Origin: a virus
Virus record (IMG/VR): IMGVR_UViG_3300046557_000859
Span: 1-34,494 of that record
DNA: 34,494 nt
Direction: 5' to 3' (one strand)
Shown: positions 1 to 34,494 of the stretch, piece by piece
Position numbering within the stretch: position 1 is the first letter of the stretch
Layout of the letters: every line of letters begins with the position of its first letter
Notes under the pieces: model-generated
Told to the model about the DNA's origin: nothing
Seen by the model: the letters and a program-made list of their open reading frames with translations, nothing else
Database searches by the model: none
Program-made: the position numbers and the translations under genes

Positions 1-1182
1 GTCGCGCAGATCAAACGGCTCGTCGCTGAACGCAGCGCTGCGCAGCGCGGCCAGAAGGTTCGCGCGCACCTGATCGTCGTCGAGGTCCGGTTCCTCGATC
101 CCGAGGCGGTCAGCGGCGAGCAACCGGAGCTGGAACACCGCCGACGAATGAATGCCGACCTCCTGACGGCCAGTGTCCTCGCCATGCTCGTAAATCTCCC
201 TTGGCTGGTTGAGCATGTAGTTGGTGGCGGCCCCGAGCAGCAGGCTCGCGTCGGGGTCGTTTTCGATGCTCAGGCGCGCGTCCTGGCGGCAGAGCGTCTT
301 GGGCGACCATTCGCTGTCGTCCGTCGGTTCCCGCTTCGCCTTGTCGAACACCTCCACCAGGATCAGCCATTGGCGCGGCGTGATCTTCGGGTTCAGTTTC
401 GGCGCATGGCGCTGCCGCTGAATGGCGTCCTTCGGCGTCGTGACGCCGATGGCGATCTCGACCTGCAGGACCGGCGAGAGGTCCAGCAGCTGCAGCCGCA
501 GCTCGACGAAGCGCACCGACTTGCCGGTCGCCTGGGCGATCACCTCCTTAGCCTCGCGCAGCTTCAGCGTCGGGTCCGCGACCAGCCGGTCGTCGACGAT
601 GCGCTTGAAGGCGCGGGCTTCGTCGAGGGGGTTCATGTCCTCCCGCTGCAGGTTCTCGATCGTGGCGATCTCGAAGGCCTTGGCGTCGTCGAGGTCGCGC
701 ACCACGCAGGGGAGGGTCAGCCGCCCGGCGGCGATGGCGCAGCGGCGGCGGCGCGCGCCCATGACCACCATGTAGCGGCCGTCCTCGCCATAGGGGCGCA
801 CCATGATCGGCTGCAGCACGCCGTCCTTGCCGATCGAGGCGGTCAGCTCGTCGTCGGCCTCGTCGCATTCGCCCTGGCGCGGGTTGTCGGGGTTCTCGTC
901 GATCAGGTGCAGCGGCAGCTCGATCGCCGCGGCGCCGGCCTGGTGCTCGCCCTCGGCGCGCGCCAAGGCCGCGAGGATCGCGCGCCCGTCGTCGGTCAGG
1001 GCCGGCGGCGAACCGGGTTCGCGGACGATCCATCCGGTCTTGGCGAGGTTGGTCAGGTCGCGGGCCATGTTGTTCGCTTGCCGGCCGGACGCCTGAGCGA
1101 GGGCGGCGTTCGAGAGGTCGCCGCCGGCCGCAATGGCGGTCAGCAGCGGGGCGGCGGAAACCGCATGTTCGGTGAGCTTCAT
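1..1182 (-). CDS. ParB-like protein with N-terminal winged helix (C-terminus beyond window)
   Basis: The reading frame starts at ATG 1182 and stays open to the window edge, giving 394 residues without a stop, so it is partial. Residues about 1-75 look like a winged helix-turn-helix of MarR type (NMARDLTNLAKTGWIVRE). Residues about 88-200 match the ParB/sulfiredoxin-like fold, with the GARRRRCAIAAG box (family GERR box) and ENLQREDMNPLDEA, typical of ParB-type CTP-binding proteins. It is the last visible gene of a leftward operon and begins four bases after the preceding small gene. The family includes plasmid and phage partition proteins, but also transcription regulators and phage nucleases, so a partition role is not shown. 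A copy of the dispersed 15-bp palindrome lies in frame in the wing (REPGSP), which suggests an insertion into a tolerant loop. Confidence 0.85.
   Translation of the reverse strand, partial: MKLTEHAVSAAPLLTAIAAGGDLSNAALAQASGRQANNMARDLTNLAKTGWIVREPGSPPALTDDGRAILAALARAEGEHQAGAAAIELPLHLIDENPDNPRQGECDEADDELTASIGKDGVLQPIMVRPYGEDGRYMVVMGARRRRCAIAAGRLTLPCVVRDLDDAKAFEIATIENLQREDMNPLDEARAFKRIVDDRLVADPTLKLREAKEVIAQATGKSVRFVELRLQLLDLSPVLQVEIAIGVTTPKDAIQRQRHAPKLNPKITPRQWLILVEVFDKAKREPTDDSEWSPKTLCRQDARLSIENDPDASLLLGAATNYMLNQPREIYEHGEDTGRQEVGIHSSAVFQLRLLAADRLGIEEPDLDDDQVRANLLAALRSAAFSDEPFDLRD
1008..1022. repeat. dispersed palindrome copy 1 (GCGAACCGGGTTCGC)
   Basis: Perfect 7-bp arms with central G on the plus strand (central C on the minus strand). 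It lies inside the ParB-like gene, where it reads REPGSP. Confidence 0.95.
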
Positions 1183-1185
1183 GCG

Positions 1186-1302
1186 TCAGGCTCCGGTGCG
1201 GGTGCGGGCGGTGCGGGTGATCAGGGATGAAAGGAAGCGGGCGAGGCGCACGCGCAGGGTGCGCGGCGGTTGCCAATCGACGATCGGGCGGCGCGCGGTC
1301 AT
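1186..1302 (-). CDS. small hypothetical basic protein (38 aa)
   Basis: A 38-codon frame starts at ATG 1302 and overlaps the stop of the upstream gene by four bases (ATGA type, 1299-1302). It ends four bases before the ParB-like start. The product is arginine-rich (begins MTARRPIVDWQPP) with a short hydrophobic middle, and I recognise no family. The tight junctions on both sides are the main reason to call it; it may serve mostly to couple translation of the ParB-like gene. It is too short for most gene callers, and could be a chance frame. Confidence 0.45.
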   Translation of the reverse strand: MTARRPIVDWQPPRTLRVRLARFLSSLITRTARTRTGA

Positions 1303-1523
1303 GCGTCAGCCCAGCCGGTCAGTTCTTCGTCGACGAGAGCGACGGCGCCGGAGGCGGTCCAGGCGTAGCCGTCCGCGCCGAACTCGATCCCCTCGTCGTT
1401 CAGGTGCTCGGAGAGCGTGATCCAGGCGTATTCGAGGGCCTGGGTGCGGGCGAGGTTGGTTTGCCCGACGTAGTGGTCGGCCATGGCCTCGACGAAGGCT
1501 TCGCGGTCGAGTTCGGCGCTCAT
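1299..1523 (-). CDS. hypothetical protein, acidic (74 aa)
   Basis: The frame from ATG 1523 (MSAELDREAFVEAMADHY) gives a 74-residue acidic protein rich in alpha-helix formers and aromatic residues. No domain is recognised. The start overlaps the stop of the GcrA-like gene by four bases (ATGA), and its own stop overlaps the next start in the same way, as expected inside a tightly coupled operon. Longer frames that include this region on the same strand begin inside neighbouring genes and lack a ribosome binding site, so the short version is preferred. Codon use is GC-rich at third positions, like its neighbours. Confidence 0.65.
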   Translation of the reverse strand: MSAELDREAFVEAMADHYVGQTNLARTQALEYAWITLSEHLNDEGIEFGADGYAWTASGAVALVDEELTGWADA

Positions 1524-1822
1524 CCGCAGGCCTCCAGCGCCCGCGCCCGGCGGGCCGCGGCGGAGGCCAGCCCGGCCTTGACGCCGAGCGCCGACATCGT
1601 CTCGGGCAGCGGCTCGAACTGGACGCCGGTGCGGTTGGCGCGGGCGATGACGGCGGCCTTGGTGACGCCGAGGGCTTCGCCGGCTTCGCGGGCGGTTCGG
1701 CCGGCGTCGGCATAGCGCTCGATCAGCTGCTGCGGGCGGCCCTGCCACCAGCCCCACGGCTGGCGCGGGCGGCGGGCGGACTTGCGGGCGGATTTTCGCG
1801 TGGTCTGACGCCCGGCGGTCAT
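1520..1822 (-). CDS. GcrA-like helix-turn-helix protein (100 aa)
   Basis: The protein has an N-terminal basic tail (about residues 1-22, rich in R and K). A segment at about 23-72 follows with the pattern of the GcrA DNA-binding domain: a Trp-rich start, then a helix with alternating Leu, then LGVTKAAVIARANRTG, which parallels LGxVTRNAVIGKxHRLG of GcrA. In Caulobacter, GcrA binds RNA polymerase sigma-70 and activates promoters with methylated GANTC sites. Here only the HTH similarity is visible; the sigma-interacting C-terminal part of GcrA is not evident. It may therefore be a plain phage DNA-binding regulator. It overlaps both neighbours by three to four bases. It could retune cell-cycle promoters during infection, but that is inference. 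Confidence 0.65.
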   Translation of the reverse strand: MTAGRQTTRKSARKSARRPRQPWGWWQGRPQQLIERYADAGRTAREAGEALGVTKAAVIARANRTGVQFEPLPETMSALGVKAGLASAAARRARALEACG

Positions 1823-1974
1823 GCGTGGGTGTCCGTGACGCGTTCGAGGGCTCGGTTGACGCCAACGACCGGGCGGTGGATGCGCCCGACCCAGGCGCGC
1901 AGCGCGGCGCGAAGTTGATCGATTTGGGCGGGGGTGAAGGGTTCGAGCCGAGGCTTCCGCAGGGGCGCGTTCAT
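1819..1974 (-). CDS. small hypothetical protein (51 aa)
   Basis: The 51-codon frame runs from ATG 1974 (MNAPLRKPRLEPFTPAQIDQL) to a TGA that overlaps the next start by four bases. Its own start overlaps the TGA of the upstream gene. The product is basic and helical (AQIDQLRAALRAWVGRI) with no recognised domain. The ATGA junctions at both ends, together with GC-rich third positions, support a real gene that fills what would otherwise be a gap of 148 bases in the operon. Confidence 0.55.
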   Translation of the reverse strand: MNAPLRKPRLEPFTPAQIDQLRAALRAWVGRIHRPVVGVNRALERVTDTHA

Positions 1975-2288
1975 GCGAGCCTCCGCAGCTCGGCGAGCGC
2001 GATGGTCATGTCGCGTTCGTCGTGCCAGCGATCGGCCACGGCGCAGACGTAGTCGCCGCCGGCGCGGACGGTGATCCCGAAGAGGTCGTCGAAACCGGGA
2101 TAGGCCATGCGGCCGGGCATGAAGGTCAGCGGCCGGCCGGCGGCCATCTCCCGCAGCCGGGCTTCAAGCTCGTCCCAGTTCGCCAGCTCGACCGGGTCGG
2201 CGCTGGGCAGACCCGGCAGGAAGATCGTCGGTTGCAGGATGCGGCGGGCGCGGTCGAGTAAGGGCGCGGGTTGGCGGAGGGCGCTCAT
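1971..2288 (-). CDS. hypothetical protein (105 aa)
   Basis: The frame from ATG 2288 gives a 105-residue soluble protein (MSALRQPAPLLDRARRI). It has a Pro/Gly-containing central part (LTFMPGRMAYPGFDDLFGI) and a helical C-terminus (DERDMTIALAELRRLA). I do not recognise the family and no catalytic motif stands out. The start overlaps the upstream stop by four bases and the stop overlaps the next start. Function is unknown; position suggests an early, non-essential or host-interaction gene. Confidence 0.6.
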   Translation of the reverse strand: MSALRQPAPLLDRARRILQPTIFLPGLPSADPVELANWDELEARLREMAAGRPLTFMPGRMAYPGFDDLFGITVRAGGDYVCAVADRWHDERDMTIALAELRRLA

Positions 2289-2650
2289 AGCCCGGCCCCG
2301 AACACGACGACGGCCGCAGCCGCGCCGGCGCCGGCCGCGATCAGGAACAGCGTCCAGAGATCGTCGAGGATCTGGGCGCGAGCGGCGTGGCGCTCTAGCG
2401 CCGCCTGGACCTTGGCGTGCAGCTCGCCGGCGCGGGCTGCGGCGCCGCGGGCTTCGGCCCGCAGGCGCGCCAGCTCCGGATCGCTTTCGCGGGCGTCGGC
2501 GAGGAAGGCGGCAGGACTGTCATAGACCCGGCTCTCGCCCTGGTGGGTGATGGTTACGGCGTCCGGCGTCAGGGCGTCGGCCGGCAGGCGGACGATGCGG
2601 CTGGGCGGGAAGGCGTGGACGGTGGCGAACCCGGTTCGCGGCTGCAACAT
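2285..2650 (-). CDS. membrane-anchored coiled-coil protein (121 aa), first gene of left operon
   Basis: The frame starts at ATG 2650 with a purine-rich GGGGGGCTCTC leader upstream. Residues about 45-90 are Ala/Glu/Arg-rich and likely coiled coil (ESDPELARLRAEARGAAARAGELHAKVQAALERHAARA). The C-terminus (about 97-121) is a hydrophobic TM segment ending AAAAVVVFGAGL, so the protein is probably tail-anchored. No family is recognised. A copy of the dispersed palindrome covers codons for RTGFA near the N-terminus. The gene heads the leftward operon, and the operator-like site at 2738-2752 lies about 90 bases upstream of its start. Confidence 0.65.
   Translation of the reverse strand: MLQPRTGFATVHAFPPSRIVRLPADALTPDAVTITHQGESRVYDSPAAFLADARESDPELARLRAEARGAAARAGELHAKVQAALERHAARAQILDDLWTLFLIAAGAGAAAAVVVFGAGL
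2625..2639. repeat. dispersed palindrome copy 2 (GCGAACCCGGTTCGC)
   Basis: Perfect 7-bp arms around a central C, inside the N-terminal codons of the coiled-coil protein. It is the same 15-mer as at 4844, 15755 and 25828. Confidence 0.95.
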
Positions 2651-2737
2651 GAGAGCCCCCCGCTTCGGGACGGTCGAGTGCGACGCCTAGTCGCCGCGGC
2701 CTCGCCGTCCGAAGCGAGATGAAATCAACAGTGTTTT

Positions 2738-2752
2738 GTTGAACCAGTCAAC
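2738..2752. promoter_or_regulatory. operator-like site GTTG-N7-CAAC (upstream of left operon)
   Basis: GTTGAACCAGTCAAC is an inverted repeat with 4-bp arms and a 7-bp spacer. It matches the site between the repressor and cro-like genes at 3925-3939 in arms and spacing. A minus-strand -35-like TTGACT (2746-2751) overlaps it, which would fit repression of the leftward operon. No convincing -10 was identified. Confidence 0.45.
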
Positions 2753-2803
2753 GGATCAATGGTTACGGTCCATTGCGTGCAATGTAGCGCGCTCGTCCTC
2801 GGC

Positions 2804-2832
2804 TTGACCGCGGCCTGGCGAAGCTCGACAAC
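2804..2832 (+). promoter_or_regulatory. candidate promoter for the zinc-ribbon gene
   Basis: TTGACC (2804-2809) is followed after 17 bases by GACAAC (2827-2832), a reasonable alphaproteobacterial sigma-70 type pair. It ends 22 bases upstream of the ATG at 2855. The call rests on sequence pattern only. Confidence 0.3.
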
Positions 2833-2854
2833 TTGGGCGTTTGGGGAGGGGCCA

Positions 2855-3178
2855 ATGATCGGGATTATACTCGTCGCCATGGTGCTGGGCGCTCTGGTCG
2901 GGGTGATAGCCCAGGCGAAGGGCCGCGGGTTCTTCGGCCGGTGGATCTATGGAACGCTGCTGTTCGTCGTGGCCATCATCCACGTTCTGGTGATCCGACC
3001 GAACGCGACGGGCGTGGAGGCGCGCGCCTTGGTCGGCGGCGACACGCGCAAATGCCCCCATTGCGCAGAGATCATCAAGGCCGAGGCCAAGGTCTGCCGC
3101 TACTGTGGGCGAGACGTCATGCCAACGCGCGCGGCGGATGGTTCCAGGTCGGAGCCGGCGGCGGACTATCTGGGGTGA
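2855..3178 (+). CDS. membrane protein with C-terminal zinc ribbon (107 aa)
   Basis: ATG 2855 follows a good ribosome binding site (GGGGAGGGG), so the longer upstream extension is rejected. The protein has two hydrophobic helices (about residues 1-20 and 30-47) and then a cytoplasmic zinc ribbon with CPHC (67-70) and CRYC (81-84). Small zinc-ribbon membrane proteins of this shape are common in bacteria and prophages with no fixed function. It sits alone between the leftward operon and the repressor gene, which is where lysogeny-expressed accessory genes often lie. A role in superinfection immunity or membrane sensing is only a guess. Confidence 0.7.
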   Translation: MIGIILVAMVLGALVGVIAQAKGRGFFGRWIYGTLLFVVAIIHVLVIRPNATGVEARALVGGDTRKCPHCAEIIKAEAKVCRYCGRDVMPTRAADGSRSEPAADYLG

Positions 3179-3190
3179 TGGCGGTGGCGA

Positions 3191-3892
3191 TCAGTCGCCG
3201 CGCAAGGTCACTGGATAGACGCCCCTGACGTCTTTGAGCGCGAAGGTGATGGTCCGTTCCTCAGGGAACAGCTCGCGCACGAACAGGGTCGATCCGTCGG
3301 ACTTCTCGTAGATCTTCACGTGGGCGTCGCCGTTGTTGAGCTCGACGACGCAGCCCCCGCCGCGGCGGGGCGGGCGTTCGCGGTCGAACAGCACGATCTC
3401 GCCGCTCTCGGCCCAAGGCGACATGCTGTCGCCGGCGACCTGCAGGGCGTCGGTGGCTCGGCCGAGGATCTGGCCAAGGTCGATCCGGCGCAGCGGCTCG
3501 GCGACGTCGTAGATTTCTGGGCCTCGGGCGCCAGCTCTGGCGCGGCCGAACACGTCGAACACGAAGGTTGACCGGCGGTCCTCGATCCCGCGTGGCCGCT
3601 CCGGCGCGCCCAGAACGCGGGCCTTGGCGACGTCCAGGTCATATTCCGATGCGCCCAGAATGCGCAGCACGTCGGCAATGCGGTCGGCCGTGAAGCCTCG
3701 CTCGCCCTTCTCGTACAGGCTCCAGGTCTGGGTTTTCACGCCCAGCGCCTCGGCGACGTCCTTCTGCAGCTTCTTGCGATCTTCGCGGATCATCCGGAGC
3801 GCTTCGCCCAGGAGACGCTGTTCGGCCTTGTCGGGGGAGCTGGTCAACGGCATGCGGCGATAGGGCGCGCCGTAGCCGTTGACCTCAAGCAT
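3191..3892 (-). CDS. CI/LexA-type phage repressor, HTH plus S24 peptidase-like domain
   Basis: The 233-residue protein has an N-terminal XRE helix-turn-helix (about 25-80, with KDVAEALGVKTQTWSLYEKGERG) and a C-terminal S24 LexA/UmuD-like domain. A candidate cleavage dipeptide is A120-G121; the serine nucleophile is probably S156 in AGDSMSP and the lysine K193 in HVKIYE. These features fit a repressor that self-cleaves with RecA after DNA damage to induce the prophage. ATG 3892 is used here, but a TTG at 3898 is better spaced from the AGGAG and could be the true start. The gene diverges from the cro-like gene, and an operator-like site lies between them. Confidence 0.88.
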   Translation of the reverse strand: MLEVNGYGAPYRRMPLTSSPDKAEQRLLGEALRMIREDRKKLQKDVAEALGVKTQTWSLYEKGERGFTADRIADVLRILGASEYDLDVAKARVLGAPERPRGIEDRRSTFVFDVFGRARAGARGPEIYDVAEPLRRIDLGQILGRATDALQVAGDSMSPWAESGEIVLFDRERPPRRGGGCVVELNNGDAHVKIYEKSDGSTLFVRELFPEERTITFALKDVRGVYPVTLRGD

Positions 3893-3924
3893 CCCCAACT
3901 GTTGCTCCTTCCGCAAACTTCTCC

Positions 3925-3939
3925 GTTGCACCAAACAAC
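3925..3939. promoter_or_regulatory. operator-like site GTTG-N7-CAAC between repressor and cro-like genes
   Basis: GTTGCACCAAACAAC has the same arms and 7-bp spacing as the site at 2738-2752. It lies in the AT-richer divergent intergenic region, inside a wider CCGTTG...CAACGG inverted repeat (3923-3948). It is a plausible binding site of the CI- or Cro-like protein. Confidence 0.5.
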
Positions 3940-3970
3940 AAATCAACGGCGAATTCAACAGCGACGCAGA

Positions 3971-4258
3971 ATGGGGGCGTCGCGGATGACCGAGCCTGTG
4001 GCCGAGATCGGCCGAAACAAGTTTGACGAATGGTGCTGGCGGCGGGGTCTGACCCTGGAGCCGGTCGCCGAGGCGATCGGCTGCTCGATCGAAACCGTTC
4101 GTAAGATCCGCCTTCCGTTCAGCGATGATAATCGGCGCGTGCCGGGCAAGGAACTCGCCGAACGGATCGTGCGGTTCACGGCCGGGGCCGTGACGCCCGC
4201 AGACTTCTACCCGTCGCACCTCCTACGCGGTGCTGGCGAAGACCGGGCCGACGCCTGA
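3971..4258 (+). CDS. Cro-like helix-turn-helix protein (95 aa)
   Basis: The frame encodes a small DNA-binding protein with an HTH pattern (LEPVAEAIGCSIETVRKIRLPFSDDNRRVPGKELAERIVRFTAGAVTPADFYP). The ending is typical of Cro/CI-like and YdaS-type phage regulators. Two starts are possible: ATG 3971 and ATG 3986; the second has a G-rich sequence 5' of it. It is divergent from the repressor gene, as Cro is, so it likely drives the switch to the rightward early operon. Longer upstream starts would run through the operator region and are unlikely. Confidence 0.72.
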   Translation: MGASRMTEPVAEIGRNKFDEWCWRRGLTLEPVAEAIGCSIETVRKIRLPFSDDNRRVPGKELAERIVRFTAGAVTPADFYPSHLLRGAGEDRADA

Positions 4259-4268
4259 TGGCCCGGCC

Positions 4269-4574
4269 TCAGCGCGGCGCGGAGCTCCACGAACCGACGT
4301 GTTCGGCGAGGAATTCCGCGTGCTCGGAGGCCATCGTCAGTCGCATCGCCAGGTCGGCCAGCATCTCCGCGGCGCGCTGCGGGGCGATGGCCGGTTCCGC
4401 GGCTCGCGCCATAGACGGCGGGGTGCGGATTTCTTCCGGCTCGCCGGCCACCAGGTTCGCAGCCACCGACAGCAGCCGGCGACAGAGGGTCGCACCGGTC
4501 GGGCTGCCGGCCGTAGCGGAAATCAGGGCGATCAGGGTCGCGCGCGCTTCTGTGGCGGAGATCGTCTGCAACAT
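4269..4574 (-). CDS. hypothetical helical protein (101 aa)
   Basis: The minus-strand frame starts at ATG 4574 with AGGA about ten bases upstream. It encodes an Ala-rich helical protein (MLQTISATEARATLIALI to the C-terminal GSWSSAPR) without a recognised domain. Third codon positions are GC-rich on this strand, whereas the overlapping plus-strand frame reads poorly, which is why this strand was chosen. It is transcribed against the flanking early genes, so it is probably independently expressed, perhaps during lysogeny. Confidence 0.5.
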   Translation of the reverse strand: MLQTISATEARATLIALISATAGSPTGATLCRRLLSVAANLVAGEPEEIRTPPSMARAAEPAIAPQRAAEMLADLAMRLTMASEHAEFLAEHVGSWSSAPR

Positions 4575-4679
4575 ATTACCAATTCCTAAGCAACTGAGCG
4601 CACCTTGGCGTGCACAACTTCCGTGTGCTCGCTCAATGATTGCGACAATGCGGCGGAATGTTAAGTCAAAATTTACAGA

Positions 4680-4706
4680 ATATCTTCGCGAACCTACGCG
4701 AAATAT
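4680..4706. promoter_or_regulatory. near-perfect palindrome in AT-rich intergenic region
   Basis: ATATCTTCGCG (4680-4690) and CGCGAAATAT (4697-4706) form an inverted repeat with one unpaired base around a 6-base centre. It lies in the only clearly AT-rich stretch of the window (about 4570-4720), between divergent genes. This suggests an operator or promoter element, but the binding protein is unknown. Confidence 0.45.
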
Positions 4707-4716
4707 CCATCACTAC

Positions 4717-4836
4717 ATGGATCAGCGGTTTATGGCGGCCTTTCTACTCTCCAAGGGCCGGTTGCAAGCCCGCGCGGACATTCCCGACGCTCTAAGCGGT
4801 TCCGCGCGGGCAATTGTTCCCGAGGGTGTGGCGTGA
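4717..4836 (+). CDS. possible small leader gene (39 aa)
   Basis: ATG 4717 opens a 39-codon frame (MDQRFMAAFLLSKGRLQ) whose TGA overlaps the GTG start of the next gene by four bases (GTGA, 4833-4836). That coupling is the best evidence for it. No clear ribosome binding site precedes the ATG and no family is recognised. It could be a chance frame in the untranslated leader of the rightward operon. Confidence 0.35.
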   Translation: MDQRFMAAFLLSKGRLQARADIPDALSGSARAIVPEGVA

Positions 4837-5231
4837 CTGTGGCGCGAACCCGGTTCGCCAGCCGCTCGCGCGCCGCCGCGGCGATCGAGGGGGATGGGCG
4901 GCGCGCCTGGCTGACCCTGCTGGACCTGCTGCGCGACCATGCGCGGCGGGTGCTGGCCGGCGAGGCGATCGACGCCTTCGAGGCCGGCGGCCTGCAGCGC
5001 GAGGTCGAGCGTATGCGCGCGCCGTTCCCGCTGCGCCACGCCTCCGCCGTCTGGACCGCGACCGCCTTGCTCGGGCTCGGCCGCGCCTTCGTCGCCGCCG
5101 GCCTGCCGGAGCACCGCGCCGCCCTGGCGCGGATCGTCGAGGCCGTCGCGGCCCATCTCGATCAGCAGCTCGTCGCCCAAGGCCACGCGCTGGCTCAAGC
5201 CTCCCGCCGTCGGGCGGGGGATACGGACTAG
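4833..5231 (+). CDS. hypothetical helical protein (132 aa)
   Basis: The GTG at 4833 follows a G-rich site (GAGGG). The product is strongly alpha-helical and Ala/Arg-rich (for example DLLRDHARRVLAGEAIDAFEAGG and RIVEAVAAHLDQQLVAQGHAL) and lacks a recognised domain. A copy of the dispersed palindrome lies at codons 5-9 (RTRFA), so the N-terminus may be an extension created by that element. It is the first well-supported gene of the rightward early operon, ten bases upstream of the cupin-like gene. Confidence 0.6.
   Translation: MTVARTRFASRSRAAAAIEGDGRRAWLTLLDLLRDHARRVLAGEAIDAFEAGGLQREVERMRAPFPLRHASAVWTATALLGLGRAFVAAGLPEHRAALARIVEAVAAHLDQQLVAQGHALAQASRRRAGDTD
4844..4858. repeat. dispersed palindrome copy 3 (GCGAACCCGGTTCGC)
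   Basis: Exact copy, at the 5' end of the helical hypothetical gene, read as RTRFA. Confidence 0.95.
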
Positions 5232-5240
5232 GGGGAAGCC

Positions 5241-5735
5241 ATGCTCGGGGGGGCGATCCGCAAACTCATCAGGGGGCCGCTGGCGGGGCGGTTGATCAGG
5301 CTGGCGCATCGGCGTGCGCCCGACTTCATCGTCGGCGGTCTGGACGATCCGTACCTGCTGCGCTGGTGGGTGCTCCCGCGCAATCCGGTGTTCAACGTCT
5401 ACCTGCACCGCTTCCTGAGGCCGGACGAGGACCGCGCGCTGCATGACCATCCGTGGGTCAATCTCTCGATCCTGCTGCGCGGGTCCTATGTCGAGCACAC
5501 GATCCGGGCCGGTGGCGTCCACCTGGCCACCCCACGCGCGGCCGGCGACCTGAAGTTGCGCGGGCCCCGCCATGCGCATCGGATCGAGCTGGTCGATGGG
5601 GCGTGCTGGACGCTGTTCCTGACCGGGCCGCGCCTGAGGGTCTGGGGCTTTCATTGCGCCAAGGGCTGGGTGCGGTGGGAAGCGTTCGTCGACGGGCGCG
5701 GCGCCGGTGCGGTCGGGCGCGGGTGCGGGGAATGA
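5241..5735 (+). CDS. cupin-like protein (164 aa)
   Basis: ATG 5241 follows AGGGGGAAG. The middle of the protein (about residues 54-128) has a cupin-like pattern: HRFLRPDEDRALHDHPW with H68 and H70 as likely metal ligands, then LRGSY and a second box with H111 and H113. Proteins of this type occur in alphaproteobacterial phages and are usually annotated as hypothetical. The substrate is unknown. The N-terminus is basic and helical. The stop overlaps the methyltransferase start by four bases, so the two are translationally coupled, which hints at shared timing but not shared chemistry. Confidence 0.65.
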   Translation: MLGGAIRKLIRGPLAGRLIRLAHRRAPDFIVGGLDDPYLLRWWVLPRNPVFNVYLHRFLRPDEDRALHDHPWVNLSILLRGSYVEHTIRAGGVHLATPRAAGDLKLRGPRHAHRIELVDGACWTLFLTGPRLRVWGFHCAKGWVRWEAFVDGRGAGAVGRGCGE

Positions 5736-6535
5736 GCCGCGTCGAGGTCATCGGCGACGCGACGCTGTACCTGGGCGACGCGCTGGGCGTGCTGCAATCG
5801 CACCCCTCGTTCAGGGCGCGGGCTCTGGTCAGCGATCCGCCCTATTGCTCGGGTGGTTTCACCGAGGCGGCCAAGCGTTCCGCCAAAGGGCAGGGCCTCC
5901 GGTCCGAGACGCTACGCGAGGGCGAGTGGTTCGGCGGCGACAACATGACGTCGGCCGGCCTGCAATGGCTGCTGCGGGCGGTCGCGGTCGCCTTCAAGGG
6001 CCATGCGCTCGATGACGGCTGCACGGCCTCGTTCTTCTGCGACTGGCGCATGGTCCCGCTGCTCGCGACGGCGATCGAGAGCGCGGGCTTGCGCTTTCAG
6101 TCCATGCCGATTTGGGACAAGCAGGCGGTCGGCCTCGGCACCGGATTCCGCGCTCAGCACGAGTGCATCTTGCACTTCGCGATCGGTGGCCCGCGCTACC
6201 ACTCGAAGAGCCACGGCAACGTGCTTCGGGCGCCGCGCGTGTCTGCGGATCGTGATCACCCGACCGAGAAGCCGGTCTCGCTGATGGCGAAGATCATCGA
6301 CGTCCAGGCGGAGCCGGGGACGCTGGTGCTTGACCCCTTCATGGGGTCAGGAAGCACGGGCGTCGCAGCGGTGATGAACGGCCGATCGTTCGTCGGCATC
6401 GAGCACGATCCCGGGCACTTCGAGACCGCCTGTCGCCGGCTGGCGCACGCGCAGGGTCTGGGTGCGCATTCCGCGGGGCGGCGGTCCCACAAGGGCCTTG
6501 AGGCCGCGGGTCCGCTCTTCGGTGAGGACGCATGA
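5732..6535 (+). CDS. DNA methyltransferase, beta-class N6-adenine/N4-cytosine type (267 aa)
   Basis: Motif IV (SDPPY, with DPPY at residues 35-38) comes before the SAM-binding motif I (DPFMGSGSTG, 201-210). HPTEKP (176-181) lies just upstream of motif I. This order is the beta-class arrangement shared with CcrM and M.HinfI, but the sequence lacks the C-terminal DNA-binding extension that CcrM carries. DPPY favours adenine-N6 methylation. The target site cannot be read from the sequence. No restriction enzyme is adjacent, so it is an orphan enzyme that could protect phage DNA or mimic host methylation. It overlaps both neighbours by four bases. Confidence 0.9.
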   Translation: MSRVEVIGDATLYLGDALGVLQSHPSFRARALVSDPPYCSGGFTEAAKRSAKGQGLRSETLREGEWFGGDNMTSAGLQWLLRAVAVAFKGHALDDGCTASFFCDWRMVPLLATAIESAGLRFQSMPIWDKQAVGLGTGFRAQHECILHFAIGGPRYHSKSHGNVLRAPRVSADRDHPTEKPVSLMAKIIDVQAEPGTLVLDPFMGSGSTGVAAVMNGRSFVGIEHDPGHFETACRRLAHAQGLGAHSAGRRSHKGLEAAGPLFGEDA

Positions 6536-6801
6536 AGCGCCGTCCCTCAGTTCCAACCCCTCAGGGCGATCTCTTCGGGGCACCCAAGACGCTGCCGCGC
6601 GACGCGACGCCGGTGACGATCACCATGATCGAGATGGGCGCCAGCAGTACGCCCGCCGCCTGGTTCCTGAAGCCGCGCGGCGTGTCGAGCGCCAAGGCCG
6701 CCTTTGCGGCGCGGTCCGTGTGTAGCCGCAGCGACGATCCCGCGCGGCCCGATGATTTCACCATGCCGCGCTGGCTGGCGCGCGAACGAGGTTGGCTTTG
6801 A
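6532..6801 (+). CDS. hypothetical protein (89 aa)
   Basis: The ATG at 6532 overlaps the methyltransferase stop by four bases. The 89-residue protein begins MKRRPSVPTPQGDLFGAP and ends with a Trp-rich basic tail (MPRWLARERGWL). A segment AAWFLKPRGVSSAKAAFA may form a helix. No family is recognised. The PQGDLFG stretch resembles short QxxLF-type clamp-binding peptides, but this is weak. It overlaps the replication gene by four bases. Confidence 0.6.
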   Translation: MKRRPSVPTPQGDLFGAPKTLPRDATPVTITMIEMGASSTPAAWFLKPRGVSSAKAAFAARSVCSRSDDPARPDDFTMPRWLARERGWL

Positions 6802-7805
6802 GTAACCGCGCTCTCAATTGGGCCTTCGACAGCGATCTGCCGACCGGGCCGCGCTTCGTGCTGGTCGTCCTGGGCGACGCCGGCAGCGACCATTCGGGCG
6901 AGGATTGGACCTGCTTTCCATCGGTCGAGCGGATCATGGAAATGACCGGCATGGGCCGCTCCACGGTCGAGCGCCACCTGACGTGGCTGTGGTCGGAAGG
7001 CTGGATTTCCCGCGAGCCGCGACGGCGGAAAGACGGCACGCTGGGGATCAACGACTATGTCCTGCACCGCAGTCCGGAGGTCCGCGAGCGGCTGAAAACC
7101 GAGCGTTCCGAGGTCGAGGCCAAGCCCGGTCGGCGGCGGTCGCCATCCCTCGATATGAGGGATAGTCCAACCCTCAAATCGAGGGATGGTCCATCCCTCA
7201 AATCGAGGGTTACCATCCCTCAAATCGAGGGTTACCAACCCTCAAATCGAGGGGACATAGAGGAACCCTCAGTTCAACCCTCAGAAGAACCCTCACTCAG
7301 CGTGCGCGAGCCGGGTGACGATGGATTTGACGAAGTCGCGACCCTGTGGCCGCTGAAAGGCCGGCGGTTCACCAAGTGGCCGGCGGCGCGGGCGGCCTGG
7401 GCCTATGCCCGGCAGACCGAGACGGCCGAGCGGCTGCGCGCCGCGGTCGTCTCCTGCGCCAACGATCCGACCCGCCTCAAGGGCGACTACGGCTGGCCTG
7501 GGCTCGACAGCTTCCTGCGCGACGAGACCTGGCGCGGCTACCTGCCCGAAGCGCTCGCCACCGCGAGGCCGAGTGCGCCTGAGCGAAGCGGGTTCGCCGG
7601 GCCGGTGGAAATCCGCGCCGCCGTGGTCGCCGAGCGCGACGAGGGCTTTGCGGGATCCTACCTCGATCGGGCGTCGTGGTGCGCCGAGACCCAGACCGTG
7701 ACCGCGGCCAACGGCGTCGCCTTCGATCGGCTGAAGCCGCTGCGCCGGATCATCGAACACCACGGCGCCCAGCTCGCGCCGCCATCTGCTCAACGGGGGA
7801 ATTGA
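6798..7805 (+). CDS. O-like replication initiator with winged HTH and intragenic iterons (335 aa)
   Basis: TTG 6798 is chosen because it lies six bases after GAGG and overlaps the previous stop (TTGA); TTG 6792 is an alternative. Residues about 1-85 form the helix-turn-helix typical of phage replication proteins (SNRALNWAF, then TCFPSVERIMEMTGMGRSTVERHLTWLWSEGWI). Codons about 116-166 are the iteron array. The C-terminal part (about 175-335) is Trp-rich and may bind a helicase or loader, as lambda O does with P. No separate P or helicase gene follows, so the phage probably recruits host DnaB. The lambda-style arrangement, with origin inside the initiator gene, supports theta replication from 7145-7295. 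Confidence 0.85.
   Translation: MSNRALNWAFDSDLPTGPRFVLVVLGDAGSDHSGEDWTCFPSVERIMEMTGMGRSTVERHLTWLWSEGWISREPRRRKDGTLGINDYVLHRSPEVRERLKTERSEVEAKPGRRRSPSLDMRDSPTLKSRDGPSLKSRVTIPQIEGYQPSNRGDIEEPSVQPSEEPSLSVREPGDDGFDEVATLWPLKGRRFTKWPAARAAWAYARQTETAERLRAAVVSCANDPTRLKGDYGWPGLDSFLRDETWRGYLPEALATARPSAPERSGFAGPVEIRAAVVAERDEGFAGSYLDRASWCAETQTVTAANGVAFDRLKPLRRIIEHHGAQLAPPSAQRGN
7145..7255. repeat. replication origin: five 19-bp palindromic iterons
   Basis: Iterons lie at 7145-7163, 7169-7187, 7193-7211, 7215-7233 and 7237-7255. The consensus is WWCCCTCAAATCGAGGGWW; the first has GATAT as centre and the fifth ends GGGGA. Start-to-start spacing is 24, 24, 22 and 22 bases. The lambda O iteron, as I recall it, is close to ATCCCTCAAAACGAGGGAT. 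The sites are likely bound as dimers by the protein encoded around them. Confidence 0.9.
7264..7295 (+). repeat. three half-iterons, AACCCTCA
   Basis: AACCCTCA occurs at 7264-7271, 7276-7283 and 7288-7295, spaced exactly 12 bases apart. They directly follow the five full iterons and match their left arm. Confidence 0.8.
7583..7597. repeat. degenerate copy of the dispersed palindrome
   Basis: GCGAAGCGGGTTCGC differs from the copies at 1008, 17385 and 34033 by one base (C to G at the sixth position). It lies within the replication gene and reads RSGFA. Confidence 0.55.
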
Positions 7806-8365
7806 TGAACGCCATGACCATGCGCGGCGAGATGGCTCGGATCGAGAACGGTCGCCCGACGGCGGCCTGGCTGATCGTGGTGACCAAAGGCGGCAAAGAG
7901 CGGTCGGTCTGCGACCGGCTGATGGCCCAGGGGTTCGAGGTCTATTGCCCGATGCGGCCCCTGCCGCCAGCGACGGCCAAGCGGCGTGGGATCACCGCGG
8001 TTCCGCTGTTCCCTCGTGTCGTGTTCGCGCGGGCGACGCTCGACGCCTACCGCTGGCAGGCGATGTTCTCGACGATCGGCGTCTCGTCGGTGATGTGCGA
8101 CCCGATGAACCCGCGCGGTCTGAAGCCGGAGTTTGTCGAGGCGATCCGGGCGCGGTCGTTTGACGCATTCATGGCGATCGGCCTGCTCGATCCGTCCAAG
8201 CCGCCGCCTGCGCCGAAGGTGAAGGACCGTCGCCAGTGGGTGAACCTGCGCGACTGCGCCGATGGGCTCTATGCGACGGGTGTTGACGAGGTTCGCAAAT
8301 CACTTCTGGTATCCCTCCTCAACGAGGGTCATTCGGCGGTGACGCAGAAGATCCCGCGGCAGTAG
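7805..8365 (+). CDS. NusG-like transcription antitermination protein (186 aa)
   Basis: ATG 7805 overlaps the previous stop by one base and follows GGGGGA. Residues about 21-98 match the NusG N-terminal (NGN) domain: AWLIVVTKGGKERSVCDRLMAQGFEVYCPM, then VPLFPRVVFARA and a later hydrophobic strand. NGN domains bind the clamp helices of RNA polymerase. The C-terminal part (about 144-186) is only weakly like a KOW domain (GLYATGVDEVRKSLLVSLL). Host NusG is essential and encoded elsewhere, so this is a specialised paralogue like RfaH. It lies last in the early operon, immediately before a terminator and the late genes, which is where lambda has Q. A role in late gene antitermination is inferred. 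Confidence 0.78.
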   Translation: MNAMTMRGEMARIENGRPTAAWLIVVTKGGKERSVCDRLMAQGFEVYCPMRPLPPATAKRRGITAVPLFPRVVFARATLDAYRWQAMFSTIGVSSVMCDPMNPRGLKPEFVEAIRARSFDAFMAIGLLDPSKPPPAPKVKDRRQWVNLRDCADGLYATGVDEVRKSLLVSLLNEGHSAVTQKIPRQ

Positions 8366-8374
8366 GCAGATCGC

Positions 8375-8432
8375 GGTCGCTCAGGAGGCGACCATCTCCA
8401 CCGCTCTCCCACCCACGGCTTTTGAAGCCGTG
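8375..8432 (+). other. two hairpins in the early/late boundary
   Basis: GGTCGC (8375-8380) pairs with GCGACC (8388-8393) around a 7-base loop. CACGGCTT (8414-8421) pairs with AAGCCGTG (8425-8432) around a 3-base loop. Both lie just after the NusG-like stop and before the terminator, so they could be an RNA loading site or part of a small RNA. No tRNA fold was found. Confidence 0.5.
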
Positions 8433-8446
8433 TGCGGCAGCCATCA

Positions 8447-8482
8447 AGGGCCCGCCCAGCGCACCAGCTGGCGGGCCTTTTT
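8447..8482 (+). terminator. intrinsic terminator before the late operon
   Basis: GGCCCGCC (8449-8456) pairs with GGCGGGCC (8470-8477) and is followed by TTTTT (8478-8482). The inner CAGC/GCTG may extend the stem with a bulge. It separates the early operon and NusG-like gene from the late genes, like a tR-prime type terminator. Confidence 0.85.
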
Positions 8483-8594
8483 CGTTTCGACATGAGGTCA
8501 GAGGCTCGGCGCGTCGTCCTGGGCGAGCGGGGTAGCGCCGCCCCTGGCCCCGTTGTCGAGCCTCACCCCGCCCGTCTGGGCCTTCCCCTCAACT

Positions 8595-8615
8595 GGCCCG
8601 GCCAATGGTCGGGCC
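8595..8615. other. inverted repeat before the HNH gene
   Basis: GGCCCG (8595-8600) pairs with CGGGCC (8610-8615), with a further CCA/TGG match inside. It lies 18 bases before the HNH start. The rest of 8483-8632 shows no supported gene. It could affect translation of the HNH gene or be part of a packaging site. Confidence 0.35.
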
Positions 8616-8632
8616 GTTCTTGAGGCGAGACC

Positions 8633-9028
8633 ATGCCCAGCAAGCCGCAGGTGTTCCGTCCCTCTGGCCAGCGCTCCAAGGTCGAGCGCAACCGAGAGGC
8701 CGACGCCCGCCGCGGATCAGCCGCCTCTCGCGGTTACGACAGCAAGTGGGTCAAGGCCCGCGCCGCCTATCTGAAAGCGCATCCATTGTGCGCCTACTGC
8801 GAGGCCGGCGCCTGGGGCGAACCGCCCCGCGTCACGGCCGCCGCCCTGGTCGACCACCTCTACCCGCACGGCCTCGACAAGGTGCTGTTCTGGCTCTCCC
8901 GCCTCTGGGTCTCCTGCTGCACCGACTGCCACAACGGGCCCAAGCAAGCCGCCGAACGCCGCGGTCGCTCAGCCCTCGACGCCCTGGCCCGCCGCCTCGG
9001 CCGGCCGCTTCTCTCCGAGGTCATGTGA
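8633..9028 (+). CDS. HNH endonuclease (131 aa)
   Basis: The protein carries the HNH layout of phage nucleases next to terminases: a zinc pair C53/C56 (CAYC), the DH pair D74-H75 (LVDHLYPHG), and C95-C99 with the terminal H100-N101 (CCTDCHNGPK). The N-terminus is basic. In HK97-type phages this nuclease cooperates with the terminase during cohesive-end packaging. It is the first gene of the late operon; GAGGCGAG precedes the ATG. It overlaps the next small gene by one base. Confidence 0.88.
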   Translation: MPSKPQVFRPSGQRSKVERNREADARRGSAASRGYDSKWVKARAAYLKAHPLCAYCEAGAWGEPPRVTAAALVDHLYPHGLDKVLFWLSRLWVSCCTDCHNGPKQAAERRGRSALDALARRLGRPLLSEVM

Positions 9029-9162
9029 TGCGCGACGTGATCTCGACCCTGCTGCCGATCATCGCCGCCGGTATCGTGGGCTGGATCGTCGGGATCCTCT
9101 CGACCCTCGCGCTCGTCGCCCGCGCCATGCGCGCCCTGATCGACGGCCCGAAGCACACGTGA
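9028..9162 (+). CDS. small single-pass membrane protein (44 aa)
   Basis: ATG 9028 overlaps the HNH stop by one base (TGATG). The 44 residues are mostly one long hydrophobic helix (LLPIIAAGIVGWIVGILSTL) with a basic, cytoplasm-like end (RAMRALIDGPKHT). The stop overlaps the next GTG start. No family is recognised. A single helix this early in the late operon could be a pinholin-like or superinfection protein, but nothing proves it. Confidence 0.55.
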   Translation: MRDVISTLLPIIAAGIVGWIVGILSTLALVARAMRALIDGPKHT

Positions 9163-9419
9163 CCTCGGCGACCAAGGCCGCGCTGCTCTGGCTGCGCAAC
9201 CGCAATGCCGATGGCGTCTTCGACCTGAACGGCGTCCTCCTCGCCGCCGGTGAGCGAGCGCCCGTCATGCGCTCCACCTGGAACAAGCTGCGCGAGGTTG
9301 GCCTCGTCGAGAGCTACGCGGTCCGCCGCCTCCGCGTCACGCCCGCGGGCCTCTCCCTCGACCTTCGGGGCGTCGCCGACCCGGGCTGCGCCGCCGCCGA
9401 CCTCGACGACGACCTCTGA
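9159..9419 (+). CDS. small winged-helix-like protein (86 aa)
   Basis: The GTG at 9159 overlaps the previous stop by four bases. The sequence LLWLRNRNADGVFDLNGVLLAAGERAPVMRSTWNKLREVGLVESYAVRRLRVTPAGLSL has the helix-turn-helix and wing pattern of MarR/PadR-like domains. It is followed by an acidic tail (AAADLDDDL). It could be a local DNA-binding protein acting near the packaging site. It is only 86 residues, so it has no room for another domain. Confidence 0.55.
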   Translation: MTSATKAALLWLRNRNADGVFDLNGVLLAAGERAPVMRSTWNKLREVGLVESYAVRRLRVTPAGLSLDLRGVADPGCAAADLDDDL

Positions 9420-9534
9420 CCGCGTAGGGCAGGGGGGTGGGTCAAAGTCTGGGGCCCTCACGCCTAAGACCGGTGCTCTAGCCACATTTTCTTGCTCGCG
9501 AGTTTCGGCGGGATTTTTTTTGAGGGGGCGCGCT
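9420..9534 (+). other. gene-free stretch before the small terminase; candidate cos region
   Basis: No ORF is supported here. The region has an oligo-G stretch near 9431 and an unusual run of eight T at 9514-9521 in an otherwise GC-rich genome. In HK97-type phages cos often lies just upstream of the small terminase, which is the only ground for the suggestion. Confidence 0.25.
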
Positions 9535-10083
9535 GTGGCCCGAGGTCCGAAGCCGAAGCCGGCCGCCATCAAGCGGCAGCGCGCGTCGAGCGGGCGGCCT
9601 GTGGTCGAGGATGCTCTGCCGGTCGCGCCGGTCAGCGCCGGCGCCATCGCTGCGCCGACCTGGCTGAAGGACGAGGCGCTCGAAATCTGGAACGGCCGGG
9701 CTGCCGCGCTCACCAACGCGAAGTTGCTGACCGAAGCCGACGCGACTGCCTTCGGCCGCTACTGCCGCAACCTCGCGCGCTGGCTGAAGATGCAGAAGGC
9801 GCTCGACGAGACGACCGAGATCTACAGCGTCACCACGGCGTCGGGCACGGTGCATCGGCCTCGGCCCGAGTTCCTGATCGCCGATCGGCTGGAGCGCCAG
9901 CTGCTGGCGATCGAGGATCGCTTCGGCCTCAACCCGTCGGAGCGTCAGCGGATCTTCGCCGCCCGCGCCAACAGCGGCGGAACGGGCGACCTCTTCGACG
10001 CCCCGGCGCGCCCCGGCGATCCGGCGGCCAAGCCGACCGAGCCCGCCCGTCCGATCGAGGGGCCCATCGGCCTGCTGAACTGA
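9535..10083 (+). CDS. terminase small subunit, P27 family (182 aa)
   Basis: GTG 9535 follows GAGGGGGCG and gives the typical start MARGPKPKPAAIKRQR. The family pattern includes PTWLKDEALEIWNGRAAAL, then TEADATAFGRYCRNLARW and a C-terminal SERQRIF. The small subunit binds the packaging site and hands DNA to the large subunit. It is placed directly before the large terminase. An upstream start at about 9250 would run through the previous gene and is rejected. The 115 bases upstream hold no gene and are a candidate location for cos. Confidence 0.9.
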   Translation: MARGPKPKPAAIKRQRASSGRPVVEDALPVAPVSAGAIAAPTWLKDEALEIWNGRAAALTNAKLLTEADATAFGRYCRNLARWLKMQKALDETTEIYSVTTASGTVHRPRPEFLIADRLERQLLAIEDRFGLNPSERQRIFAARANSGGTGDLFDAPARPGDPAAKPTEPARPIEGPIGLLN

Positions 10084-10084
10084 G

Positions 10085-11659
10085 ATGGCGGAGGCCTATC
10101 ACTACGACGCGACGGCCGCCGACAAGGCGGTCGCCTTCTTCGAGCAGCATCTGCGCTTTACCGAAGGCGAGTGGGCCGGTCGGCCGTTCCGCCTGGAGGC
10201 GTGGCAGGCCGACGACATCATCCGCCCGCTGTTCGGCTGGAAGCGCGCCGACGGCACGCGCCGCTATCGCCGGTGCTTCGTCTGGGTTCCGCGGAAGAAC
10301 GGTAAGACCGAGCTGGCGGCCGGCGTCGCGATGCTCGCGCTGCTGGGCGACGCCGAGCCCGGCGGCCAAGTCTACTCGATCGCGAAGGACAAGGATCAGG
10401 CCCGCCTCGTTTTCACCAAGGCGACGTCCATGGTGCAGCGCTCGCCGACCCTCTCGCCGCTGCTGGAGTGCCTGAAGCCCTCGATCTACTGCCCGTCGCT
10501 GAACGCCGCCTTCAAGCCGCTGTCCGGCAACCCTGAAGGCAAACATGGCCTCTCGATGAGCGGCCTGATCGGCGACGAAATCCACGAATGGCCGAGCGGC
10601 GAGCTCTACACCTTCGTCCACCAGTCCAGCGTCGCCCGCCGCCAGGCGCTGGAGTTCCTGATCTCCACCGCCGGCAAACAGGGCGGCTACGGCGCCCAGG
10701 TCTGGGAAGAGTGCATGCGGGTCCGCGAAGACCCGACCATCGATCCCGAGACCCTGGTCATCATCTACGCGGCCGACCCCGACGACGACTGGGCCGCGCC
10801 CGCCACCTGGGCCAAGGCGAACCCGAACCTCGGCGTTAGCGTCAAGCGCGAGTACCTCGAAGCCGAATGCCGCCGGGCGCAGGAAAGCCCAAGGCTCGAG
10901 AACGACTTCCGCCGCTACCATCTCAACCAGTGGACCGCGCAGGACGTCCGCTGGATCTCGCTCGACCGCTGGGACCGCTGCGCCGGCGCCGTCGCCTGGG
11001 CCGATCTTCCGGAGCACCTGAAGGGGCGCGAAGCCTGGGGCGGCCTCGACATCGCCTCGACCATGGACCTGACCTCGCTGAAGTGGGTGTTCCCGCCGCA
11101 GGACGAGGGCGAGCCCTGGCATGTGGTCTCCCGGTTCTTCTGCCCGGCAGAGACGATCGAGGCCCGCACGCGGCGCGACCGCGTCGCCTATGAACGGTGG
11201 GTCCGCGAAGGCGCGCTGAAGGCCACGCCGGGCAACGTGCTCGACTACAGCTTCGTGCGTCAGCAGATCTACGAGGACGCCGAGCGCTTCCGCGTCATGG
11301 GCCTCGCGATCGACCGCTGGAATGCCACCCAGCTCGCCGTCGAGCTGGGCGAGGAAGGCCTACCGGTCGTCATGTTCGGCCAAGGCTTCGCCAGCATGAG
11401 CGCGCCCGCCAAGGAACTGGAACGCCTGGTGCTGTCCGGCGACCTCGCCCACGGAGGCCACCCGGTCTTGAGGTGGTGCGTCGGCAACGTCGCGGTCGAG
11501 ACCGACGCCGCCGGCAACATCAAGCCGTCCAAGGCCAAGTCCGCCGAGAAGATCGACGGCGTCATCTCGACGGTTATGGGCCTCGGGATCACGACCAAGC
11601 GCGAAGCCGTCGCCACCAACCCTTGGGAAGACGAGACGTTCAGCATGGGGGTTGGGTGA
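10085..11659 (+). CDS. terminase large subunit (524 aa)
   Basis: The ATPase half has a Walker A-like motif at about residues 69-75 (PRKNGKT) and Walker B LIGDE (161-165). The C-terminal nuclease half has GGLDIASTMDLTSL with D322 as a probable metal ligand, plus a later acidic site in EKIDGVISTVMGLG. This is the motor that translocates and cuts DNA at the portal. Length fits the HK97/phiC31-type family, often annotated together with P27 small subunits. It starts one base after the small subunit stop. The portal gene begins directly after its stop codon. Confidence 0.97.
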   Translation: MAEAYHYDATAADKAVAFFEQHLRFTEGEWAGRPFRLEAWQADDIIRPLFGWKRADGTRRYRRCFVWVPRKNGKTELAAGVAMLALLGDAEPGGQVYSIAKDKDQARLVFTKATSMVQRSPTLSPLLECLKPSIYCPSLNAAFKPLSGNPEGKHGLSMSGLIGDEIHEWPSGELYTFVHQSSVARRQALEFLISTAGKQGGYGAQVWEECMRVREDPTIDPETLVIIYAADPDDDWAAPATWAKANPNLGVSVKREYLEAECRRAQESPRLENDFRRYHLNQWTAQDVRWISLDRWDRCAGAVAWADLPEHLKGREAWGGLDIASTMDLTSLKWVFPPQDEGEPWHVVSRFFCPAETIEARTRRDRVAYERWVREGALKATPGNVLDYSFVRQQIYEDAERFRVMGLAIDRWNATQLAVELGEEGLPVVMFGQGFASMSAPAKELERLVLSGDLAHGGHPVLRWCVGNVAVETDAAGNIKPSKAKSAEKIDGVISTVMGLGITTKREAVATNPWEDETFSMGVG

Positions 11660-12964
11660 ATGCGGCTGTTTGGCCTTGATATCTCCCGGTCTGAGCGGCG
11701 CAACACCTCGCCCGAGAACCCTGCCGTTTCGCTGAGTGACCCGTCGGCCTTCCGCCAACTCTTCGGGTCGTGGATCTCGGCCGCCGGGGTCGACGTGACC
11801 ATCGAAAGTGCGCTCGGCGTCCCGGCGGTCTGGTGTGCGGTGAACTTCATCGCCTCGACGATCGCCAGCCTGCCGTTGCACGAGTACCGGGTCGGCGAGA
11901 ACGGCCGCGAGCGCGTCGATACCGGGACGCTCTCAAGCATCCTGACCACCACGGTCAACGACGACGTTCTGACCTCGTTCGAGTGGCGGAAGAACCTGAT
12001 GGTTTCGACCCTGCTGACGGGCGCCGGTCGGACTTACGTCGAGCGCAACGCCGCGCGGCAGCCGGTCAACCTCTGGCCGATCGAGACCGCGCGCACCACG
12101 CGCCGGCGTGTCAGCGGTCGCACGGTCTATGAGTACCGCGACAACGCCGGGCCGGTGATCAATTACGGTGCGCCCGACGTGATCGACATCACCTGGCTCG
12201 CCAAGCTGGACGGCGTCAGCCACTTCAACCCGCTGGAGCGTTTCCGCGACAGCTTCGGCCTGGCGATCGCCCTTGAGCGCTACGCCTCAAAGTTCTTCCA
12301 GAACGGCGGCGTTCCGCCCCTGGCCCTGTCAGCCCCCGTCGGTTCGCCCGGCGCGATGGCGCGCGGCAAGAGCGATGTCGAGAAACAGGTTCGCGACGCT
12401 AACGCAAAAGGCGACCCGATCCTCTACATGCCGATCGGGACCGAGTTGAAGCCGATCGGCTTCGATCCGGAAAAGGGTCAGCTCATCGAGGCTCAGCGCT
12501 TCTGCATCGAGCAGATCGCCCGGATCTTCGACCTTCCGCCGGTCTTCCTTCAGGACCTAACGCACGGGACGTTTTCGAACACCGAGCAGCAGGACCTCCA
12601 CTTCGTGAAGCACACGCTCACGCAGTGGGTCGAGCTGTGGGAACAGCAGCTGAACGCGAAGCTCTACGGCCCGCGGTCGACCGGTCGATACGTCGAATTC
12701 GAGTTGGACGGCCTGCTGCGCGGCGACTTCCGCACCCGCATGGAAGGCTGGGCGCGTGGCGTTCAGACCGGCCTTGTCATGCCGAACGAGGCGCGCCGCG
12801 CCGAGAACCGCCCGGACGCGCCGGGCGGTGACCGCCTCTACATCCAGGGCGCGACGGTCCCGCTGGAAATGGCGGGCAAAATCCCCCTGACGCCCGCGCC
12901 GGCGACCGACCCCGCCGCCGACCCATCGCAGAACCAATCCGGAGACGCAGCCAATGTCGCGTGA
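11660..12964 (+). CDS. HK97-family portal protein (434 aa)
   Basis: The protein shows the portal pattern VPAVWCAVNFIASTIASLPL near residues 54-73. RTYVERN, WPIETARTT, then FFQNGGVPPLAL follow, with the later FCIEQIARIFDLPPVFLQDL that is characteristic of HK97-type portals. The C-terminal tail is Pro/Ala-rich. It forms the dodecameric ring at one capsid vertex for DNA entry. Its length is normal for the family. Its 3' end overlaps the protease start by 11 bases. Confidence 0.96.
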   Translation: MRLFGLDISRSERRNTSPENPAVSLSDPSAFRQLFGSWISAAGVDVTIESALGVPAVWCAVNFIASTIASLPLHEYRVGENGRERVDTGTLSSILTTTVNDDVLTSFEWRKNLMVSTLLTGAGRTYVERNAARQPVNLWPIETARTTRRRVSGRTVYEYRDNAGPVINYGAPDVIDITWLAKLDGVSHFNPLERFRDSFGLAIALERYASKFFQNGGVPPLALSAPVGSPGAMARGKSDVEKQVRDANAKGDPILYMPIGTELKPIGFDPEKGQLIEAQRFCIEQIARIFDLPPVFLQDLTHGTFSNTEQQDLHFVKHTLTQWVELWEQQLNAKLYGPRSTGRYVEFELDGLLRGDFRTRMEGWARGVQTGLVMPNEARRAENRPDAPGGDRLYIQGATVPLEMAGKIPLTPAPATDPAADPSQNQSGDAANVA

Positions 12965-13559
12965 AGTGCGCACCCTCGGTCAGGTCGAAGCTCGCGCCGC
13001 GGCTGACGGAGAGCCGCGCATGATCGTCGGCTATGCCGCTGTCTTCAATTCCAACGCTGACATCGCGGGCTATTTCGTCGAGCGCATCGCGCCGGGCGCC
13101 TTCAGCGCCGCGATCGGTCGTGACGACGTCCGCGCCCTGTTCAACCATGATGAAAACCTCGTCCTGGGGCGCACGGTGTCGGGCACGCTCAAGCTGAGCG
13201 AAGACGCCACCGGCCTGCGCTACGAGATCAGCCCGCCGGACACCTCCTGGGCGCGCGACCTCGTCGTCTCGATCGAGCGCGGCGATGTCAGCCAGTCGTC
13301 CTTCGCCTTCCGCGCCACGAAGGAACAATGGGATGAGACCGGCGATCTCCCGGTGCGGACCATCCTCGAAGCCGAACTCTTCGACGTCTCGCCGGTGACC
13401 TACCCGGCCTATGACGACACCGAGGTCGGCGTCCGGTCCCTCGCCGCCGCTCGCGAAGCGCGCCGCGAACCTGGTTCGCGGCCCGTCGTCAGCGCCGCCG
13501 ACAAGCTTCGGGCGGAGGTCGAAATCGACCTTCGCGCCCGTCAAATCTCGCGCCTGTAG
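12954..13559 (+). CDS. HK97-family prohead protease (201 aa)
   Basis: The core (about residues 22-160) is the HK97 protease fold: MIVGYAAVFN, then IAPGAF, catalytic H65 in LFNHDENLVLG, and GDVSQSSFAF with likely nucleophile S116. ELFDVSPVTYPAY closes the core. It cleaves the delta domain from the major capsid protein. A copy of the dispersed palindrome lies at codons 171-176 (REPGSR), in the non-conserved C-terminal tail, where an insertion would be tolerated. It overlaps the portal gene by 11 bases. Confidence 0.95.
   Translation: MSREVRTLGQVEARAAADGEPRMIVGYAAVFNSNADIAGYFVERIAPGAFSAAIGRDDVRALFNHDENLVLGRTVSGTLKLSEDATGLRYEISPPDTSWARDLVVSIERGDVSQSSFAFRATKEQWDETGDLPVRTILEAELFDVSPVTYPAYDDTEVGVRSLAAAREARREPGSRPVVSAADKLRAEVEIDLRARQISRL
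13465..13479. repeat. dispersed palindrome copy (GCGAACCTGGTTCGC)
   Basis: Perfect 7-bp arms with a T in the centre. It lies in the C-terminal tail of the protease and reads REPGSR. Confidence 0.95.
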
Positions 13560-13616
13560 CCAACCCCGCAGGGCGACCGCCTGGCCGCATGGTGCGGCCT
13601 ATCCTTGGAGACTTCC

Positions 13617-14879
13617 ATGAGCCAACTGACTGAACTGCGGGAGCGGCAGGCCCGTATCGTTTCCGAAGCGCGCGAGCGCCTGGAGCAGATCAACAGCGCG
13701 ACCGATGACGCCCGCGCCACCGAACTGCGCACCCAGCACGATACGGCGATGGCCGAATTCGATCGCCTGCAGGCCCAGGTCGAACGCGAGGTCGCCTTCG
13801 AAGAGCGCGCGCGGATCGTCGGGGAGGTCGACACCAGCCGCCGCCCGAACCGTGACGACCGCAGCTCCAGCGAGGACCGCAGCGGCGATCAGCAGCCCGA
13901 TGAGCGGGCGCTGTTCTCTCGCGCCATGCAGTATGGCGTCGAAGAGCTGTCGCAAGACGAGCGTCGCAGCCTAGCCGGCCTCCGCGCTAACCTCACTCCG
14001 GAACAGCGGGCTCAATCGGTGGGCACCACGACCGCCGGCGGCTTCACGGTCCCGCAAGGCTTCCTGCCGGAGATCGCGAAGACCCTCGCCCTTTGGGGGC
14101 CGATGCTCGATTCGGGCCTCTGCCGCATTCTGACGACCGATACCGGCGCCGCGCTGCCGTGGGTCACGGTCAATGACACTGCAAACACCGGCGAGGATCA
14201 CGCCGAAAACGCTGCGGCCACCGACCAGGACGTGACCTTCGGGCAGCGTCAGCTCGACGCCTACCTCTATGACAGCGGCATCGTGAAGGTGTCCTTCGAA
14301 CTGTTGCAGGACTCGGCGTTCGAGATGCAGTCGCTGCTCGACGACCTCTTCGGCGACCGCCTCGGTCGACGCGCTAACGCCAAGCTGACCACGGGGACGG
14401 GAACCAGCCAACCCAATGGGATCGTCACTGGCTCCGGCCTGGGCGTGACCGCGGCCTCGGCGACCGCAATCGCCGCGGACGAACTGTTCGACGTCTTCCA
14501 TTCGGTCGACCCCGCCTATCGCGGCTCGCCCAAGTGCGCCTGGCAGTTCAACGACAGCTTCCTGAAGACCGTCCGCAAGCTGAAGGACGGTCAGGGCAAC
14601 TATCTGTGGGCGATGGGCGACGTGAAGAACGGCACGCCGCCGACCCTGCTCGACAAGCCGTACTTCCTCAACCAGGCCATGGCGAATATCGCCACGGGCA
14701 ACCGGGTCGCCATCTTCGGCGACATGAGCAAGTACACCGTCCGCATGGTGAAACAGATGCAGATGATGCGTCTGAACGAGCGCTTCGCGGACCAGCTTCA
14801 GGTCGGCTTTATGGCCTGGATGCGTGTCGACGGCGAGTACTCCGACGCCGCGGCGATCAAGCACTACAAGATGGCCTAA
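13617..14879 (+). CDS. HK97-family major capsid protein (420 aa)
   Basis: ATG 13617 has GGAG six bases upstream; a TTG at 13605 is rejected. Residues about 1-100 are a charged coiled coil (the delta scaffold domain, to be removed by the protease). The mature part probably begins around QSVGTTTAGGFTVPQGF. The fold is marked by LWGPML, LPWVTVNDTANTGEDHAENAA, KVSFELLQDSAFEM, LTTGTGTSQPNGI and the C-terminal VGFMAWMRVDGEYSDAAAIKHYKM. It forms the icosahedral shell. It follows the protease, in the standard order. A GC-rich hairpin lies just after its stop. Confidence 0.97.
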   Translation: MSQLTELRERQARIVSEARERLEQINSATDDARATELRTQHDTAMAEFDRLQAQVEREVAFEERARIVGEVDTSRRPNRDDRSSSEDRSGDQQPDERALFSRAMQYGVEELSQDERRSLAGLRANLTPEQRAQSVGTTTAGGFTVPQGFLPEIAKTLALWGPMLDSGLCRILTTDTGAALPWVTVNDTANTGEDHAENAAATDQDVTFGQRQLDAYLYDSGIVKVSFELLQDSAFEMQSLLDDLFGDRLGRRANAKLTTGTGTSQPNGIVTGSGLGVTAASATAIAADELFDVFHSVDPAYRGSPKCAWQFNDSFLKTVRKLKDGQGNYLWAMGDVKNGTPPTLLDKPYFLNQAMANIATGNRVAIFGDMSKYTVRMVKQMQMMRLNERFADQLQVGFMAWMRVDGEYSDAAAIKHYKMA

Positions 14880-14904
14880 GGGCCGTCTGACGCTGAACCC
14901 AAGT

Positions 14905-14932
14905 GGGCGGCGGCTCGCGAGCGCCGCCGCCC
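14905..14932 (+). other. GC-rich hairpin after the capsid gene
   Basis: GGGCGGCGGC (14905-14914) pairs perfectly with GCCGCCGCCC (14923-14932) around an 8-base loop. No T-run follows, so it may stabilise the capsid mRNA 3' end or partly terminate transcription. Confidence 0.5.
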
Positions 14933-14962
14933 TTCCTTGACCAGCTCGCGGAGCCTCCACCC

Positions 14963-15142
14963 ATGAAAGTCAAGATCCTCACCTCCATGGTGGGCGCTGC
15001 TCACTCGTGGGCGCCTGGCGATCGCGTCAACGTTCCCGCCGCCGAAGCGAAGCGCCTGATCGCGGCTGGCTTCGCCGAAACCGCGCAAGCTTCGAACGCT
15101 GGCGTCGAGACCGCCGCTCGCAAGTCGGCTCGTAGTAAGTGA
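14963..15142 (+). CDS. small head-connector region protein (59 aa)
   Basis: ATG 14963 (MKVKILTSMVGAAHSWAPGDRVNVPAAEAKRLIAAGFAE) gives 59 residues. The pattern of a short beta region followed by EAKRLIAAG is common in small proteins next to capsid and connector genes, where it is often annotated as hypothetical. The C-terminus is basic (ARKSARSK). Its stop overlaps the connector GTG start by four bases. The longer upstream frame has no start with a ribosome binding site. Confidence 0.6.
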   Translation: MKVKILTSMVGAAHSWAPGDRVNVPAAEAKRLIAAGFAETAQASNAGVETAARKSARSK

Positions 15143-15741
15143 GCTGGGACCGCCTGACGCGGGTCGCCGCGCCGGCGGTGGCGCCGCTGTTGCTCGCGGC
15201 CGCCAAAGAGCATCTGCGGGTCGATGGATCCCGTGAGGACGATCTGATCCAGGCTGCCATCGACGCCGCGATCGGCTGTGTCGACGGCCCGCGCGGGATC
15301 GGCGTCTGCATGATCGAACAGACGTGGCGCCTGTCGCTCGACAGCTTCCATTCCGTCGACGGGCGCCGCGTCGTCGAGGTCCCATTGGGGCCGGTCCGCA
15401 GCATCGACAGCGTCGAATATGTCGACGGCTTGGGCGCGACGATGACGCTCGATCCTTCGGAATACGTCGTAGACCTCGACGCCGACCCAGCACGCATCGT
15501 CCCGGCCTGGGGCAAGTGCTGGCCGGTCCACCGCTGCCAGCCTGGCGCGGTGAAGGTCACGTTCAAGGCGGGCTTCGGCTCGACCGCCGCGGCGGTGCCC
15601 GCCAGCCTGGTCGCCGCGCTCAAGCTGATCGTCGGCGATCTCTACGCCAACCGCGAGGCGGTGCAGATCGCGCCGGCCATGGCCGTCGTTGTGAACCCCA
15701 CGGTCGAGCGTCTGCTGTCGGCCTACCGCGTCCTCTTCTGA
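15139..15741 (+). CDS. head-tail connector protein, gp6-like (200 aa)
   Basis: The GTG at 15139 overlaps the previous stop. The sequence follows the gp6-like/YqbG connector pattern: LLLAAAKEHLRVDGSREDDLIQAAIDAAIGCVD near residues 17-49, then EQTWRLSLDSF and beta strands (VVEVPLGPVRSIDSVEYVD). A C-terminal helical part ends SAYRVLF. These proteins form the ring under the portal. It is a standard member of the capsid-to-tail gene block. The phiE125 gp8 type is a near relative with the same layout. Confidence 0.85.
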   Translation: MSWDRLTRVAAPAVAPLLLAAAKEHLRVDGSREDDLIQAAIDAAIGCVDGPRGIGVCMIEQTWRLSLDSFHSVDGRRVVEVPLGPVRSIDSVEYVDGLGATMTLDPSEYVVDLDADPARIVPAWGKCWPVHRCQPGAVKVTFKAGFGSTAAAVPASLVAALKLIVGDLYANREAVQIAPAMAVVVNPTVERLLSAYRVLF

Positions 15742-15754
15742 GTTACCCGCGTCC

Positions 15755-15769
15755 GCGAACCCGGTTCGC
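15755..15769. repeat. dispersed palindrome copy (GCGAACCCGGTTCGC)
   Basis: Exact copy, intergenic, 14 bases after the connector stop. Flanking bases extend it to CGCGAACCCGGTTCGCG. Confidence 0.95.
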
Positions 15770-15808
15770 GAAACCATTCCCTGCAATCCCTAACCAAAGG
15801 AGGCCGCC

Positions 15809-16324
15809 GTGCCTGCCAGCGCCTTGAACCTTGCTCTGATCGCCTCCCTGACCGGCAGCGTCGTCGGCGTCAATGACGTCGCCGCGCCGGTGCAGACGCT
15901 GAACAAGAGCGCCCGCGTCGCGCTCTCGCTGGGCACGCTCGCCAAGCAAGCGGATCTGCTGTTCACCGACACCCGCACCCTGGCCGCCTCCGCGACGGAG
16001 AACCTCGACCTGGCGGGCGGCCTGAGCGATGCCTTCGGTGCAGTCCTGACCTTCGTCGAGGTCGTCGGCATCCTGGTCGAAGCATCGGCCGCCAATACCA
16101 ACGACGTCGTTGTCGGCGGCGCCGCCACCAACGGTTTCGTCGGCCCGTTCGGCGATGTGACCGACAAGCTTGTCGTCAAGCCGGGCGGCTTCGCCTTCCT
16201 CGCCGCGCCGGTGAACCCCGCCTGGCCGGTCGTCGCCGGCACGGGCGATCTGCTGAAGGTCGCCAACAGCGCCGCCGGAACCGGCGTCGACTACACGATC
16301 ACCATCGTCGGCCGCTCGGCCTAA
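15809..16324 (+). CDS. virion-associated protein, possible head decoration (171 aa)
   Basis: GTG 15809 follows a strong AAGGAGG. The 171-residue protein has a helical N-terminus, then beta-rich sequence (LAASATENLDLAGGL, NDVVVGGAATNGFVGPFGD, DYTITIVGRSA). The high Ala/Val/Gly content and gene position between connector and head-closure genes suggest a virion structural protein, perhaps decorating head or joint. No Pfam family is recalled with certainty. The strong ribosome binding site suggests high expression, in line with a structural role. Confidence 0.55.
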   Translation: MPASALNLALIASLTGSVVGVNDVAAPVQTLNKSARVALSLGTLAKQADLLFTDTRTLAASATENLDLAGGLSDAFGAVLTFVEVVGILVEASAANTNDVVVGGAATNGFVGPFGDVTDKLVVKPGGFAFLAAPVNPAWPVVAGTGDLLKVANSAAGTGVDYTITIVGRSA

Positions 16325-16329
16325 TCGTC

Positions 16330-16656
16330 GTGGCCTGGATCTCGGCGGGCGAGTTGGATCGGCGCGTGAGCCTGCAGCGCCTCGTGCGCGGCAGGGGCGT
16401 CGAGAACGAGCCCGTCGAGGACTGGTGCGAGTTCGGCGAGGTCTGGGGCTCGAAGCGTGACGTCGCCGGCAAAAAGGAACTCGCCAACGGCGAGGTCGTG
16501 GCCACGGTGACGACGCTCTTCAAGATCCGCTGGCGCTCGGACGTCACCGCGCAATGCCGGGTCGTCTGCGAGGGCGAAACCTATGACGTCGCAGACCTGC
16601 GCCAGCTCGGCCGTCGCGAGGCGCTGCAGTTCGCCGGCGCCAAGCGGAATGACTGA
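16330..16656 (+). CDS. head closure protein, SPP1 gp16/HK97 family (108 aa)
   Basis: The GTG at 16330 gives MAWISAGELDRRVSLQRLV, the typical beginning of head closure (stopper) proteins, followed by a beta-barrel pattern (CEFGEVWGSKRDVAGKKE, then FKIRWRSDVTAQCRVVCEGETYDVADLRQLGRREALQF). It closes the portal channel after packaging. It sits between the structural protein and the HK97-gp10-like gene, the family's normal place. Confidence 0.88.
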   Translation: MAWISAGELDRRVSLQRLVRGRGVENEPVEDWCEFGEVWGSKRDVAGKKELANGEVVATVTTLFKIRWRSDVTAQCRVVCEGETYDVADLRQLGRREALQFAGAKRND

Positions 16657-16659
16657 GCC

Positions 16660-17226
16660 GTGAGCGTCTCGGTCCAGGTCCTCGGCCTGAAGGAACTTGA
16701 AGCCTCGATGGCGGAGATGACCAAGGCGACCGGTCGCAACGTGCTTCGGCGCGTCGCGCGCCAGGCGCTGGAGCCGATGAAGGCCGAGGCGGTCAGCCTC
16801 GCGCCGGATGACCCGACGACCCATGCCCCGCGCGACCTGAAGACGTCGATCGCCATTTCGGAAAAGCAGAAGTCCGGCCGCTTCGGCGGGCTGACCCAGC
16901 GGACTTCGACGGTGACCATGTACATGGGCCCGACGGGCGGCGGCTATCCGCAGGCGATGATCGCCGAGTTCGGCGCGCCGCCGCACGACATCACTATCAA
17001 GCGCGGCGGCGGCTTCGGTCGCTTGGCCTTCGAAGAGGCCGGGCAGTTCGTCGCGCCGAAGGTTGTCCACCATCCCGGCAGCCCGGCTCTCCGCTACATG
17101 ACGCGGGCCTGGGAGGGTGGGAAAGACGAGATGCTCGCCTCCGTCGCCGGCCTGCTCGGCGCGGAGATCGACAAGGCCAAGCAGCGCGCCGCGCGCAAGG
17201 CCGCCCGCATCGCCGCAAAGGGCTGA
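16660..17226 (+). CDS. HK97 gp10-like tail completion protein (188 aa)
   Basis: GTG 16660 gives MSVSVQVLGLKELEASMAEM, then a helix with RVARQALEPMKAEAVSLAP. This matches HK97-gp10 family proteins of the neck and tail junction. Further family-like parts are DLKTSIAISEKQKSGRF, MYMGPTGGGYPQAMIAEFGAP, and HHPGSPALRYMTRAWEGGKDEM. The basic tail (KAKQRAARKAARIAAKG) is unusual but common in GC-rich hosts. It starts four bases after the closure gene and is followed by the tail terminator gene. Confidence 0.85.
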   Translation: MSVSVQVLGLKELEASMAEMTKATGRNVLRRVARQALEPMKAEAVSLAPDDPTTHAPRDLKTSIAISEKQKSGRFGGLTQRTSTVTMYMGPTGGGYPQAMIAEFGAPPHDITIKRGGGFGRLAFEEAGQFVAPKVVHHPGSPALRYMTRAWEGGKDEMLASVAGLLGAEIDKAKQRAARKAARIAAKG

Positions 17227-17229
17227 TCC

Positions 17230-17628
17230 ATGGAAGCGGAGTACGTCGCGCAGCTGCTGCGCAACGCCGGCCTGGTCGCGCTCGTCGGCGACCGGATCAC
17301 CTGGGATGAGCGTGACGAGGGCGGGCTGCTGCCCGCCGTCGTGCTGCGCCTGATCGACGGTCCGCCGTCCTACACCCTCAAGGGGCGAACCGGGTTCGCC
17401 GCGGCGCTCACCTCGGCCGATTGCTGGGGCGCGACCGGGCCGCAGGCCCGCGCCGTCGCCGATGCGTTCATCGCCGCCCTTGATGGCCTCACGGCGCCGT
17501 TCACGCAGCCGGGCCTCGTTCAGGCCCGCCGGCGCGACAGCTTCCGGAGCGCCGCGCCGGGTGTCGGTCGCTCCACTCAACTCAATCGCACCAGCCTGGA
17601 TGTCCGGGTCTGGTTTTCCGAAGCCTGA
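17230..17628 (+). CDS. tail terminator, DUF3168-like (132 aa)
   Basis: The protein begins MEAEYVAQLLRNAGLVALVGDRITW and continues with LPAVVLRLIDG, QARAVADAFIAALDGL and a C-terminal beta strand ending in LDVRVWFSEA. This is the DUF3168/tail terminator pattern seen before tail tube genes. It caps the tail tube and sets its joint with the head. A copy of the dispersed palindrome is in frame in the middle (GRTGFA), close to a loop. It starts three bases after the gp10-like stop. Confidence 0.82.
   Translation: MEAEYVAQLLRNAGLVALVGDRITWDERDEGGLLPAVVLRLIDGPPSYTLKGRTGFAAALTSADCWGATGPQARAVADAFIAALDGLTAPFTQPGLVQARRRDSFRSAAPGVGRSTQLNRTSLDVRVWFSEA
17385..17399. repeat. dispersed palindrome copy (GCGAACCGGGTTCGC)
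   Basis: Perfect 7-bp arms with central G. It lies within the tail terminator gene and reads RTGFA. Confidence 0.95.
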
Positions 17629-17641
17629 AGGAGACATTTAG

Positions 17642-18058
17642 ATGGTCGCGACCCAAGCTATGACGGGCTACGGCGCCCAGGTCGTTGTTATTCGGGGCGG
17701 CGTGCGCACCGAGCTGGCGGAGGTGACCAAGTTCACGCCGCCGAAGCTGACCAGCGATGAGGTCGACGCCACCCACCTCAAGAGCCCGAACCGCACCAAG
17801 GAAAGCATCAAGGGCCTCCGCAATCCAGGCTCCATGCCGGTGGACATGAACTATATCCCCGGCTCACCCACCGACGTCTATCTGCTCGAATGGGACGCCA
17901 CCAGCGACACGGGCGACGTCGAGATCACCTATCCGAACGGCGTGAAGGACACCTTCGGCGCCTTTGTTCTGGACTACGGCGGCAGTGATGTCGTGGTCGA
18001 CGGCAAGCTTCAGGCGACGGTGAACCTGAAGGTCGCCGGCGCGATCACCCGGAGCTGA
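17642..18058 (+). CDS. major tail (tube) protein (138 aa)
   Basis: ATG 17642 follows GGAGACATTTAG. The sequence is a compact beta-rich tube protein: MTGYGAQVVVIRGGVRTELAEVTKFTPPKLTSDEVDATHLKSPNRTKESIKGLRNPGSMPVDMNY, with the VDATHL and KGLRNPG parts typical of lambda gpV/TP901-type tube proteins. The shape, small size and position just before the chaperone genes fix the assignment. Many copies stack to form the tail tube around the tape measure. Confidence 0.9.
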   Translation: MVATQAMTGYGAQVVVIRGGVRTELAEVTKFTPPKLTSDEVDATHLKSPNRTKESIKGLRNPGSMPVDMNYIPGSPTDVYLLEWDATSDTGDVEITYPNGVKDTFGAFVLDYGGSDVVVDGKLQATVNLKVAGAITRS

Positions 18059-18064
18059 TAGCTC

Positions 18065-18475
18065 ATGGGGAACGCTGTAAAAGGCGAGGTGTCGTTCGCT
18101 CAGGGCGGCGACACCTTCACCCTCGTCTACGACGTGGACGCCTTGTGCGTGGCGGAAGAGGCGCTCGACATGGCGGTCGAGGACATCCTCGCCCAGCTCA
18201 ACGCCAAACGCCGCAAGATGCGCGTCGTGCGCGCGGTGCTCTGGGCGGGCCTCCAGCAGCATCATCCGGAGCTGACCCTGCTCGGCGTCGGCCAGACCTT
18301 CTTCGGACCTGGCGGCCAGGGGATCCTCGGCGCCATCGTCTACATCGCCGATGCGCTGAACAAGGCCTTCCCCAAGCCGGGCGCTGACGGGGAGGCGGCC
18401 TCGGGCGAAGCGGACCCTCCGCTGCCGGTCGCGGATGGGACTGGGAGTGGCTCTTCGGTCTCTGGTGCGAGCTAG
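18065..18475 (+). CDS. tail assembly chaperone, GTA-gp10 type (136 aa), first frame
   Basis: The protein follows the GTA-gp10 (Phage_TAC_11-like) pattern: KGEVSFAQGGDTFTLVYDVDALCVAEEALDMAVEDILAQL, then KMRVVRAVLWAGLQQHHPELTLLGVG. Such proteins hold the tape measure before the tube polymerises. The last 40 residues are a Gly/Ala/Asp-rich, low-complexity tail (GADGEAASGEADPP to GSGSSVSGAS). This tail overlaps the open second frame by 88 bases and looks like the spacer that carries a frameshift site in many tail chaperone pairs. Confidence 0.85.
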   Translation: MGNAVKGEVSFAQGGDTFTLVYDVDALCVAEEALDMAVEDILAQLNAKRRKMRVVRAVLWAGLQQHHPELTLLGVGQTFFGPGGQGILGAIVYIADALNKAFPKPGADGEAASGEADPPLPVADGTGSGSSVSGAS

Positions 18476-18792
18476 AGATCGGGCCGCCGTCTGAGTTCTG
18501 GCGGCAGACCCCGCGGCTGCTGAAGGCGGCGCTCGACGCGGCGCTGAAGCGGGAAGACCGCCGGCGGCGCGAGCGCATCGTCCAGGCCTACCAGGCGGCC
18601 AACTTCCAGGGCCTGGCGGTCGAGAAGCTGCAGGCCATGCTCGACGGCAAGCCGGCCCCGGCCGAGCGGCGTCAGACCGCCCAGGAAATGTTCGACGCCA
18701 TGAGCCAATGGCGCGCGGTGCAAAACGCAATCGTCGCCCGCGACAAGGCCGCGGCTCGTTCGCCGGCCCCCCCGAAAACCCCGAACGCATAG
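18388..18792 (+). CDS. tail assembly chaperone, second frame (rcc01693-like), probably made by -1 frameshift
   Basis: In the -1 frame relative to the first chaperone, the frame opens just after a TGA at 18385-18387 and runs to TAG 18792. From 18436 it encodes WDWEWLFGLWCELEIG and then PSEFWRQTPRLLKAALDAAL, a pattern known from TAC proteins of GTA-like phages. The frame has no ATG, GTG or TTG before this core, so an independent start is not possible with usual codons. The start coordinate is the opening of the frame, not a translation start. I found no canonical slippery heptamer; weak candidates are at 18388-18394 and 18412-18418. Confidence 0.7.
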   Translation, partial: RGGGLGRSGPSAAGRGWDWEWLFGLWCELEIGPPSEFWRQTPRLLKAALDAALKREDRRRRERIVQAYQAANFQGLAVEKLQAMLDGKPAPAERRQTAQEMFDAMSQWRAVQNAIVARDKAAARSPAPPKTPNA

Positions 18793-18803
18793 GAGGATCG
18801 ACC

Positions 18804-21800
18804 ATGGCTGACAGCAAGATCGGCTCTCTGAGTGTCGTCCTGGGTCTCGACAGCGCTCAGTTCGAGACGGGCCTGAAGAGGTCGGCCGCCAACGCCAACG
18901 CCGGCGCCCTGAACATCGGCAAGGGGATCAAGGCCGGGCTGAAGGACGTAGAGGCCAACTTCCGCGGTGCGGCCGGGCAGGCGGGGACCTTCGGCGCGGC
19001 GCTGACGGGCATGGGCCTGATCGGCGTCGGCGTCGGCGCGGCCCTGGTCGGAACCCTCGCCCAGGTCCGCTCGGCGCTCGCCTTCGGCGATGAGATCGGC
19101 GACACCGCCACCAAGCTCGCGGTCACGACTGACGCCCTGCAGGAGTATCGCTACGCCGTTCATTCGCTCGGCGGCGAGTACACCGATGCGGACGCGGCGC
19201 TGCAGAGCTTCGCTGTCTCTTTCGGGGCGGCGCATGCGCAGCTCACCAAGAAAGCGGTCAAGCCGTTCGAGGCGCTCGGCCTGGACGCCAAGTCGTTCGC
19301 CACGACGGAAGACGCCCTGCAGGCGGTGATCGCCAAGATCGCCGCGCTGAAGTCCAGCGCTGAACAGGCCGCCATCGCCGACAAGCTCGGCCTAACCGCC
19401 ATGCTGCCGGCGATCCGCGCCGGGGTCGACGAGATGGATCGGCTTCGCGCCAAGGCGCACGAGGTCGGTTACGTCATGGACGCCGATCTGATCGCCAAGG
19501 CCGGCGAAGCGAACGACAAGTTCGAGGATCTGCAGCAGATCGTCGGGGTCCAGCTGCACAGCGCCTTCGTCGATCTCGCGCCGGTGCTGCTGAGCCTGAC
19601 CGGCCTCGTCGCCGACATGGCGAAGGGCCTGCGCGGCGTCATCGATCAGCTGTCGATCGTCGAGAACAAGTCGGCGGCTGGGCTCGACGCTCGCGCTCAG
19701 ACCGTTTCCAAAGAGCTGCTGATCCTCAAGAAGGCGCAGCTCAACGGGTCGGGCGTCTCTCAGCTCGCGATCGACAACAAGGTCGCCGAGCTGCAGGCGA
19801 TCGAAAATCAGCGCCAGCAACACAAGGCCGCCGCGGCCGCCAGCGCCGGCGTAGCCGCGCCGTCGGGAACCTCGCTCATTCCGCCGCACAGCAGCAGCGG
19901 CGCGAACAAGGCCGCCCAGGTCGCCGAGGCCAGCGCCGCGGCGATCGAGAGCGCGACCAAGGCCGAACTCGACGCCCGCATGTCGCTCACGGGCGACATC
20001 GAGCGCCTGGCGGCGCTCAAGGCCGGCCAGGTCCGGCAGGAAACCGCTGCCGCCAACCAGCGGCTGCAGGACGACGCCAACGCCGGCAAGATCACCCAGG
20101 CGGCCGCTGCCAAGGCGATCGCGCTCAACAACCGCACGTCGGTTGAAAAGCAGATCCTGATCGCGCGCGAGAAGGAGGCTGACCTCGCGGCCAAGGCGGC
20201 GTCGCAGGAAGCGGAGCTTGGTGGCTATCGCCAACAGATCGCCAGCGTACAGGCCCAGCTCGCCGGCACGGCGCAGGCCCGTGCGGCGATCGAGCTGCAG
20301 GCGCTGGCCGACGCTCAGAAGATCGACCGCGACCAGCTCAAGGCGAGCCTCGATAAGCAGTTCGCGGCCGACGACATCACCGAGGCCTATCGTCAGGAAG
20401 TGATCGCCGCCCAGGCCTCGGCGCAATCCGCCGAGACGGAGAAGGCGCAACACGACGCCCGCGTCGCGATCGCCAAGGAGGCAGTTGAACGCGAGCAGAA
20501 TGCGCTCGAGCTGCAGATCGACCTTGCCCAGGCGCAGGGCGCGCTCGCCGATACGGTGATCGCCCGGCGTCACGCGGAGCTACGCCTGCTCGCCCTGCAG
20601 AAGGCGGCGGAAAAGAAGCAGCTCGAAGCCCAGGCGAAGGACGAGAGCCTGAGCGTCGATGAACGCAAAAAGGCGCAGGACCGACTCGACCAGCTCGACG
20701 TGCTTTATGGCGCCCAGGCCAAGGTCATCGAGCGCCAGAACTCGCTCGCCGACGCGTTCCGCGAAGCCTCGCACAATGTTCAGGATATGGCCGACGCCTT
20801 CAAAAGCGGCGACTGGCTGTCGCTGTTCGATGACCTCAAGCAGGCGATCAATGGCCTCAAGGCGGCGTTCAGCTCCGGCGGAACTGCGGCCGATAAGGTT
20901 TCGTCGGTTGCTGGCCTGGTCGACGGTGTCGGTAAGGCGATCGGCGGCAAGGCCGGGAAGGCGCTGAGCTGGGCGGCGCAGGGTGCGCAGATCGGTATGA
21001 CGCTCGGCGGCCCGTGGGGTGCGGTCGCTGGCGCAATCATCGGTGGGCTCGGATCGCTGCTCGGTGGCAAGCCCTCGAACAATGGCGCGATCGCCACCAT
21101 TAATGGCAAGACGGTCGCGCTCTCGGGGAACAAGCGCACCAGCGAGACCAGCAGCGCGGCCGAAAGCACGGGCAACGCGATCGTTCAGGGCCAGGAGCTG
21201 CTGAAGTCGCTCGGCCTCTCGCTCGGCACGACGATCAAGTCGATCGACATTGGCACGCGCGACCTGACGCACATCTTCCTGTCGAGCGGCGCGGAGCTGC
21301 GCAGCGCGGTCGGCGATAGCAAGGCCGCGGCCGAGACGGCGCTGCGCGCGGTGCTCGACGGCGCGACCTTTGTCTCGGACGCGCAAAAGCAGCTCGTGAC
21401 CTCGATGGAGGCGGCCGGCGCCGGCTTCGACGACATCTCGGCCGCCCTGCAGAACTACCAAGCGGCCCAGGACATCCCGAAACAGATCGGCGATGCGATC
21501 CTGCAGATCGTCGATCCGAAGGCCTATGACCAATCGCAGCTCAAGGCGGCGCAGGAAGCTCGGCGCGACAGCGTCAAGGCCGCCCTGGACGCCGGCTATA
21601 TCACCGCCGATCTCTTCGCCTCCGTCAGCGCCCAGCTCTCCAAGTTGGAGGGGCTGGAGCTTGACCAGGTGCTCGCCAAATATTCCGACGCGATCGACAG
21701 CGCGGCGGAGCGTCAACAGGCTGCGGCCGACGCGGTCTCCAAGGCGAGGGATGATCTCAAGGCCGCCTACGAGGGCCAGGTCTCGACGCTGAAGGATACG

Positions 21801-22526
21801 ATCAGCGAGTATTCCTCGGTCGCCAACAGCCTGCGCAAGTTCGACGAGAGCCTGCGCGCGGGCGGTTCGCCGCAAACGTCGCTGGCCGCGGCTCAGGCCG
21901 CCTTCCGCGCCGTCGCCGGCAAGACCGACGCCGCCAGCCTCGCCAAGCTGCAGGACGCCGGGCAGGCCCTGCTCGACGCCGGCAAGGCGGGGGCGCGGGA
22001 TCAGACCGAGCTTGCCCGGATCCAGGGGCAGGTCCGCGCGGCGGTGAAGGCCGGCGCCGCGGCGGCGGACGCCCAGGTGAACCTGGCGCAGTCGCAGCTC
22101 GACGCCTTGAACGCCCAGGTCTCCGGCCTGATCGAGGTCAACGCCAGCGTGCTCAGCGTCGCATCGGCGATCGGCGCGCTGCAGGCCGCCCTCGTCAGTC
22201 AGCAGCTGCTCAACGGTGGCGGTTCGGTCGCGAACGACAACGCCATCGGCGTGCCGCACTTCGCCACCGGCGGCGGCTTCCAGGTCGGCGGCCTGGGCGG
22301 CACGGACAGCAGGCTCGCGCAGCTCGCGGTTTCGCCCAGTGAATACGTCAACGTCAGCCACGGGGACAGCATGGGCGCCATGGCGAAGGGGATGGGCGTG
22401 CTGGGCCGTGCGGTCGCCGCCCAGGCCCGGCAGCTCGAAGACGTCGCCCGCTTCACGCGCAGTCAGCACGACCTTCTGATGCAGGTTACGCGCGGCGGAT
22501 CGGCTCTCGTCACGGTGGCCGCCTGA
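18804..22526 (+). CDS. tape measure protein (1240 aa)
   Basis: ATG 18804 follows AGGAGG with good spacing. The 1240 residues are mainly Ala/Gln/Lys-rich coiled coil (for example the long helical region at about 390-660). They include two hydrophobic parts: AALTGMGLIGVGVGAALVGT near residues 67-86 and GAQIGMTLGGPWGAVAGAIIGGLGSLLGG near 727-755. It sets tail length and may pass DNA across the inner membrane. It is the longest gene of the tail block and follows the two chaperone frames as usual. It ends with a soluble C-terminal part (ATGGGFQVGGLGGTDSRLAQLAVSPSEYVNV), common in phage tape measure proteins. It overlaps the next gene by one base. Confidence 0.95.
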   Translation: MADSKIGSLSVVLGLDSAQFETGLKRSAANANAGALNIGKGIKAGLKDVEANFRGAAGQAGTFGAALTGMGLIGVGVGAALVGTLAQVRSALAFGDEIGDTATKLAVTTDALQEYRYAVHSLGGEYTDADAALQSFAVSFGAAHAQLTKKAVKPFEALGLDAKSFATTEDALQAVIAKIAALKSSAEQAAIADKLGLTAMLPAIRAGVDEMDRLRAKAHEVGYVMDADLIAKAGEANDKFEDLQQIVGVQLHSAFVDLAPVLLSLTGLVADMAKGLRGVIDQLSIVENKSAAGLDARAQTVSKELLILKKAQLNGSGVSQLAIDNKVAELQAIENQRQQHKAAAAASAGVAAPSGTSLIPPHSSSGANKAAQVAEASAAAIESATKAELDARMSLTGDIERLAALKAGQVRQETAAANQRLQDDANAGKITQAAAAKAIALNNRTSVEKQILIAREKEADLAAKAASQEAELGGYRQQIASVQAQLAGTAQARAAIELQALADAQKIDRDQLKASLDKQFAADDITEAYRQEVIAAQASAQSAETEKAQHDARVAIAKEAVEREQNALELQIDLAQAQGALADTVIARRHAELRLLALQKAAEKKQLEAQAKDESLSVDERKKAQDRLDQLDVLYGAQAKVIERQNSLADAFREASHNVQDMADAFKSGDWLSLFDDLKQAINGLKAAFSSGGTAADKVSSVAGLVDGVGKAIGGKAGKALSWAAQGAQIGMTLGGPWGAVAGAIIGGLGSLLGGKPSNNGAIATINGKTVALSGNKRTSETSSAAESTGNAIVQGQELLKSLGLSLGTTIKSIDIGTRDLTHIFLSSGAELRSAVGDSKAAAETALRAVLDGATFVSDAQKQLVTSMEAAGAGFDDISAALQNYQAAQDIPKQIGDAILQIVDPKAYDQSQLKAAQEARRDSVKAALDAGYITADLFASVSAQLSKLEGLELDQVLAKYSDAIDSAAERQQAAADAVSKARDDLKAAYEGQVSTLKDTISEYSSVANSLRKFDESLRAGGSPQTSLAAAQAAFRAVAGKTDAASLAKLQDAGQALLDAGKAGARDQTELARIQGQVRAAVKAGAAAADAQVNLAQSQLDALNAQVSGLIEVNASVLSVASAIGALQAALVSQQLLNGGGSVANDNAIGVPHFATGGGFQVGGLGGTDSRLAQLAVSPSEYVNVSHGDSMGAMAKGMGVLGRAVAAQARQLEDVARFTRSQHDLLMQVTRGGSALVTVAA

Positions 22527-23713
22527 TGGACGTCATCCCGCCTCTGACCGCGGATCAACTCGCCGTCGGCGCGGCCTTCACGATCGATCCGACCATGCTT
22601 GTGTCGAGTTCGATCGCCGAGCCTAGCGTCGGCGAGGTCGTCTGGATCTCTGGGGCGACCTACGGCGAGGGCGACCAGGCTATCCTCGGCGCGCCCTCGG
22701 CGACCGTCACGCTTAGCATCGCCTCGCCGGGCGTCGTCACCTGGGCTTCGCATGGGATCCCTGAGGGGACGCCGACCATCCTGACCACGACCGGCGCCCT
22801 GCCGACGGGCCTGACCGCGGGCAGGATCTATTATGTGGTCAAGGCGCAGGCCGGCAGCTTCCAGCTCGCCGCCGAGCGCGGCGGTCGCCCGATTGTCACC
22901 ACGGGCTCGCAAAGCGGCGTCCACACGGCGACGGCGCACATTCACCGGACGTTCGAGAGCCTGCTGGCCGGAAACACAGGGCATCCGCCGGCGATCGACG
23001 ACGGAACGAACTGGATCGACGTCGGACCGACGAACCGCTGGGCCATGTTCGACGTTCTGCGCAACACCCAAAGTATCGGGCCATCTCCCGTGACCGTGGT
23101 GATCGCGCCGGGCCAGCGGGTCGACGCGATCGGCCTGGTGCAACTGGTCGCGGACGGGGGGACGATCGAGGTCATCCGCGGCGGCGTGGTGCGCTACAGC
23201 TACACCCGGCGGCTGGTGACCCGTCCGACCACGGGCTGGTATTCCTACTTCTTCGGCAAATTCCGGCAGATCGGAGAGGTGGGCCGCAAGGATCTTCCGC
23301 CGTTCACCGACGCCGAGATCCATATCACCCTTACCCGCGCCCAGGGCGACGTCCGCTGTGGCGGGGTGGTGATTGGTCAGCACGTCTATATCGGCGACGT
23401 CGGCTTTGGCGCTGAAGACGACGCGCTCAACTTCTCGACCATCGATCGCAAGTTCGATGGCTCAAGCGAACTTGTCCGTCGCCGGTCCGTGCCGAAGACC
23501 AGCCAGACGCTGCGGGCGCCCAAGAAGATCCTGCCGGCCGTTCGCCGGTTGCGAAATGATCTCAACGCAGTCCCGGCGCTCTGGATGGCGATCGACGACG
23601 TGGATGACCCGTATTTCGAGGCCTTCCTGATCCTCGGCATCTACAAGGTCTGGCGCAACACCGCCGACCTCGACACCCACTTCCAGCAGCAGCTGGATCT
23701 CGAAGAGGTCTGA
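22526..23713 (+). CDS. tail protein, probable distal tail/tip component (395 aa)
   Basis: The ATG at 22526 overlaps the tape measure stop by one base. The protein is beta-rich, with an inserted Ig-like or ubiquitin-like domain at about residues 40-140 (VTLSIASPGVVTWASHGIPEGTPTIL to FQLAAERGG), which is common in phage tip proteins. The later parts contain TNRWAMFDVLRNTQS and a region with KFRQIGEVGRKDLPPF. Its place directly after the tape measure is where distal tail and hub proteins are encoded. I cannot assign it to a named family with certainty. Confidence 0.7.
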   Translation: MDVIPPLTADQLAVGAAFTIDPTMLVSSSIAEPSVGEVVWISGATYGEGDQAILGAPSATVTLSIASPGVVTWASHGIPEGTPTILTTTGALPTGLTAGRIYYVVKAQAGSFQLAAERGGRPIVTTGSQSGVHTATAHIHRTFESLLAGNTGHPPAIDDGTNWIDVGPTNRWAMFDVLRNTQSIGPSPVTVVIAPGQRVDAIGLVQLVADGGTIEVIRGGVVRYSYTRRLVTRPTTGWYSYFFGKFRQIGEVGRKDLPPFTDAEIHITLTRAQGDVRCGGVVIGQHVYIGDVGFGAEDDALNFSTIDRKFDGSSELVRRRSVPKTSQTLRAPKKILPAVRRLRNDLNAVPALWMAIDDVDDPYFEAFLILGIYKVWRNTADLDTHFQQQLDLEEV

Positions 23714-23716
23714 GCC

Positions 23717-24268
23717 TTGACCACGATTCCAAGCATCTCGCCTCTTCCGACGCCGGTTCCGACGACCGAGGATCCGGATGATTTCGACGCGCGCGGTGAC
23801 GCTTTCCTGAGCGCCCTGCCGGACATGGTCGACGAACAGAACGCGTCGATCGGTGCGACGAATATCGTTGCCGGTGAAGTCGCCTCTAACGCTGCCGCGA
23901 CTGCCGCCAACGCAGCCGCCGCCGCGACCTCGGCCGCCGCAGCGGTCGGCGCTCTGTCCTATGTGGCGACCAGCTCGTCGAGCTTCTCGGCGGCGCCTGG
24001 CTCGAAGGCGTTCCTGCTCAATGAGACCGGCCGGGCCTTCGCGCCCGGGGGTGGCCAGGCCGTGGCGGCGGTGCGCAAGGGCGACCTGAACATGCGGCTG
24101 TACGGGGTCACGACAAGCTACGCCTCGAACACCCTGACGGTGAACGTCACCTCCGTGACCGCGCCTGGCGGCCCCTTCACCGACTGGATCATCTTCGATG
24201 GCGTGTTCGAGACGACGCCGCCGGCGCAGTCCACCGCCCTCGCCATCGCCTTCGCCGTCGCTCTCTAA
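23717..24268 (+). CDS. tail-tip or fibre protein (183 aa)
   Basis: The TTG at 23717 is three bases after the previous stop; no ATG near it fits. The protein has a Pro/Thr N-terminus, an Ala-rich helix (about residues 47-78, ATNIVAGEVASNAAATAANAAAAATSAAA in two parts) resembling the coiled coil of trimeric fibres, and a beta-rich C-terminus. This shape suggests a fibre or connector between tip and adhesin. It is followed by several small tail genes. Function is inferred from place and composition. Confidence 0.6.
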   Translation: MTTIPSISPLPTPVPTTEDPDDFDARGDAFLSALPDMVDEQNASIGATNIVAGEVASNAAATAANAAAAATSAAAAVGALSYVATSSSSFSAAPGSKAFLLNETGRAFAPGGGQAVAAVRKGDLNMRLYGVTTSYASNTLTVNVTSVTAPGGPFTDWIIFDGVFETTPPAQSTALAIAFAVAL

Positions 24269-24280
24269 GAGGCTCAACGC

Positions 24281-24688
24281 ATGACCACGTCCAATTCCAT
24301 CGTCACGCCGCAGACGCCGAGGGCGGCGAATGTGGCGCTCTCGACCACGGCGAACACCAACTACACGGCGCCGACGAACACCACCCAGCTCCTGACGGCC
24401 GGCGCGAGCGGCGGTCGCCTGACCAAGCTCAAGGCGGTCCCTTGCGCCACCGTCACGGCGACCCAGCTGCAGCTGTTCCGCTCGACCGATGGCGGGACCA
24501 CAAAGCGGTTCGTGAACTCGGCCCTGATGGCCGCCTACACCATGGCCCAAACCACCCAGGCCCCGCAGACCGACTTCGGCTTCTCCGACGCCTATCCGCT
24601 GATCCTGGCGCCGAACGAACAGCTGTTCATGGCTGTCGGCGTCGGCGGCGTGCAGATCAACGCCGAAGTCGAGTGGGCGGACTACTGA
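24281..24688 (+). CDS. small beta-rich tail protein (135 aa)
   Basis: The protein is rich in Thr/Ala and beta-strand forming sequence (MTTSNSIVTPQTPRAANVAL, then TATQLQLFRSTDGGTTKRFV). It ends in VGVGGVQINAEVEWADY, which fits a compact jelly-roll-like tail component. No named family is recognised. It lies between the fibre-like protein and the glycine-rich protein and is two bases from the latter, so it belongs to the same transcription and assembly unit. It may be an adaptor or receptor-binding piece. Confidence 0.55.
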   Translation: MTTSNSIVTPQTPRAANVALSTTANTNYTAPTNTTQLLTAGASGGRLTKLKAVPCATVTATQLQLFRSTDGGTTKRFVNSALMAAYTMAQTTQAPQTDFGFSDAYPLILAPNEQLFMAVGVGGVQINAEVEWADY

Positions 24689-24689
24689 G

Positions 24690-25394
24690 ATGGACGCCAA
24701 TGGCCGGTTGCGCGGGCTGCTGGGGCAGTCGATGGGCGGCTCCAAGACGCGGCCGCCGTGGGCGCGCGCAAGGCGCCTGACGTCCGCCTCGGCGGCCTAC
24801 ACGCCTGGCGTCACCGGCGTCGCGCTGGTTTTCGCGGTTGGCGGCGCGGCCGGCGGGGTGACCAGCGCCGGCGACGCCGGTGTCGGCGGTGACGGCGGCG
24901 ACGCCTTCTTCGCCGCCGTGCCGGTGAACCCGAACACGACATTCCAGGTCGCTGTCGCACAGGGTGTCACGGCAAGCACCGATGGTCAGGACACTGTCGT
25001 GAGGGTGGCGGGCCGCACGATGATCGCGCCGGGCGGCAAGTCCGCCGGCGCGCGTGGTCCGGGGCCATCTGGAGGTGATCTCCACCGCCGGGGCGGCCGG
25101 GGCGGTCTTAACGGCTTTCCGGGTGATCCGGGCGCCTTCGGCGGCCTCGGCGGTGCGGCCGGTTCGGCCGGCGGGGGAGGCGGAGGGCCAGCCGGCTTCT
25201 CTGATATGTCGCTTGGCGACCTTCTCGACCTCCTGGGTCTCGGCAATGGCGGCAATGGCGGCAATGGCGCCGGCAGCGGCGGGGCGGGCGGCTTGGGCGC
25301 GGGCGGCGGCGGCGGCGGTGAAGCGACGGCGATCGGCGGCGCGGGCGGCGGCGGCGTCGTCTTGATCCTGGTGATCGAAGGTGTTTCCCTGTGA
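24690..25394 (+). CDS. glycine-rich tail adhesin-like protein (234 aa)
   Basis: The C-terminal half (about residues 108-225) is dominated by GG-rich runs such as GGNGGNGAGSGGAGGLGAG and GGGGGG. It closes with GGAGGGGVVLILVIEG. This resembles the polyglycine-II sandwich of the phage S16 gp38 tail-fibre adhesin, in which Gly helices pack and the loops between them bind receptor. The N-terminus (TPGVTGVALVFAVGGAAGG) also resembles glycine-rich domain tail proteins. It lies in the tail fibre block, before the large enzyme-bearing protein. It may set host range together with that protein. Alternative: a generic low-complexity virion protein. Confidence 0.65.
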   Translation: MDANGRLRGLLGQSMGGSKTRPPWARARRLTSASAAYTPGVTGVALVFAVGGAAGGVTSAGDAGVGGDGGDAFFAAVPVNPNTTFQVAVAQGVTASTDGQDTVVRVAGRTMIAPGGKSAGARGPGPSGGDLHRRGGRGGLNGFPGDPGAFGGLGGAAGSAGGGGGGPAGFSDMSLGDLLDLLGLGNGGNGGNGAGSGGAGGLGAGGGGGGEATAIGGAGGGGVVLILVIEGVSL

Positions 25395-25816
25395 CCTACT
25401 ATCAGCGGCTCCACGTCTCGGACCAAACGCCCATCGGCGATCCTGGACCGCTTCCGGCGGAGCTGGACGGCCTGGCCCCGGAGAGCCTGGTGGATCTTTC
25501 GTGGGTCGACTCGGCGCTTGGCTATGCCGGGCAAGGGTTTGTGGTCGCCCCTGACCCGCCGCCTGGTCCGCCGCCTGTGCCCGACAGCGTCAGCATCATG
25601 CGCGCCCAGCTCGTCCTAGACGCGGCCGGGCAGCTCGACGCGGTTGACGCCTATATGGCCGACCCGGCGACGCCGCGCGCGCACAAGATCATCTACGCCA
25701 AGACCGACAAGATCTGGCGCGACAGCGAAGTGCTCGCCGTCATCGCCGCCGTCCTTGGCTACGACGACGACCAGCTCGACGACCTCTTCCGCGCGGCCGA
25801 CGCCCTCACGCTTTAG
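25391..25816 (+). CDS. tail protein, possible fibre-assembly factor (141 aa)
   Basis: The GTG at 25391 overlaps the glycine-rich gene stop by four bases. The protein has an N-terminal extended region with a Pro-rich stretch (VAPDPPPGPPPVPDSV), followed by a helical C-terminal part (SIMRAQLVLDAAGQLDAVDAYMADPAT and SEVLAVIAAVLGYDDDQLDDLFRAADAL). This order, N-terminal beta then short helical tail, is seen in small fibre-assembly or chaperone proteins of phages. Translation is coupled to the adhesin-like gene, which suggests it helps fold or attach that protein. Confidence 0.5.
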   Translation: MTYYQRLHVSDQTPIGDPGPLPAELDGLAPESLVDLSWVDSALGYAGQGFVVAPDPPPGPPPVPDSVSIMRAQLVLDAAGQLDAVDAYMADPATPRAHKIIYAKTDKIWRDSEVLAVIAAVLGYDDDQLDDLFRAADALTL

Positions 25817-25827
25817 CGCCCGCGCTC

Positions 25828-25842
25828 GCGAACCCGGTTCGC
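25828..25842. repeat. dispersed palindrome copy (GCGAACCCGGTTCGC)
   Basis: Exact copy in the intergenic gap, 12 bases after the stop at 25816. As at 15755, it is extended to CGCGAACCCGGTTCGCG. Confidence 0.95.
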
Positions 25843-25894
25843 GAAATCCGACACCTCGAACCCTTCCGCCCACCTTCACAGTCAGGAGGCCGCG

Positions 25895-26230
25895 ATGGCC
25901 TATTCCCGAAACACATCGGGCACGACAGCCGACGGCATGCTCGACGCCCTGACGGCGATGACCGCCCAGGCGACGCCCAAGGGCTATGTTCAGATCACCA
26001 ACCTGACGGCGGCCGTCGGCCTGGGGACCATCCCCACGGGCGCGCGCTATGCGGTGATCCAGCCAGAAGGCCAGCAGGTGCGGTGGCGCGACGACGGGAG
26101 CAGCCCCGCCGCGGGTGTCGGGATGCAAATCCCGCTCGGCAAGGAACTGCTCTACGACGGCGACCTGACGGCGCTGAAGTTCATCCAAGATGCCGCGACG
26201 GCCAAGCTCAACGTGGTCTTCTATGCCTAG
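25895..26230 (+). CDS. small virion-associated protein (111 aa)
   Basis: ATG 25895 follows AGGAGG. The 111 residues have a Thr/Gly-rich N-terminus and a beta-sandwich-like body (TPKGYVQITNLTAAVGLGTIPTGARYAVIQPEGQQVRWRDDG and DLTALKFIQDAATAKLNVVFYA). Proteins of this shape are often found just before tail-fibre genes in GC-rich siphophages, where they remain unassigned. Its stop overlaps the start of the large tail protein by eight bases. Confidence 0.55.
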   Translation: MAYSRNTSGTTADGMLDALTAMTAQATPKGYVQITNLTAAVGLGTIPTGARYAVIQPEGQQVRWRDDGSSPAAGVGMQIPLGKELLYDGDLTALKFIQDAATAKLNVVFYA

Positions 26231-29200
26231 GACCATTGACCTGGGACAGGGCCTCACCCTGCGGCGCAGCATGCCGGCGGTCGGCGGAACGGCGGTCAGC
26301 ACAGCGCCGGCGCCGGACACGACGCCGAACGCGTTCGACTTCGTCAACGTGTCGAACGCGGCGCTGAACACCGACTTTACCTACAGCTTCACCCTGGCCG
26401 GCGTCGATGCGCCCTGCACGGTGACGGCGACCGGCGCGGCTCAGGTCAGCATCAACGGCGGGGCCTACAGTCAATCGCCGGGCGCCGCCGTTTTGGGCGA
26501 CACCATCGCGGTAAAGCTGCACTCGTCGTCGAGCTTCGGCACGCCGGTTTCGGGGACCTTCACGGTCGGCACGGTCACCGACAGCATTACGGTGACGACG
26601 CTGGCGTCGGACACTACGCCGAACGCCTTCGACTTCGTCGACGTCACCGGCGCGGCGCTGGACAGCGACTTTACCTACAGCTTCACGCTTGCCGGCGTGA
26701 ACGCCCCGTGCGCGGTCACGGCGACCGGCGCGGTGCAGGTCAACATCAATGGCGGCGCCTACAGCCAGGCGCCCGGCAACGCCGTGGTCGGCAACACGAT
26801 CGGCGTGAAGATCCACTCGTCGGCCAGCAATTCGACGCCGATCAGCGGTTCGTTCACCGTGGGAACGGTCACCGACAGCGTGACGGTGACGACGGTGGCT
26901 GCGCCGGTCGTTCTCAACACGCTGAAGATCAGCGCCAACAGCTTCACCACGACCACTGCGTCGGGAGCCACGATCGGCAACATCACCGGCAAAACCGTCG
27001 GATCGACGCTGACGATCAGTCCGAACGACGGCCGTGTGACCTTCAACGGTGCGCAAGATCAGCTGATCGTGGGCCTTTCGGCATCGTCGCCCAGTCTGAC
27101 GTTCTATACCGTTACGGAGACTGCCGCCGACTTGGTCACATCGAAATCGACCGACTTCGGCCTGTCGTGCGCTGACGGTGCGGTGACCTATTCCCTGCGC
27201 GAGACGTGGGCGAACGGCGTCCCCGACTGGTGGACCCCCACCAACACCGGCGCGAAGTGGATGAACGCCGAGGCGACCAATGAGGACCAGACGGCCCTCT
27301 ATGGCTACCCGGCCGTCGGTCGGTGTCAGCCGTGGGAGTGGCAGCTCTGGTTGGATCCGACCTTCCACGGCGTGAACCCCTACTCGGTCGACAACGGCGA
27401 CCTGATCATCACCTGCATGGATTTGACCGGGAAGACCGGCGCCAAGTTCAACAGCCCTTGGAACCCGACTGACGGCTACACGGGCAACCTCGCTCCGATG
27501 GTCGCCTACAACACGCCGTATCAATTCGGCACGGGCGTGGTCAGCAGCGAACATATCTGCACGCAGGTTGAAGGAACCTGGGAAGCGAACATCGCCTTCC
27601 CGGCCATCAAGGATGGGGCCGGCAACTTCCTGCCCGGCGTGAAGTGCGCATTTTGGCTCTACGACCAGGCCACCGCGAAAGAAGTCGATATCGTCGAGTG
27701 GCTATCGGACCATCCCTATGAGCTGCTGATGAACCAGCTGATCGGGGGAAGTCAGGTCGGCAGCAATGTGAGCGGCTCGACGACCGGCGCGGTGACGATG
27801 TCGGGCGGGTACGACCCGACGGCGATGAACAACTACAAGCTGGTCAAGACCTCCACCCAGCTCATTTGGTACGTCAACGGTGCCGAAAAGCGCCGCGTGA
27901 CGAACGCGCTCGGCAGCACGCCGCTGTATGTCTACAGCGACTTTTCGCTGAAGACGCACTGGGACGCTGGGGACGGCACGAAGGACCGCACACAACCGCC
28001 GCCCGAGGTCATCGGCAAGGAGATGCGGATCGGGGATATCCTCATCCGGCCGCTCATGGCGGACACGGTTCCCGACGCTTTTGCCTTCACCGACGTGACG
28101 AGCGCGGTGGCTGGATCGACGCAGACCTCCACAATCACGGTCTCGGGCATCGACGGCCCCTCAGCGATCTCGATCTCGGGTGGAGATTACAAGATCAACT
28201 CCGGGGCCTACACGACCACCTCGGGGACCGTGGTCAATGGCGACGCGGTGACTGTGCGTACCACGGCGTCGGCGGTCGGGGGAGCGGTGGTCGAGGCCAC
28301 CCTGGCCATCGGCGGCGTGTCCGACACCTTCAGCGTCACGACCTCGAGCGTGGGCTTTCGCCAACCCATCGGGGTTCGCACGGGCCTCAATTCGCGTGAA
28401 GACGCCCTGGGCTCCGGCTCTCGCAGCCTGATGACGTCTATGCAGCTTCACCCCGTCAAGGCGGCGACCGACTGGCAGTTGACGTGGCTCAACGGCCACA
28501 TCAACGGCGGCGGTGATTTCGTATGGACGGGCGTCGGAGACGCCACGGTCGAGGCCTCGATCTGGGACCGGAACGCCGGGATCTTCGAGCGCCTGACCTT
28601 TGGGGGTGCGAACCTCGGCGCCGTCACCGATGGCCTGTTCATCTCGACGGACAAGCACAACTTCAGCGCCATCACGCCGCCGACGATCGCGACCAATCCG
28701 GAGCTGCTGTGGAAGGACCAACCGCTCCTGGTGCGATATCGGTGGAGTTGGGACGGGGCGATCTTCCCGGCTCACATCCCGCTTGCAGGCACGCTCAACC
28801 CGACCGGAGCCAGCGAAGGTGCGCTGGTTTCCCCCACTGCCCAGGGCACGACCAACATGGTCATGAGCGGAACGCTGACGACCACTGACAACGTTGCCGG
28901 CTGGCAGCCGATGCCGGTCGTCACCCTGACCGGCACGGTGAGTACGCCGCACGTCGCGGTCATGCACATCGGCGACAGCATCGGCAACGATGGCGCCAAC
29001 GAAACGGCCGGCAAACATGTCGGCTGGTCCGCCAAGGGCGCGGTCCTGGCGCGCGTACCGGTAGTCCCTTGGAACTCCAGCGGCGGATCGCTCAACGGCT
29101 TGGTCGCCGCGACGGCGAATAACCGCAACCGCCTGATCCAGAAGCTCGATCAAGCGCAGCTGGAAGGCTACACCCACGTCCTCGACAGCCTCGGAACGAA

Positions 29201-29903
29201 CGACTGGCCAAACAATACGACGGCCGCCCAGATGCGGACCTACTGCCAGACGCTGCAGGGCCTCGTCGAAGCGCGTGGGATGAAATACGCGCGGACGACG
29301 CTTCCGCCGCGGACCAACGCCGGCAACACGGCACCGGCGAACACCGCGGCCGGCACCGAGCGCCAGGCGTTCCATGCCGCGCTGCGCGCTGATCATGCGG
29401 CGGGGACCGGCCCGGGGGCGATCCTATTCGATCTGGCGCAAGATCTTGAGGCCGGACACCTGGCCGCCCCGACCGGGCTTTGGGCCAACGACCTCTACGA
29501 CATCTTGTCGGCCGCCTTCGTCATCACCAGCGGCGGGTCTGGATATATCTCCAGCGAACTTTTGGAACTGCCCTACGACATCATCGGCCAGGTCGTGCAA
29601 ACGGGCGGGGTTGTAACTGCATTGACCTCCCTGCGCGGCTTCATGTTCTCGCCGCACGACGTGCCGGGTCCGCTGACCGGGCTGACGCCGATTTCCAGTG
29701 TTGGATCCGGCCTCAATCCCGGTCTGGGAACCGGCCTGGTGCTCAACATCTCTCTGCCAACCGGAAACTCGTCGTGCAATGACACCGACGGGGTCCACAT
29801 GCTCGGCAACGGCCACGGCATGGTCGCCCGGCGCTTCGCCGCGTTCTTGCGGACGCTGACGCCTCCGACCGGGAAGAACGGTAGCGGGCTCTGGACTTGG
29901 TAG
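26223..29903 (+). CDS. large tail protein with GH16-type glycanase and C-terminal SGNH esterase (1226 aa)
   Basis: ATG 26223 overlaps the previous stop. Two Ig-like beta repeats of about 98 residues lie at 32-129 and 130-226, and a more diverged one at 614-705. Between them, about 325-612 resembles GH16 beta-glucanase/lectin folds, with the catalytic signature EVDIVE at 487-492 (E487 nucleophile, E492 acid/base by family knowledge). The C-terminal part (about 908-1225) has SGNH/GDSL blocks: GDSIG with S919, GTND at 991-994 and DGVH at 1189-1192, giving an Asp-His pair. SGNH enzymes often remove acetyl groups from polysaccharide. The protein probably degrades and de-acetylates a surface glycan during adsorption. 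Substrate is unknown. Confidence 0.82.
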   Translation: MPRTIDLGQGLTLRRSMPAVGGTAVSTAPAPDTTPNAFDFVNVSNAALNTDFTYSFTLAGVDAPCTVTATGAAQVSINGGAYSQSPGAAVLGDTIAVKLHSSSSFGTPVSGTFTVGTVTDSITVTTLASDTTPNAFDFVDVTGAALDSDFTYSFTLAGVNAPCAVTATGAVQVNINGGAYSQAPGNAVVGNTIGVKIHSSASNSTPISGSFTVGTVTDSVTVTTVAAPVVLNTLKISANSFTTTTASGATIGNITGKTVGSTLTISPNDGRVTFNGAQDQLIVGLSASSPSLTFYTVTETAADLVTSKSTDFGLSCADGAVTYSLRETWANGVPDWWTPTNTGAKWMNAEATNEDQTALYGYPAVGRCQPWEWQLWLDPTFHGVNPYSVDNGDLIITCMDLTGKTGAKFNSPWNPTDGYTGNLAPMVAYNTPYQFGTGVVSSEHICTQVEGTWEANIAFPAIKDGAGNFLPGVKCAFWLYDQATAKEVDIVEWLSDHPYELLMNQLIGGSQVGSNVSGSTTGAVTMSGGYDPTAMNNYKLVKTSTQLIWYVNGAEKRRVTNALGSTPLYVYSDFSLKTHWDAGDGTKDRTQPPPEVIGKEMRIGDILIRPLMADTVPDAFAFTDVTSAVAGSTQTSTITVSGIDGPSAISISGGDYKINSGAYTTTSGTVVNGDAVTVRTTASAVGGAVVEATLAIGGVSDTFSVTTSSVGFRQPIGVRTGLNSREDALGSGSRSLMTSMQLHPVKAATDWQLTWLNGHINGGGDFVWTGVGDATVEASIWDRNAGIFERLTFGGANLGAVTDGLFISTDKHNFSAITPPTIATNPELLWKDQPLLVRYRWSWDGAIFPAHIPLAGTLNPTGASEGALVSPTAQGTTNMVMSGTLTTTDNVAGWQPMPVVTLTGTVSTPHVAVMHIGDSIGNDGANETAGKHVGWSAKGAVLARVPVVPWNSSGGSLNGLVAATANNRNRLIQKLDQAQLEGYTHVLDSLGTNDWPNNTTAAQMRTYCQTLQGLVEARGMKYARTTLPPRTNAGNTAPANTAAGTERQAFHAALRADHAAGTGPGAILFDLAQDLEAGHLAAPTGLWANDLYDILSAAFVITSGGSGYISSELLELPYDIIGQVVQTGGVVTALTSLRGFMFSPHDVPGPLTGLTPISSVGSGLNPGLGTGLVLNISLPTGNSSCNDTDGVHMLGNGHGMVARRFAAFLRTLTPPTGKNGSGLWTW

Positions 29904-29916
29904 CCCTCGCGCCGCG

Positions 29917-30096
29917 TTAGATCGAAAACCTCTGCGATGCACACGGCTCGCAGAGGTTTTCGGCGTCGTCGCGGCGGGCCTTGAAGCAGGCGTCACACAG
30001 TAGCATGCGGCTGGTCCCGCGATCTCGAAAGTGCTCGTCCATCAGCGCCTCGAAGAAGGACTCGACCATCCGCCAGCCAGCGACGGGCAATCTCAT
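29917..30096 (-). CDS. small zinc-finger-like protein (59 aa)
   Basis: The ATG at 30096 overlaps the acyltransferase stop by one base (TGATG). The protein begins MRLPVAGWRMVESFFEAL and has two Cys pairs, CDAC and CEPC, separated by 14 residues (LLCDACFKARRDDAENLCEPCASQRFSI), so it probably binds one zinc. The final codons form the stem of a terminator. No family is recognised. Being downstream of and coupled to the acyltransferase, it may be part of the same lysogenic module. Confidence 0.55.
   Translation of the reverse strand: MRLPVAGWRMVESFFEALMDEHFRDRGTSRMLLCDACFKARRDDAENLCEPCASQRFSI
29923..29962. terminator. bidirectional terminator between convergent genes
   Basis: CGAAAACCTCTGCGA (29923-29937) pairs perfectly with TCGCAGAGGTTTTCG (29948-29962) around 10 bases. 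On both strands the 3' arm contains GGTTTT. It ends the rightward late operon and also encodes the C-terminal codons of the minus-strand zinc protein. Confidence 0.75.
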
Positions 30097-31169
30097 CACG
30101 CCGCGGCTTCGCTCTGCGCTGGGATCTGGTTTGGGCGCGCTCGATCGTATTGGAAGCGGTCTTTCAGGCGGAGGATGGGCTGCTCGAAGAAGCGCCAGGA
30201 TAGCGTAGCGACCACCACAGTGGCGGCGAAGCAGGCGGCGATCCGCGGCCACTGCGCCAGGCGGTCGCCCGTCGCCGCGTCAACACCCCAGGCGACGAAC
30301 GGATGGTAGAGGTAGACGCCATACGAGATCCGTCCGAGATACTGCAGCGGCGACCAGTTGAGCCATTGCAGCCCTCGCGGGTGAGGGATTGAGACGATCG
30401 CCCCTAAGATCGCGAAGCTCGCCACGCCGACCCCGAGGTTGAAGCCCGCGCGAGCGAACGGGCCGCCGAGCATGAGGCCGCCGGCCAGGATCAGGACGCC
30501 GAGCGCGCCGGAGACGATGATTTCCGCCGAGACAAGGGGGCGGCCGCGCTGCGTCGCCAAGGCCAGCAGGGCCCCGATCCCAAGAAGATCCAGGTTGGCG
30601 GGAAGCAGCACGCCGCCAGCCGGAACCAGCAGCCTGAACGCCGGCCCCGTAACGATCACCGCCAGGATGAGCGGCAACATGGCCTTCCGCGGCGTGAGTA
30701 AAATGAGCGCGGGCCAGATCAGGTAGAATTGCTCTTCGACGGCGAGCGACCAGAAGTGGCCGCCAACTTTCGGAAGGCTGTGCCGGTAGGCCCAGAAGTT
30801 CGACAGATAGGCGAAATGGGCGCCAAGGCTGGGCGCAGTCATATAGCCGGCGAGCACCAGCCCTAGGACGATGAACAGGACGGCGTAATAGGGCGGGAAG
30901 ATCCGTAGGGTCCGTCGCACGTAAAAGGTCTTCATCTCGTCGCCGAAGCCCGCGCCGCCGCTTTCGATCCGAGCGCGCGCCCGCAGTAGGATGCCGGTGA
31001 TCAGGAAGCCGCTGATCACGAAGAACAGCCGAACGCCGCCGTCGCCAAGGTGCAGCCGACCGACCCACGCGGGACCCCAGTGCAAGAGCATCACGCCAGA
31101 CACGGCGAGGGCGCGCAGGCCGTCGATCTCGGTCCACTTTGACTCTGGTTTCGCGCTCATCGAGTTCAT
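30096..31169 (-). CDS. acyltransferase 3 family membrane protein, O-acetylase type (357 aa)
   Basis: The start is ATG 31169 or 31160. The protein has about ten hydrophobic segments and the family motifs: WTEIDGLRALAVSGVMLLHWG with the likely catalytic His, LFFVISGFLITGILL, the RRTLRIFPPYYAV box, and WSLAVEEQFYLIWP. Members such as OafA and phage serotype-conversion enzymes acetylate O-antigen or capsule in the membrane. Phage copies change the host surface and block superinfection. It is transcribed against the late genes, as expected for a lysogenic conversion gene. The C-terminus (FEQPILRLKDRF) closes the family fold. An SGNH esterase in the tail protein lies next door, a striking pairing. 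Confidence 0.87.
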   Translation of the reverse strand: MNSMSAKPESKWTEIDGLRALAVSGVMLLHWGPAWVGRLHLGDGGVRLFFVISGFLITGILLRARARIESGGAGFGDEMKTFYVRRTLRIFPPYYAVLFIVLGLVLAGYMTAPSLGAHFAYLSNFWAYRHSLPKVGGHFWSLAVEEQFYLIWPALILLTPRKAMLPLILAVIVTGPAFRLLVPAGGVLLPANLDLLGIGALLALATQRGRPLVSAEIIVSGALGVLILAGGLMLGGPFARAGFNLGVGVASFAILGAIVSIPHPRGLQWLNWSPLQYLGRISYGVYLYHPFVAWGVDAATGDRLAQWPRIAACFAATVVVATLSWRFFEQPILRLKDRFQYDRARPNQIPAQSEAAA

Positions 31170-31385
31170 GCGCGGGATGACAACGCCAGATGGCGGCGGT
31201 TCGCAAGTTCTAAACTTCACCGTAGCGGATCGCCCGCCCGTCCATGGCCCACAACTCCCCTGTTCAGTCCAGAAAGTGAGTACCCAAGCATGCGCGCACC
31301 CCGCGTCGTGGCGAGCAAGCCCTTGTCCGAATATCCACGACGCGGCGGTGCGGCGGTGGCGAATGACTGCGCCCAGGTGGCGGCC
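31170..31385. other. gene-free stretch between acyltransferase and lysis genes
   Basis: The two flanking genes diverge, so promoters for both should lie here. I see no convincing -35/-10 pair, hairpin or repeat. An upstream-start version of the plus-strand membrane protein would cover part of it (31290-31385). Confidence 0.4.
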
Positions 31386-31634
31386 ATGGACCGCCAGACG
31401 GCGCAGATCGCGCGGCTGGCGGACGAGCTCAAGCTCGCTCGCGAAACGGTTTCGCCGGCGGTCGACGCGATCACCAATCTCGACGCAGCGCAAAAGAAGC
31501 TTTGCGGCTTCGTGGTCAAGCATCGGGTCAAGATCCTGCTGTCGATCCCCTTGGTGCTGACCGGGGTTGGGGCGGTGTCGCCGGCGGCGGCGGACTGGCT
31601 GCGGGCAGCGCTCAGGATCTGGGGGGTGCATTGA
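31386..31634 (+). CDS. small membrane protein, holin-like candidate (82 aa)
   Basis: ATG 31386 is preceded by AGGTGG with good spacing; starts at 31290 and GTG 31356 are possible but the codons there are less GC-rich. The protein has an N-terminal coiled coil (MDRQTAQIARLADELKLARETVSPAV), a basic stretch (KKLCGFVVKHRVK) and a C-terminal hydrophobic helix (ILLSIPLVLTGVGAVSPAAADWL). It lies directly before the endolysin and overlaps it by four bases. That is the usual place of a holin, but a one-helix topology with N-terminal coiled coil is also seen in spanin-like or moron proteins. Confidence 0.6.
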   Translation: MDRQTAQIARLADELKLARETVSPAVDAITNLDAAQKKLCGFVVKHRVKILLSIPLVLTGVGAVSPAAADWLRAALRIWGVH

Positions 31635-32296
31635 CCTCCGCCGTCCTCTCCGCCGCCCAGGTGGCGGCCGTCGCGCCGAATTGCGACGCGCGCATCTGGG
31701 CCGGCGTGCTGAACTCCGCGGCGGGCGACTTCGGGATCGACACGCCGAAGCGGGCGGCTGCCTGGCTGGCGCAGATCGCCCATGAAAGCGCCGGCTTCAC
31801 GCGGCTGAGCGAGAGCCTGAACTACAGCGCCGAGGGGCTGCTGGCGACCTTCTCGCGGGCGCGGATCAGCGCCACCGACTGCCGCCGCCTCGGTCGCATC
31901 GGCCCCGCCGCGGCGCCGACCCAGAAGGCCAATCAGCCGGCGATCGCCAACCTGGTCTACGGCGGCCAGTGGGGCGCGCTGAACCTCGGCAACCGCAAGC
32001 CGGGCGACGGCTGGCTCTATCGGGGGCGCGGCGTGCTGCAGACGACCGGCCGGGCCAACTACGTCGCCGCCGGCAAGCGCCTGGGCCTCGACCTGGTGGC
32101 CGATCCTGGCCAGCTGGCGACGCCGGCGATCGGCGCGCGGGCGGCGGCGGCCTTCTGGGTCGACCACGGGCTGAACCAGCTGGCCGACGCCGGCAACCAG
32201 CTCGAAATCACCGAACGCATCAACGGCGGCCAGAACGGGGCGGATGACCGCGCCCGCCTCCTGGCGCTCGCCACCAGCGCCATCGCGCGCGCCTAG
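31631..32296 (+). CDS. endolysin, GH19 chitinase-like (221 aa)
   Basis: TTG 31631 follows GGGGGG and overlaps the previous stop. GH19 features are clear: AHESAGFTRLSESLNYSAEGL with likely catalytic E52 and E61, then YRGRGVLQTTGRANY (130-144) for the substrate-cleft loop, and INGGQNGADDRARL near the C-terminus. GH19 phage endolysins cut peptidoglycan between N-acetylglucosamine and N-acetylmuramic acid. No signal peptide is visible, so release likely needs a holin. It is followed by a lipoprotein. Confidence 0.92.
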   Translation: MTSAVLSAAQVAAVAPNCDARIWAGVLNSAAGDFGIDTPKRAAAWLAQIAHESAGFTRLSESLNYSAEGLLATFSRARISATDCRRLGRIGPAAAPTQKANQPAIANLVYGGQWGALNLGNRKPGDGWLYRGRGVLQTTGRANYVAAGKRLGLDLVADPGQLATPAIGARAAAAFWVDHGLNQLADAGNQLEITERINGGQNGADDRARLLALATSAIARA

Positions 32297-32310
32297 CGGA
32301 GACTGAACCC

Positions 32311-32586
32311 ATGAAGATCATCCTCCTGGCGGGCTGCGCGCTCGCCTGTGTCCTGCTGTCCGGCTGCGCGGGCGTCTCGTCGCTGACGGGCGGCTCGGGC
32401 TCGCAGCTCGCCGATACGCTCAAGGCGATCGCCAGCGATCCCAACTGCGGCCACACCGACCGCATCCAGGGCAACCTGGGCGGCCTCGGCGGCAACAACC
32501 TCAACGTCTACCTGGAGCGGACCTGCCCGCCGCACTCGACGCCGATCGCCGCCGTCGTGGCGACGCCGGCCGCGCCGGCGCCGTGA
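32311..32586 (+). CDS. small outer-membrane lipoprotein (91 aa)
   Basis: The protein starts with a lipoprotein signal, MKIILLAGCALACVLLSGCAG, with the lipobox LSGC and mature Cys at residue 19. The remainder is polar, with further cysteines (DPNCGHTDRIQ, ERTCPPH) and an Ala/Pro tail. It lies after the endolysin, the usual place of the o-spanin Rz1. It lacks a clear i-spanin partner and is longer than typical Rz1, so a spanin role is uncertain. It overlaps the next GTG start by four bases. Confidence 0.75.
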   Translation: MKIILLAGCALACVLLSGCAGVSSLTGGSGSQLADTLKAIASDPNCGHTDRIQGNLGGLGGNNLNVYLERTCPPHSTPIAAVVATPAAPAP

Positions 32587-33002
32587 GCGAATTTATCGCC
32601 CACCTCGGGCTGCAGGCGCTGGAGGACGCGCGCGGCCGTCCGGTCATGCGCGAGGGGCGGTGCCTGTGGGTGCTGACGTCGGCGCTGATCTACGTCGCCG
32701 GCGAGCTCGGGTCGGGCGACGTGATCCAGGTTCCGGCCGGCTATACGACCGACCTGGCGAGCATTCCGCAGTTCGCTTGGTCGCTGGGCTTCAGTCCGGC
32801 CGGCCCCTGGGCCAAGGCCGCTGTGGTCCACGACTACCTCTACACCCTCACCGGAAAGCTCCCGGACGGGCGGATCTACAAGCGCGCCCAGGCTGACAAG
32901 ATCCTCGATCAGGCGATGGCCTCGCTCGGCGTGTCGGCGTGGCGGCGCTCGATCATCTGGGCGGCCGTCCGGCTGGGCGGCAAGGGCGGCTGGGGGAGCT
33001 GA
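32583..33002 (+). CDS. DUF1353-like protein (139 aa)
   Basis: GTG 32583 gives 139 residues with the DUF1353 pattern. The pattern parts are VPAGYTTDLASIPQFAWSL, then PWAKAAVVHDYLYTLTG, ADKILDQAMASLGVSAWRRSIIWAAVRLGG. The DLASIP and VHDYLY motifs are typical of this family, which is frequent near phage lysis genes. The function is not known; conserved H and D residues hint at a metal-dependent hydrolase. It is the last gene of the late operon, followed by a terminator. Confidence 0.82.
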   Translation: MSEFIAHLGLQALEDARGRPVMREGRCLWVLTSALIYVAGELGSGDVIQVPAGYTTDLASIPQFAWSLGFSPAGPWAKAAVVHDYLYTLTGKLPDGRIYKRAQADKILDQAMASLGVSAWRRSIIWAAVRLGGKGGWGS

Positions 33003-33031
33003 CCGGCGCCCGCCCTCGATCGTGCTGCAGA

Positions 33032-33060
33032 CGCCCGCCGGCGACCCCGGCGGGCGTTTT
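33032..33060 (+). terminator. terminator after the lysis cassette
   Basis: CGCCCGCCGG (33032-33041) pairs perfectly with CCGGCGGGCG (33047-33056) around five bases, followed by TTTT. It ends the plus-strand lysis genes and faces the convergent XRE gene. Confidence 0.88.
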
Positions 33061-33064
33061 GCGT

Positions 33065-33487
33065 TCAGGCGTCCTGATCGTCGTGCCACTGCCTCATTTC
33101 CCGATATGCGGCGACGAGACGGGCCTTCTGGGCGTGAGTGAGCGGCGTCAGCAGGGCCGTCTCCATAGCCTGGGCGTATTCAGCTTCTTCCGGCGTGAAG
33201 ACCACAACGCCCGCATAGTCGGCCCGCGCCAGGTCCTCTGCCGACAGTAGCGGTCGAAGGTCGGTTACGAGCGAGACGGCCTCGGGTGTCATGATCCTGG
33301 TGTCGCCGCGCTCGACCGCCAGTCGAAGGCTCAAACCGAGGATCGCCAGGGCGTAGACGCCGCGGATGCGGGCACCGGGCTTTTCGAGGTCCTGATAGGC
33401 GCGGTGGCTCATGTCGAGCTGATCGGCCATTTGGGCCTGTGTGAGGCCGGAGGTGCGGCGGAAATCCTTCAGGTGTTCTGGAGACAT
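33065..33487 (-). CDS. XRE-family helix-turn-helix regulator (140 aa)
   Basis: ATG 33487 begins MSPEHLKDFRRTSGLTQAQMADQLDMSHRAYQDLEKPGARIRG, a clear XRE/Cro-CI type helix-turn-helix (about residues 3-50). The remaining 85 residues include a hydrophobic helix-like part (VYALAILGLSLRLAV) and a helical C-terminus (AQKARLVAAYREMRQWHDDQ). No S24 domain is present, so it is not an SOS-cleaved repressor. It is convergent with the lysis genes and likely separately controlled. It may regulate the neighbouring minus-strand genes or belong to the host flank. Confidence 0.82.
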   Translation of the reverse strand: MSPEHLKDFRRTSGLTQAQMADQLDMSHRAYQDLEKPGARIRGVYALAILGLSLRLAVERGDTRIMTPEAVSLVTDLRPLLSAEDLARADYAGVVVFTPEEAEYAQAMETALLTPLTHAQKARLVAAYREMRQWHDDQDA

Positions 33488-33680
33488 TGAATTTTCACCC
33501 CTCTCGTCCTATTCTCCCTCCCGGAAGGTGAGGCCGGTTTCCCGACCCCACCCCCGGTTAGTAGGTCAGCGAGAGGATCAGTCTCAGACCTAGCCACCGG
33601 ATTTGGAGCTTGAAGCGATGCTTCATTCTTCTCTCCTGTGGTCGTTCGGCGGGAGCACCGAACAAGATTTTTATACGCAG

Positions 33681-33726
33681 AAACTGCGTGTCGGTCAACA
33701 GCCGATACGCAGTTTTTGCGTTTTTA
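33681..33726 (+). terminator. hairpin with T-rich tail in the 33488-33723 gap
   Basis: AAACTGCGTGTCGG (33681-33694) pairs with CCGATACGCAGTTT (33702-33715) with one mismatch, followed by a T-rich stretch including TTTTT at 33721-33725. The word ATACGCAG occurs at both ends (33673-33680 and 33706-33712 nearby). The gap holds smaller hairpins (GAAGC/GCTTC near 33609, GTTCGG/CCGAAC near 33645-33663). No ORF or tRNA is supported; a small RNA ending here is possible. Confidence 0.5.
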
Positions 33727-33990
33727 GGGCTGGGCTTTCGGCGTCAACTGGAAGGCCGGCGCGGTCTGCCACCGCACCTTGCCGCAGCGCCGACAGGGGT
33801 GATCAGCTAGCGCCGCGACGGCGCGGATACCGGTCGTCGCGTCACCCAGGCCACGCGCCGCAAGCCGCTCGATCACCAGGCCGATCGCCACATCGTGCGA
33901 CGCGGCGCAGGCGCCACAGTAGAACCGCACGCCGGTTCCAGGGTGCTCGTCGCGATAGTGCTGCAGTGGAACACCGGGATCGTCAGCCAT
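33724..33990 (-). CDS. cysteine-rich putative zinc protein (88 aa)
   Basis: ATG 33990 gives MADDPGVPLQHYRDEHPGTGVRFYCGACAASHDVAIG, with a C-pair in CGAC, His residues nearby, and a second C-pair in CRRCG near residue 69. The four cysteines suggest one zinc site formed by widely spaced pairs. The remaining sequence has an Ala/Arg-rich helix (LVIERLAARGLGDATTGIRAVAALADHPC). Similar small proteins are common and unassigned in Caulobacter-group genomes and prophages. It is 63 bases downstream of the DUF4231-like gene, so the two may be co-transcribed. Confidence 0.6.
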   Translation of the reverse strand: MADDPGVPLQHYRDEHPGTGVRFYCGACAASHDVAIGLVIERLAARGLGDATTGIRAVAALADHPCRRCGKVRWQTAPAFQLTPKAQP

Positions 33991-34032
33991 GGGCGAGACG
34001 TGGGCGGAGAGCGGGCGGCGCGCAAGGTGGTG

Positions 34033-34047
34033 GCGAACCGGGTTCGC
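34033..34047. repeat. dispersed palindrome copy (GCGAACCGGGTTCGC)
   Basis: Perfect 7-bp arms with central G. It lies between two minus-strand genes, seven bases after the stop of the DUF4231-like gene. Confidence 0.95.
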
Positions 34048-34053
34048 GGGCGC

Positions 34054-34494
34054 CTAGGCTTGCCCCGACGTTTTCTCGTTCTGCAGGCGCCCGACCCATT
34101 TCGAGTGCTCGGTCGAGATCAGGCTCTCCACTCGCTCGATTAGCAGTCTCTTCGCCGTGGCGTCGTCGACGTCATATGGCCCGACGCGACCGAGATAGGT
34201 GTATTTCTCATGCCGAAGCGCCTCGCAGGTGGAGCGATAGGTGATCCAGTTGTGCTGCCACTGATTGAGTTGCTGCATGGCCTCAATCACGAGCAGAAGA
34301 CCCGCCATGGCGGCCGTCAGCCAGGGCTCGTGCAGATAGGCGGCTAGAGGTACGAGGGCGGTCACCACCACCTGCAAGATCTTTGTCTGCTTGAACAATC
34401 GCTGAGCAGAGCCGGACTTGCTGTCGTACCAACCGATCTGCTGTTCGAGGCGCAAATAGCCGCTGTCTGGCTCGTCGGACACCTTCGCCTTCAT
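34054..34494 (-). CDS. two-TM DUF4231/SLATT-like membrane protein (146 aa)
   Basis: The start codon is at the very edge of the window (34494), so a longer N-terminus cannot be excluded. The pattern is that of DUF4231/SLATT: a conserved N-terminal helix (YLRLEQQIGWYDSKSGSAQRLFKQTKI), two adjacent TM segments (VVVTALVPLAAYL and LTAAMAGLLLVIEAM), then a cytoplasmic helix (QWQHNWITYRSTCEALRHEKYTYLGRVGPY). SLATT domains are known as membrane effectors of nucleotide-signalling defence systems, such as those with SMODS or SLOG proteins. No such sensor is seen here; it may lie beyond the edge, or the protein may act alone. Confidence 0.7.
   Translation of the reverse strand: MKAKVSDEPDSGYLRLEQQIGWYDSKSGSAQRLFKQTKILQVVVTALVPLAAYLHEPWLTAAMAGLLLVIEAMQQLNQWQHNWITYRSTCEALRHEKYTYLGRVGPYDVDDATAKRLLIERVESLISTEHSKWVGRLQNEKTSGQA

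Follow-up and report, generated by a model that had tools for sequence, protein, structure and literature searches.

A viral tail protein with a GH16 glycanase domain and a predicted SGNH esterase domain

In the window analysed here, a stretch of 34,494 nucleotides covering positions 1 to 34,494 of the IMG/VR virus record IMGVR_UViG_3300046557_000859, one gene encodes a 1,226 aa protein that displays a GH16 domain in its central region and a predicted SGNH/GDSL esterase domain at the C terminus, with Ig-like repeats and beta domains ahead of and between them. We favour, with a probability of roughly 0.55, the reading that this protein is the receptor-binding fibre of a siphovirus-like temperate phage infecting an alphaproteobacterium, on which the Ig-like repeats would present an SGNH deacylase together with a GH16 glycanase. 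The architecture is uncommon, is uncharacterised in the literature searched and is recurrent in viral sequence data.

Domains and catalytic motifs of the 1,226 aa protein

The protein is encoded by a single stop-free frame (26223-29903, + strand). Its start shares bases with the stop codon of the gene before it (ATGCCTAG), an arrangement as in coupled genes, and a second in-frame ATG lies upstream at 26190. EVDIVE lies at residues 487-492, GDSIG at 917-921 (S919), GTND at 991-994 (N993) and DGVH at 1189-1192, in agreement with the first-pass annotation. The features of the gene are as follows.

26223..29903, +, putative two-enzyme tail fibre protein, 1,226 aa (open frame, motifs located; alternative start at 26190)
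26313..26903, +, two Ig-like repeats, residues 31-227 (DTTPNAFDFVNV...; PHROG short tail fibre phrog_4924, 4.6e-5)
26904..27176, +, third fibre beta domain, residues 228-318 (41-43% identity to protein repeats encoded in Caulobacteraceae genomes)
27177..28058, +, GH16 catalytic domain, residues 319-612 (PF00722 above cut-off; rhizobial GH16 similarity across the whole domain; structure model)
27681..27698, +, GH16 active-site strand EVDIVE (by family rule, E487 nucleophile, D489, and E492 acid/base)
28056..28352, +, Ig-like repeat joining the enzyme halves, residues 612-710 (42-49% identity to Caulobacteraceae protein repeats)
28353..28934, +, predicted beta-sandwich domain preceding the SGNH domain, residues 711-904 (the N-terminal beta domain of SGNH proteins from Rhizobium phages aligns here)
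28935..29900, +, predicted SGNH/GDSL esterase domain, residues 905-1226 (phrog_8480; PF00657 without the insert; relatives P106B_14, phiM6 gp9 and TM16)
28971..28985, +, SGNH block I, GDSIG (G917, D918, S919 and I920 invariant in the phage-relative alignment)
29097..29099, +, candidate SGNH block II glycine, G959 (invariant in the same alignment)
29193..29204, +, SGNH block III, GTND (N993; invariant in the same alignment)
29499..29765, +, 89-residue insert between blocks III and V, residues 1093-1181 (boundaries drawn by eye)
29787..29798, +, SGNH block V, DGVH (D1189, H1192; assigned by position, the PF00657 profile ending here)

Shuffling residues 318-615 200,000 times produced a GH16-like ExDxxE motif in 152 cases, and the same number of shuffles of residues 905-1226 gave SGNH blocks I, III and V in order 23 times. 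Chance origin of either motif set is unlikely, though possible, and the domain assignments depend on profile matches and relatives, by which both are very likely genuine.

The GH16 assignment of residues 319-612 is firm. The Pfam profile PF00722 matches this segment at 1.1e-6 with 28.7 bits (curated cut-off 22), and E487, D489 and E492 are invariant across 52 aligned GH16 domains, so that EVDIVE fits the GH16 active site as had been proposed from the motif. The domain is nevertheless very divergent. It retains 23 of 49 otherwise conserved positions, and it keeps all three catalytic acids and the FWL motif; at the other 26 it differs, and among the residues lost are a conserved H at 506 and a conserved W at 542. 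That all three acids are intact when only 23 of the 49 positions are kept suggests selection for catalysis, and from these residues the domain is predicted to act as a retaining endo-hydrolase on a beta-linked glycan. Structure prediction had been put forward as a check on the motif, and in the AlphaFold model of residues 228-615 EVDIVE lies inside a well-modelled GH16 fold, with a pLDDT of 85-96 in the core around the active site. The model has a beta-jelly-roll (concanavalin A-like) fold and superposes on GH16 beta-glucanases with VIA Z scores of ~22 (3o5s: Z 22.2, rmsd 2.2 over 201 residues), a fold that is not independent of the sequence alignment because GH16 relatives guided the model.

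In pairwise alignment, GH16 proteins with RTX-like repeats from Sinorhizobium, Indioceanicola and Rhizobium proved similar over ~245 residues. An alignment scan of bacterial genomes added at least 62 GH16 relatives, the top scores among the matches listed belonging to GH16 proteins of Caulobacter, Sphingomonadales and Phenylobacterium, while a tblastn search of plasmids for the GH16 half returned weak candidates only. As a separate observation, a GH16 protein on another viral contig (L017, 1654-3939) has two repeated N-terminal LamG-like domains within a block of structural genes, and its GH16 domain aligns with the one described here at 5.9e-10.

For the C-terminal half, GDSIG, GTND and DGVH had been read as SGNH blocks I, III and V, and this reading gains support from several sides. 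The PHROG family phrog_8480, annotated as lysophospholipase L1-like esterase, matches the unmodified sequence at 1e-9. Proteins of Rhizobium and Sinorhizobium phages (P106B_14, phiM6 gp9, TM16) align across blocks I to III, and S919, G959 and N993 are invariant in the 13 aligned sequences, which include these phage relatives. Pfam found no GDSL match in the unmodified 1,226 aa sequence; once the insert at 1093-1181 is removed, PF00657 spans blocks I to V nearly end to end, at 1.1e-4 and 22.8 bits, which falls just short of the cut-off of 23.6. The Rhizobium-phage relatives also carry an insert at about the same place between blocks III and V. SGNH identity of residues 905-1226 is therefore well supported at the level of sequence, and the intact catalytic residues would be consistent with esterase activity.

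The structure model of the SGNH domain is of low confidence (mean pLDDT 41, core 65-86); it includes a predicted helix at 1196-1211, after DGVH. With this poor model Foldseek returned neither an SGNH fold nor any match at E<=0.001, and KaiC-like Foldseek matches, with poor TM-scores, were discarded as meaningless. VIA placed carbohydrate, PVA and GDSL esterases on top (7toj 7.3, 9kr1 7.1, 8gr2 6.3), the best Z of 7.3, to CspAcXE, being under the reliable range.

Among the remaining domains, the Ig-like repeats at 31-227 are ~30% identical to repeats of Synechococcus phage SfCH1b_30, and similar repeats are also present in Caulobacteraceae proteins. The fibre beta domain at 228-318 has low pLDDT in the structure model, and modelling gave no confident structure for the beta-sandwich domain at 711-904. 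Repeats of the kinds at 31-227 and 612-710 occur in non-phage proteins too, for example a Thiothrix plasmid 'cellulase family glycosylhydrolase' and RHS-like Caulobacteraceae proteins. One protein of a Caulobacteraceae genome (L087) has a fibre domain of the 228-318 type with an apparently SGNH-like stretch after it, and is possibly a prophage fibre.

Occurrence of the pairing in viral proteins

The first-pass annotation knew of no characterised phage with this pairing. Our literature search of open-licence papers likewise found no phage depolymerase combining glycanase and deacylase activities; the architecture is not a one-off, since Pfam detects GH16 and GDSL together in other viral proteins, and uniqueness is thereby ruled out. 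A GH16 scan of viral contigs yielded 69 loci, and 3 of the 60 viral GH16 proteins then scanned with Pfam carry GDSL/SGNH domains (L152, L150 and L141/L142, all from uncultivated phages in IMG/VR). In L152 (596 aa) the GH16 domain is followed by the GDSL domain, and in L150 (at least 1,016 aa) and L141/L142 (2,035 aa) the GDSL domain precedes an intact GH16 domain. The neighbours of L152, L150 and L141 resemble phage structural genes by eye. We also observed in L150 and L141/L142 an extra first GH16-like copy that lacks ExDxxE, ahead of the GDSL domain, and in L141 a beta-helix plus an apparently glycosidase-like stretch.

In the GH16 tree, L152, L150 and L141 form one clade with 100/100 support, and the 1,226 aa protein lies outside it on a branch of ~4.2, its exact placement being unsure owing to long branches. 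A single BLAST match connects the viral fusion proteins with the 1,226 aa protein, at an E value of 0.36. Since the three viral fusions group apart from the 1,226 aa protein, two or more independent origins of the pairing are probable.

No close relative of the whole 1,226 aa protein was detected in the viral contigs or genomes searched, and a PDB sequence search returned nothing significant; among phages, sequence matches cover only the Ig repeats and the SGNH half. Two of the search methods bear on these results. The tblastn search was insensitive here, as it missed the GH16 domain of phiN3 gp132, yet a profile search found it. Motif patterns overlooked the three viral fusions that Pfam detected, and for that reason the motif-pattern search of cellular GH16 proteins gives no support for an absence of fusions there.

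Genomic context and proposed function

The tail module, in which the tape measure gene lies further upstream, ends with the gene of the 1,226 aa protein. The features of the window that bear on its context are these.

18708..22526, +, tape measure protein, upstream (phrog_8125, phrog_2276, phrog_2854; similar region in phages JY42 and DMCA)
3191..4219, -, CI/LexA-type repressor, HTH plus S24 peptidase (PF13560, PF00717)
30096..31160, -, OafA-type acyltransferase, 354 aa (PF01757, 3.8e-28; between tail and lysis genes)
31502..32296, +, probable endolysin (GH19) of the lysis module (PF00182, 3.5e-7)

Caulobacter phage DMCA and Synechococcus phage JY42 carry relatives of the upstream tail genes, and a neighbouring tail gene had no relatives among the viral contigs searched. 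Since a CI/S24 repressor is encoded, the lifestyle appears temperate. The host would be an alphaproteobacterium, probably one of soil or freshwater. Relatives of the acyltransferase are encoded by rhizobial plasmids and by O-antigen-modifying phages, and the enzyme may act in the lysogen on the same glycan that the virion fibre would deacylate. A small protein at 34054-34494 (-) gives DUF4231 and SLATT-type 2TM matches (PF14015, 1.9e-21), a family linked to defence modules.

In the mechanism that we propose, the Ig-like repeats would present both enzymes on the tail fibre. The C-terminal SGNH domain, through S919, G959, N993 and H1192, would strip acyl groups, probably O-acetyl, from host exopolysaccharide or capsule, and the GH16 domain would cleave the beta-linked backbone by a retaining mechanism in which E487 would be the nucleophile and E492 the acid/base. 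As acyl groups may either block or permit the glycanase, deacylation and cutting in one protein could let the virion bind and clear an acylated polymer. York and Walker are said to have found in 1998 that acetyl groups lower the cutting of succinoglycan. The acetyl and succinyl groups of succinoglycan alter its cleavage by the glycanases ExoK and ExsH (PMC1403797; PMC4916376), which makes it plausible that one fibre would combine deacetylation with backbone cleavage; a non-selective deacylase could conversely hinder cutting, because unsuccinylated succinoglycan resists ExoK and ExsH (PMC4916376). In agreement with the deacylation step, esterase activity is proven for SGNH tail proteins of other phages (PMC13123978). 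The separate recurrence of GH16 and SGNH in viral tail-like proteins argues that the two domains cooperate.

The main rival, which we consider unlikely, holds that the GH16 domain is a carbohydrate-binding module without useful catalysis, so that the fibre would bind by GH16 and deacetylate by SGNH. It draws on the 26 of 49 conserved GH16 positions that differ and on the existence of non-catalytic GH16 copies in phage fibres, such as the first copies in L150 and L141; against it, E487, D489, E492 and the FWL motif have all been retained despite heavy divergence elsewhere. It is likewise improbable, in our estimate, that both domains are active on separate targets, GH16 on secreted exopolysaccharide or an environmental beta-glucan and SGNH on LPS or another receptor. 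The halves are of different origin, with an Ig repeat plus a beta domain between them, and SGNH tail proteins such as G7C gp63.1 act on LPS but do not cut it (PMC13123978); a recurrent fusion of both activities fits a shared target better, though it is no proof. That either domain, or both, has decayed or has a structural role only, kept for binding in an ordinary modular fibre, seems very improbable: the SGNH model is weak and the enzyme functions are predicted ones, whereas both catalytic sets are complete and the 1,226 aa frame is intact. We favour the reading of a receptor-binding fibre that would carry glycanase and deacylase together.

A doubtful extension of this reading is an acyl-group switch, by which the fibre would deacetylate and cut the polysaccharide and the OafA-type acyltransferase encoded downstream would re-acylate it in the lysogen, shielding the cell against further phages. 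If this were true, GH16 plus SGNH would have evolved repeatedly, as an 'unlock and cut' module, in phages of exopolysaccharide-producing bacteria. To our knowledge, the known phage depolymerases act either by glycan cutting or by deacetylation. Both chemistries in a single fibre, in at least two unrelated forms, suggest that phages combine them against acylated exopolysaccharides, where acyl groups would control glycanase access. For work on acylated exopolysaccharides of bacteria, the 1,226 aa protein supplies candidate enzymes as well as a model that can be tested.

Comparison with known systems

The secreted rhizobial GH16 exopolysaccharide glycanases, of the ExsH/PlyA kind, resemble the 1,226 aa protein in full-length GH16 similarity, at 19-29% identity, and in the E-x-D-x-x-E site. 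They are secreted host proteins with RTX-type repeats, and the viral protein has fibre and SGNH domains instead. The viral protein may have a different substrate from ExsH, because its GH16 domain is so divergent and several conserved residues are lost. A GH16 enzyme is also encoded by a rhizobial phage, Sinorhizobium phage phiN3, as gp132 ('beta-glucanase', L112 4737-5954); unlike the present protein, gp132 has 405 aa and no SGNH domain, and its gene lies far from the tail genes. The SGNH proteins of Rhizobium and Sinorhizobium phages (P106B_14, phiM6 gp9 and RHph_TM16 EVB27_041) share the beta domain, an SGNH domain of the same family and the insert between blocks III and V. They differ in being ~540 aa proteins of predicted function that lack GH16, and their genes lie elsewhere (in phiM6, adjoining the portal gene), whereas that of the 1,226 aa protein lies in the tail module.

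The Klebsiella prophage receptor-binding proteins 164_08 and 174_38, coliphage G7C gp63.1 and Acinetobacter phage Aristophanes gp41 likewise carry an SGNH esterase in a receptor-binding protein, and deacetylation of surface glycans has been shown or proposed for them; the part of the source available reports no GH16 glycanase in these fibres, and their SGNH sequences differ from the one described here. L152, L150 and L141/L142 are phage-like tail proteins that do unite GH16 with GDSL/SGNH; they differ in belonging to another GH16 clade and in their varying domain order and copy number. The 1,226 aa protein represents a combination of known domains, and the mechanism itself would not be new.
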